Shown here: piece after piece, positions 1 to 64,000 of the stretch
How positions within the stretch are numbered: position 1 is the stretch's first letter
Layout of the letters: each line of letters opens with the position of its first letter
Assembly: GCF_000004075.3 (NCBI RefSeq)
Contig: NC_026661.2
Location: 2,976,001-3,040,000 of the forward strand
From: Cucumis sativus
Taxonomy: Eukaryota > Streptophyta > Magnoliopsida > Cucurbitales > Cucurbitaceae
Reading direction: 5' to 3'
Length of the DNA: 64,000 nt
The notes under the pieces: model-generated
Told to the model about the DNA's origin: nothing
Database searches by the model: none
What the model saw: the letters and a program-made list of their open reading frames with translations, nothing else
Position numbers and translations under genes: made by a program

Positions 1-1068
1 TGCAACAAAAAAGATTCATAATTTTGCCTTTCGTTTAGGAAACGAAATTAGGCTCGAACACCCCTCTCACAAACAACCGGTCGGAACGATATATATTACT
101 ATATGTTTAGTTAGCTTATTTATTTTTCTTTTTTTCTATTGTAACATTGACGTGGAACCTATCATACCAATTTGAATTAATTTATTTTTTATAAAAAAAA
201 TTGGCAATATGGATGGTTTTTCCTTTTATTTTCATCAATCATGTTTACTACAAGTCCAGAATGGTTCCAACTTGGGGAGGGAGTTCTACACCAAAAAGTA
301 ATATAAATTTACAAATTCTTAGCCCCATTATTTTTATTTTTATAATATCATCATTTTTGGAAAAAAAAAGGAAAATATTAATATACCATCCTTTTCTTAA
401 TAGTTAATATATCATTATGTTATGCCTACTTTCCACATTTTATGGAATGTTAAATCGTATAATCTTTTTCCTATTTACACACAAATGTTCAAAATACTAT
501 TGAAAAAAACACTAATATTAGTCTTTGTAATGTACTTCTCAAAAAAAAAAAAAAAAAAAAATTGTAATCAAATTCACAATAATTTTGAATTTTATAAAAT
601 GTTTAAAAATGCTGAGAACAACATAAAGTAATTATCAATGTCGCTGACCTTATAAGTTATCATAAATAGAAAATATTCAACTTTTAGATTGATACTAATA
701 AACATTTTCTTTACCTAATATTTAATTATCTTTGACATAATTTTCATTTGAAAATTAAAAATTTCGTATCTCTCTATTCCAACTCAATTTTCAAAACACT
801 TAAATTACAAGGCAAAAGAAAATAGTTGAATTAAACAATATGATCTTCTAATTAAATACTTCTTAATATATTTTCCAAAAAGTTTTTACCATTGATTATC
901 TACGGGTAAAAAAAAAAGGACATTGATGTAATATAGTATAAAACTCAATCTTTTCTTATGGTATACAAAAAACTACAAGCTGGGAGAATAATAAAATAAT
1001 ACAAATACAATAAAATACACCCAAAAATTGGAAAAAGAAGACAATATCCTAAATTAATATCCAAATAT
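1..1068. other. AT-rich intergenic DNA, no gene seen
   Basis: This stretch lies beyond the 3' end of the MYB gene. It is strongly AT-rich with homopolymer runs, including about 20 A near 541-560. The short open frames in it have no recognisable content. I see no exon, RNA gene or structured repeat. Confidence 0.6.
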
Positions 1069-2570
1069 TTACACAAAATCAGCAAAGTCCAAACCTTCAG
1101 GAATTTCAAACTGCAAAAAGTTACTACAAAAACTATCTTTCTCATCCTCATTGCTGCTGCTGTTGTTTAAATAAGTAGATGAAGAATTCAATGGCGTAGG
1201 GCTTGATTTTACAGAATCAAACCCTAAATTTTGAGCATTGTTATTTGAAATGTCGAGAATTTCCGAAGCCGTTGGATTCGACCCATTGCCGCCGTATATG
1301 TAATTGGGTTGGTTCATCAAAACATCCTCACCACAATTCAAAAGTGTAGGTAAGAAATTAAGATTTTCTTGCGAAGTATTTGGGCAGTCAACAAAGGTAG
1401 AAGATATGGGCATTATTGAAGAAGAATTTGTATTATTAACATTATCGTTGGGTTGTAAGAGTTGTGATAATGAATCCATTTGAGCTTGAATTTGAGCCTG
1501 AGCCTGAGCTTGGAGAAGTAAATTATGGGCATTTGGATCTTGTTGTTTAAGGCCTAAAAGGGTGGGAATTAGCCTAAGAGATTCAGGATTTAGGGTTGCG
1601 GTAGTTTGGTGGTTGTTCAATAAGGTTGATAGGCTGAGGAGTGAGTGGCTTCGAATGGCGGCAGAGAGAATCGACGATAGGTCAAGAAGATCAATCCGAG
1701 GTGCGTGGGTCACCGGATCGATTCCCATTCGAAGGAGCCTTTTTCGTATGTGGGTGTTCCAATAATTCTTGATCTCGTTATCTGTTCTTCCAGGTAAGCG
1801 AGCAGCTATTGCTGACCACCTGAAACGAGCAAAAACATTAATAATCAATTAAATAACACATAATCTTTATATATCTTCTTTAGCTTTTAGGCTAATTGCA
1901 GTCTTAATTATTACCCATTAAGCGAGAAAAACCTTAAGAAAGATGAATAAGATATATTTAAGTCTAGTTCATTAATATTGATAATTATTGGTTCATGTGT
2001 TAAGCTAATTTTGTAGTCTACCATGAGAAATGAACGTCAGAGGGATATAATATCAAGAGATCATTAATTGGGATTAGTCATTAAGTATTCTTCCCAATCA
2101 GTTAATCCAATCATAGCTAGAAACAAAAAAGAATTTAATTCTTTAATCAACAAACTTTCTGGATTTTGTTTTTCAAAAAAGAAAAACCCAGAAAAGAAAA
2201 GAAAAATAATCTTACTTGTTTCCCAAAACACTGTGCAATTGAATAATAGTCTCTTCTTCTTCAAAAGAAAATCTGCCTCTCTTAATATCAGGTCTCAAAT
2301 AATTGGTCCATCGAAGCCTACAACTTTTTCCACATCTTTGAAGCCCTATAAATAAATAACCAAAAATAATTTAATTATAATTATAATTATAAAAAGAAAA
2401 AGAAAAAAAAAAGCAAAAAAGAAAAACAGAAACATACCAGCATTCTTAGGAAGATTACGCCAATTCCCAGGGCCATGAATTTGAATATAATTAACAAGCT
2501 TCTGATCTTCCTCAGGAGTCCATGGACCTTTTTTAAGCCCATTTTTGTCACAGCATGGAGCTCTCCCCAT
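1069..2570 (-). CDS. R2R3-MYB transcription factor, subgroup 11 (MYB41/74/102-like)
   Basis: Three coding exons on the minus strand: 2570-2438, 2345-2216 and 1819-1069 (stop TAA at 1071-1069), giving 337 aa. Introns are 92 and 396 bp, all GT-AG, at the two positions typical of R2R3-MYBs. The start MGRAPCC is the classic family start. Repeat R2 spans about residues 14-64 with W17, W37 and W57. R3 spans 65-116, with F70 in place of the first Trp, then W89 and W108. After R3 come [10 protein letters not shown] and LLDLSSIL, the signature I know from subgroup 11 (AtMYB41, 49, 74, 102). The tail is rich in Gln ([11 protein letters not shown]) and Asn/Ser. The family acts in the nucleus on cuticle, suberin, osmotic and wound responses. 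Which orthologue this is cannot be told from sequence alone. The gene is complete. Confidence 0.93.
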
Positions 2571-2717
2571 TTGTTTTTTATGACTGTTTTCAATGAAGAG
2601 ACTAAAAGTTTGATAAAGTGAAAAAGAAAAATTGAATTTAGAGAGAGAAAGAGAGAGAAAAAGGGAAAAAGTGTTTGGTTTTTTGTGCTGAGAATTGTAC
2701 GAAGAAGATGAAGTTCT

Positions 2718-2807
2718 TATATACAGATTTGAAGGTGAATGGAAAGCCGAAATTTCCAAATATTATTTTAAGTCAAACGTATTTGGTGCCGTCCTAAATG
2801 CCACGTG
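2718..2807 (-). promoter_or_regulatory. Putative MYB core promoter: TATA box and ACGT/G-box
   Basis: On the minus strand GTATATAA at 2725-2718 is a good TATA box about 150 bp before the MYB start codon. The leader between them is rich in CT on the sense strand (GA on the plus strand near 2640-2668). A palindromic CACGTG lies at 2802-2807 and reads ACACGTGG on the sense strand, an ABRE/G-box core. That fits ABA or osmotic control known for subgroup 11 MYBs; the functional link is inference. Confidence 0.5.
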
Positions 2808-3784
2808 TTTGTTTTTGTATGTAATCATGTATGTATATATATGTATACATATATGGTATATATATGTGTATTGAATTAAATCAAACAGGAAAGTCATATA
2901 GTTTAGGTGTGACTTATTTGGATTTAGAGATTAAATTGACTATTTGAGTTTAATTTATTTCTAGAAACTATAGAGTTTTGGCTATAATTAATGGGCTGAC
3001 TTTGTAAGAAATGGACTATCTGTATATATAACCATAATGCATGTGCATGGTTATATATATGTAGATGCATATGGGTTGACACCGGAAGTGTCCAATACTT
3101 TTTTCTACTTTTAGTGGGTCTTAATTGTTTGAATTATAATTATTATATTTTTGTATATCATATAAACGAGTAATTCTTTTAAATTATGTAATCCCCCCTC
3201 ACAAATAAAATTTTGATGGGAGCTAAGTAAAATGGCTATAGGAAGCTATGTATTTGAATATTGGAGGGAGTTGACATTTTTAATAATTTGGAGTTAGCAG
3301 AATGATTGGACGGTCATGGTTGGTAACTTCTCTCATCCACATCCAACAAAATATCATAATGATCTTATTAAAGTGTTTTTACCAATTGCTTGTGCTAAAT
3401 TCTAACCCATTTTTGTATTACATTATTAGTTATTAGTTATGGTGATGAATAGTATTGGGTTTAGCCTCTAACACTTTAACCAACCAACTAATGTCTACAA
3501 CTTTCATTCATACCTTATTACATTCTGTATAAACATTAGGAATGTGGACGTAATCTCACTTCCTATTCAAAATATATAATATTTCTTTCAACTTTATATA
3601 TGAATTAACGTTTCTTTATTGAAACTAAACGTAAATTAGTTATAAAAATATGGAAGGATCAATAATGTATAAATTTTTTTGTGTTATTCTAATAATATTA
3701 TAAACTATATTCAATGCTAATGCATACCTATTAATACTTCTTATACTGTTATGTTAAATTTTACCCACACTTTAGATTATTTCA
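2808..3784. other. AT-rich intergenic DNA
   Basis: Upstream flank of the MYB gene. It has a TA/TG-rich stretch near 2826-2872 (repeated ATGTATATAT units) and otherwise unique AT-rich sequence. No reading frame with protein-like content was found. Confidence 0.5.
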
Positions 3785-3985
3785 ATTTTTTTTCTATAAA
3801 TATTTTTAAAAATTTACAAATATAGCAAAATTATCGATGATAGACTCGTATGATTTATTAGTGATTGACCAATATTTGTAACATAGTCTATCGATCATAA
3901 ACTTCTATCATAGATAAAATTTGATAAATTTTGTTATATCTGCAAACTTTTTAGAATGTTGCTACATATTTAATTATTTTGAATC
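3785..3985. repeat. Short inverted-repeat element (MITE-like, family A)
   Basis: About 200 bp with imperfect inverted ends. The left end holds TTTACAAATATAGCAAAATT. The right end read in reverse holds AGCAACATTCTAAAAAG then GCAGATATAACAAAATTT. Between them lie short palindromes around TATCGATGATAG and TCTATCGATCATA. The same layout recurs at 50625-50829. No coding capacity is visible. It resembles a small non-autonomous DNA element that I associate with cucurbit genomes; superfamily is not assignable from what I see. Confidence 0.55.
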
Positions 3986-6900
3986 TAATGACTAAATTTG
4001 TAACTAACTCTTAAAAAAATGTTATGGTGTCAAAAAATTTCAAAAATACTCTTGAACTTCTAAAAAGAGAAAAAAAAATACTCGTGTTGTTAGTTTTGAA
4101 TGGAAACCGTTAACACGTTGTTTCAAAAATACCACTAAACTTTCAAAAGTTTAAAAAATACTGTGAATTTAATAAAAAAAATTAAAACATATTGCATGTT
4201 AGTATTTGCCCAAAAACCATTAATATAATTCTTCGTGACAAAAATATTCTTAGAATTAAAAAAAAAATGCTAATATGTTTGAAGTTTTCTTAGGTTTGAA
4301 TTAAAGAACCAATTTTAAAAGAAATTATACAAAGATCCTAATTTTTTTTCATACAGATATTCTCACTTAATTTTCTAATTCTAATTAGCTTACACCATCA
4401 ATTTTTTCAATGATCAAAATAAAAACAAAAAAAATTAGTTAAAACGTAATATCCAACAAAATTTCAAGATCAAAATCTTCTCTAAAAACATACCAAAACA
4501 AAAAGGAAAAAAAAAATTGACTATCAACACACCCTCAACTCCTAACCTAAAATTTGTTTTATTTATTATCTTTCTTCTAATTATATAGTTCAATATATCT
4601 TAATTAAAGTGTATAGTTTTATTTATGTGTTATGTTTAGATAAGCAAATATTAAATAGATGACAAAGATGAGAACAAGGGAGGGGAGAAAAAGATGGAAA
4701 ATAAAAGATAAGATGGTATATTAACGTAGTTTCAAACTCATTTTGAAAGTTTACTAGTATTTTTTAAAAAAATTAAACTTCACATTCATTTCTACCCTTT
4801 ATTTTAAAAGTTGTAGTTTGACAAAATTTTTTAACTTTATTTGTTATGAAAATTTAATTTCTCTAAATTCTCAAATGAAATGCTTCTTTCCCATCGTATT
4901 TCATATTATTCATAAATAATTTTATTGATATTTTTCTTTCTTTCTTTTTTCCTTATTTAGGTTAGTTGTACCAACAAAATTTGAATTGAACTACCTTGAT
5001 TTTGCCAATTTAAATGAATTTTACACATCAAAATGACTAAATTTTAGATTTAATAAAAAGAGAAGAAAAATGAAATAGAATGATTATATTATATTATATA
5101 TATATATTTAATGGAATAAAACTAAATATTAGAATAATTAGTTAAAGGAAGTATTAAGTTTTGACCATAAAAAGTTAAAAGTGGGAAATAAAAACTCCTT
5201 AATTTCTTTTCCTTGTATGAGAAGGAAATATAAGGCCTTGAAATTAGAAAGCAGTTCCCTTGTTGTCTTGAATTACTCATTTTTCAAACAGAGGATAAAG
5301 TAGAAATTAAACCCAAGAAAAATGAGCAAAGCTAAAATTATAACTTTTTTTTCTTTTAACAAAAACAATTATGTTTTATAAACTTCAACTAATTAACCTT
5401 AAATCCTTAATGTCAATACTAAAGTTCCTCTTTTTCTAAAGATGTAGGTGGGAATTAATAGTATAGTGTTTTGAGTTTTAATCTAGAAGTTATGTGCAAT
5501 ATTAAAACTCTACAAAAATAAATACATCAGATGCATGTAATGTAGCATACATATTTCTAATTTTCACTAATTAAAAACATTCAATAAGATATGTTTATTT
5601 ATTTACATCAAACTTTGGATCCGACTTTTAATTATATGCCTTTTCATTTCATAGTATATGTTAGTTGAACTATGATCACATTAACCTAAAGATGTTAATT
5701 TTTAAAACTTTCTAAACATCTTTTTTTTTTTAATTTTATTATCTATTTTGATAAATGATTTTAAAACGTAAACCAAATTAAGTTTGTAAAATAACCAAAC
5801 AATTATTAGTCTATAAGCTTAAATGTTATTTTAGTACAACAACTATATTATAGAGATAAAGAACATAACCATCGACCTCGACCTCGACCTCGAGGGATTT
5901 TTACTTTTTATGTGAAGAGTAGTCAACTTCTAGAAAATAAAAAATTATTGTCATATTCATCCATTTTTTATGATACCAAACTTATCCTTCAAATACTTGG
6001 GGTTAAATTTTCAAACTTAGTAAACTTTGGTCGGTTATTTAATTATTTTTAGGCCTTCGTTTATTATAATCTTTGTTTTTATGTCTTTAAATAATAAAAC
6101 AATTTTCATTTTAATTCTTTTATACTCAACATTTTCGAGGTGGTTGTAATCCTCAAGAAGGTTTCGTGGCTATTTTTTTTATTTGGCTTGAATGGTTTGT
6201 CCAATACTCGCGACTCTGACTCTTTTTTCTTATTTTATTGAGACATACATTTTTTCTCTATATTGTTTTTCGGTTTTCATTGAATTGGATCCACTCATAA
6301 ATTTTAAACATTGTCTAGAGCAGCCTTTAACAATATTGATCTAACAATTTTTGTTATGGATGCATTTATGCAACAACTCATATTGATGTCTTTCTTTCTC
6401 TATTGATTGTGTTATATATAAAAAAAAAAGTGTTTACACATCTTTAAGACAGAAGAATATTTTGGAAGCTTTAATTATAAGAGATCATAAAAACTAATTA
6501 ATTTATGGAAGTTGAAAATTTTAAGACTATAGGCATTAAACTAAAACAAAAGCAAAAAGCATAATGACTTTTGAAAAAGGAGAATAATGCTTAATTATGT
6601 AAAACACTTTTCAAATGTCAGTCAAATTTCACTAAAAGAAGAAAAGTTATATTGACACATAAACTCCTCTTTTTCAAAATTTGACTCTAACTAAGAAAAT
6701 AATTATATGTCAAATACTTCTTTTAAAACTTTATATTAAAAACATATACATTCATTTACTACCTACTAATCTTAAGTTTAAATAATTAATCCCAAAATTA
6801 CATATTAACTCATCAACACTCATGATGTTACATAAAAGGCAAGACACTTGTAAAAAATATCATCTTTAATTTATATTACATAACAACAAATGATCACAAA

Positions 6901-9900
6901 CTCCACAGAATCAAATAAGTTCAAATTATTATCCATTATATATATTAATAACCAAACATTTCAAAATTCAATGATGAGTCATCAAGTCTCTCTATATGTG
7001 ATGAAACACTTTCAAATATGAGCCATGAAATTAAGTTAAAATAATAGAAAAGAGAATCTAAGTTGATTTTGGATGGTTGAGCAACAAAATATTATAAAAA
7101 TGAGTATACATATTATAATATACTATGAGTTGGTAACAAAACGAGGACATACCCTTTATGTGCATAAAAGCATGTTGTTTGTTTCACATTTTAATGCAAT
7201 AAGAATCAAGGAACACACAAAACTATATTATAGCGTGTAAGATATGATATTCACATGCTCACCTACAAATTTCCAAGCTGGAGCCTTTTAGCTAGCTTTG
7301 GTATATGAAACAAACCATTGCAATTCCTACACGTAGCAGTACTAATCAGAAGGTCAACCAATCAATTAAAAAAAGAGATCAAAACTCTTTTTCTTGTGTT
7401 GACATTTGTCTACTGTGGCACAGTACCAAACCAAATCATCAGGTTCAGTTTAAATCCTGTGGCCAATAAGTTGTGTCTTTGCCTTTTGGAATCGATTAAA
7501 TTCAAACTCATTGAAAATTATGTCCCTTATTTCATCCACTCTCTATCTAATCTAACCCATAAATCTCACTCAATATATCCTTTTTTATTCCCTTCACTTT
7601 TACGACCACAAGATTTCATCATTTCTAAAACTTCCCATTTTCTGATTTACTTTTTTTCTTTCTTTCTCTGTACCAAATGAATGGCATGGTGACGAGTGAT
7701 ACAAATTGAGTCAACTTCAACTGCCCACTTAACCATCAAAGGCTAGGTAATGCTTTGGTCCTAAAAGGGTTTGTTGATGTGTTAGTTATAATATATTTGG
7801 GGAGAAGTTAAACTTCAAAAATCCGTTTAGGTTTGTAGGAATTCGTTTAGTACATATAATAAGCACATGCCCCTCTTGAATGTGCTTAGCTAAAATGTCA
7901 AAATGAGAAGTCATAACCAACAAAATCAGAGAGCATTTATGACGACCTTTAATATACGACCTCCTAAATTATTGCAATTTAAAACTATATTAAATCACTA
8001 AGTAACCCAAAAGTTTAAGTTGATGTATCAATTATACAAAAAAATAACATTACGTAAATTTAAACATAGAACCTCCTAGACTCCTCTACTATAATAAGAT
8101 GTTAAATCACCCAAATTTGAGGATAAAAAATAAGTTTGATATTATATCATCTCCTTCCACCTAAAATGTGTCTTACCTGAAAATAATGAGTTGGAAAACA
8201 TATAAAAGTTAAAGAACTAAATAATGATCAGTTGGAAAACATATAAAAGTTAAAGAACTAAATAGTGAATGTATATTAACATGCAAAGTAGGGCATATGT
8301 CATCTTTCTAACATATGACGTCTCCAAGTTTGGTAGGTAATTTTATATAAAGAAATAGATACAGTGGTTGTTATTTAATAAAATTTTGGTGAAGGAAAGA
8401 TTCATTTTATTCAATATATTAAAATAAAAGCCATGCAGTTTGGTCTCGGGTTTGTCCACATGGCTATCATTTCTACCAAATACAATACAATAATATATAC
8501 GTCTATTCAAACAAAATGATACGTATATACAAACCCCTTTAACAAACTCTCAATTATATATTAGTTATTATGTATAAACATAATCCCCCAACAAACTATC
8601 TAACATTTTTTTTCTATCAAAATCTAGAAACTTCATATGATTTTTTGCATTTTATAATGTAATCATCATCTTATAATTACTTCGAGATGGTTCTGTGATC
8701 CATAGATCAACAACAACTAAATGGTATTAAGCATAAAGGTTATAACTTGAATTATACAGTTTAAATTAGAAGCCTCGTGTATGTTTATTTGTGTTTATAA
8801 CATATATGATTAATTAGTTATATGATGTATATAGTTGGAATGTCTAATATTGGTTACTTGGTCATATAAACAATTTTCGTATTGAACATACGTATTTATA
8901 ATTAAGGAAAATACATCTCTGAATGGCTTGTAATATATATTAGATCGTTAATAATTATAATAAAATAGGGGAGTGAAAAAGGAAGAGCAGAGTAGAGAAT
9001 GGGTTGCGTAAGTGGGAGTGGAATTAGGGTTGAGGTTGGTGGTCTTCTAAGAGAGGCTTTTCATATTTTCATGCATTAGGGAACTCACACGTATCAATAC
9101 AACATCATTACGTGTCTTCTATTCAAATATTGTGGCTAACTATGTAGCTTTTTTTTTTTTTTTTTTAAATTCAACTTTCCAAATGTGGCATATTAATACC
9201 CTTATGGTTTTTAATTTAGATTTCATGTGTTCTAATCAAGAGAGTTGTTGGTATGATTTTCATCCATTTTTTTTTATTAAACCATCAATTCAAGTCTAAT
9301 TTTGAAAAAACTCTCATGTTCAAATGAAAGATACAACATATACTTATAATTCGTCTACAACATATACTTGTAGACTTAGACGCTGTTTATTTCATCGTTA
9401 CTATTGTAAAAAATTGTAATTTTTGGTAGTGGTAATGATTATACTTTTAATTTACGTGCAATTCTAAAAGCAAAACCAAGTATAAATTTTTTTTATACAA
9501 AATTTGATTAGATTTGGGGTTGTTACAAATATAGTAACTATAACACCCCAAGTTTAAGATTCCAATTCAATACAACCTCAGTCATTCATATTCCCTTCTT
9601 AAACTCATATCATTACAATAATCTGTTCAATACAAAAATTTTGCTAATATAATAAATTTTAGATTAAGCTTTTTGATTCAAATATTGAAGTACACAAGTG
9701 ATACATTATGTCGTTGGTAGAATATGCAATAGATTATCACTCAAACGAATCAATTAGTGGTAAAGTAGATAGATTTTGTTGCATTCACAAAAGTTTTCAA
9801 AACGTTGTTAGATAATAATTATACCTAAAAGTAATAAGTAATATATTAATGCAATTTACCTATTTAACTTTGGGGAAAATTGTCACAGCCATAGGATAGA

Positions 9901-10655
9901 CCCCGGTCTTGCCAGAACAGGCCCAATAACCGCTATCCATAAGTCTATCACAATAGGCTCATTGGATCTTCACCAATAGCCTCATTCTATTGGGCCTCAG
10001 TCACAGCCTTATCATAGTGGGCATTCCTCTCAAATATGGAGTCCTAGAGCACTCTTGAGAGAATATTAATCCTTTTTTTTTTTTAACGTATACTAGGTAA
10101 CTGAATTAGAACATAAAATTTTTCGGGAGAGTATAAATTTTAGTATTGAGCTTCACAAGTCTACACAATTGAAATAGCACACCTGTAAAACAGATCTGTT
10201 CCAGTAAGGTCATATTTTCAAAAGGATGGTTCTAAATTAGGGTTAAAACTCCAAACTATTAACTATATCAATTAAAATCGTAAAACGTTTATAATTGAAA
10301 CAATTTAGATCATACAAAAGCAAATAGCCAAATATCAGAATAATACAGAAAGGATAACAATACAAAAGGCAGATGGTCAAATATCCCTGGAGGAGTGATT
10401 ACTGCACAGAGTGCGAAAGCATTTTGTATTGACAGTTGCACTCAAAGTATGTAATACAAATGATTAAAAAATAGCTTGAGTGGTGGTTATATCAAATGAG
10501 AAATAAAGGTAGAGCCGTGGCTGAATACAAAATTTACCAAATGCATGAGACCCAACATAATACATTATAGATGCATATCTAACAAGTATTTAGAATAATG
10601 TTGCTATAAACTCTCTCAAGTCTATCTCAAATTATGTAGCGACTCCAATTACCTT
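3986..10655. other. 6.7 kb of gene-poor intergenic DNA
   Basis: AT-rich sequence with many homopolymer runs and no supported gene. Small landmarks are a (CGACCT)-type tandem run near 5875-5893, a 41-bp tandem duplication at 8189-8264, a long T run near 9149-9166, and a GC-richer patch at about 9885-10060 that I could not assign. The longest open frame (7318-7680) reads as low-complexity sequence without a recognisable domain. Confidence 0.5.
8189..8264. repeat. 41-bp tandem duplication
   Basis: The unit beginning AGTTGGAAAACATATAAAAG and running through TTAAAGAACTAAATA occurs twice in direct orientation, starting at 8189 and 8230. The copies are nearly identical. It is intergenic with no coding link. 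Confidence 0.8.
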
Positions 10656-12651
10656 TTATAAACCAGTCTGCATGCTGTATTCTCCCAAGCATTTAGTTAT
10701 GGCCTCATTAGCTGTCTGTGATCCAGCCCTCTCATCTCTTTTCTTCTTCTCTCTACACAATTCAAAACCCGCTGGTTAATCATATAACTTCTATCCTTTA
10801 AATCTTACTCCTACAACCACCATCATCCACCCAATTGTCTACCTCATATAGACCTCAGATAAGATCCAATGAATATAAATGCTATGATAGTGACTTGCAG
10901 GAGATTTCACAAATACAAGATTGAGACAGTTTTCAATTCGATTGTAGATTTTCATAAAGTCTGAAAATATGAGGGCTTTAAAGAGCATATTAATCTACCA
11001 TGCCTAGAACCATGAACTTAACAGTCTCTTACCTGTCGACATATTCCTTTAGGAGCTCTTTCGCCTGAACCAACTTTGAAAGCAGGTTACGGTATACATC
11101 AAGGTCTCGGTCTACACCTTTTTTGTCGATATTTAAAGCGGCACAGAGCTGTTCAGAAGTACCAAGAAATTAGATCTCAATACCCGGTTAATTCTCTATC
11201 ATATGACTTCTGCTGTTTTATAAACTGTTCGACTACATAGCTTGAGCTGTTTTAAGAGATCAAAAGTATCTTATCTTCAGTGATAGACACAGTAAATAGA
11301 ATCGGCCTTCACAAGGGTGAAAGGAAATCCGACAATAGTATGTGTGTGTGTGATGGGTCAGCGGCAAGGGAGGAAAGGGGAAAGACAAATGTTCCAAAAG
11401 ACTAGTTAGCCAGAAAATAAAATGCAGCCTTATGCACAAAAGAAGCCTTTGAACCTAATTCTCTCGTCTCGAACAGTATGTTAGGCAATATTCCATCAAG
11501 ATCCAATTTCTCTAACGAGTAAAAAGAAAACTAATGAACCAGAAACACTATTATACTTTATTAATGGCAGCACTCAGAGATAACATCTATTGATAAAAGT
11601 CCTACAAGAGAGGCTGGCTGTCATTTAATTTAGCTATAATCAACTCGATAAGAATGTCATCAAAATCTCAACTACTTAAAAGCTATATCACAGAAAGGAA
11701 TATTAAAGAAACCTTTTCCAAGATACTGGGCTCAGTAGCATTTGCCAATTCAAGGAGACGAAATAGTCCAATAGCAAAAAATCGGCTGTAACTGAAATTC
11801 CCCTTGCTCCCTGCTCTTTCTGCAATGTCCTTCAAAATACTCTCAACTTCTCCTTCTCTTGATGCAAACTCAACCAATGAAGCTGCAGTCTGAGATCGAG
11901 CCCACTCTTCAAATTTTTTAGCATCAATTCTGGATGATATAACAAAAGTTATTACTTAAAATAAAGAAAACCCTTTTTGAAATATAAAAAATGAACATTC
12001 GTAAATTTGTTTACTAGGTACAAATAAAAGTCTCTAATACTACTTTTCGAGCATGCACTAACATTCAATACAAATCCAATTTAGTCATTTAGACAGCCAA
12101 AGGGAATCGTGTTGGTGATTTTTAAACTTAACAATAAGGCAACTGAAGTTTCTAGCTGACAAGTGACAACAATTGATAGAGATTAGAGATGGTAAAAGCA
12201 AAGGGGAATACATGGCCAAACCTATATTGCTCTGGATCCTCATTCAAAGCCTTAATATACGCTTGGAAGATGGCTTCACGATCCTCATCGCTAGGGTACC
12301 CTTCCATAAGCTGATCATATACAGTAACAAATCCAAGAGCGAAAACAGGATCATAACGGTATGTCCTCTTATACCTCATCAAATGCTGCTGAACAATCAA
12401 TTCTTGCAGAACCGTGTTGTAAATACTAGGGATAGGCCGTTTATAGGCCTTAAGGAAGTTCAATTTTGTCTCGGCCACAGTGGTCACATCTGAGCCGTCA
12501 AAATAGCGCATCAGTTTCTAACCTATAGTAGTAAGAAAACGAACTAGAGAAATCTCTCAACAAACTACACAAGTACAGAACTGATCCAACTGAACTATTG
12601 GAAGCTTAATAGTTACTTAAAACTTCTAATACTCATTATAACATTCAATCT

Positions 12652-12685
<34 letters not shown>

Positions 12686-12958
12686 AGAGATTCACTAACT
12701 TAATCGGAATAGTCAAATTAAGCAAGTAAGGAAAATAAATAACCAGAGGTAGAAGCTACCTGTTCCGGCGGACATGCAATGAATGACCATGCGAGAACTG
12801 AAGGTGGATGCTCGTACTCGGGAATAATGAGTGAAAACGCTAGTACGAAAAGGAAAGCCGTGGAAATTGGAGGAGTGCGAACGAGAGGAGGGAAGCAGCA
12901 ATCTCCTATCGGAACATTGGTTTAGTGTAGAGAATGAAATGGAATTAACAGCCGCCAT
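10656..12958 (-). CDS. THF1: THYLAKOID FORMATION 1 / PSB29, chloroplast precursor
   Basis: Five exons: 12958-12760, 12489-12222, 11929-11713, 11148-11033 and 10752-10656 (stop TAA at 10658-10656), 298 aa, all junctions in frame. Residues 1 to about 60 are Ser/Arg-rich and poor in acids, a chloroplast transit peptide ending near RMVIHCMS. The mature part has the family core ETKLNFLKAYKRPIPSIYN, then VLQELIVQQHLMRYK, YRYDPVFALGFVTVYDQLME and SYSRFFAIGLFRLLELA. A charged helix near the C terminus (KLVQAKELLKEYVDREKKK) probably forms a coiled coil. Arabidopsis THF1 is 300 aa, so the length fits. Known roles are thylakoid biogenesis, photosystem II dynamics and plastid sugar signalling. Intron 1 holds a run of about 30 A near 12654-12684. 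The gene is complete. Confidence 0.96.
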
Positions 12959-13148
12959 TGAAGAAGAATGAGGAAAAATCTGCGAAGCTTAGGAATTTAT
13001 GGAGAAAATGGATTTCATATCGAAGAAGAGAGGGAGAAAAAAGGAATAGAAAATGAAATTCGAAGAAATTTTTTAGAAAGAAAGAAAGAGAAAGAGAAAG
13101 AAGGAAGAAAGAAGAGAAGGGTGAGACTGAGAGGCCATGATAGAGAGG

Positions 13149-13273
13149 CTTATCCAAGTGTTAATTTCTACACCTATGTAAAAGGAAGCCAATAGTAAAC
13201 CGACACGTGGTAGCGTCCGTATATTGTAATGGACCACAGCTGATTTTAATTGGGCTTCTTTTTGTTGTGGGCC
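13149..13273 (-). promoter_or_regulatory. THF1 upstream region: I-box, G-box and site II motifs
   Basis: Just upstream of a purine-rich stretch (CT-rich on the sense strand, about 13020-13120, the likely 5' leader) lie GATAAG on the minus strand (13154-13149), CACGTG at 13204-13209, and TGGGCT/TGGGCC at 13251-13256 and 13268-13273. I-box plus G-box is the usual pair in light-regulated plastid genes, and TGGGCY site II boxes mark many household organelle genes. The motifs are seen; their function here is inferred. Confidence 0.5.
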
Positions 13274-16020
13274 GCTTTAAAATTGAGCCCTAACATCTAG
13301 TGTTATATTAGGGCTGGACTACTTATGTGTAGAGCCCTAACTTTAGTTTTGTATGTTATCCTCATTCCTCCAAGTGGACACTATCTATGCTCAATACTCA
13401 TTATTTTGTTTGTGGCCATTAGATTAGTAGGGAGATCGTGAGGTCTTCATTTTTACCTTTCTCGGGGATAGTATGGAGTTTTATCTCACAGTAAAAAAAA
13501 AAAGTAGTTCATCTATCTTATAAAGAGTGTGAATTTCTTGGTTTTTTCCAATATGAGACTCTCAATATTAACGGGTATGAAAAATTGGTCTTATGGTAAA
13601 AGTAACTGGATAATTAGCTTCGAAAGAGTTTAATGTGAATATGTATTTTACATTTCAAATGAAGACTAAATGAATATTAGATAGTCGAAGGTAGTATTAA
13701 AGTATTTTACATTTCAAATGAAGACTAAATGAATATTAGATAGTGGAAGGTAGTATTAAAGTTTTATGAGAGTTTGAAATCATGATATCAAGCATTTTGG
13801 TAATAATATATCTCATGCGAAATCATGATTCCAAGCATTTGGTATTATAAAAGTCCAAAAAAAAGTTCCAAGTAGGCTTTTTAACATTAACTTTTAAATG
13901 TAGAAAAAGAAAAGAAAAGAAAGGAAAAGTTGTGGGGGGAGACAAGATCTGCAAAGGGCTAAATTTGGTAATAAAAATGGGTTTGATCTTATCCAATGAC
14001 TCCAAACGTGTCCTTACTATCCTTCATTCCACATGCCAATATGCTCTCTCTTCCCCCCAAATATTATTTCATCCATCCTCTAAAGTCTAAACCCCCTCAA
14101 ACAAATTCTTTTCTTTTCCAAATTCACACCAATCACATATCATTCCTACAACCTTGCTTTCCTCCTAAGTTTTTGTGTCGATACCCGAACTCTCTGTTAT
14201 ATGTATGCATGACACGTATCAAAAACGTTCAACAAATATTAATAATGAATAGGAGAGAGTTGGTAAACTCGAATCTCTAAAACTTCTTATAAAAAAAATA
14301 CATAAGATTCTTTAATATTACAATACTAAATAATTCTTACTAACCTTACTTTCTTACACATTATCTCACAATCAAAGGTGGAGAATATTTGAATCATCTT
14401 GACCTTCATCACACAGTGAAGTTGTATAATCTGAATTTTTTTTAACACTATCAACTTCTAATTCTCTGTTATTTACGTCTTGTCATTCTTTCTAATTGTA
14501 AGAAGATTATTATTTAACAGTAAGTCTAGAAATTAGTTTCAATAAGTTAAAAAATGAGAGATAATTAAACAAATTTGAAAATTTGGAAACAAAAACTTAA
14601 TTAATTTGACATTATAGCTTTAGGTGAGTAATTGGCTACAAAAAGACCTATGTGTAGAGTCCACATGCAATAGAGGGAGATGAAATAAGTGAGCTCCAGT
14701 GTTTAAAATTTTAATGCTAGAACCTACGTAATCCCTTAGGTAAAATTTGTGCTCTTTATTATTATTTAATGTTAATTATCGTATATTATTTTAGTCCATT
14801 ATTATTATGGATTATGTTCTTCAACGTAAGACCCAATTAAATGTAATTGGCTAAGTTTTCACCAACATCAAGAGAAATTACACCAACAATAGTAATCAAA
14901 GAATCCAATTGGTCTCTCTGCCCTTTGGCATTGTGCTAAACTCTTTTAATTTCTTCATTGGGATATGGGAAAGATGTCTAGCTTCCACCTATGTAGTTAA
15001 TTATACTTTCAAAATTATTCTCACTGTCTTTGCCTTTATCCAAGTAGATGCTTAATCAAGATCTATTCTTTTTTCTCCTATTCTAGAAGAGTGATTTAAT
15101 CGTGAATAATTTTTTTATCTTAATTCACTTGATTATACTATTTAATTAATGAAAATATTCAAATTTATTAATTAAGTGATAGATTATTTTTTAAACTTTT
15201 TTTAAAAAATGAATTGAGTTAGTGTATTTTTGTCTTTAGGTTCTTTTTGTTATTTTTTAAAAGTCAATTTTAGGTTTCTTAAAATGTAATTTAATCTTAA
15301 TATTAGTTAAAAACATTACGAGTTAATCCTGTTCGTATATATATATACACACAAGTAGAACTTGCAATACAAAAAAAAAAAATGCTGCAATATTATTAGT
15401 AAAGTTTAGCTCTCTCTCTTATATTTTCTTTTTAAATCTTTTTAAAGAATTGAGATATATAATAATTTTATTCAACAACCATTTGATTCTATGATATTCT
15501 ATTGTCAAGTTAACACATCAACTAGATATTAAAGTTGTTAAATCTTAAATAAACCCTTTAATTTATACTTTTCACTTTCCCTCCTGACCATTTGGTCAAA
15601 CTCATGTAGTGGTTGATAGGCTAAACTTTACTAATTAGAAAATAAGATACTTAAATTTAAAAAAAATAATCATAACTCTTTTCAACTTGCATGAATAAAA
15701 ATGTATCCCCTTAATCTGGAATCGATCGATATCCAAAAACTATACACTTCTTCATATTTAAATGAAAGATTACGTAATACCTTAACATTATATTATCGTC
15801 TCTTATCAACATAAATAAAATCTAATGGTTAAGATTAAGACAACATTTCTCCTAAAAAATCATCTATTTGAATATTCATCTTTAACATCTTATGATATAT
15901 TTTATTATTTTCTTTAAAAAAAATCAATATGATCTGTTCGAGTGGAAGATGTTTTTTACTTTAAAAAAAATGCATTTTGTAGGTGAAGATGAGTGTAGAG
16001 AAGTGACCTTTAAACCCTCA
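13274..16020. other. Intergenic DNA between THF1 and the DUF3774 cluster
   Basis: AT-rich, no supported gene. It contains the 59-bp tandem duplication listed separately. Open frames at 13823-14005 and 13996-14280 are short, of mixed composition and without any domain or splice logic. Confidence 0.5.
13644..13761. repeat. 59-bp tandem duplication
   Basis: Two direct copies start at 13644 and 13703 with TATTTTACATTTCAAATGAA. They differ by about one base (GTCGAAGG versus GTGGAAGG). The near-identity points to a recent local duplication. Confidence 0.85.
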
Positions 16021-16152
16021 AGTTTTTTGGTTCTATAAATAAAGAAGTCATGTTCTTTACTTCATCATAATCCAACCATTTTTTGGAGAGCCCAAATTTG
16101 CCACTTCCAAAATCCTCTCTCTCTCTAAACAAATTGGTGACAATTTTTCTTC

Positions 16153-16389
16153 ATGGCTGGTGAGCAACAACAGTATACGACTAACTTCAATTCTAATTCC
16201 TCCATCAAAACTAACTTCTCTATTTATCCTAATCATACTTCTAGTAAGTCTTCTTCTTCTTCTTCCAAGTATCCCACCAAATTTTCTCACAATGGCTCCG
16301 TCTCTCAGGGTGAGAAAGACAAGATAAAAAAGGCTGAAGAGTCTCTTCGAACCGTCATGTATTTGAGTTGTTGGGGCCCTAATTCATGA
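16153..16389 (+). CDS. DUF3774 wound-induced small protein, divergent member (WIP-like 1)
   Basis: Intronless, 78 aa, ATG at 16153, stop TGA. A TATA box (CTATAAAT, 16033-16040) lies 113 bp before the start. Only the last 18 residues carry the family signature AEESLRTVMYLSCWGPNS. The first 60 residues are Ser/Asn/Lys-rich and lack the VGVVEALKDQG block of the neighbours, so this is the most divergent of the seven in its N-terminal half. No signal peptide or membrane segment is visible. I see none of the AAACCAGGGG-type boxes found before the next genes. In Arabidopsis the family (Pfam PF12609) has wound- and hypoxia-induced members; the molecular role is poorly known. It is the first gene of the array and lies alone, 3.6 kb before the next. 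Confidence 0.85.
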   Translation: MAGEQQQYTTNFNSNSSIKTNFSIYPNHTSSKSSSSSSKYPTKFSHNGSVSQGEKDKIKKAEESLRTVMYLSCWGPNS

Positions 16390-18057
16390 TGTGAAATTTT
16401 CATTCAAGAAAATTAATCAAAGACTTGAAACATCATTGATGCAAGAAAAAATTTAAGACGGTATTTCACACCCTACATCAGAGCGCACATGGTTATGAAA
16501 CGAATCATATGTGTAATCAACTGTTATCGACGTCGGCGAAACATCCATATTGTGACAGGTGTTATTCATCTTTCACTTCTGATTTTTTTTAAGACTTTGT
16601 TAGTATAACTACTTAGTGGTGGATCGAAAAGGAGATGGTACATTAGAAGCTATCGTGAACCGAAAATGATGATGATTTAATTTTGAGCGTCTAACTTTGA
16701 TACTCTACGAGGCAATCTTTTTGTAGTTATTGATTTAATTATTTTGTGCCTCGTTTTTTATTGGATTAACTCGCATTCTGTAATTAATTTACATTTTAGT
16801 AACTAAAAAGTTTATGTTTTCATTGTTTTGGCATTAGAAAATTATATTTTAATTTGTTAGGAGATTAGCATTTTTCTGTGTATTATTAATCCAGCCAGTC
16901 AGTTTTAACATTTAACAACTTTTTATTTCAAGAAAATTAGACCTTAAACTAATTGAATTACTTAACATTGTTATATATATGTTTATACAGAGAGATAATC
17001 GATTAAAATTGGTATTAATATTTCATCAAATCGAAATTTGAAGATGAGCATAAACCAAGTGATAAATAACACAAAGATCAATAATCAAAACATTAAAAAG
17101 AAGATGTCTCATAACTGTCCAAAAATCCCATCATAAAATACTTGTAGCACACAAGATGAGGTAAAAAGGTTCAAACAGTTTTGCTATATCTTGTTAGGGT
17201 GGAAACACAAAGTCAAAACATAACTAAAACTAATCGACTGGCTTAGTAATTTGGTTTTTGTTTTTATTGCATAAATCGTATGTATTGGTTAAAAGTTTAA
17301 GAAAATGAAGCCAAATATGTATATTTTTGTCGAGTATGTTCACCCTCTCTTTCTTCACTTTCATAGGTCACCTATCTCTTATAGCAACAGCACAATCTAA
17401 GAATCGTCTTTGTTGCAATGTCATTTAAAGGATTGTCTTCATAGCAGCACCATCAAGCCTTCCTGTCACAATTGTCACTATCAAGTGTTGCCCTCATTGC
17501 CTTTACATTATTATCGACCATCATCTCCTTGCAGTAGCCGTGTCGTCGTATCGCTTCCTTGACAGTAACAGAAATTGTCCTCCTCTATTCTCTTTTTTAC
17601 TTGATTTTTTTTCAAAGAATCTTATGGCCTCTCAACCCCATCAACCATCAACACAAGAGAGTCCAACTATTGTGTTCAAAAACCAAATTGAGAAGATAAT
17701 TAAATCGACATGATTAGTTTTTGTGTCTTATTGAACACTAAAATTAACACCAATTGGTTTAATTTGATACTCCACTAGACCTAAAATCGAAATAACCGAA
17801 ATGAATATTATTCTTAGTTTTTGTCCATACATTGAAAAGGAAGCCTATAACTAATCACTTTTTGAAAAAAGATAAATCACATTTTTTTTGGGTAAATATA
17901 AAAAAATCATTTTTAATATTTTTGGCAAGGCCATTCTCAATTTTTTTTTCCTGTAATAGATATTAATAATTCCTAATTAGGTTATTTAAAGATTAATAAA
18001 TTTTGTTAATAAAAGGTTTTGTATTTTTTTTAATATAACAAGGATAGGGGATTGAGA
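16390..18057. other. Intergenic DNA with a GC-richer patch
   Basis: No gene supported. About 17340-17610 is richer in GC and C-biased, with repeated CAGCA/GTCAC-like words (CACCATCAAGCC, GTCACAATTGTCACTATC). It may be a decayed gene or transposon piece, but no frame gives a recognisable protein. Confidence 0.45.
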
Positions 18058-19593
18058 AAAATTAAAGGATTTTTTTTAAAAATAATGTAAAATTTGAAAC
18101 ATATTTCAAAAATAGGGTAGATGCAAAACTATTTTCAAAAATAGGTGTTTTGAGGTGAAGTCGTGGACGGGGTACACGACTTCCATGCAGTGGACCCCAC
18201 ATACTCTATTTTTTCCTTATTTTTATATTTATACTACACTGGGCCCCACATTTTTTAATTTTCTCATTATTTATATACGTGGGTCCCACACACTTCACTT
18301 TTTCTCATTATTTATATATACATACTCACATATAATATAATATATATATTATACATTTAAATTCTAAAAATATCTTTCTTTATTAAATTAATTTATTTTT
18401 TTTATTTTTTTCTTTATATATATTTAAATATCACAATCTTCAATCTTCAATTTTTCTTATTAAATTCATTTTTCTAATTTAATTTAATTCTTTCTTAATC
18501 AAAATTATACATATATTTTTTTTCCAATTTTCAATTTTTTTAAAAAAATCTCATATATTAACAAAACATGTTATTAAAAATATATTAAACAAATTAAAAG
18601 AGTAATAATAATAATTGAGATAAGTTAAAATTACTAAAAAAAATAATAATAATAACACTTGAAGCCACACACATTGATAATTGAATAAAAAGAAATTCAT
18701 GTTTATGGTAAAAGGAAAAAAACAAGAATTGGTTCGATTACAAATTAAATTTAAAAACTTAATGGATAATTTTGAATTGCAAATTTATTGTTATTATTAT
18801 TTTTAGAGTACGTTTCAACTTCTTTCAATTACTATTATTATTTTTATTTGTTTAATGTATTTTTTAATAACATATTTGGTTAATATATGTGTTTTTTTAA
18901 ACAGAAAATTAGAAAAAGATATATATAATTTTGGTTAAGAAATAATTAAATTAAATTAGAAAAGATGAATTAATAAGAAAATTTGAAGATTGAGATATTA
19001 AATAAATATATATATAATAATATATATAATAAATTATTATTATTATTACTCTTTTAATTTGTTTAATATATTTTTAATAACATGTTTTGTTAATATATGA
19101 GATTTTTTTTAAAAAAATTGAAAATTGGAAAAAAAATATATGTATAATTTTGATTAAGAAAGAATTAAATTAAATTAGAAAAATGAATTTAATAAGAAAA
19201 ATTGAAGATCGAAGATTGTGATATTTAAATATATATAAAGAAAAAAATAAAAAAATAAATTAATTTAATAAAGAAAGATATTTTTAGAATTTGAATGTAT
19301 AATATATATATATTATTATATGTGAGTATGTATATATAAATAATGAGAAAAAATGAAGTGTGTGGGACCCACGTATATAAATAATGAGAAAATTAAAAAA
19401 TGTGGGGCCCAGTGTAGTATAAATATAAAAATAAGGAAAAAATAGAGTATGTGGGGGCCACTACATGGAAGTCGTGTACCCCGTCCACGACTTCACCTCA
19501 AAACACCTATTTTTGAAAATAGTTTTGCATCTACCCTATTTTTGAAATATGTTTCAAATTTTACATTATTTTTAAAAAAAATCCAAAATTAAA
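18058..19593. mobile_element. Long-TIR fold-back element with 9-bp target duplication (Mutator-like, non-autonomous)
   Basis: The element runs 18067-19584 and begins GGATTTTTTTTAAAAATAAT; its end is the reverse complement. Left arm 18067-18616 and right arm about 19034-19584 are inverted repeats of about 550 bp. By eye I count about five substitutions and a few small indels, so about 99% identity. AAAATTAAA flanks it directly on both sides (18058-18066 and 19585-19593), a 9-bp target site duplication as made by Mutator-like elements. Near each end lies a small hairpin, GAAGTCGTG...CACGACTTC (18157-18183 and its mirror). The central spacer holds no coding frame. Part of it (about 18846-19010) is a diverged direct copy of the inner right arm. 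It is too short for a transposase, so it would need one in trans. Superfamily rests on TIR length and duplication size. Confidence 0.82.
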
Positions 19594-19896
19594 ATAACTG
19601 AAGTTATGAATTAAAAATATGATTGAACCCAAAAAAATATTTTAGAGATAAGATTAAAAAAAACGCGGAACGTGGCGAGCTGTTTTTAAGAATCCGTTGT
19701 TTTCCGTTTCCCACAATCCAGGGGGAGAGAAATCAAGGTGGTATTTCATTTCCAATGTCCAACTTTATCGGATATATATGCCCAATTGTTTTTAGCTACT
19801 CGAAACCCAATTATACCCCCCACACTTACAATCCCCAAACGCGGTATCAAGTGGCAATTATGTCTATTTACTATAAAAAGCAACCCAACAAAAGCA

Positions 19897-19907
19897 AAAC
19901 CAGGGGC
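19897..19907 (+). promoter_or_regulatory. HRPE-like box, second DUF3774 gene
   Basis: AAACCAGGGGC is an exact match to the hypoxia-responsive promoter element AAACCA(G/C)(G/C)(G/C)GC known as a group VII ERF target. It lies about 20 bp before the TATA box (GTATATAAA, about 19929-19937) and 129 bp before the start codon. Binding is inferred. Confidence 0.6.
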
Positions 19908-20035
19908 AGTTTGTTTGTTTTGTTGTGTGTATATAAAAAAAACCCCAACACCCCTAAAATTCAGTTCAACCAACAAAAATTGAAATCCAAGAAGCAAAGT
20001 ATTGAGAAATTTTTATAGTGAAAAGAAAAGGGATA

Positions 20036-20284
20036 ATGAGTTCATCAACAAGAGCTTTGGTTGTAGCAGCCACCGTCGGCGTCGTGGAAGCACTGAAGGA
20101 TCAAGGAATTTGCCGGTGGAATCATCTCTTAAGATCGGCGCACCACTACGCTAGAAACCATGTCCGGTCTATTTCTCAGGCTAAGAAGCTTTCATCCGCC
20201 GTGCCTTCCGCCAACCGCTTCCAACAGTCGGAGGAATCCCTGAGGACGGTCATGTATCTTAGTTGTTGGGGTCCTAATAACTGA
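20036..20284 (+). CDS. DUF3774 wound-induced small protein (WIP-like 2)
   Basis: Intronless, 82 aa. I chose the ATG at 20036 because the paralogues all start MSSS or MS there; the frame is open a few codons further up but without ATG. Residues 6-30 (RALVVAATVGVVEALKDQGI then CRWNH) form the shared N-terminal block, mildly hydrophobic then charged. Residues 31-64 are basic and Ser-rich (HHYARNHVRS). Residues 65-82 are the signature SEESLRTVMYLSCWGPNN. No signal peptide is evident. About 75 of 82 residues equal the next gene, so the two are a recent tandem pair. The fold-back element ends about 450 bp upstream. A TATA box is at 19929-19937. Expected behaviour, from the family, is induction by wounding or low oxygen; biochemical function is unknown. 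Confidence 0.93.
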   Translation: MSSSTRALVVAATVGVVEALKDQGICRWNHLLRSAHHYARNHVRSISQAKKLSSAVPSANRFQQSEESLRTVMYLSCWGPNN

Positions 20285-21240
20285 GCTGAACTGAAAACCC
20301 GTCCGTAAATTACTCCGGTATGGACCGGCGCTGGTTCAGTTTTTGGATCATGATTGTAATCAATTGTAGACAGTTTAGCGGCCTTTTTTTTTTATTCTTT
20401 TTTTTTTGGAAGGATTGTAAAAGCAATTCACTTCTTGATTATTTAATAGAATTGACATAAAGAAAGGCTTCTTCAGCACTTCAATTTCCGTTGCACGTTA
20501 ATTATTATTTTTGATTAAGTGGGATCATTTTTTGTTATAATTAAACTCTATATCAACCTCTATGTATTGTAAAAGAAAACATGAACATAACATAAAGTAA
20601 ACTCCTAATTTTATCAGATTATACTCTAATTTGTTATTTGCCATTTTAATCCATGTTCAATTTTGCCTAATTTGTTCATTCAGACTTATTATTAATTTCA
20701 ATTAAATAAAGCTATGCTTAAAGTAAGTTGGATCACTTTACCAATTAACCATTGGAAAAAGAATCTAAGGCACTTAATATCATTAAGAAGGAATAGCTCT
20801 AGGATTGTGTTCCATTTATCTGAATGCATATATAATAGTTCATATAAATCTTCTTAAAGAAAAGAAGCAATGCATACAAATAAATATCCCACAAAACTTG
20901 GGATTAACAAGAAAAATTAAAGCAGATTAATGTCAAAGTTATGTTTCTATTTGGTTTAATGTGAATCAAAGGTTAATAATAATCATAAGAAGAAGAAAGG
21001 TGGGATCTGGTGAGTGCAATCCACTAGCCACTAGTTTGCGCTAGAAATTCCAAGGTTGTATGAGACACGTGGAAATGAAAATGTTAAACCGTGTGCTATC
21101 AAATTTCAGAATCTTACTTGAAATCCCAATCCTATCCTCTTCACATCCGTCTCCAAAAGTCGGTTTCAAGGGATATTTATGTCCATTTACAAGAAAACAA
21201 TATATCATGGGTTGGATCCCACCGGGAAATAAACAAACAT
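20285..21240. other. Spacer between DUF3774 genes 2 and 3
   Basis: 3' flank of gene 2 and upstream flank of gene 3. The first 60 bp after each stop are alike in the two genes (ACTCCGGT...GGAC/TGGCG), showing that the duplication included the 3' untranslated region. CACGTG is at 21066-21071. No further gene. Confidence 0.5.
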
Positions 21241-21244
21241 ACCA

Positions 21245-21255
21245 AAACCGGAGGC
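21245..21255 (+). promoter_or_regulatory. Degenerate HRPE-like box, third DUF3774 gene
   Basis: AAACCGGAGGC sits at the place where gene 2 has its exact element, about 40 bp before the TATA box (TGTATAAAAA, 21287-21296). It differs from the consensus at two positions, so it is either weakened or not used. Confidence 0.3.
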
Positions 21256-21389
21256 TTTCTATTCCAAAGGCTGCGACCAGGCCTATGTATAAAAACCACC
21301 TCCACTATCCCACACTTCACAATCAAATTTCACCAACAAATTAAAATTGAAATTCAAAAGCGATTATTGTAGAGTGAAGAAAAAATCAA

Positions 21390-21638
21390 ATGAGTTCATC
21401 AACAAGAGCGTTGTTTGTAGCGGCCACCGTCGGCGTTGTGGAGGCACTTAAGGATCAAGGAATTTGCCGGTGGAATCATATCTTAAGATCGGCACATCAC
21501 TACGCCAGAAACCATGTTGGGTCTCTTTCTCAGGCTAAGAAGTTCTCCTCCGCCGTGTCTTCCGCCAACCGCCTCCAACAGTCGGAGGAATCTCTCAGAA
21601 CAGTTATGTATCTTAGCTGTTGGGGTCCTAATAACTGA
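21390..21638 (+). CDS. DUF3774 wound-induced small protein (WIP-like 3)
   Basis: Intronless, 82 aa, ATG at 21390, stop TGA. It is the near-copy of gene 2 (about 91% identical by eye). The seven changes are mostly conservative (V9F, L31I, I46L, L52F, F62L) plus R44G and P57S. The N-terminal block VGVVEALKDQGICRWN and the tail SEESLRTVMYLSCWGPNN are unchanged. A TATA box at 21287-21296 lies about 95 bp before the start. A frame-shifted open frame at 21514-21714 is only a shadow. The promoter has a CACGTG box but only a degenerate hypoxia box, so its expression could differ from gene 2. Confidence 0.93.
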   Translation: MSSSTRALFVAATVGVVEALKDQGICRWNHILRSAHHYARNHVGSLSQAKKFSSAVSSANRLQQSEESLRTVMYLSCWGPNN

Positions 21639-23545
21639 AATCATCCCACCAGATCATACTCCGGTTGGACTGGCGGCGGTTCGGGTCAAAAAAGATATTG
21701 CTGTCCGGTTTTGAAGCACTTGAGCTCACTTTATCTTCCTCCCTTCTTCATCAGTTTGTAATTGTAATTAAATGTTTAATGGAGGATTTGGGAGAGTCTG
21801 ATTCTTTCAACAATTGTAAACCCAATATTTCCCTTCTTAATAATAGCGGATTATTGATCGATTATTGAAGGAAAAAATGGACTTCAACTTAGGTTGGGTG
21901 ACTATTTAACTACTGAATTAGTAACTGATAATAGAGCATCAAGTTGAGGTTCAACCTCTGACCAATACTAAATCGTTGATGCTTGAATCTATTAATTTTT
22001 CAATTGGACTAAAGTAATTAGTAATTAGAGAGCATCCCTTTCATCATCCATCTACGATGATCACACCCTGCACAATATTTTGGTAAATATTTGATTTTAG
22101 ATTTTAGTAAATGTTTTGAGTGTAAAAATTTAAGTCTGCCAATAAGCTAGCTAAGAGAAAATGTTATGTTATTTACTTATTAGTTAACATTTAACACATA
22201 CAAATCTATAAAAGATGAAATTTCATCTGGATCATGTTGAAAATCACTCTATAATTTTCATTTTAATTGATTAATCAATCTAACACATACCAATATTAAT
22301 TTAATATTTGTTTACACAATAATACTTTAGCAGTAAAAGATGAATATATATAGAAAAAAGTGGAAAATTCCTAAGCTTTCTTTCCTATTAAAAAGAAAAA
22401 AGGATACATGTTTTCAAACAATTGTTACACTTGGATTTATTCTTCACCTTGGTTAATTCACTCAATATATGAATATATTCGTATATGGTCAGTTTGTGAA
22501 CTAAAATTTTATAGAGAAATTGTTTCAAATATATAAAATTGACAATTGTGTTGACTCGCAAATTTTGTTTTGTTCAGTTTTGACTTGTTTTGGTTTGCAT
22601 GGCAAAAAGAATTTGTAATTGGACTTTTACTCTCGTATTTGGACATTTTTGTGGTGCATGATTTGCTTCTAAAATATTGAGAGAAAGAAGATATGACTGA
22701 GCAAGAATGAATAAAATAGCTTCGCGATTAAAACAATTATATATACACAGAACCAAAAGCGTGTTGTTTCTCTCGTATCTAACATCGTCTAGTGTTGAGT
22801 CTTTGATATCTAGAGCAGTTCAAGCTTCTTTAGTATGATGAATTAAAGAACTATCATGTACATCTTGATAAAGGACATGATTTAGGGGAAGGTCCTCTAA
22901 TTTATTTCCTTAATCTATTGGTTGATGAGAAACATGATTATTAAAGGAGAGGTTTTGATTAACAAAATCTATCTTTGAAATAGTTGTAATAGAGTTATTG
23001 ACTGTAATACTCTATCACTGTCAGTACTAGTAAAAAAGTAAATGTAAATTTTTGTACTAAAAATAATCGTAATAGTTTGATTATAATTTATAAATGTCAA
23101 AGAAATAAAATTTGTAATTTCATGTCAATAAACTTTCACCATAGTTATTGCATCATCGAAATAGGTTATCGAAATAGGTTAACGATGTCGTCCATTTCTA
23201 TTATTCTGATTTAATGAGTGTTTCTATTCTCAAATATTTACTATGGTTGTTTTTATCAAAAAGTGTATATATATATATTTATAAATATAAATATTTTTAT
23301 ACATAAAAAAAGCTATAAATGACATAATATAAATAAATTAATTGAAGAAGGAAGTTGTGAATTAACAACGTTACTCCTTTTGTACAATGTTCACCCATTT
23401 TTCACAAAGAGCGGCAGAATTTAGTCACTCTCGAGTCCAACGCCTCCGGTTTAGAAAAAGGCGGTTTGAATCTCCTAATTCCCCTCCCCTAAAACCCGCC
23501 TTCCATAAAATTAAAAGCCCAACTCTACCCTCTCACTCCACTAAA
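21639..23545. other. Spacer between DUF3774 genes 3 and 4
   Basis: AT-rich, without a supported gene. The last 200 bp (23400-23600) are GC-richer and C-biased, as is common just upstream of these genes. Confidence 0.5.
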
Positions 23546-23631
23546 AAACCACCGGTTTCGAGGGGCAATATCGTCAAGTAAAGAGAAACAATAAATCCAG
23601 CCCGTCCACCGAAATAAAAAAACCAGGGGGC
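23546..23631 (+). promoter_or_regulatory. Two HRPE-like boxes, fourth DUF3774 gene
   Basis: AAACCAGGGGGC (23620-23631) contains the element with one extra G. AAACCACCGGT (23546-23556) matches the consensus AAACCA(G/C)(G/C)(G/C)GC at 10 of 11 positions. The TATA box (ATATATAAAC) follows at about 23640. Two spaced boxes would suit cooperative ERF binding; this is inference. Confidence 0.5.
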
Positions 23632-23732
23632 AGTTTCCAAATATATAAACAGCTCAACCCCATTGCACAATCAAGTTCGAAGATCGCAAAACTTTGATAA
23701 TTGAAGGGGAAAAAAAAAAAGAAAAGAAAAGA

Positions 23733-23990
23733 ATGAGTTCATCAAGAAGAGCTTGGATTGTAGCCGCCAGTGTAGGCGTGGTGGAAGCATTAAAGGATCA
23801 AGGGATTTGCCGATGGAATCACACCATTAGATCGGCGCATCAATATGCTAAAAACCATGTCAGATCGGTGCCTCAGGCCACTAGATTGACTGGCTCCTCC
23901 GCCGCCGTGGTTTCCAGCAAGCAACAGCAGAAGCAATCGGAAGAATCTTTGAGAACTGTCATGTATTTGAGCTGTTGGGGTCCCAACTAA
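23733..23990 (+). CDS. DUF3774 wound-induced small protein (WIP-like 4)
   Basis: Intronless, 85 aa. The start at 23733 (MSSSRRAW) is the first ATG; the upstream codons of the frame are a purine-rich leader without ATG. It has the shared block AASVGVVEALKDQGICRWNH, then a basic middle (IRSAHQYAKNHVRSVPQ), a short Ser/Gln linker (SSKQQQKQ) and the invariant tail SEESLRTVMYLSCWGPN. It is closest to gene 5 in the N-terminal half (both read NHTIRS and YAKNHVRS). No organelle or secretion signal is clear. The 3' flank (24000-24110) is unusually GC-rich with GCCGCCGCC and GGCGAGG words, unlike the other members. Confidence 0.93.
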   Translation: MSSSRRAWIVAASVGVVEALKDQGICRWNHTIRSAHQYAKNHVRSVPQATRLTGSSAAVVSSKQQQKQSEESLRTVMYLSCWGPN

Positions 23991-25743
23991 AGTCCCCTTT
24001 TGTTCAAGATTTAGAGTCTGATGCTAAAATCAGCCGCCGCCAGAGAGGATCTCGGCGAGGCTTTATAATTCCCTCTTGAACCACAGTGGGGTTGGGCGAA
24101 AAAAATCGCCGGTAGGGAGTTTGGTACTGTAGCGATTGTATATGAATTGGGTATTTGGTGTCAATGGAAATCATACAAATTACAATTACTGGACTTGTTA
24201 TCGCTCCTTTTTATTTTCTTGCACAATAGTTTTGATTTTCCACGAAACGACTGAGTGAGAGAGAGACCAATCAATGGCACATGTGGACAATCAATTTTAA
24301 TTGTTATTTTGTTGTTCTTAACGAGATTTGGGAGTTGGAGAAAAAATTCTGATTTCTTGGCCAAAGAGGTTGATGAGAGAATTATATAAAATATCAAAAA
24401 TTTAGTGTGAACAATTTAGAGACTAAATTTTGATAAGGGTCGATATTTTATTTAATTTTTCATGTTCCAAAACGAATGGGTGATTGTATCTTTTATGCTC
24501 TGGAACATCAGGATAGCGAGGACTTTCAATCAACCAAATTTCAAATGAATTTTGTTCTTTCTTATAACAAGAAAGATAATGGTTTTAAATCCAAATAATT
24601 TCTAATCACGTATTTGTATATACACTTCATTGGCCAAAATAGTCAGATTTCATATAATTTCAAAGTTAATTACATAATTGATCTTAACTTAAGACATTAG
24701 TATTAAATGTTTAGATTAAACACGAACTCCACCTTCAACTAAATTTACTAGCAAAACAACCATGAGTCAATATTTTCACAATTTAAATTTATAGAAGAAA
24801 AAAGGAACAATTGTAAAAGCATCTAATTATTTTGTTTGGATAAGTCAACAATAAAGTAATTAACTAATTCCACATATTGAAACTATTAGAGACTAGTCAA
24901 GCAATAATACACCTGTGACATTGATGCAGAGTAACCAAGACTGAGTGTAATAACTCATAAGATGCAGTCTAGACTAATTTATCACTTGTGCTTCCTACTT
25001 TTCTACTCCACAAAAATATTATAAAAAAAAATATTTTTACCTTACTTAATTCATTACACTTTGAATAATTTTATCATAAAAAAGAGCAAAGTCATTATCT
25101 TGAAGTTTTTAGGCATATCAATCGAGTTAATAAATATGACAACTGAGTAACTCTCAATTTGACACTCTACAACTCCAAGCACTAGGAACCATGATGATAA
25201 CTTCAGTGTTACGTGTAACTAAAGGCAAGTGTTAGAGGAATGACTCATAATCAAAGGAAGTAAGTAATCTCTAATAAAAAGAATTTTAGTATTTAGCTAA
25301 ATTATACATATATTAACTTAGGCATTGAAATGGGGAAGATTATTCAATACCACATGGTGAAAGAATCTTTTGAAATTTCTATTAAATATAAAATTGGAAG
25401 TTAAAAATGTCTATCTTAAGAAAAAATTGGAAACTATGAGTACACAAACTATATGAACAGTGTAATGGAAACACCATGAGTCATATCCGATGCTATCTCA
25501 ACATTGACACGCACTACAAAGTGAAGTAGCAATCTGATCTCTATGAGTAAAAAAAACTAAAAACAAATAAACAAACAGTATGGTATAACGTGATAGTAAA
25601 GTAAAGTAGAGTCCATCCATCCAGATACAGTGGATGTATGATAAAAAAAACAAAAACAGTATAAAGTTATGAATCCAATTCCAAGGAGGAAATTTGTCAC
25701 TTGCAGTGGTTTTTCAAACCCCAAACTCTACCCCTCCACTCTC
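23991..25743. other. Spacer between DUF3774 genes 4 and 5
   Basis: AT-rich, no supported gene. The minus-strand frame 24161-24397 is not protein-like. CACGTG at 25744-25749 begins the promoter of gene 5. Confidence 0.5.
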
Positions 25744-25779
25744 CACGTGTTTCTGAAAAACAAAACAAAACCAGGGGGC
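25744..25779 (+). promoter_or_regulatory. G-box and HRPE-like box, fifth DUF3774 gene
   Basis: CACGTG lies at 25744-25749 and AAACCAGGGGGC at 25768-25779, the latter the same 12-mer as before gene 4. The TATA box (CTATATATAA) is near 25819-25828, 76 bp before the start codon. Confidence 0.5.
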
Positions 25780-25903
25780 GCGATTTTCCCATCTATAATA
25801 ATCTAATCTATTACAGTTCTATATATAATGAGCAAATCCCAATTCATTTTCAAGCATCCAAAATTCAAAAAGACACAAATCAACACACACAGATACCAAA
25901 AAA

Positions 25904-26161
25904 ATGAGTTGTTGCAGAAAAGGTTGGGTTGTAGCTGCAAGTGTTGGAGTGGTGGAGGCTTTGAAAGATCAAGGGATTTGCCGATGGAATCATACCATTA
26001 GATCGCTTCAACAATACGCTAAAAATCATGTTCGATCCATTTCTCAGGCTAAGAAGCTTTCTTCTCCCTCCGCAGCCGCGGTTTCCGATCACAAATGGAA
26101 CCAATCCGAGGAATCTTTGAGAACTGTCATGTACTTGAGCTGTTGGGGCCCCAATAACTGA
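25904..26161 (+). CDS. DUF3774 wound-induced small protein (WIP-like 5)
   Basis: Intronless, 85 aa, ATG at 25904, stop TGA. It starts MSCCRKGWVVAASVG; the CysCys at 3-4 is peculiar to this copy. Residues 11-30 hold the shared block ending KDQGICRWNH, followed by the basic stretch LQQYAKNHVRSISQAKKL, an Ala/Ser linker and the tail SEESLRTVMYLSCWGPNN. The overlapping minus-strand frame 25880-26170 is its antisense shadow. The upstream region has one G-box, one HRPE-like box and a clear TATA box. Family knowledge suggests a stress-induced small protein; location and partner are unknown. Confidence 0.93.
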   Translation: MSCCRKGWVVAASVGVVEALKDQGICRWNHTIRSLQQYAKNHVRSISQAKKLSSPSAAAVSDHKWNQSEESLRTVMYLSCWGPNN

Positions 26162-28115
26162 TCGTTCCACATCACATATACCTTTTTTCTTTACTCTATT
26201 AGATTACTGTTGTGTATATGTATATATATCCACTTCAATTCAAAATCAATGGAAGAGTTTTTCTTAATCATATTTTGTTTTTTGTTTCTCTAGCTATTTC
26301 TTTATATTTATTTTGTAATTTAATGAATTGAGTTGTCATGATAGTCTTAATCAATTTTTGGAGATTATACATCACATCATCTTTCATTTGTTTACTAATT
26401 AATATCTTTTGTGAGTTGTGAAATTTATCAAGTCTAAGGGCAGATTTGTGAACTCCATAGTTCTATTAATTGGTCGTCTAAGACACACATTCATACATAC
26501 ATTCTTGACTAAAACAATCGTTTGCCTACCCTAAGTTTCTCTGGATCCATTTCAAATGATAAATTGTTAATTGTGATGTAAACATAATATTTAGGTTTGC
26601 ATCATTATTTAAGTAATAGTTAGCAAAAAAAAAAAAAAAATAGAAAAAGGTTTAAATTAATAACTGAAAGTTAGTCATTTTCACTAAATATATTAAACTT
26701 GACAGTCATATTTTAATTTTTTTCTTTAGTAGTACAAGGATCATAATAATTACTAATGAGTGATGTTATAATAGTGTTTTTTTTCTTTGGCAAGTAGCAC
26801 ATACAATTATTATAATTTTATGATTAAGATTGAAAGTTGAAAATTTTCATGTGTATTAGTAGTACTTAAATAAAATATAATTAATTAGTTGATTGAAAAA
26901 GTGACAATCCCACCACCATAGAAAATTAATTATGACAAGGACTAAAGTGGATCTTTTAGGCATATCAGTTTGATGAGCACTAAGTTTTTTCTATTGAATT
27001 TATCATTTGTTTACTTAATCCCTACTGATCATCTTTCCCATTGTATTCATTTCGATTATTCAAATGTATTTATATAGTGGTAGATTTTCTTCACTTATTT
27101 ACTCTTTTAAATGGTTAAATCAAATATTTAAATTGTTTAGAATCTTTTATCAAGATCTACAGAAACTCAAAAAGTTTGCATGGTTGAATTATATAAATTT
27201 TATAATTAGCATATCAAATGTAGTTAAGTAGACATATATATTCTCACATAAACTAAATTATCACTTTTAAAGTATATATTAATAGAATCCACAATCGTAA
27301 TTAGTTAAGTAACATAATAAAAAACACAGTTAGATATATAAAGGATAATAATAATAATAATAATTGCTTGTGTAGACACTACTCGAGAAAATAGATTCAA
27401 TAGCACACCAAGCCACTCTTCCTATTCCTAATTAAGTCACTACTCAATAATCTAAATATATAATTTAACATTTTAGTATCTTTAAGAGTATTTTTCAAAA
27501 CTCAAACTAACTTTTCAAAACTCAAACTAACTTTTCAAAACTAAAAAATCCAATTAACAAAAGTTTTATTTTCTTCCTAGTATTTAGATTAATATAATTT
27601 AATGGTTAATTTGGTTAGGTGGGATGAAACAAAACTAGACAAAATAGAAAACTTAACAATGAAGATATGTTAGGATTTAGATAGGATAAATTGAGAATCA
27701 TATCTTGGAAGAAGAATCCAACAACTGTACGTAATATTTCTGTTTGCATTGCGGCAGTAGAGTTAAGAGGAACACATAAACACACGATAAGATTTCGTAA
27801 ACAGAAGAACCCATGGGTGAAAACCGAGTGGTTTCCTTCCCAATACTTGGGGCTCATAGGTTTTTAAATTTCACAAATAACCCAAGTGAACTATATTTGG
27901 AGGAAGGGCTCTACATTTCCCATTTTTACCCTCACAATTCACGAAACTACACACAATCAAAACAAGGGCAATTCAGTCAATTTCAGTATCATCTCCCCTA
28001 TGGTAAAAGAAAAAGTGCACAACCCACCAATATTTGTAGACATTGGTTTGTCAATGATTAGCCTGAGGTTTTGGTTATATTCTATAGGCCATAAACATAA
28101 CCCCCATCACTATAA
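26162..28115. other. Spacer between DUF3774 genes 5 and 6
   Basis: AT-rich, no supported gene. It holds a run of 17 or so A near 26624, an (AAT)n run near 27348-27363, and a 20-bp tandem run (TTTTCAAAACTCAAACTAAC, about 2.7 copies) at about 27493-27546. The region 27800-28110 is C-richer and is the promoter of gene 6. Confidence 0.5.
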
Positions 28116-28186
28116 ATAACAAACCACCCTCACCTTTTCCCTTTAACCTTAATCTCATCAGAAAGTAAAAAAACAGAACAAGAAAA

Positions 28187-28474
28187 ATGTGTGCTGGAAA
28201 AAGTTGGACTACAGCGGCGGCGGCGAGTATAGGGGCGGTGGAGGCGTTGAAAGATCAAGGGCATTTATGGAGGTTGAATAATAAGTATGGTGTGAGAGCA
28301 ATTTCGTCTCATCACAACAAGCTTTCTTCTTCTTCTTCTTCTTCTTCGAAGTCTTCAGCTTCTGTAATCGCGGATTCTAGTGAAGTTAAAAGGGAATTAG
28401 ATCATAGTAAGCCCAAACAGTCTGAAGAATCTCTTAGAACTGTTATGTACTTGAGTTGTTGGGGTCCTTACTGA
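28187..28474 (+). CDS. DUF3774 wound-induced small protein (WIP-like 6)
   Basis: Intronless, 95 aa, the longest member, ATG at 28187. The N-terminal block is present but changed: SIGAVEALKDQGHLWRLNN in place of SVGVVEALKDQGICRWNH. A pure Ser run (eight Ser, residues 47-54, coded by TCT/TTC repeats) and an acidic-basic linker (SSEVKRELDHSKPK) make it longer. The tail is QSEESLRTVMYLSCWGPY, ending in Tyr instead of Asn. TATA box CTATAAATA is at 28120-28128, followed by AAACCACCCTC at 28131-28141, one base off the hypoxia element but downstream of the TATA and so probably in the leader. The triplet Ser run may vary in length between lines. Confidence 0.92.
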   Translation: MCAGKSWTTAAAASIGAVEALKDQGHLWRLNNKYGVRAISSHHNKLSSSSSSSSKSSASVIADSSEVKRELDHSKPKQSEESLRTVMYLSCWGPY

Positions 28475-31400
28475 TTTATATTATTAATCTAATCAATAAT
28501 TCTCATTGAGATCACCTAGCTTTTTATTAATTAGTACACAACAACCTTAGGCTGAGAGATTATACAAATCTCTAATCTTGAGAATGTATGTCTAAGTTAC
28601 GAAAAGTGAATAAATATGATTTTTGTAAATTTTATTTCATTTATTGAGACTATTAATTAAATAACTATTATGATAAATAATGGATAATTGTTTTTTATTT
28701 ATTCAAATTTCATTTTATAGTCAAAATAATAATAAGTTGCATTATTTAAGAAGTAAAATTGCATTATTTCAAACTAATCAATAGGTTGATAAGGTTGTGT
28801 GCATGTTAGAACAAAAGTCGGTCAAAGCTTATATACTTGAATATGCATGAGTCATGACCAGAAGTTAAGTAATTAATTGAAGTACACGAGAAAGTTTAAA
28901 TACTAATCATACTACAATATTTATAATTAGCCAAATTATTCAAACAACTTTGAAATGACATAGATTGGAAGATGTGATCACATTAAATGTTGTTCTCTTT
29001 ACATTAAATGTTACTCAGCTACCTTGAGATTGAGAACTATATATCCAAAACCATATTTTAGAAAAAATTGATACTAAGTAACTTAATTGATGTTGTTAGA
29101 ATTGTTCATCTTTTTCTATAAGAAGAAAGTGAGAATTTTCTAGTGAAAAAGTTCCATAAATTAACCAAGGACGAGACCAGAAATTTTCTATCTCCATCCC
29201 ACTCTATTTTCCATCCTCATTGTGTTGATCATGACTAAATTGATTAGTAACTTTTTTATTAGAAAAGTTAACTATTTACTGTATATATCCACTCTCATCA
29301 AAAAATGAGGATTAAAGGCAAATAAAACAAGTAAATTATAGAAGACTAACATTGTAATTCATTGGTAGAAGTTAATTGTTTTGGAGAGTTTGTAAACTGA
29401 GAAGCCCTCCAAATATGTATATGGATAACGACTTTATATTAAGCTAAACTCAAAGAAACCATCATATAAATCAGTTTAAACCTAAGTCTTTTGATTTAAA
29501 TTTAATGTTTTAACATCTCATATTATTAAACTATACGATAGTACAAAAGAAAGCATTTTTGTTTCTTTTGTAAGAAAAGAAAACAAATTAAGAGCATGGG
29601 TTGGGAATTGGGATGGAAATTTGCAGATGAGATCAATTCAATTCCAAGTTCATCTCCCTTATCTTTAATGTCCTTTTATATATGATAATAAAAGAAGACA
29701 TTAATAATGTCCTATTAGTATCCCCACTTCCATAAAAGACAAGAAAAGACTACATTATTGTGGTTTACTATAAACTGGCCCCCATTACATTGATTGACAA
29801 CCACTAAAGTTGCTTTTATTTTAGCCCCTTTTCCTTTTCTTCTTTTTTCTTTCTACAAATTAAACTAAAGTTTATAATTAGCATTATGGACAATTATACT
29901 TGTTTGTATTTCTTTTCAACAAATAGCAAAAAGTAAATGTAGTCCAATTTAGAATCTTAATTCCCATCTTATATAAGTCACCAACAGCCAAAATGTCCTT
30001 CTCCTCCACCATTATCCACCGTAGGAAGGAGACAATACGAGGGCTTTTAAGTCATTTAAACACATCAAGCAAAACCACAGGCAATCAAATTTCGGGTTTT
30101 CCTAAATTCCATTGGCCAATCAATTAATATATCGGATAGTATTTACTTAAAAAAAGTCTTTTTTTTTTCTTTTGTAAAAGTTGACGACACCGCGAACATT
30201 CTCGTATCCTTAAGAGAAAGTTATAACCTTCCTCTAAAAACGTATCAAGCTATCTACATGTCAATTTTGAGAAAGATTTAAGTGTTTAAGACATCATCTC
30301 AAAAAGTTCAAATATTTGAATTTTCACATTCACGAACTAAATGGAAATTATATCTCCATGAATTATACGACAACGGTTGTATGAATTTTGTTATAATTCA
30401 AACAAATTTGTTAAATATATATTACATGTATATAATGGGACGATATCTGATAGACTATGCCATTGAGTTAGTGTCTTTTTTTTCTTTTACTATCAAAACT
30501 TACGAAAAAGTGAATATACTTGAAAGGATTGTTGTTATAATTTATAATTTTGTTTTTTGGTTTTGATTTATTTTTCACAACTAATCACTCAAAAAACAAA
30601 AGAGTTATTTATTGGCTATTAGTTAGGTTAGCCCTTTTCATTTGAACTGTTCAAAAAAATTGTTGCTTATAGTACTAATTAATTGCAAAGTCTACTTTGC
30701 AAAAGTTGATTATTTAATTACTTTACAACTGTTTAAAAATGATTATAATTTATGCCCTGCTTTTATCAAATACAATCTTTAATTCCTTTGATGTGATATT
30801 TTTCATAAACCTAAATTCAAATCTTTGAAAAGTAAGACTTTTCTTTATTTATTAAAAAATTTAGTTAATGCCAGTGATTCATAATAACTTTTTTTTTTTT
30901 ATTGTTATGTTTTTTGAAAATTAACCTTGTATGAACACTTTTAAAAATGCTTCCAAGAAATGCAAAATTAAAAAGAATTCTATAGTATAGTTTTCTTAAG
31001 TAGTGAAAAGGAAATTCGAAAAAAAATCCTAACTTTCAAAGATGGAAAATAAACAATTATTAAAATGAAGGCTAACTACTCCACGTTGAAGGATTAATTT
31101 GAGATGAAAATCTTACATTGACCAGAAAACAAACCAATCATAAAATACATATATACAAGTCATTAATTGGTGAAATAAAGAAACATCTGTAAAGTCTTAT
31201 ATCTAAAAAGAAATGTATAATTATATCATACTATTGTGATATTGTAACATATCAAAGACACAAAAGTTTCTTAATGAAGAATAGTTTATGAACCTATAAA
31301 ATAAAAGTGATTTTGGGATCCTATTTTATAATGTTGAAAACGATCTTCCATTAGTGGGGAGTTTTGTGGTTCTTATTACATATCACTAATACATTGAAAT

Positions 31401-34040
31401 AAATATTTGTAATAATCTTTTGTCTGCCATCTTCAAAGTTCTAATCTTAAAAAATAATAATAAGATCAAGAAGAAAAGTTTATTTAAAAAGGTAAAAAGT
31501 AGAGAGTATATGAAGATTTGAGATCGTAGATTCTCTAACATAAAATACTAACAATAATGATAAAATTCAATATGTTTAGTTAAAGACTTAAAAGTTAATA
31601 ATTATTCATCAATGTGTGTCCTAATTTTAATTAAATAATAATGGGATCATCAATCTCAATAGAAGACACCTCATGAACTCTATATATGTACTTGAATAAT
31701 TAGTCTATTGTTTAACCTAGCTGGCTAACTACTACATGTGTATATTTTAATAGGAAATTTAATTGATTTGATTTGAAAGGTTAATTAATTATATTATAGA
31801 TTAATTAAGTTGAGAAGATAAATCGATCTTATCTTTGATTAAAGTGTTATGGGAGAGGGCCACAATTGAAATGGACTTGAAAGAGACACATTTTGGTAAT
31901 GTTGGAAAAAGAGAAGAAAAATGTGATTGAGCCCACCACAAGTAATTAATTAAAGGATTGAAAAAGAAAGCCAATTAGGGTTTCTTTTTTCTTTGATTTT
32001 ATAATTATTCAATAACATTTTAGTTTTTTTAAAATATTGTTTATTATTGAATAAATTGTCTCCATCTTTTATCTTTTGCTTTTTCTTTTGGTGCACTTTC
32101 ATGGAGTTTAATTATAACATATGCTGCTTTTTTCTTTAATCCAAATTTGTTGTTGTTTATAATTTGGCTTAATGGATGGTTTCTTTTAGTAATTAAAAAA
32201 AGGTGAAGTTGTTATTTTCTTTCTTCCAATCTAACAAATGTGAGAGATTATGATTTGTATGTACCACTAAAAGTGTGTTTGAGGTAATGAAACTATAAAA
32301 TTTAGAAGGGGAGGTTTAATATATGATCTCACGATTAAAGATATATGTTATAAATAGTTTAACGACATTTATATTGATATTCAGTTTTTTTTTATACTTT
32401 AAGTGAGATTTTGAACATATAATGTAAGTTATTTATTAAAATAAATGAAAGATGATTATTGATTAATTTTCTTTTTATTATTTAATGTCATAAGAGCATA
32501 GCATTTATTAGAATAGAGGTGCACCACAAAACATTGACATTTTGTTTTGTTGTAATCTTTGAAAACTCTACACCAAACATGAATTTATCAAACCTTATAT
32601 GGACCATAGTGTCAATGTAAAACAATGAACACAAATAATCTAATACCCCACATACCACAAACATTAGCCCTCTCCAAATCTCCATTATTTAAGCATCTGT
32701 AAAACTATGAATTTTGACCTAAAATTTATAAAAGTTTGGATCAATTTAGTTTTCGAATTTCAATTAATTGAATGCACCTCAAACTTATATGAAAATTATA
32801 ATTCTAACCTTAAATTTTAAAAGGTATTACAATTTAGATACTCTAGTAAAATTTTCACCTCAAACATTGTTATTAAAAAAGATCTCATTGAACAAACAAT
32901 TAAAAGATAGGTACGACATAAAATGAAAAAAAAGTAGAGAAATATTATATTAGAGCAAAATTTTTACTCATGTCTTTCATTCTTTTTTTCTAATTTGTGA
33001 ATTTTGTGCATTGTTTTTTTAGAGGAGAATTGTTATAGATAACAAAAAAAAATGAAGCTAATTAAAAAGAAAATTTAAATTCAAATAAGGGAAATTTTGT
33101 GTATCATAAAATTTTTCTATATTTTATAAATAGATTCAATGTTTGGCTACTTCTAAAAATGTTCCTTATTAAAATTTATTATTTATTATTATTGTGTAAA
33201 TTTATTGTGCAAATTTTGTTTTTGATTGAAATTAGCGATAATTTAGATAAATATAATTAAAATTTAGTATGTATGATTTAAAAAAGAGTATGAAATTTTT
33301 TATATCTTTTAAATACACTAACTATGATAATAAGATTGATTTTATTGCAATTTTTAAATTGTGAAAGTATGTTACTAGTTTTTGGATGAATAAGTTAGTT
33401 GCTCACAATAATCCATGTAAAACCCATGTTTTGATCAAGGTGCCATAAAGTGCACTCTATTCATCAAATTAGAACAAACGTGGAAATATCCAATAACCAA
33501 AAAGAAAAGAAAAGAAAAGTAAAAAAGTGTCATATATGCACGGGATGCCCATCCCTTGTCACGTGACACCCTTACTTACAAAACAAAATCAATTCTCATC
33601 CTATCCTACGGTAACACCAAACCCACTCCATACAACCATTCTTTTATCTACTCATCATTTCTCTACTAATTCTCTCAAAATTTTACTTTATTAATATACT
33701 ATACTAAGTAGTATAGATTGTCCATACAACCTTTAGGAATTTGAAATTTTTACATACCAAGTAGAGTCAGCTAAAAGGCCACCATTTGAATTATAACATA
33801 TGACACGTACCCTCCTCTCTCTGTCCCCTTCACTACAAATTAAAAATCACCTCGGGGATTGAGTTAAATAATTTAAGTTAAAACTAGGAGGACCCACCTT
33901 CCAATATGTCTCCTTCTCATTGGTTCTTCATAGATTAGTCATCTGACATCGTATGGATAACTGACACGTAGTCCCTATCTTTTCTTGGATTTAAATATTT
34001 AATCCTTATTACTTAGTTAACGTCGTTAAATTAAACAGAC
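28475..34040. other. 5.6 kb AT-rich gap between DUF3774 genes 6 and 7
   Basis: No supported gene. A 44-codon open frame with a TATA-like box just before it (29993-30127) has no recognisable content. The frame at 30282-30566 is AT-driven. CACGTG is at 33560-33565 and several ACACGT words lie at 33800-33970 toward gene 7. I searched by eye for decayed copies of the EESLRTVMYLSCWGP signature and saw none. Confidence 0.5.
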
Positions 34041-34230
34041 GTGGAACCGGCGGCTATGTTAATCAAGTATGTTTCCGGTTTAGAGATTGAACCCAACCGG
34101 CTCTGTCTATAAATAAGATGGGGGGTTTCTATGTTTTTTCAATCAACGCAATAACGGTGAACGAGTTGTGTGAGTGAGTTAACTCAGTTTATCTTAAAAA
34201 GAACTTTGTGTTAAGTGTTTGAGGTTGAAG

Positions 34231-34509
34231 ATGAGTTACCTGAACAGAGTTGGAATGGCGGCCAGTGTGGCTGTGGCTCAAGGCCATACCGAGATCGGAC
34301 ACAAGTGGAAGTCTGGACTTAAATCTCTTCGACAAGGTCGGAGACTTTTGTCTTCCGGCGAAAATTCGGCGGATCTCCGTCCACTGTCCAGTTTGGTTGG
34401 ATCGGAAGGCTCTGGAAGTGTGCGGAGCTGTGACGTTGACGAGAGGATAGCACAATCGGAGGATTCTCTCCGGAGAGTTATGTACTTGAACTGTTGGGGC
34501 CAAGGGTGA
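34231..34509 (+). CDS. DUF3774 family small protein, divergent member (WIP-like 7)
   Basis: Intronless, 92 aa. The start is the ATG at 34231 (MSYLNRVG); earlier in-frame codons have no ATG. The N-terminal block has drifted to GMAASVAVAQGHTEIGHKWK, and the middle is basic then Ser/Gly-rich with an acidic patch (CDVDERIA). The tail is SEDSLRRVMYLNCWGQG: same length and pattern as the signature but with E to D, T to R, S to N and P to Q changes. This is an older branch of the family than genes 2-5, not a fresh duplicate. TATA box CTATAAATA is at about 34107-34115. A degenerate GAACCGGCGGC is at about 34044-34054. Coding GC is higher than the surroundings. Confidence 0.9.
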   Translation: MSYLNRVGMAASVAVAQGHTEIGHKWKSGLKSLRQGRRLLSSGENSADLRPLSSLVGSEGSGSVRSCDVDERIAQSEDSLRRVMYLNCWGQG

Positions 34510-34870
34510 TTGGCTTCTAGGTCACTTTTGGTGACATGTAGAGAGATCTGGTCGGCGATCGTTGATCGACGATCAGATTTGGAGCTACTCGAGCGAGATG
34601 GAATTCGAGGTATTTGATATGGGATTGACGCGATGAAGATTGAGTGATGATTGATCAATAACCTTGAAAATTATTTGGAAAAATCGCTATGTAGCTTTGG
34701 GATAATTGTACAGAAGAAAAAGGGAAATGAATCGGTTTCTTTGAAATATAATAAATCTCGATTCTGTTTTTCTTTGCTTAATTTGAAGTTTATGTGCAAC
34801 TAAGTGAGGTTAAATTCAACTGAACTGAATCCAGAACCCAGATCTGTTTAACTGACTACCTTTTGATGAA

Positions 34871-35188
34871 TCAAATCGAAAATTTGTTTGGATCTGAACT
34901 AATTTTAGGGTTTAGAAGCTCTTCATATTTAAAAGATTTTTCACCGAGATCTGCTGGAGAAGATGGTAACCAAGATGGCAACAAGCAAACTTTTTGAGAT
35001 TCAATTTCTTTTATTTTCTTGAAGTCAAGTTGTCTGGGGGATGGAAATTTCATTTGAAACTTCAGATAATTTATAATTTTGTTATGTGAATTAGCTTCAT
35101 ACTTTGCTTCCAAGAATTTCCTATGCAAAATTATTCTTTTCACTTGTGAACTCTTTGCTACTGCTAAAACAGCTACAGCTTCATCCAT
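34871..35188 (-). CDS. Unrecognised 105-aa open reading frame
   Basis: One continuous frame from ATG (35188-35186) to TGA. It begins MDEAVAVLAVAKSSQVKRII and continues with a Lys/Asn-rich middle and a Pro/Ser region (SWLPSSPADLGEK). Its base composition is less AT-rich than the flanks, and its amino-acid use is mixed rather than the Phe/Ile/Lys excess of random AT-rich frames here. I recognise no domain. It lies tail-to-tail with DUF3774 gene 7, about 360 bp away. No clear TATA box or intron was found. It could be an orphan gene, an exon remnant or chance. Confidence 0.35.
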   Translation of the reverse strand: MDEAVAVLAVAKSSQVKRIILHRKFLEAKYEANSHNKIINYLKFQMKFPSPRQLDFKKIKEIESQKVCLLPSWLPSSPADLGEKSFKYEELLNPKISSDPNKFSI

Positions 35189-36137
35189 CTTTCAATCATG
35201 AACTCCTAAATATCTCTTAACAAAATGAATATTGTTCATGCCTTGTAACTTTACTCATCTTTTGGACAATTCAAGTTTAAACCAAAACCAAATCTAATTG
35301 AAACCAACGATGATGATGACACCAACTTCTCACTGGATCATATGTAATCTGTGGTTGTAAAATTCTAAAACTCTAAAACAGTAAGAAATTGACAAGGTAG
35401 TAGTATGATCCACAGACTAAGAGTTCAAAGTAATGGAGTTTTCAAACTCCTGATTGGACCAAGCACTTCTGAATACTTTTCGAACTCTTTGAGAAACCCC
35501 TAATTTTTAACTCCCTTGTGGACCAAACACACCCTAATACTTCTTTGATACGATGTAATAACTTCCACATGTATCACAATGATATGATATTATAATTATT
35601 GAAGGAAGAAGTCTTGAATAAATTTGTGGACACTTCGAAATAGGTGGCCAAAAGTTGGCCTTCAATTGCTAAAAATCTGTGACGGAAGATTGATCTGGAA
35701 TTATGTAACATCCAACCCAAGGGCCAAGGCTATGTTTAATAAACAAATTCACTCTATAGATTACATAATTTATAATAATGAAACACACGTTCTATATTAT
35801 AAACTACTAAATGAAGGTTTTACACAACACAAAAAGAGAAAAAGGTAATACAAATTTGGATTCGCACAATCCATATACCACATTTTTTCACAAATTCCCA
35901 CGGAGGTAGTACAAACTCAATTTTCCAATCTCAAACTAAACCCATTAACAATAGCCGATTCAATTGTTTCACTTAGAAGACTCACAGATGAATAGTAGGC
36001 TACAATACAATCAATACATAGAAAAATGTTAAGTTTAATAACTTAACGCCTGGTAAGGCTTATGTACACACCACAAAGGATATGAAATCCAAGTCCACTC
36101 TGAAAGATTAAAAAGAAAAAAGGAAAAGAAAGAAAAA
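35189..36137. other. Intergenic DNA before the VPS18 3' end
   Basis: AT-rich, no supported gene. The open frame 35624-35848 is not protein-like. The last 100 bp or so before 36138 will hold the VPS18 3' untranslated region. Confidence 0.5.
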
Positions 36138-39100
36138 TCATGCAGGTAAAGAAAAGCTCCGCTGTCCTCCAAGGTTATGTGGTCTAATTTCCCATGAACT
36201 AACCTGTTGTGCTTCCTCTGATGAAATAAAAGGCAAAGAGATCTCACGGATCATTAACTCGCCACAAAATGGGCATTCACCGGCTATTGCATCATCCAAC
36301 TGTGTTCGGAGCTATCGACAATTAGACGTTAACAAGTTAGTTAGATACAAATAATAAAATGCAAGTCAAAAGGCCATGCAAAAGCTGGGTTAAAGCTTGT
36401 GTCCAACTAGTAAAACAGCATGCTTTACCCTTTAATATGAAATATAGTGCTGGAAACTAAACAATAAATTACAAAAAGAGGAAATTAAGAGGAAATTAAA
36501 GGGGAATAGTGATCTCCATAACTCAGAGAGGGGGTTTAAAGGGAAGGGAAAATTTCCCATTGGCATTTGGGTTCGTTAGCAACTTAGTACGCAAGTAGAG
36601 AGTTTCTTCGTGGGGTAAGGAGTCATAGGTGGGTCTGAGAGGCTGAAAAAACTTTTGGGAAATGTGGGTTTTTTTCAAAGAGTCATCGACCATTTATTTT
36701 CTTTTTCTTTCAGTATTCTAATAGAACCACTCTAAGCTAGGGCACTAAGGTGAAGAACAATATGCATCATCAAGTAGCACCCATATGTAAATGACACAAA
36801 CTATATATTCCCACTCATACATTCAAAAATGTTTATTGGAAATGCCAAAAGATAACCTTATCTGCAGGAGTCATAGTCATGCTAGAGATGGAATCTTCAG
36901 CAAAGCTTCCATTTGAGTCCTTCCTTGTCTCACCACCCAATAGAGTAATTTGTTTTTGCAGATCCAGTATATACTCTGCCTGCAAAGTCAATTCTAAACG
37001 TTAGCTGCAATTATCATGTTTCCCTATGGAATTTAGATCCCAAACCCCACTCACGACCATGAACCAAGCAATTATCACAATGATAAGGAAACCAAACTTC
37101 CTATATGCACCCAATAACAGACAGCTTCATGAAATGATGCCATCACTATTCTAGGCAAAAGAGTGATCATTTTTTTTCTGAGAGAAATAAGAGAATAACC
37201 AATATTATACAAAATAAAAAATCCACCACAACTTAGATCGTTCAAGTAGTTAGAATCCCTGATAAATTTACATTGCAGACTTACTTGAGCTTCATCCGTA
37301 CAACGTGTAACATGAGCGATCAAACATTGAGCATGAAATCCATGCCCGCATGGAAAGACATAGAATGGGGCCATATGTGCTACTGATGTGTAACTTGAAG
37401 TCATCCAGAGGTCTCTTCCCACAGTTAATATTTTACGCTTACATACCTGGTGAAATACAAATGTAGGCATTATGAATTAAATGAAGAAATGAAGCGTTCT
37501 AAACTACCAACATCAAATAGAGATGGAAAATGGTGGACTTCATTATGACTATGAAATTAATTACTTCACATGAACCCACAAAGACACCATCACCATACAC
37601 TTCATTAAGGTTTTAAAAATATCAAATACTGAATTTTAAAACTTTGGCTATACAAATGTATAGAATACGTCCAAGATAAGCCCAACCAGAAAGTAGGTAA
37701 TTCTTGTACACTCCGAACTCATAATCCTGAATAAAATTTTATGCCCGTTTTAAGCTAAAGAAGTGGCGAGTTTTAAAACTAGGAAGTTGTAGCTATGTTG
37801 TATGCCTGGCAACTGCATATTGATAACTAAAAGAATGGCGGGTTAGCACCAGAACGATCAATACCCCACAATCTTCATCTCTATCAATTACAGCGTATCT
37901 TTGAGCAAGAGCATTGATATCTTTCCTAATATTGTCAGCACCATGAGTTGCATCATTCATCTCCTGTTTCAGCTGATCAATTTGCTTGTTGTAATCTTCT
38001 AATGATGTGCAAATTGCTTCCTACAAAGATATTTCAAGAATTGTTAAGTGGCTAATAGAGGTAATATTGAAACCCCGAAGATACAAGTAGAGATTTTAGG
38101 CCAACAGTAACTAAATATTATGCATGGTCACCAAGTTAAAAAGAAATATAGGGTTTGTTCAATTTGATATACCCTCCAATACAATAAAAAAGTACAGGAA
38201 ACTAAAATATTGCATATCAAGAAGAAATACAATAGAAAAAACAAACAAGTAATACAAGGTGCTTGCAACCCCTCTTAAATCTCTCCAAAGCCTAACTCAC
38301 TTACCATCCCTCCATTTATAACCAAACCCCATAACCACCTTTGCACTAATAACAAAAAGACGCAATCAAACAGAAAAAACTATTCTGAAATTGGAAACAG
38401 CTCCAGCAGCGGGATTCTAAATTGTATAAAATCGAGAAACTCCTCAATGTTAACTCCCTACTCTTCCATCCCTCTTACAATTTATAGTACTCCAGGCTAA
38501 AAGATTAAAACTAATGAACTTTCCCTTCTAATGATGTAATACCACTAAAAATATGAAACTCAACTCAGCCTAGCAGCAAAAGTTGTCCCACCAATTAAAA
38601 ATTTTCTGTTTGCCAAAGGGCATGGCATGTGGTACACCTGCAAGTCCAAAAATGTTAACGACAGAATAATTTATTGACACATTAGCTACATGTTAACAAA
38701 TTTGAACAATGTTTTAAAAGACCAACTGGAGAATGTTTGATACATCAAGGGTAAAACTGACAACTTCAAAAGATTTAAGGATCAAAGTGAGAATTGACTA
38801 GAAGATGGATCATGGAGTACATTTGTTCTTACAGAAAACTAGAAGCCTCTATACGAGCCAAGGTCAAGTTCCTCGTCCCCACTCCCACTCCCTAAATTTA
38901 TAGTACTCCAAACAAAAACTAACTAATTGGCATTCCTAGCCTTCTATATCAAATGAAAATTTATTTTTAAGATAGTAGCAAAGGTCGAGAAAGAGAAAAA
39001 AGAAATCAACATGATCCCTAAAGCTTGAGCGAGGAGTTTGTTAAACATAAAAAATCACCTTAAAGTCATCAATTAGAGCAAAGTCTGGAAAAAAGGGTAA

Positions 39101-42100
39101 AATATCCTCAATCTTTAGTAGACCGTCAGTTTCCTTTAGAAAAGCTATAGCCTTTCTTATGTTCTCCCTTTTAGTTCCTTTTTCCAGTTCAATAACATGC
39201 TTGGCGATCATGAGCCAAAGCTTCTTTCTTAAGTCCTCATCATCCTCGACCTTGTCAGCTTCAGCCATAGCAAGCTCGGTATCAACCTAATGCACCAAAG
39301 TATCAAATGAAATGTGCTTTAATATGCATGTAGAGGTACGACTTCATAAGAAGTTGATCAATAACATGTAAACCTTCTAAAAGGGAAACTAAGGGTCTGT
39401 TTGGTAGAGAATTCAAATTCTATTTTTCGAATTCTATTTTTCGAATTCTATTTTATGTTTTCACATTCACTGAGTTCAGCAGATATGCATTTGGCAGAAA
39501 ATCCAGATTCTGTTTTAGAATCTATTTTCAGAATTTGCACTTTAGATTATGTGATCCAAGTAGTGCAAATTCTGAAACAGCTTCTTAACATTTTTATTGT
39601 ATCCAAAATTTGAGTTTACATTCTAAAAGGCAGAATTATGTTAAATACATATAAAAACATTAAGAAATACAATATGTCATGTTATAAACTCAACTCAATT
39701 TTTTAATATAGTATGTACATGTAATGTATTATAAATTGTATAATAATATAAAATAATAATTATACAAATTTTTAGGTTAAATTATAAATTTGGTCCCTAC
39801 GATTTTAAACGGATAGAATTTAGTTTTTATGATTTATATCTAGAATTTAGTTCTTCTGGTTTGATAAAATCATAAAAGTTAGTCTTGTTCGTAGGGACTA
39901 CTGTGAAGGTTATCAAATCATAAGAACTATACATGAGATTTTATGAAACTATAGGCTAAACTCTAATTTTCTCCAAACAATAGGGACTAAAATTGCAGTT
40001 TAACCAATTTTTTAAACATAAATTATATTCACAAATAAATTAATAATAGCTTATGTGCCAGGATACAGATAAGAAAACAAGCAGAACGGATTAATAGAAC
40101 TTCACAGTGAATATGACCTGTAGGGCAAGAGCAACTGCTTCTTCATGCATGGCCATCATGCTGTATATATGAACACAGGCTCGCATTCGCTTTTCCTTGA
40201 GACAAAGACGCAAAGCATATTTTGGATCATAGAAGAACTCCGGGCCATTTTCCTGCCCTTTTCCAAACTTGCATTGCAGGAATCGTAAAAGTGCACTGTC
40301 GTCTTCCTATTATAATAAATAGAATGCCAACAAGTGAATTTGTGTATAAATTTCCTACATGTTCTATAGAAATAGTAAAATAAAAATTACAAATACATGC
40401 AAAAGTAAAAATCAGAAGTAAAATAATTAGCTGTTTCTGCTATCTCTTGTTGTCTCCTTTGTTACATTTCATATTATCAATGAAACTTGTTGTTTCTTAT
40501 TGAATAACTAGTACTTTAAATTAATCACAGAATTTCAAGCCTCTAAATAAAAATTAGCCAGTTGCAAGTTTCTTGAATAAAAGTCACATTGTTTATAAAT
40601 AGTTCTCCTATAGACCTACACAGGTCTTGTAATTTTGGTCACTCCGAACTTTGCTGTCAGCTATTCCTTTAAACTGAAAGTGCAAAACATCAATTTAATT
40701 GCATGTTTGTACGGAGTTCATAATTTAAATAAAGAAACCCCATGGAGTATAACTCTTTCTAAACAAGCTACTAGCATGAAAAAGAAAATCCCTAGTTCAA
40801 TTTCTACTCTGATATGCAAAATCAACCTGCTTGGCATACAAAGACAGCAGCAAGTTGTGAACTCCCGGATCCTCATTATGTAATCGATGAACACAGTATT
40901 CCAAATATTTGATGACTTCATGAGTTTCATTCCTGAAAGTAGTATAAAACAAACATGTGATTGGCAGTTGGCTTGGTCAATTATAAATTTTCCATTGATT
41001 CTACCAAGCTAAATATTAAAAGTTACTCTAAGCTCCTAAAGTGTCGCTTATTTTCTTCAAAAAAAAAAAAAAAAACAAAGGAGTAGAAATAAGGAGGGAA
41101 AACTCCCACCCCATGCATTAATCCAATATCTTTGCAAAGAAAAAAGTTTAGGAGACAACAGTCTTGAATAAAGCGTCAAAATTGCATTGAAATATTTGAA
41201 AGGTTTAGTTTAAATGCAAGACCTTAACAACTTGAAGTTACCCAACGGTAGCTAAAGAACTTCAAAGACTATGGTTACAAGATCTTTAAAAAACCAGAAG
41301 TAATAATCTTAAAAACTAATGATCTGGTTATTCCTACAACAAATACTAAAACATAAAACACATTAAGTGCGAGCACATAGAAATGTTGTAATTGCCCTAT
41401 CATAATTTTAACTTTGAAAGCAGGGTAGCATGTTAAATGTTAATTAACTGAAAGTTGATGATAAATTCAAATTACTTTGCATGAGGTTCCCCTGAGTAAC
41501 GCATCATCGCAGGAATCAACTTCCTTGGGTTGAGGTTGTTTGTGATCATCCATGACTCGACTGTTTCATATGCATCAAGCATGATGAGCTCTGGAGCAAA
41601 CTTGTACTGCAGAATATAAAGTTCCATACTTTGGTTTCAATTAATATAGAGATGAAATAATAAATAAATAATGCAGCACGCTGATTTAAACTTAACTAAT
41701 ACCTGAAGTTCAGCAGGTACTCCAGGTTTCTGAAGCACTTCCAATGCTTTTTTTGCTTCTCCTTGCTACATCAAAAAGCCAAGGAAAACGTAAGCATGGA
41801 CTAATGTGAATATAATGCGATATTAAAAGATCTAAGAATTACGGTAACTGTAAAAGATTATTTAGAGAAATGAAAATGTAAATATGAGTCAATAACCCTG
41901 CAAGGTAAAAAAAACTTCACCAGTAAAAATTATAGTGTTGTGGGTTGATATTTCATGAAGAAACTACAGATTTCTTTGAACAAGTCATCTTCTTAAGACT
42001 GGTAATTGGGGGAGAGGCTTAAATTTTGGACCAATGCTTGCCTGACAGGATCCTTCTCCTCTAAGCCAGCTTCTTCAAAGCATTTTTTCTATTTCCAATG

Positions 42101-45100
42101 CTGAAGATAGTTTTTAGGGAGTGTTGAAATGAAGCAGTTTAAATGACTAAGAAGAATGGTTGTTCTTCATATAAAAGATGGAAAATGTTCACCTATATCT
42201 TTATGAGAAAAAAAAAACTTTTCAAGTTTCTAAATATCTGCCTCTTTACTTATCTGCCACTTTCAAGTTCAACAATAGAGAAAGCAGGTCAGATTGCTCC
42301 CATGCTGAACAGATTTGGGGAGGTAAGAACCCTGAGAAGACCAAGTTCTTCCTTTTTCAATAACTTGATTGGTCTTCATTTGTTATTGGCTGACAAAAGT
42401 TTCAATACCTGAAATAGGGTTCAATCCCTTCCTGTCTTTATTTCCTGCTGTTTCTTGGTTGTTTATCGTATCCAAAGAAGAATCCACTGACCACCATTTA
42501 TTCACAGCCAATGGGCTACAAAGGGATTCAATTAACTCCGTGAAGTTTTTGTTTCCTTTGGTATATTGCTAAAGATACTAGAACTTGGCTTCATAAAGTT
42601 CCCTAGCCAGAAGTTGAATGGGAAAGCAAGAATTTGTGGCTAATGCTTCATGAGCTCTATTGTGGTGGCATTGTAAAATAAGGGAGACTTTTTAGTGATT
42701 TTTTTCCCTCTTTACTCAATTCATGGAATTGGTTTTGCCTAATACCTTCTCTTTGCATAAAACAAAGCACCCTTTGCACTCACTTTACTTTATCTTTTCT
42801 CGTCAGTAATGGTGCTCATTTCTATAATTATAATCTTCTTTGATGTTTGAAGTTTTCCCTTGATTTCGTTTATCAATGAAATGTTTCTTTTACCAAAAAA
42901 TGAAGTAAAATGAAGGAACAACAACATAATTCTCAGAAACAGGTACAGGCTTTTCGAAGAATTTTTTCGAATAGTACAATTTAGTGCCTCTAATTATTTA
43001 GAAGGCTCTTCAAGAAGAATTTCTGAATCGCAAGTATTGTTCAATAAAACCTAGATTAGGTTTGTTTTGTATGATTCTGCTTTTTCAAGCAATGGACCAA
43101 CATCGCCTTGGATTTTATGTTGTTTTATCTTCTTCATAAAAGAAAATACCAAGAGGATGGACAATATATACAATGAAGGATGAGAAGAATCATAACATTT
43201 CATTAGAAATTTCATATTTGTGGTAAATAAGGCACCTGGATGTAATGGTGGACGACAATTTCATACTGCTCCTTTAGACCGGCAAAAAACACTAATTCCT
43301 CAACCCGACCATAACTGCAAGATATCATCTTGTAGACAATTAAAAATTATTCAACGAAAAACTATAGAAAGAGAGTTTTGATAACAATTACGTCTGAAAC
43401 CACCATTTGTCCATTTTACTTTCTAACCAGAAGATGAATACATCCATATAACAATAATTTTCAGCAGATAACATGACTGAGTACCTTTCTAAGAGTTTCA
43501 TTGTAGTAACTTCATCCAATACATCTTTGGAATCACTAAGAAAAGCACGAAATTCTTGGATGATTGATTGGTACTCCGTACTATGCCCATCAAATGCAGT
43601 GTCATCATCCAAGAGTAGACGGTTTATCTAAGATCAAAGAACAAAGAGAAACAATTGAAACCTGGAAAAAGAGAATTCATCTTAGCATGGAATAAATACT
43701 ACAACAATTTCCTTTTAACTGTTTGTCCACCAACATTATTCCATCAGATGAAAATTGAAGTAAAAAAGTTTGTATCAGATAAAAGTGACAAGATTGTCGT
43801 TTATATTGTGTAGTAAACATACGAATTTTCCTTTGTTGCAATTTTGAGAGTCCCAAAATTTAATGGAAAAAATTTCCTAATTGAATTAGTGTCACTATTT
43901 TCTATCAGGAGTCTTGTGTCTAGGACACGAGCAAGAACCTTGTCCAAATACAACTCAGTTGCCCACGTGGAAATCATTGTTATTTGGCACTTATCATCCT
44001 TGGTAAGATTATCAAGCTTTCGCAATAGAAAAGTTCTCAAAGCATCCTGCAAATGAGACATCAGAAAATAGATATGATGTACGATGCAAAAGAATCAAAA
44101 CTAAGTCAATATACAAAGCTCATGCAAGGAAATCCAATCTGAGTGTAGGTTTGGGATGAATGTTTTAGAACAACCATGAGAGTATACCTAGGATTTACTT
44201 AAATGTGGTTATAACTACATTAACTACATTTATATTTGTACGGTGACAGCTAAGAAAAACAATCTATAAGCATTGTGCCTCCCCACAAAGTAACCAGATT
44301 AACTTTAAGTCTTCGACAATATGGCAAATTCATCAAAGATGTTACCAGTTAGAAACAATATGCAGACAGAAACAAATATTAAATTTACAGCTAAGAAAAA
44401 AAAACAAGGCTACAACTCTCACTATGAGAGACTTAATTCCAAGCTGAAGAGAAATGAAAATACTGACCTCCACTACTTATACTACTCCTTCCTTACCCAA
44501 ACTACTCCTAACCATACTCATGGTCCCCTCTCCTTACAACATTCTTGCCAAACACGTGTATTTTATGTTCCTCACTCCCAAGTCCCATGCACAACTAACC
44601 CTCTCCCACAGTTACACTCTTGTCCTTCCTCTTATACTAATATGTGATGGCCAATGGGTGGTCACACAGACTGCACAATAGAACACGTGTATGTTTGTCC
44701 AACTGACAAACTAAGATGATGCGTACAACTCATTAAGTTACCATGCACAGTTATTAAGCTGCAAAGATTAAGTGAAAATAGTTTTTCTTACTTGTTCACT
44801 TGCACTTATAAATTTCAGAGTGATCTCCTCAAAGGATAATATGTAGTTGATCTGCACACAAATTATGTCTTAGCAGCAACATAAAAGCAACATAAAGCTA
44901 CGTGAAAGCCAAATAAGCTATTAATCAAGAAAAAAAATCCCCAATAGTATGTTGCAGAAACTCAATTAATATGACAAACATTTCTAATGATCAGTTTGGT
45001 ATTAAGCAAATCACTTGGCGTAGCAATAAGAAAAAAGGCAAGCTAAATAGTGTAAGAGAGAGCTTTCACTTTAGCATAGAAAGATGCTGCTCTGAGATAA

Positions 45101-46153
45101 TCCCTCGATGCTAATGCATCTTCAGCCTGCATCATAGAAACAAATCAACCTCCAAACTGGAAGCATTCTCAAATTTTACAATTCTATGATAAGAAACTAG
45201 AAATGAAAAATGAAAGAATAAAAAAACAGCTTTCAGAATGCACACAAACTAGCCAGTCAGTACCTGAGCCAGATAGACCTGATCTCTCTGAAGAGAATCA
45301 CGGCAGTTGGCTAGTGCTGCAGTGTACTCTTTCATGTCCAGATAAACCTTCCACATATCTCTGCCTTCATCGTTAACAGATACCTATTTTAAAGGAACAA
45401 ATTCTATTATCATTGCAAGGTGGAATGAAACCCAGAGAAAAGAAAGAAGTGGAAGACATGCCTGAAAAATGGAGTTTTGGTCATAAGCATAAAATAAACC
45501 TGCAGTCGCATCACTACATAATCCAAGGATGCCCCTTGTGATTGCCTCTGATGTCTGATCAAACTGGAGTTCCTCAATGATTTGCTCACTAATTCTATTT
45601 ACAACCTAGAAATAATTAATAATTTAAGATGAATTTCAAAGCTAGAACAAGATAATTTATAAATAAAAGAGATACTGAAAAATGTATCAGGTAGGAAACC
45701 TTGTGAGAAAGTCAAGAAAACACCAACTAAATTTCAAGGACATGAATTCCCATACATACCAACTTATTAAACAACAAATATGAAAACCAAGGTTTTCTAA
45801 CAGAGTTCTAAAAATATTTTGAAAGATTGCATGTGGTACAAGTTAAAACCGGAGATTCATACAATGAATAAATAAGTAAAAGAAAATAAGCAAAGGAGTT
45901 AACTTGAGTTTCTCAATCAACGCACCTTAACCTTGTTACCGATTAGAAGCAAGAAATGAAATTCCGACACTGCCATGGAACTTGGTTTAACAGTTCCAGA
46001 ATTTTCAGTCAACTTTGAATAATCCAAAAGAGCCTTATTTTCAACAAAATTTTCGTCTCCGTTAGATAAACTGCATGAAAGTCATCATGAAAGGCTTATT
46101 AACGAAAGAATGTCATAAATTATATCGTTCAGAGCCAAGCTGATACATTAAGG

Positions 46154-46187
<34 letters not shown>

Positions 46188-49100
46188 TCTAGTTTTTAAA
46201 GAATAAACTGAGAAATACTCATTAATAAGAGAAAAAACCATTTTACAATATCAACTAGTGTATGTCCCATGCAGCTCATCTAATTTTCATATAACTTAAA
46301 CTTGCTACACCAGTTGAATTTTTTTCTTCCTCTTGAAAAATGTCATTTGGAATTAAGAAATATTGCATTTTAATTAGGAAACTCATAAAATATCAATATC
46401 TATGGAACTGACCAGTAATGTGTAGTTTTAAAACCCTCAAATATAAAATAAGAATATACCAACTCTTACCTACGTTGTGACCCAAAATTTAACTCTCCAT
46501 GATAAATGCCAGCTCCAGAAAGCCATGCAAAATGTATTGCTCTTCTTTGCTTTATGTAGAAATGCAGTTCACTGTAATGATTAAATTTATAACAGTATTG
46601 TTAATCAATTTTAACAGCATGGATTACCAATTATTAGAGGTAAAACAAGCCAAGAACAAAAGATTCCAAATGCCACTTGCCTATTGGGTATTTCACCAGG
46701 AAGTTCCATGAAATGCACTGCACGCTCCAAATAAGTAGAGAAGACAGTCTGGATACATAAATATAAAGAAACAACATTGTTAACCAGAATGCAATATAGA
46801 TCACTTATAGTAGAATGAAACTAATTTACTTGGTAGAGCTAGATTGCCCAGGAAAGGAAAATGGACATTCAAATAACTTCTGTAGAAACTCAAAGTATAA
46901 CTATCTGGGAACTGACAATTGCTGGAAGAGGCAGGAATGTCAAAGATATAGGAGACCCGTAGGAAGTAATTGACAAATAAGAAACCCTAAAACAGACTGC
47001 ATATTTCCATGCTCCTGTAGGTTGACCCTATATCTAACCCTACTAATACCATGGGGGGTAAAACAAAGAGAAAAAGAAGCCATCTTTGTGATTACACAGC
47101 ATAATCTAAATTTCTGGCCTTCAAAACATTAGATTGACTAAATTTATGTTTATTCACATTGAACACACAATACTTGAACTCATAGTTAGATATCACTTAA
47201 AAACATTTCTTTCCTAGCTTATCTAGCCCTAAATTTTTCTCTTATATAATATGTAAATGAATTGTGAATCAAGAAAATTTGAGAACAGGGTGCTCCAAGG
47301 AGGGATAACAGTAAAATAAGAAAATAATGCACCATACATACAATTTCAATCAAAATTACATGATCGATATAAATAGAAGATAAGTTCGTCACTTGAGCAA
47401 CTATGAGAACTACAAGACTTAAAATGATAACATAAGAAGCCCAAACATGTATTTTAATTTTACAGAAGAATGGAAAAAAGAAAGACGCACAAACTTCTAA
47501 ACCTAGCATTAAGTTGAGTAGGCACTCAAGTTATGACAAAAGGTCTTGGCTAACAAATGATTATGCATTGATTTTATTTTTATTTGGTATCCATTAATTA
47601 GCACTGATATGCTACCGTTACAGAAAATACTTGTTACTCTGCAAATTTGTTTTAGGACCCATATTACATTTTACAAACATTTGTGCCTAGAAAAAAGCAG
47701 TTTGGAGCTAAGTTCATCTTGATCTTACTTAATAAAAACATAAAATGGGTGTCACTGCAAATGAAGACAACATAAATAGCATGGTAGGATGATTTAGCCT
47801 AAGTAACCTCAAGGAGAAATCCTCCAAGAACCAAGATTCTGGATTTTTTTATTAGAATGAATAATGTGCTTCATACAAGAGGAGAAGACTCCTATTTATA
47901 GAGGTCTATTACAAGTGGGGGTAAAAAGGGAATTAACCTAGAATATTACCTAGTTACCCAATTAACCCTTAGCCTTCTTATATCATAGGAATGGCTCAAG
48001 TTGACTCATTTGTACAATAAATGCTTCCAAAGGCCAGGATGAGAATCTAACACCACAAAATTTAAAAATTTTGAACAAATCAGGGATTAAAAATTAAATT
48101 ACCTCCAACGATCCTGTTCCGGTAAAAGAGTACAGTCGCGTTGGAGTAACGGCCATTACATAATATCTCATTCCATTTAGTATGCTAGTTGTTTCCATCT
48201 GCATGAAAAGCAAGCCAAGTGAGCAATGACAGAATTGAAGTTGTGAACTGACAACTGTGTGCTAACAACCATGATGACAAAATCAATTGTAGACTAAGAA
48301 AGAGGAAAGGAATTAAAAATACAATAAATTAATAGGGGCAGTAATTTTTTCAACCTTGATCTAACACTTTTGACAGTTTTCAAAGTTATTAGAAGTCAAG
48401 CTCATAGAAGAGTCAGCTAATTACTCGTAATGCCTAATGGAGAAAAATTATGAAATTTCCAGCAAAAAATGATAGTGTGCTCATCCGAGCAGAAATATTA
48501 TAATGTTCTGATACTCAATTAAATTTTAACTAATCATATAAGGAAGTCAAGTAGGTAGAAAGAACGAAGATTGAAAACTAAAATATGGAAAGATAGAAAC
48601 AAATGGGCATGAAGTACCTGCAAGTCCATAAAAGCTTCCGGAAGTTCTGCTAACTCAAAAAGAAACTTTACATACTTTTCCTTTTTTTCCTTTTCATCCA
48701 CCGCAAGTTCAAATAGTTGTCCATTGTCAGTACCAAGAATGACCTCCTTTGTAGAAGCTGCTCTTAAAAGTGGCGTGCAGTCACAGCAGTAAATAAATTA
48801 GAGTCAACTATAATGCAAATGTCAACCAGTAAACAAAATAAGAATTTGAAAGCAAACCTTCAGTTATATGTTGCCTATTCCAGGCAACAGTATTTACAAC
48901 AAGACCTTTCAATCTGGCTAAAAGTCGAGGTTTTGACCACTTGGCGTGCATATAAAAAGTATCGGCGCCACCAGTACCAACAATTGTCGTGATACAATGA
49001 CTACCTCCTGGATCAACAAATACTCTGTGGATTGATTGATCTCCAGGCCGACCCACAGAAAGATCAAAGTCTGTATTTCCAAACATTAGTGTTTTGCAAT

Positions 49101-49804
49101 CTTATTTCAAGTTATACTGAAATATTCATACAATAAAGTAGTGGTCAGATAAAAGTAAATTGAAAGAAAGAACAAACAAAGCATGATTCTGATACAATAG
49201 AGTTACTGATCAAATATTTGAAATATATTTACACATTTGAAGTAAAAAGACAATGAAGAAGTGAGATGTAAGCTCCACCCACCCAACATTCTTAGCAAAT
49301 GAACCATGACAAAATCGAGATGAGATTACAGGAAACCAATTTCACTGAAGCTCAAGTATTAATTGGAGCTGAAAAGCTAGTTTCAATTTTTAAACCCCTG
49401 TACCACCCTCGAAATAGAAAAATAAAATTTTCGATTGAGTCAGCTAAATGAATAACTTAATAGGAATTCATTGAGTTTGCAGCTCTTTCTCCACATCCAT
49501 TCTACTAGCCAACATTCTCCTTCAGGCAAAATGATAATTGGAGACAAGAACATAAACGATGGAGGAAAACATTTTCGTGATTGTGAAAAAAAAATGTAAT
49601 TAGATTAGATCGCATAGAAGTAATTAGATGAAGAATCATACCGATCGAATCTCCGACTCCAAAGTCATAGCGGGTGACCCAACCTTTGCTGGTGCCTAAC
49701 ATAATGACATCGTTCCCAGCAGCCATGCAGCTGATTACTCCCCTGCCTTTGGCCGCATACCTTTCCAGAAGATCGACGGTGAAAGCCGGCCTACCTTGTT
49801 CCAT
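36138..49804 (-). CDS. VPS18: Vacuolar sorting protein 18, HOPS/CORVET core subunit
   Basis: 23 exons, 989 aa (Arabidopsis is about 988): 49804-49642, 49070-48858, 48757-48618, 48198-48103, 46748-46681, 46571-46470, 46070-45926, 45605-45462, 45383-45264, 45126-45070, 44851-44792, 44046-43939, 43627-43485, 43314-43236, 41765-41703, 41606-41476, 40932-40827, 40306-40118, 39286-39059, 38020-37865, 37446-37285, 36979-36857, 36311-36138. All junctions keep phase. The N-terminal half (DLLERYAAKGRG, VFVDPGGSHC) is the beta-propeller; the middle is the clathrin-type helical repeat region. A coiled coil lies near 790-820. A C-terminal RING-H2 has C836, C839, C870, H872, H875, C878, C945 and C948. It tethers membranes for fusion at endosome and tonoplast together with VPS11, 16 and 33. 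Introns 5 and 8 use GC donors. The gene is intact despite several repeats in its introns. Confidence 0.97.
39774..40005. mobile_element. Small inverted-repeat element in VPS18 intron 18
   Basis: The ends are inverted: GGTTAAATTATAAATTTGGT then CCCT at the left, and the reverse of AGGGACTAAAATTGCAGTTT then AACC at the right. AATTTTT lies on both sides (39767-39773 and 40006-40012), a possible 7-bp target duplication. About 230 bp and non-coding. The GGTCCCTA/TAGGGACTAAA words are common in plant MITE-like repeats. Confidence 0.5.
41990..42900 (+). mobile_element. 5'-truncated LINE-1 tail in VPS18 intron 14
   Basis: About 0.9 kb on the plus strand, antisense to VPS18. Broken frames show the region typical of the C-terminal part of plant LINE reverse transcriptase: an IWGGKNPEKTKFFLFQ-like stretch resembling the IWK..IPKKVKFFLW motif, then a Cys/His-like segment. 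It ends in TCAATGAAATGTTTCTTTTA followed by CCAAAAAA, like many plant LINE 3' ends. Several stops and shifts show it is long dead. The left border is approximate. Confidence 0.55.
46159..46187. repeat. Run of 29 G in VPS18 intron 6
   Basis: An uninterrupted G homopolymer on the plus strand (poly-C in the VPS18 transcript sense). Its exact length in the genome is uncertain because such runs are hard to sequence. It is the only long G run in the window. Confidence 0.9.
47795..48052 (-). mobile_element. LTR-like relic in VPS18 intron 4 (possible solo LTR)
   Basis: Read on the minus strand, the block opens with TGTTAGATTC at 48052. It carries a TATA-like CTATAAATAGG near 47901-47891 about 150 bp in, then a C/T-rich stretch and a run of A. 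This order matches a plant LTR (U3, promoter, R). I found no internal region, no second LTR and no sure flanking duplication, so it would be a solo or partial LTR of unknown lineage. It looks old and is not functional. Confidence 0.35.
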
Positions 49805-50624
49805 TTCGGAAAACTGAGAGAGTTCAAGTGTGGAATCAGAGAGACCTAGGAAAATTGCCGGGAAATTTTACTCCAAGGAGCCGTTCGTCGGCGATCGTAG
49901 AGGGAATTTGCACCGTTTGATCATATCTACAGTTTGCTCTTCGAGAAGTTCTGGAAACGCACCGTATTACTGCAATTTGCAACAGCCAACACCAACAGAT
50001 ATGCCAACTGAACGGTTCGCTTTGGTTTCTAACTTAGAATGAAAAAATTATTTTAAATGACCGTAGACACGTATTAGTGTAACGCAATCTAATCTCGTTA
50101 TATTTATAAATAATTTTATTTATTTTGCTATATTTGAAAACAATCCAGGTAAATAATAAATAATCAATAATAAATAATCAATATGAATGTTTTTAAATGC
50201 TTAAAAGGTTATGAATTTAATTGCTATCACACTCTACATTTCTATCCTCTTAGTTTATTCAAATATTTTTTTAAAATATGGTTTTTTTTCTTTCTTGAAT
50301 GTATTTCTTTTTTATAGAAAATTAAAACAAATACAGAGTTGCAGTTTTTTTTTTTTTTTTGGAGAAAACCAACATGCTCAAATTGTCACATCATCATAGA
50401 GATTCTAGTATTGCTTGAATATTATAAAACAACTCTTATTTAGGACTAAACCTAAGGATTATAAAGCCATACCATAGAGACTATGTGAATGAGAAGATAA
50501 ATCTTTTATTACTGTTTTTCAAATCAATAATTCAAATAGTGCAAATATTATATAAATTTCTCAAATTACAATTATTTACTAAATGTTTTAAAGGGTAGTT
50601 GTAAATTTAGCTATTAAATTCAAA
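49805..50624. other. VPS18 upstream region and intergenic DNA
   Basis: About 49805-50030 is GC-richer and holds the VPS18 leader and promoter; the reading frame at 49830-50042 is probably leader sequence in the wrong sense. The rest is AT-rich with no gene. Confidence 0.45.
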
Positions 50625-50829
50625 ATAATTAAGTATATAGCAACATTTTAAAAAAATTGTAAATATAGCAAAATTTTTCAAATTCTATCAATGATATGAG
50701 TTTATCAACGATAAACCATGTTGCAAATATTGGTCTATCATTGATAGACTATACGAAATGTATCAGCGATATCGGTGATAGTTTTGCTATATTTGCAATT
50801 TTTTTAAAATTTTACTATATCCTAATTAT
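50625..50829. repeat. Short inverted-repeat element (family A)
   Basis: About 205 bp. The left end has TATATAGCAACATTTTAAAA then AAATTGTAAATATAGCAAAA. The right end in reverse has ATATAGTAAAATTTTAAAAA then AATTGCAAATATAGCAAAA. The centre holds TCTATCATTGATAGAC. It is the best preserved copy of the type also seen at 3785-3985. ATAATTA stands at each tip as part of the inverted repeat. Confidence 0.65.
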
Positions 50830-50879
50830 TATTTTTAAAGTGCAATTTTTCACTTAAATATGGTAAAAATATAAAGACA

Positions 50880-51075
50880 GTTTTAGATCAAAATATCTAA
50901 AACTATTTTAAAAAACATATTCATCGTAAATTTTACAAAATATTTACCACCTATAACAAATTTTATCATTGATAGTCATTGATATACTATAGTGGTAAAA
51001 AAACTATTACCGCTAGAATAAAAAAATTTGTTATAGCTTATAAATATTTTAATTTATTTTACTATTTTAAAAAAC
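50880..51075. repeat. Related inverted-repeat element next to the previous one
   Basis: AAAATATTTACCACCTATAA then CAAATTTT at about 50937-50965 is mirrored by AAATTTGTTATAGCTTATAA then ATATTTT at about 51027-51053. The centre has TCATTGATAGTCATTGATA. It seems to be a second, more diverged member lying directly beside the copy at 50625. Confidence 0.45.
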
Positions 51076-51365
51076 GTCCGTTAATCAAATATATATTTAC
51101 TATCGGAGTCCAAAAACATAAAACACAACCCATGTTTTCTATTCTCAAGAGAAAAAAGAAATGCTACCATTAACTCTTTTTTTTTTTTGCAGGTGGTCGA
51201 AAATAATAAATACAATGATAGTTTGTTACACACAAAAGGGTGATGAAAGATGATAGTATGTTTGAGAGAGAGTCAGGAATTAAAATTTGATATCTATACA
51301 TATCATATGAGATCTCTGTTGTCGCCACTCAAACACTAAACTCGAAGAAAAGATAGCGGTTAGCT

Positions 51366-54300
51366 TCAGATGCGGCTCGAATCTCTTCCAAATATGAACT
51401 TTCTTGTCCAATCTGATACCACTAGATATCTTGTGCGCCAGCTGACTTGCTTGCTGAGTATACGAAACCAAAACAAATTCAGAATTCAAGCGTTGAGCTA
51501 CACAACTAAGTGCTTGTTCGAGAATGTTTGAAGTCAATCAAATTCAATTCAGTTTTTTATTTTACACTTTTTCATAAGGTTGGAATTGATTTTTAAATGA
51601 TTAAAAATATTCTTTTAGTGAGATTAAAAATGATAAAAATGATTTTAACTATTTTAAAATCGTCAATTCGTGGCATAATAGAAAAGGGTTGGAAGAATCT
51701 TCTGATGAAAAAGCAGCAGTAGGTAAATCACCTTGCATATACAGAATACCAGAGCCATTGAGTGCTGTGACCCATGGAAACCCAATCTCCAGGGAGTTCG
51801 GCAGCAGCTTGTTCTCCTCCTAAAGGAGCGAACTGTCCCAAATGCTTGTACCTATTAGACATGGAATGAAAATTATTTGCCTCAGATCTAAAGAGAAGGA
51901 TATGGTGGAATTATTTGTGAACTTTATCGTGATCTATTCTCTCTACAATCAAGGGAAATTATGATAGAATAATGCACGATGAGATAGCAATGTGAAATCT
52001 CTTTATTCATGTCAAAGAAGATATTAAACAGCAGTTTGAACCAGAAGAATGAATGTGAAGGAAGCATGGATCTTCTATGACCATTTCGTGCTGTGACATC
52101 AAGGATGATCTATTTGGTAGAAATTCTTTGGATGTTTCTTAAACGGATTAATTTAATTCTTTTGACATGAATTTGTACAAACTTTTACTGTATGTTTATA
52201 TGTATGTCTGCCTAGCTAAAAAGTAGAACTTATGTCATACCACTTGAGATTTGAAACAAAGGTGCAGAGCCCTTCCATATTTGTCATTTTGTTTTGAAAA
52301 TGTGGGATGGATTTTGTGCCATACTGGTGTTTGCATGTTCTCTTGACTTCTACTAGGAATTGTCAGGATAGTATGGAGGTCTTTGTCCAGCCCTTTTGTA
52401 ATGAAGGACACTTTAACATTTTTTTGCTAATATTGGCTTGAGAACCAAAAGAGTCTTTATGAGTATTGAGATTTCTCGGATAGAGATTTAGGATGCAGCT
52501 CACTTCAATGTCTATTTTTTGGGTTTTTCATTATAATTATTGTTTTAATCGGTGTTTATACAGTTATCACTTATCCAAGACCCTAAAAAATTGCAGGGTC
52601 TTGATGTAGTTTCTTTCTGTTTCTGTTTTTTCTTTTCATTTTGGCTTTTGTGAAATGGGCCTTTTTATGATGGCCTCGTCTTTTGTACTTCCAGTTCATT
52701 TGTAGCTGGTTTTTCACACGTAAACATATTTATAAAGGATGTTGACTTAAACTGAGAGCAGCCTATTTTCGGTCTGGAACATGGAATAGAAACAAATAAG
52801 CTTGCAGACATACCGAAAGGGAAGAAATTGATGACGTCCAGAACTCTTAAAACGTCGAGGACCTTCAGGATTCTCAGTGCAATAATCTCTGCGGTTGAAG
52901 CACCTGGAAAGATACGCACCTTGTTGGGCAGCAACCTGAACAGGAATATTTATTTATTAAATAACTTGAAAGTCTTTTCCATGTAGACCATAAGTTTACA
53001 TAAGAGCTGACTTGAACATGGAAGTTTGTATCAATGAAGATGTGCATTTTACCTGTGCGGTAGCAGGCAGACTTTTCATCTGCGTGTCGGCAATAGAAAG
53101 AGCTGACTTAAATCCTTCAATATCTATTTCATTCTCATGTCCCTGAGAATCCCTTAAGAGATCTTTTACATCGCGGAGATGTTTGCTCCTCAAAAATATC
53201 TCTACTTGAGGATACCTTATGAGAATATCATCTAGAACATCTTGAAATTCTGTAACTGTCAGGGTACCAGAGTTATCTTTGTCTGCAGCTTTAAATATGG
53301 TGGCAATATCTTCCTAGTGAAAACACCATTTGCAATTGATAAGCAGTCAAAGGCTATAGTAGTCGATTGAAAACCAATATTATGAGAAATCCCTCCACAA
53401 CTCGAGAAAAATTCAAGTACTTCAACACTTAAATTTAAGAACTTCAAGGAAGTAATAAAATGGGTGAAAATCTAGAGCTTCAAGAGTGAAGACCATTGGT
53501 AAAATTTGATAAATGTTATATTGCTGTACGAAAATTGCTCTCATCAAAATCAAATTGGCAGATAGACCCTGCACTAAAATATAATCAAGCATTTATGGCT
53601 TCATATACCATAATTTTGCGTTGGTCAATTGTAGCACAATCACCAATGGCATACACATTTTGAGCGCCCTTCACTTGAAGCCATTCATCAGTGGCTAGAA
53701 TGCGTCTACTACCCTATATATCAGAAAGAACTAATAGTTAGAAACAGAATAACCACCCAGGAAAAGAATTGTGGCATCCTGGGAAACATATAAGACCAGA
53801 TAGGATAAATGCATCGGTCAAGTATAGCGAAATGTAGACCTTTGTTTTTATCTATTCTTCCTCTCAAATGATACTCAAAAGCACATACATCTTAATCAAC
53901 AAACCTGGCCAATCTGCTCCATGAAATCCTTCACAACAGGACGAGTCATGATACCCGTAGACCAGATAATTAGTCCATGCGGCATCGAACAGGATTCTCC
54001 AGTTGATTTTACCTTCATCTCAATTTCTTTATCAGATACACTGACAACTCGACATCCTGTGTATACATCGATGCCATCTCTTAGGAATTTTTGTTCAGCA
54101 AATGAACTAATTCTTTCATCAAACCTGCATTAAGCAAGAAAGATTTCATCAACTTACCAAACCAATAGATCAATATAAAAAGATGGTCAGATTTTTCCTT
54201 TATAAATTAATCCTCTTAGGCTACAGTATGTACTTAATATTTTGATTTTGTAGAGATTCAAGAGCTACAGAAAAATCATACAATCCAAAAGACGAGTAAA

Positions 54301-56126
54301 ATTTTGAGTTAATTTTCTTCACGTTCCATAAAAGCAGGCTTAGTATAAACACTCATTCCTTACGCATTCAAAATGTGATCTCCAGATTGAATTACTGAAA
54401 TTTTCACTAGATCTTTAACCGAAGGATATAAGTTAACCAAATCTTCTTCAAAAAAGTCATGAAGCTCTGCAGCAAATTCAACTCCAGTGGGACCCCCTCC
54501 AACAATAACGAAATGAAGATTTCTCCTTCGCTCTTCTTCACTTAGACTAGGAATCACAGCCATTTCAAAGCAATCTATCACACCTCTGCGGATCTTCTGA
54601 GCATCTTCCACTTCCTACAATGGTTACCGAATCATAACATGGGAATTAAATATGATATCTAACAAATTGACAATGATCTACAAAAGAAACAAGGACCGAG
54701 ATCGACAAACTACCAACAAAATTTCAGAAAATGCCTAACCCTAAAAAGTGCATATCAAACTATGAAAACAAAACTGCTTACCTTGAGAAAATGGCAGTTT
54801 TCCTTGACACCAGGAGTATTAAAAGTATTAACTTGCGCTCCCATTGCTATTACTAAATAGTCATATTCTAAGGCAAACTCCCTATTGCCAACCAAATTAT
54901 TGTCAACATTAGACTGGCAGAAAACCTTCTTGTTAGCAGCATCGATCTTAAGGCATTCAGCTTCCCAGAACTTAATTTCACCTTTTCTCTGTTGCAGAAG
55001 CAATATTGTCGATCAGGCACCTTCATAAGTTCAATTAATTGCGAACAAAAACAAAATTAAACTGTACTCTTCTCCAAGCGATTTTTCTTTCTTTTTTTTT
55101 TTTTTTTTGTGAAAATGTACAGTCGACCGCTACTTTTAAGGACTCTTCAGCTCTAAGGCCCTTAAGCTGCGTTCTCCTTTTTTTTGTTAAATTAAATTAA
55201 ACAAATCAAATAAATTACCTTCTTCACGATGTTCCGAACCGGTTCAACAATGCTTCGTGCTTCAACTGATCCACATGTAACACTAGGCAATAAAGGAGTA
55301 AATGAGAAATAATTTTGAGGCGAAACAACCTGAACGTCATATTTTGAAGCATCCAGATCCTTGAGAAAACTGGTGCCGGCCCATCCTGTTCCAAGCACCA
55401 GAACTCTCTTTTTTGGTGATTCCTCAACAGAACCGCCAACGTCTGATTGTGAATCTGCATATGCCAATAGACCTCCGCCACTGAAACCAAAACAAAAACC
55501 ATTTCAGAGACAAATAATTGAACAAATACAAAACTAAAGATTTGATTAGTCCCCTGAAGATTCTTCCATTTAGCACAACAAACTACTAAAAGAAAATAGA
55601 ACCGAAGCAAACGAAATGACCGTTCATTTTTACTTGTAATCAGTCATCACATTCACTTACTATATACATTTTGAGAAGTAAAAGATAAGGAAACAAATAT
55701 ACAAACCAGTCATGGATGAAGAAACTAAAAGCTAAAACATGAAATCAGAACTTAAAGTATCAAGATCTACGTCATGGTTTCATTGAACATCCACTCCGTC
55801 ACTCCGTCACTCCGTCGTTTTACAAACTTAAACAATCTACTCCCAAACAAATAGTCGAATTCCAACAGAATCTTGAATCTCAAAACAAAGAAAATTTAGA
55901 GTTGTTGAAAGTCAAAGCAACAAATCTCAAATCATGTCCAAACAATGTGGTTGAAAGACATTGCTCCTCGAGTATTTATCGGAGATACTGTTTAAGAGAG
56001 AAGAAAGGGAAAATTGAAGGCGAGGAGAAGCAGAAACCTGAGGGTGCTGATAAGTAGAAGCTTTGAATATGCAGGGGAGCCATGAAAAGCTCTGGAAGCT
56101 CTAGAGAAGAAGGAGAAAATTGTCAT
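51366..56126 (-). CDS. NDB1: External type II NAD(P)H dehydrogenase of mitochondria, EF-hand type (NDB1-like)
   Basis: Ten exons, 574 aa: 56126-56038, 55480-55219, 54988-54782, 54614-54364, 54124-53905, 53713-53609, 53313-53053, 52935-52814, 51851-51732, 51453-51366. All are GT-AG and in phase. The N terminus (MTIFSFFSRASRAFHGSPAY) is a basic, Ser-rich targeting region. FAD-binding GTGWAG is at 60-65; the second dinucleotide motif GGGPTG is at 225-230. An inserted EF-hand loop, DKDNSGTLTVTE, is at 389-400 and marks NDB proteins. The C terminus ends GRDSSRI as in the family. The enzyme faces the intermembrane space and feeds electrons from cytosolic NAD(P)H to ubiquinone without pumping protons, under calcium control. 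Residue 262 is Gln (IQSGDH) where NADH-preferring relatives have Glu, so NADPH preference is likely, as for NDB1. The gene is complete. Confidence 0.93.
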
Positions 56127-56299
56127 ATCAACGGAAGAACACGATGAGTAGAGTACTAGGAAGAGAACAACGAACGTGTATGATTGATGATTCTGCAGAA
56201 GAAGGAAGCTATTTGACAAGATCAAACAGAATGGGCGTAGACAGGCCAAGATATTTTGCACGCAACGTATAATATAAAACCGTTTCCCGTGTCATTTGT

Positions 56300-59163
56300 C
56301 CTCCTAAGAGGTGAATGTTGGGTGGGTTGTCATAGGGTCAATTGGATCTCATGTATTAAAATTAACTTAAATACTCAAATTCTTTTACACGGTACTATAT
56401 TTAAACCATTTTGGTTTAAATTATCAACTAGGAGACAATAGTAAATACCATATACAAATAACTTTGTAAATAAATATAAGTCATAATAATTGGGAAGGTG
56501 AAGCCAAAATAATGGAAGGCTTAATGAGTATGTGGCAAGTTGGAGTCAACTGTTCCATAATGCCTTTAAAATAATGTGAGTCCAAAGCAGTAGAAAGATA
56601 TTTATAGAGATTAGTAGCAAATTGTAGGTGTGAACGGACCAATTATAAACACGGTACTCTATTGAAATTTTTTTTGATTATGCATATCTCATTCAATAGA
56701 AAATGTGATATATATTTTATTTCATGAGTTATAAATGAGGTTTGTTGAATTTTTCCTATCACATGTGAGGAAAATGATGCCCTATATGCATTTGTTCCTT
56801 TTGATACAAAGTTAATAACATTCATTTGAACAATTTGTAGCACACGAGATAAATATTCTGAAACCAAAATGAATGTGCAATAAGTAGTAATATTAAAACC
56901 TATAACTATTTGACACATTATACCTGTGTATCAATTTATTAAAATATTCTACACAATTTTTTAAAAATCGACAACAATAATAAAGTATGAAAAAAAATTC
57001 ATACCTATGTACTAAACAATTTTGAGGTCCACATGTAATATATCCATTGCTTCTATATTTGTTTAATTAATTGGATGAGAACTTTGGCTTTGAGCACCAA
57101 AACTTATGGATCTACACTTACCAAAATTTGACACGTGTATAATTCTTATTATTTATCTTTTTTCTTTTAAAGGTACTTTCTTAACTTGAATTTACAATAT
57201 TATTTAGATTTTGTTGGTAGAGATTATTGTAATTCACGTTCTAGAAAGAAATTTATTCTAACTGCTTAAAATATTTTAAAATTAGGTACAATATTACTTC
57301 GATAAATTATAATAGACTGTTGTGATAAATATAGATAGTGGTTTATCATGAACAAACTATAATAATTTACTATATTTATAAATATTTTGGTTTATTTCTT
57401 TATATTTTAAAAATTGTATATAATTTTTTTATTGAAACAAAACAAATTCTAAAAACTAACAATTTTATATTTTCGCTATATCCAAAAACTTTTTGGTAAT
57501 ATTTTTTGTGTTTGTCATCTTGACTCAAATTTTATTGAGCCTGAAAGTAGGCATATTTTGAATCCACCTCTTGGTATGTATAAAGACTTTTTGTTTTCCT
57601 TCACCTACCAGGTCAAGCGTTTGGAGCCATCATCGTTTGGTCAACATATCAGAACTAGCAGCTCAATCTCCAATCACAAATAAGGTCAAGGTAATTTGAC
57701 AAGAGATGAAAAACTACGGCTGAGATCCGACTAACCATCAAAATATAGAATGGATGTTCAATTGAAGATTAGTGAAGTGAAATGAAATATTTCTTAAACC
57801 TTATGAATTCAGTTGTTGTGCGAGATAAAATATTAAAATGTATAATTATATTAAAAGTATATAGTATTCCAAAAACTCAATTAATAACATGATATTAGGA
57901 CATAATATTGTGTAAAATAAATAACAATTTATTAAATTAATAACTAATAGTTTATATGAAATTTTCATCCAATAGCACAAATTAAAAAATAAATGTGATT
58001 TATAGCCTAAGGAAATAATATTTATAAAAATAACAATTGTTTTATCCATGCACTATTACACACAATTATTTTAGACCTTTTTTTTTTTATCATTTATGCA
58101 ACTAACCCTAGTTTATATCTCATCATTTATCACAACTAGTGAATATAAATATATACCATCTATCAAAAAACACATTGTTTAAGTTTAATTTAAATTTTGA
58201 TTTTTTTTAATATGTTATGAACCACATGTATAAGAACATGAAATAATGTTTCTCTACAGATCTGGAAAAAAAATCATGGAATATAGTATCAAGAAAGTTG
58301 AAATTTTCAGATCAAAGAAGAGAAATAAGATGGCAATTGATGTCAAGTCTTATTATACTTCAATCAACCATAAACTTTTTCTTCTTTATTCTTAAATTTT
58401 TAATTTTTTTAAAAATGGTCAAAATAATTAGATACGTTTTATATTGGATGAGACCTACTTTGAGATGATGGAATTAATATTATAGATCAATATGTTAATG
58501 GACACAAACCCTATCATATTTGAACAAAGTAATTAGGATAAAATGTATGATAAAGTAGTGTGGAAGTGAGTTTAATTTTATTAGTATAAAATATGTGCTA
58601 ATCAAATGTCTTATCATATGTGTGAAGAAACATACAGAATAAAGAATTGAATTCCAGGTGTAAAGTAAGGTTGTAATTAACATGGTTGTCTTATTCTTAT
58701 TCGTAATTCAACAAAAATATTCCAAACTATAACCAACATGATTTTGTTTTTTTCTTTTTGGATTTACCTCTGCTTTATTGTAGGAAATTTTACTAAGTTG
58801 CTTTATAAGTGGTTTGAGCATTTTGATTACTTCATAATTACAAAAATATTTATCTTAAACCTGTTTGATTACAAATAAGGTGTCCAGATGTGAAATATAT
58901 TTAGACTCCCTTCCTTTGTTACTTAAATATTGAATATTTAATTTGATAGACCGATTTTAAAATTCGTACAAAAAATAACGTTTAGTTATCATTTTATTTA
59001 TTTTTTTAACTTATTTCAAGATGACAAACGACTTTTGTAGACATGAAAAGAATAAAGATTGATATAATTTCGTATTAAGTTCCCGTCATAATAAGTATGA
59101 CATTAAAAATCTAACTAGTTATTAATTGTAATTATGTAATGTTTAGATTCTATCATCAACTGA
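56300..59163. other. Intergenic DNA between NDB1 and tRNA-Asp
   Basis: AT-rich, no supported gene. About 57290-57420 has words of the inverted-repeat family seen at 50.6 kb (ATAAATTATAATAGACTG, TATATTTATAAATATTTT). The frames at 56643-56918, 57846-58049 and 58495-58683 are AT-driven. Confidence 0.5.
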
Positions 59164-59235
59164 GTCGTTGTAGTATAGTGGTAAGTATTCCCGCCTGTCA
59201 CGCGGGTGACCCGGGTTCGATCCCCGGCAACGGCG
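59164..59235 (+). tRNA. tRNA-Asp, anticodon GUC
   Basis: 72 nt, no intron. The acceptor stem GTCGTTG pairs with CAACGGC (one G-T pair), discriminator G. The D arm contains the A box TAGTATAGTGGTAAG. The anticodon stem CCCGC/GCGGG closes the loop CTGTCAC with GTC at 59197-59199. The T arm contains the B box GGGTTCGATCC. CCA is not encoded, as usual in nuclear genes. Confidence 0.98.
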
Positions 59236-59244
59236 TTTTTTTTT
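59236..59244 (+). terminator. RNA polymerase III terminator of tRNA-Asp
   Basis: Nine T directly after the tRNA 3' end. Confidence 0.85.
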
Positions 59245-59833
59245 ATCCTTTTATGTTTTAGAATTACATGGAATTGGCTTTAATTTTGTACTACGAGAGG
59301 TTTCGGTGGGTCAACCTTCATTATTATAGCATTCATTTGCTCTGGGCCTATGAGATTGAGGAGATCTTCTAAACAACATCACAATCCATTTGGTACAATC
59401 CACAGTTTTTTTAAAAGACTAAAATCATTCAACTTAGATCTGTTTCATTGTTGGTAATTGATGATTCCTTAATACTGAATAACATAGTTTTTTAAAAGAA
59501 TACTTTTTTTTATCGCCCAAGCTTGCATGAAAGTAACAACATAAAAATCTCTTCAAAGTTAAGTGTATGTAATAACTAAATTGTTAATAAGAGTGATTCC
59601 TTAACCTAATAATAACTCATGACTTGTATGTGAGTGAAAAGCAAATTGATTATTATTCTAAATAATTGTATAATTTATTTTACTTACAAAAATATTAACT
59701 GATATATTGATAACGGTAAAATTAAAATTTGGAAAAAGCAAAATTGGGTCATTTTTAATAGCCTCATAATTCTATGGATGCAATGATATACAATTGAGAT
59801 GTAAAACTGTGAGCTTTTCTTATACCTATTTTG
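59245..59833. other. Spacer between tRNA-Asp and GlcAT14
   Basis: No gene seen. The right part should include the 3' untranslated region of the minus-strand glycosyltransferase. Confidence 0.5.
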
Positions 59834-61859
59834 TCATGTACACTGTTTTTTCAAAATTTCTTCGGACAACAGTGAATGAAGAAGCTGTTGCAACCGGCCA
59901 GCCCCGAGGCCTGGCGTGAACACAGAATCGTTTCCACGTACCGAGCACGGGTCAGCACCGCCTTCCGAGCTCCCGATACACCATCCCCCTGGAGAAAATC
60001 TGCTCGTTCTGCCAAGCAGTTCTTTATCTATCTTGTCCAAGACGGAATCATCCTTGGCAAACTTTCGAGCAAATGGGGCATTGCTATTCACCATTTTATC
60101 AAAGTCCTTCATTGTCAAAGAGAGTGGATGTTGCTTTGGAGGATTGTCCCAAGCAATGTAATGGAGGTCATGGCTTACTGCAGTGTGTCTAAATTCGTCG
60201 TTATTGCAGATTACAGTGTGAAAATAGCCCTCGGGCGATGAGAGAAAATTTGTGTAGTACATGAGGATGGTTCGTGGGAGATTATCCCATCCCAATATAC
60301 AATACTCAACGAATGATCGTGTCAGCATTACCCATGCCGAACCTACAAATATAACATAGGAAACTGAGTTCTAAGAACTAAAAGTTCAGATATTTGAAAG
60401 GACTCTAAACAAAGCTAGTCAACCCAAAATACTTGTCCATCAAAAGCTCTTTCCCATTAGCATTTGTAAGGAACTTGTCCATCAAACAAGTTCCTTACAA
60501 TATGTTCCTTACAAACAAGTTCCTTACAATAGCTAAGCAAACAAGTTCCTTACAAATGCTAATGGGGTTACGCATGGGAATTTCTCGAAATTTACAGTCA
60601 AAAGATTCTAGGGATGTCAATTAATAATCTATTTAGTATCAAATTTTGTTTGATCGTATAACATGGCTAGTTTGTTCAACTTAGTCTACAACTGAACCAA
60701 AAAAATAACCTTCTAAATATGGAAAAAATTAACCTTGTTGCTCAGTTACTATACATCGGAGAACAATTGCACCTACGTGCAGATTAGTACATGAAAGAAA
60801 TGATATGCATACTAACCTGTAAACAACTTGAAGGATGTTGGAAGTGAGCGTCTTTGAGTTGTCCAAGCAAGTTCCGACTTTTTGGATAAGTAAAGACCTG
60901 GATCGATGATGATTGGTTTCGCTCGGTGACTCCTGAAATGATATATAGATGTTGGTTATCATAACATGGCATGCTTATAATTACTAGATCAGAAAAAAAA
61001 AAAAAAACTTCAAGGCGTTAACTACTACATACAATTTCCACCCCGCAATCTGCGAATGCTCAATAAAATTGAAATTTCTAGTCAAGTTGGAAAACACATG
61101 AAGCAAATCTGCACGTTTGAAGAGAATTTGATCACATGGAAATATATTCATCAATAGGAAATGGAAAAGATGAACTGATCATAGAAGTATAGAACAAGTG
61201 CACTAACCATCTTGTGTCATCAATGGATAATCTGAAGCACTTAAATTTATAAACCAGTCCCAATCCAGACTCTCCTTCAACAAAATCGATATTGCTTGAA
61301 GCGTGCAAGCAATCATTGTAGGACCTTTATATGTAACCAAATTTGATTGAGCCATTACACGCACATTCTCTACCTCATTGAATGTTGAATCAGCCTTCAC
61401 TAGATTCGTCAGCTCCAATCTTTCTCGAGGTGGAGCCTCCAGATCCATGTGCAGAACATATTGATTTCTTGGGTGATATACAGCCTGCAAAGTCCTCATC
61501 ATTCTCCGACTGTCGCCTTTTGTACCCGAAATTAGATAGGCTAATCTTGGAGGTTCCATTTTCACAACACCATTTGTTTCTTTCAATGAACTTCTTAATT
61601 CAGGCTCAATGAAAAAACCACTCGAATCCTCCTCTTTTACAAACGAAACAGCATCCAATGGCAATGGCTCATCACTTTGTGAAGGAATAAACAACCCTAA
61701 AGTAGCTGTTAGAAGCAGGGTAACTGAAATGAGCAGACTTGCAAAGAACGGAACAATCCATTTTCTATCGCTGAACATCCTTCCTGAATGAGAATTCATG
61801 TTCTTCCTCATCCATGACGGATTTAAAAAGCCACCCACATTCGCTTTACGCCCTATCAT
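59834..61859 (-). CDS. GT14 family beta-glucuronosyltransferase (GlcAT14-like)
   Basis: Four exons: 61859-61208, 61108-61033, 60932-60817, 60342-59834 (stop TGA), 450 aa. Exon 2 (76 bp) was placed by splice sites, phase and family match (DLLHVFSNLTRNFNFIEH). It is a type II Golgi protein: a short cytosolic tail, a membrane segment at about 34-58 (WIVPFFASLLISVTLLL...), a stem, then the Core-2/I-branching domain (PF02485) from about residue 104 (PRLAYLISGTKGD). Family blocks are DWDWFINLSASDYPLMTQD, AKPIIIDPGLYL, GWDNLPRTILMYYTNFLSSP, EGYFHTVICN, DNPPKQHP and PGGWCIGS. Arabidopsis relatives add glucuronic acid to galactan chains of arabinogalactan proteins; the exact paralogue is not resolved. 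The start is the first in-frame ATG; the frame is open to 62051 without ATG, and a later Met (residue 21) is possible. Intron 3 contains a nested palindrome. Confidence 0.93.
60453..60566. repeat. Nested palindrome in GlcAT14 intron 3
   Basis: Arms of 26 bp, CCCATTAGCATTTGTAAGGA and on to ACTTGT (60453-60478) and its perfect reverse complement (60541-60566), enclose about 60 bp. That spacer repeats ACAAGTTCCTTACAA in direct order (near 60487 and 60517) plus one shorter copy, so several alternative hairpins can form. No flanking duplication was found. Confidence 0.85.
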
Positions 61860-62680
61860 TCCGAAAAATGCACTTAACCTCAGATTGATAACTCGCACAA
61901 AGCTACTATTTCTGTCACTCACTCCTCTGCCAAAATCTCCAATGCTGTTATTAAAGCGACCAACAACAAATTGGCCAGAATCCCAACTGGCCTCGTGTAA
62001 AAAGAAGAAGAAAGAATGGAAATCATTCGAAGTATATTCTAATATTGCTCAGAAACAATCAAAACAAGCTCAAAAGAGAAACCCATTTCATGTAATCAAC
62101 GATCTAGCCACAAACCAACGGGAGAAATTTAAGAGAAGTAACTCAAATAAACGGCAAGCAAGTAAATAGAATTAAGCCGAAACGCCCAATGAATCGAAGT
62201 AACAGATAACGGCTAGATTTCCTCGAACAAAGTCAGATCTAAATCGATTGAAGTAAAGTACAGAGGAAGTAGCAGGGAAACGGTGGGACTGTGAGCTTGA
62301 CAGAGCTCATAAGGGAAGGGAAGAAAAAGAAAAGCAATAGAGGGGGAAATGAAAAGGAGAGAAAACAGAGAGAATCCTAACTGGGTATTTAGAGAATGAA
62401 TCAGAAAGGGGAAAAAGAAGAAGAGAGAGGTGAAATAAAATGGGGTTGAAGAAAGTGAAAAGAGAAGAAGTTTGGAATGGTGAATGTGCTGAGTTTGATG
62501 GATGAGAAACAGTGGGTGATCGGCGAAAGGAAGAAAGGGAAAGGTAGGGCAAGAGAAAAAGAGAGTGAAAATGGAGAAGAAAGAGGTGACCGTGTACAGA
62601 AAGAAATGGGCGATTGAGTGGATTTGGTTTTTGCTTCAAATGTTGGCAAAACATGAAAAATAAATAAATAAAGAACACAG
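61860..62680 (-). promoter_or_regulatory. GlcAT14 leader and promoter region
   Basis: Upstream of the start the plus strand is almost pure purine from about 62300 to 62620 (GAAAAAGAAGAAGAGAGAGG-like), so the sense strand is CT-rich, typical of plant 5' leaders. No sure TATA box was picked. A leader intron is possible. Frames at 62307-62700 on the minus strand are products of the CT bias. Confidence 0.4.
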
Positions 62681-64000
62681 TGTTTAATCAATTTGTTCAA
62701 AGAAAAAAGAAGAGCAAATTTAATTTTTAATTTTTGGTGGCAATAAAATAATCAATTTTATTTTTATTTGTTTTTATCTTTTCCTTTAACTTCCCCACGC
62801 TTCACTTAAGCGCGTTTGGTTCACCCCCAATATACCCCATTATAAATTTGTAATATTTAGTTTTGGTTTTGAAAAAGTTACTTAAATGTAAACAATGAAA
62901 CTAGTAAATAAAAGTGATATTACCTTATTAATTTGTAGAAACTAAACAATTACCAAATACGACATTAATCTTTTGTGTATTTATTTTGGCAACTTAAACA
63001 TATAGGTAGGTGGTTGTGAATATTTGGTGAGTACATACTAAATGTCAAAATAAATACATTTAAGAGAAAATATTGTTTTTTTTATTTAAAAAAAAAAAAC
63101 TTCACTAGTCATTTAAAAGTTATTTAAACTTGGTTATTTAGATCATAATTAATCTAAATAATCCATAAATTATGAATTATTTAGATTAAGTAAAGTTTTA
63201 ATCTAATTTCTAATGGAGATGAAATTGAAAATTGAAAATCATATCAACCAAAATTGAAGTTAAGCCAAAACTATAGCAACCAAATTCAAATTAAACTTAA
63301 ACCAATTAATTAAAAACTTTGCGTAGATCATGAAACGTAATTTGTAATCTAACATATTTTTTCAATAATCATATATTATGTGTATTTATTGAAGTTAATG
63401 AATGACAAAATGGAAAATATAGTAGAAAGTATTTAATTACGAAAGCAAATTGACACCTACAAAAAAAGAAAATGACGTATGATTTTTTCAAACTTGAATT
63501 GTCCTATAATACCAAATGTTGGAGTTGGTGTTCTTAAACAATAAATAAAAAATTTCATTTAGGGAAATTGGTAAATTTAAAGCTCTTTATTTGATTGGTA
63601 TACCAAAACCAAAAGTATATTTTTAAGACACCGAAAGAAAGAAAGAAAAAATGAACACAAACATTAATTGAAGGTTTTTTCTTTCTTTCTCTCTCTCTCT
63701 CTTTTTTTTTGTTTGAATTGATTAAATATATAGAGAGAGAGGGTTGGGGGTGTCGGTTGCTCTTGAGCCCCTAAAGTGTTTTGACTTTATATTAACTACT
63801 CCAAATTATTCACTTTACAATCAAAACCACATACCATACCCCATTTTTCTTTATTCTATCTATACACACACACAACAAACAATGGCCATTATACCCATTA
63901 TTGAAAGCCCACTGACACCATTAGCATTTTTTAAAATACAATGTAGACGATGGATGTGAAAGACTAGACAGCAAACATCAAAATTCTTTCAACACCACTC
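62681..64000. other. Right-end intergenic DNA
   Basis: AT-rich with a CT microsatellite near 63684-63699 and a GA run near 63734-63742. A 25-codon frame (63882-63959) lies after a leader-like CA-rich stretch but has no known content; a gene could start here and continue beyond the window. Confidence 0.4.

Follow-up and report, generated by a model that had tools for sequence, protein, structure and literature searches.

Boxes resembling the hypoxia-responsive promoter element in a cucumber DUF3774 gene array suggest control by group VII ERFs

In air, PCO enzymes oxidise group VII ERFs (ERF-VIIs) that have an MCGGAII N-degron, which leads to their destruction. The Arabidopsis genes AT4G10270 (WIP4) and AT4G10265 presumably belong to the DUF3774 family, and the hypoxia-responsive promoter element (HRPE) was reportedly described by Gasch et al. 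in 2016. Its consensus is quoted as GCCVCYGGTTTY in two papers (PMC10400637, PMC11660084). AT4G10270 and AT4G10265 are among the hypoxia-raised transcripts in a meta-analysis (PMC9317734), and in both pennycress lines AT4G10270/WIP4 takes second place by significance when roots are waterlogged (PMC11688638); related genes in zombi pea are also responsive to hypoxia or waterlogging. For cucumber, the words 'wound' and 'WIP' did not occur in the main texts of two waterlogging papers, and a search for cucumber waterlogging together with wound-induced protein listed two papers, neither on the topic by title and abstract.

The window, the whole 64-kb stretch of Cucumis sativus DNA analysed here, contains an array of seven DUF3774 genes over about 18 kb, five of them with an HRPE-like site (Table 1). 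All seven exceed the curated Pfam cut-off for PF12609/DUF3774 (49–117 bits versus 27.3), which bears out the family assignment made for genes 2–5 in an earlier note on this DNA and extends it to genes 1, 6 and 7. The full 64 kb was scanned with the HRPE consensus, that is RAAACCRGBGGC, at up to one mismatch, and all six sites in the window fall within the 250 bp that precede a DUF3774 start codon. The match is exact at gene 2 only, with one mismatch at genes 3, 4, 5 and 7. The earlier note had placed an exact AAACCASSSGC element before gene 2, and AAACCAGGGGC was indeed found at 19897–19907 (+) as the window's only exact match to that pattern. AAACCAGGGGGC, which it had assigned to genes 4 and 5, occurs at 23620–23631 and 25768–25779, both on the + strand; because of one extra G these boxes are not exact HRPEs, lying one mismatch away in either register. 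Also recovered were its degenerate form at gene 3 (AAACCGGAGGC, starting at 21245, 145 bp before the ATG) and its second one-mismatch box at gene 4 (AAACCACCGGT, starting at 23546, 187 bp before the ATG), the latter, as AAACCACCGGTTTC, being one mismatch from AAACCASSSGC on the + strand and from RAAACCRGBGGC on the − strand. The main boxes of genes 2–5 are on the same strand as the genes and lie between −114 and −146, and their proposed closeness to a downstream TATA box agrees with distances of 10–42 bp from box end to TATA-like word (gene 2, 22 bp; gene 3, 32 bp; gene 4, 10 bp; gene 5, 14 or 42 bp). No HRPE box was found in the gene 1 promoter at up to one mismatch, and RAAACCRGBGGC was not found in the gene 6 promoter at the same stringency; the sole box-like word there is AAACCACCCTC, 66 bp before the ATG and one mismatch from AAACCASSSGC. 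The site at gene 7 (34043) is absent from the earlier note and is added here.

Table 1 DUF3774 genes and HRPE-like boxes in the window
Feature	Position	Strand	Remark
Gene 1, DUF3774	16153..16389	+	no box (internal contrast)
Gene 2, DUF3774	20036..20284	+	82 aa
Gene 3, DUF3774	21390..21638	+	82 aa
Gene 4, DUF3774	23733..23990	+	85 aa
Gene 5, DUF3774	25904..26161	+	85 aa
Gene 6, DUF3774	28187..28474	+	
Gene 7, DUF3774	34231..34509	+	
Exact HRPE match, gene 2, AAAACCAGGGGC	19896..19907	+	5' end 140 bp upstream of gene 2 ATG
Degenerate HRPE-like box, gene 3, AAAACCGGAGGC	21244..21255	+	one mismatch to RAAACCRGBGGC
Second box, gene 4, AAACCACCGGTTTC	23546..23559	.	partly palindromic
13-base HRPE variant, gene 4, AAAACCAGGGGGC	23619..23631	+	one extra G
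13-base HRPE variant, gene 5, AAAACCAGGGGGC	25767..25779	+	one extra G
One-mismatch HRPE / GCC-box-like site, gene 7, GGAACCGGCGGC	34043..34054	+	

Comparison of the array with the genome, the check suggested by the earlier note, spoke strongly for enrichment, the baseline being the whole-genome rate and shuffles rather than all annotated promoters. The six sites compare with 0.033 expected from the genome-wide rate (Poisson P of at least six about 1.7e-12 if independent), and when the seven 250-bp promoters were shuffled with dinucleotides preserved, the mean was 0.061 matches and 0 of 3000 shuffles reached six; since tandem genes are kin, both figures overstate independence. Within the 226.6-Mb genome, AAACCAGGGGC occurs 25 times and AAACCAGGGGGC three times, and the gene 4 and gene 5 boxes are two of those three; two matches to AAACCAGGGGGC at up to one mismatch appeared in 1 of 100 window shuffles. 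Exact AAACCASSSGC was rejected as a genome-wide signal (201 sites versus 215 for the reversed pattern). One exact match to it arose in 8 of 100 window shuffles, which together with the missing genome-wide enrichment would suit chance matches to a degenerate consensus; that explanation is extremely unlikely, the promoter shuffles counting strongly against it, as does the presence in the array of two-thirds of all genomic AAACCAGGGGGC occurrences. The presence, position and clustering of the boxes are direct observations, and the shared box is real and stronger than the earlier note stated.

Genes 2–5 are clear duplicates, with 72–91% protein identity, so shared words are expected, and an 84-bp promoter stretch remains common to genes 2 and 3. 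The boxes might on these grounds be functionless leftovers of tandem duplication, but dS among genes 2, 4 and 5 is 0.84–1.48, marking them as old duplicates, and blastn matches between their upstream 1000 bp are short (21–35 bases), with the box kept. AAAACCAGGGG is the longest word common to the 250-bp promoters of these three genes; shuffles reached such a three-promoter shared word in 1 of 1000 cases at 250 bp, 2 of 1000 at 400 bp and 20 of 1000 at 1000 bp, and the pairwise figures at 250 bp are weak to moderate (genes 2 and 4, 136/1000; 2 and 5, 30/1000; 4 and 5, 13/1000). Across these genes the box also has a similar position and orientation with respect to ATG and TATA, and it is a GC-rich word in AT-rich flanks that corresponds to a known element; the leftover explanation is accordingly judged very unlikely. 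A tree of the genome's DUF3774 proteins, covering 12 of 13 sequences with a near-identical pair represented by one member, joined genes 2 and 3 firmly but did not place the C3 copy or genes 4 and 5. Genes 2 and 3 are the youngest pair and have no intact box in common. Retention in old duplicates is directly seen: in genes 2, 4 and 5 the HRPE has persisted while most of the promoter around it has diverged. Since boxes stand at four genes and are retained in three past promoter decay, the array very probably takes part in the low-oxygen response.

Copies of the element were also observed at other genes of the same genome. Two of the four PCO loci, both B-type-like, carry an exact HRPE, at −338 and −347 and in antisense orientation to the gene, and no exact HRPE was found within the stretch searched at the two A-type-like loci; a split between B-type and A-type PCO genes reported for apple (PMC11660084) predicts this pattern. 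The first exon of the C4 PCO was assigned through its blastp match with that of the C3 PCO (pair E 2e-08), and Pfam gave no match on the C4 exon alone. Exact HRPEs were absent from the 1.5-kb promoters of six PDC-like and five LBD41-like genes, with a one-mismatch site in two of the latter five; the PDC-like genes were picked by eye as six of the eight PF02776 places covered by the box scan, out of nine (L077 omitted). A globin family search, meant to supply phytoglobin as a control, gave no match. Other AAACCAGGGG[N]C sites were followed by taking 3-kb loci around 30 of the 40 listed places, five of them extended on one side, and viewing the four longest open frames of each by eye. Those viewed included one PCO promoter, several sites within coding frames (e.g. 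receptor kinase, GTPase, germin-like) and one site with an expansin gene more than 1 kb downstream.

Candidate ERF-VII regulators are encoded as well: all five matches to the pattern MCGGAII(S/A)D in genomic DNA, a pattern that may miss others, are followed by an AP2 domain within 1.5 kb, and Pfam gave no match on an ERF-VII N-terminus alone. The regulator genes, like the PCO-promoter copies, are direct observations. The reading of the earlier note, that ERF-VIIs control the array, thus draws support from sequence in the form of the enrichment, the two PCO promoters, the five MCGGAII plus AP2 genes and the responsive relatives.

The mitochondrial dysfunction motif, which we take to have the form CTTGNNNNNCAMG, was found in none of the seven promoters (500 bp). 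The boxes could also be functional chiefly as targets of a different ERF, one that binds GCC boxes in wound, jasmonate or ethylene signalling, in which case the array would respond to wounding and not to oxygen. The Pfam name of the family is wound-induced protein, the gene 7 site overlaps GCCGCC, the HRPE has a GCC-like core according to one report (PMC12646155), and CACGTG G-boxes lie within 500 bp at genes 3 and 5, which makes other inputs likely. However, the AAACC half is retained like the GC half, as in the HRPE, a word of this kind is present before the B-type-like PCO genes, neither GCCGCC nor TTGAC[CT] was found within 500 bp at any of genes 2–5, and jasmonate lowered the activity of an HRPE reporter in Arabidopsis (PMC11707877). 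A main role for another ERF is therefore considered unlikely.

The array boxes are most probably HRPEs through which low oxygen would act, and control of the array by ERF-VIIs is very likely. In the proposed pathway, ERF-VIIs would persist as oxygen falls and would bind the box, which lies a short way before the TATA-like word, switching on the DUF3774 (WIP4-like) genes 2, 4 and 5; gene 3 would probably also be switched on, more weakly, and gene 7 possibly. From the features described above we infer this binding, the response to oxygen and the gene ranking. A graded oxygen switchboard, in which exact, 13-base, degenerate and absent boxes set differing oxygen thresholds or ERF-VII preferences and the 13-base form is a distinct functional HRPE subtype, is a speculative and rather doubtful extension; if true, similar small proteins would be governed by an exact box at gene 2, an inserted G at genes 4 and 5, a degenerate form at gene 3 and none at gene 1. 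Neighbouring duplicates in any case provide a natural series of exact, inserted-base, degenerate and absent HRPEs, useful on the tolerance of ERF-VII recognition, and, through a specific DNA element, a family of small proteins about which little is understood would in a crop plant be linked to a known pathway of oxygen sensing.

Both element and pathway are already known, and the array is very probably a further instance. Like the described HRPE, its boxes are promoter-proximal, exact at gene 2 and within one mismatch at genes 3, 4, 5 and 7, and the element recurs at two PCO genes, whereas the form retained at genes 4 and 5 is 13 bases long owing to an additional G. The relatives AT4G10270 (WIP4) and AT4G10265 respond to low oxygen or waterlogging; the cucumber array comprises seven DUF3774 genes across some 18 kb, five with a site. 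B-type PCO promoters likewise have an exact HRPE upstream, although there it lies at −338 or −347 on the opposite strand, while the boxes of genes 2–5 in the array lie between −114 and −146 and share the strand of their genes.

The consensus of the hypoxia-responsive promoter element (HRPE) is reportedly due to Gasch et al. 2016. In recent work it is given as GCCVCYGGTTTY (PMC10400637, PMC11660084), which reads RAAACCRGBGGC on the gene strand; we took up this form after the sequence had been seen, with its wording fixed by those two papers. The earlier note had used AAACCASSSGC, and had proposed that group VII ERFs (ERF-VIIs) control the DUF3774 genes of the window through a shared promoter box. 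A search of the cucumber genome (226,625,048 bases, 88 contigs) for this family (PF12609, wound-induced protein) gave 13 matches, seven of them inside the window, which spans bases 2,976,001–3,040,000 of contig C7. Scanning the window with RAAACCRGBGGC at up to one mismatch revealed six sites, each no more than 250 bp ahead of the ATG of a DUF3774 gene.

DUF3774 genes, box words and RAAACCRGBGGC sites in the window
Feature	Position	Strand	Detail
Gene 1	16153	+	PF12609
Gene 2	20036	+	PF12609
Gene 3	21390	+	PF12609
Gene 4	23733	+	PF12609
Gene 5	25904	+	PF12609
Gene 6	28187	+	PF12609
Gene 7	34231	+	PF12609
AAACCAGGGGC	19897	+ (gene strand)	upstream of gene 2
AAACCAGGGGGC	23620	+ (gene strand)	upstream of gene 4
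AAACCAGGGGGC	25768	+ (gene strand)	upstream of gene 5
RAAACCRGBGGC site	19896	+	exact; gene 2
RAAACCRGBGGC site	21244	+	one mismatch, AAAACCGGAGGC; gene 3
RAAACCRGBGGC site	23548	minus	one mismatch; gene 4
RAAACCRGBGGC site	23619	+	one mismatch, 13-base form; gene 4
RAAACCRGBGGC site	25767	+	one mismatch, 13-base form; gene 5
RAAACCRGBGGC site	34043	+	one mismatch; gene 7

These sites bear out the exact element claimed before gene 2, under both consensus forms, as well as the second box of gene 4 and the degenerate form at gene 3. Genes 4 and 5 do share a box as described, although it is a 13-base form and not an exact match. The boxes of genes 2–5 precede a TATA-like word, as had been noted, with 10–32 bp to the nearest such word. 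The earlier note is thus right in substance, with the 13-base form as a clarification and the gene 7 site as an addition. AAACCAGGGGC occurs in 25 copies genome-wide, one of them in the array, and AAACCAGGGGGC in three, two of them in the array. The third copy of AAACCAGGGGGC is on contig C3, with AAACCAGGGGAC 493 bp off on the same strand (L029, C3:13967677, and L028, C3:13967184), and inspection of the adjoining 4.2 kb recognised no gene.

Between genes 1 and 2 lies a near-perfect 1.5-kb foldback (18067–19584), whose outer arms (344 nt) are 98% complementary, falling to 93–96% inwards, and which stops about 310 bp short of the gene 2 box. It is probably a foldback-type mobile element, and possibly a source of small RNA adjoining the gene 2 promoter. 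The protein of gene 6 (28187–28474) begins Met-Cys (MCAGKSW), and might thereby carry an exposed N-terminal Cys of the type acted on by plant cysteine oxidase (PCO) enzymes.

Genome-wide, AAACCASSSGC does not outnumber its reversed control (201 versus 215 sites), so that consensus alone proves little. RAAACCRGBGGC exceeds its reversed pattern, with 152 versus 106 exact sites and 4235 versus 3326 at up to one mismatch. Among 100 listed of the 152 exact sites, 27 are GAAACCGGCGGC, many in the middle parts of contigs C1, C4 and C5; these probably belong to a repeat family, and would then swell the genome-wide counts. The enrichment expected at the array was found with RAAACCRGBGGC: from the genome rate, 0.033 sites are expected in 7 × 250 bp (Poisson P(≥6) = 1.7e-12), and dinucleotide shuffles of the seven promoters gave a mean of 0.061 sites, with six in 0 of 3000, both figures assuming independent genes. 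Since tandem copies are not independent, retention of the box between duplicates was taken as a second test.

Genes 2, 4 and 5 are old duplicates by dS (1.36 for 2–4, 1.48 for 2–5, 0.84 for 4–5), and their upstream 1000 bp align only in short matches of 21–35 bases, none at the box. The longest word common to the three within 250 bp is AAAACCAGGGG, with a word as long in 1 of 1000 shuffles; the corresponding figures are 2/1000 at 400 bp and 20/1000 at 1000 bp. Pairwise tests at 250 bp were weaker (136/1000 for 2–4, 30/1000 for 2–5, 13/1000 for 4–5), and genes 2–5 together share only AAAACCA, with no excess over shuffles (396/1000). Genes 2 and 3 form the youngest pair (dS 0.37), with an 84-bp promoter stretch still alignable, despite which gene 3 retains only its one-mismatch form. 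In contrast, the word common to genes 1, 6 and 7 is the TATA word CTATAAATAA and not the box (0/1000 shuffles, 250 bp). A CACGTG G-box lies within 500 bp of genes 3 and 5, so the box is not the sole candidate input.

Elsewhere in the genome, five genes combine an MCGGAII(S/A)D start with a downstream AP2 domain, indicating that ERF-VII regulators are encoded. Two ERF-VII-like genes, L081 (C6:15654678) and L082 (C6:15805607), 151 kb apart and identical in degron DNA and in the AP2 stretch compared, are a recent duplication or assembly copy. PF07847 identified four PCO loci: in the C3 and C4 genes an exact HRPE precedes the first-exon ATG by 338 and 347 bp, and no HRPE at up to one mismatch was found upstream of the putative first exon at C1 (about 1.5 kb) or C6 (about 1.8 kb). 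The apple study places an HRPE within 1000 bp in 5/5 B-type and 0/5 A-type PCOs (PMC11660084); the labels for the cucumber genes, B-type-like for C3 and C4 and A-type-like for C1 and C6, come from first-exon sequence by eye and the C3–C4 match (2e-08 for the pair).

Exact HRPEs were absent from the 1.5 kb upstream of six PDC-like genes (L070, L072–L076) and five LBD41-like genes (L053–L057; 66–90% identity over the first exon to an LBD41 query), both expected hypoxia targets. In two LBD41-like genes the scan gave one-mismatch sites (-1462 and -186), and in a third AAACCASSSGC is matched with one mismatch at -533. The PDC-like and LBD41-like results count against HRPE use in this genome. The promoters of the five ERF-VII genes contain no HRPE site. 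Six other LOB-family genes (L063–L068), as a control, had none. Of the six further DUF3774 matches elsewhere in the genome, five lack a site; the sixth, L009, has two on the minus strand, each with one mismatch. One pair of DUF3774 genes without the box, L012 (C6:8549796) and L013 (C6:8558901), 9 kb apart with a one-residue difference between open frames, are very recent duplicates.

We take the Arabidopsis relatives AT4G10265, AT4G10270 and AT4G33560 to be DUF3774 genes. Within the literature library searched, no paper links DUF3774 with hypoxia, and none brings the HRPE together with a wound-responsive family protein. By term search, "wound" and "WIP" are absent from the main text of two cucumber waterlogging studies (PMC11324642, PMC7912563). 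Transcripts that hypoxia commonly raises in Arabidopsis and rice include AT4G10265 and AT4G10270 (PMC9317734). A study of low pressure gives AT4G10270 and AT4G33560 as examples of genes that change in roots, and AT4G33560 also differs between low pressure with and without added oxygen (PMC5385376). Both genes are also listed among the accessions of an N-degron/hypoxia study, a listing that alone shows no response (PMC11371152). In both pennycress lines, WIP4 (wound-induced protein, AT4G10270) takes second place by significance in waterlogged roots (PMC11688638). In zombi pea, both lines respond to waterlogging with induction of a wound-responsive family protein cluster (PMC6724125), and in oil palm a WIP4 gene has been inferred to be a target of factors related to hypoxia (PMC10448820). 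Faster responses in Arabidopsis go with higher HRPE density (PMC12994171).

In the proposed pathway, ERF-VIIs would bind the box at low oxygen, and the bound factors would induce genes 2, 4 and 5, and gene 3 more weakly. The observed basis comprises the presence of the element and its location ahead of a TATA-like word in genes 2–5, its retention, two PCO promoters with the element and the presence of regulator genes. The inserted-base 13-base form is of interest as a possible functional HRPE subtype, and the series of forms as a possible grading of response. At the level of sequence, the array is a well-supported candidate for a new case of a known regulation. It differs from the C3 and C4 PCO genes, in which the HRPE lies antisense to the gene, in that the boxes of genes 2–5 lie on the gene strand, except that at 23548.
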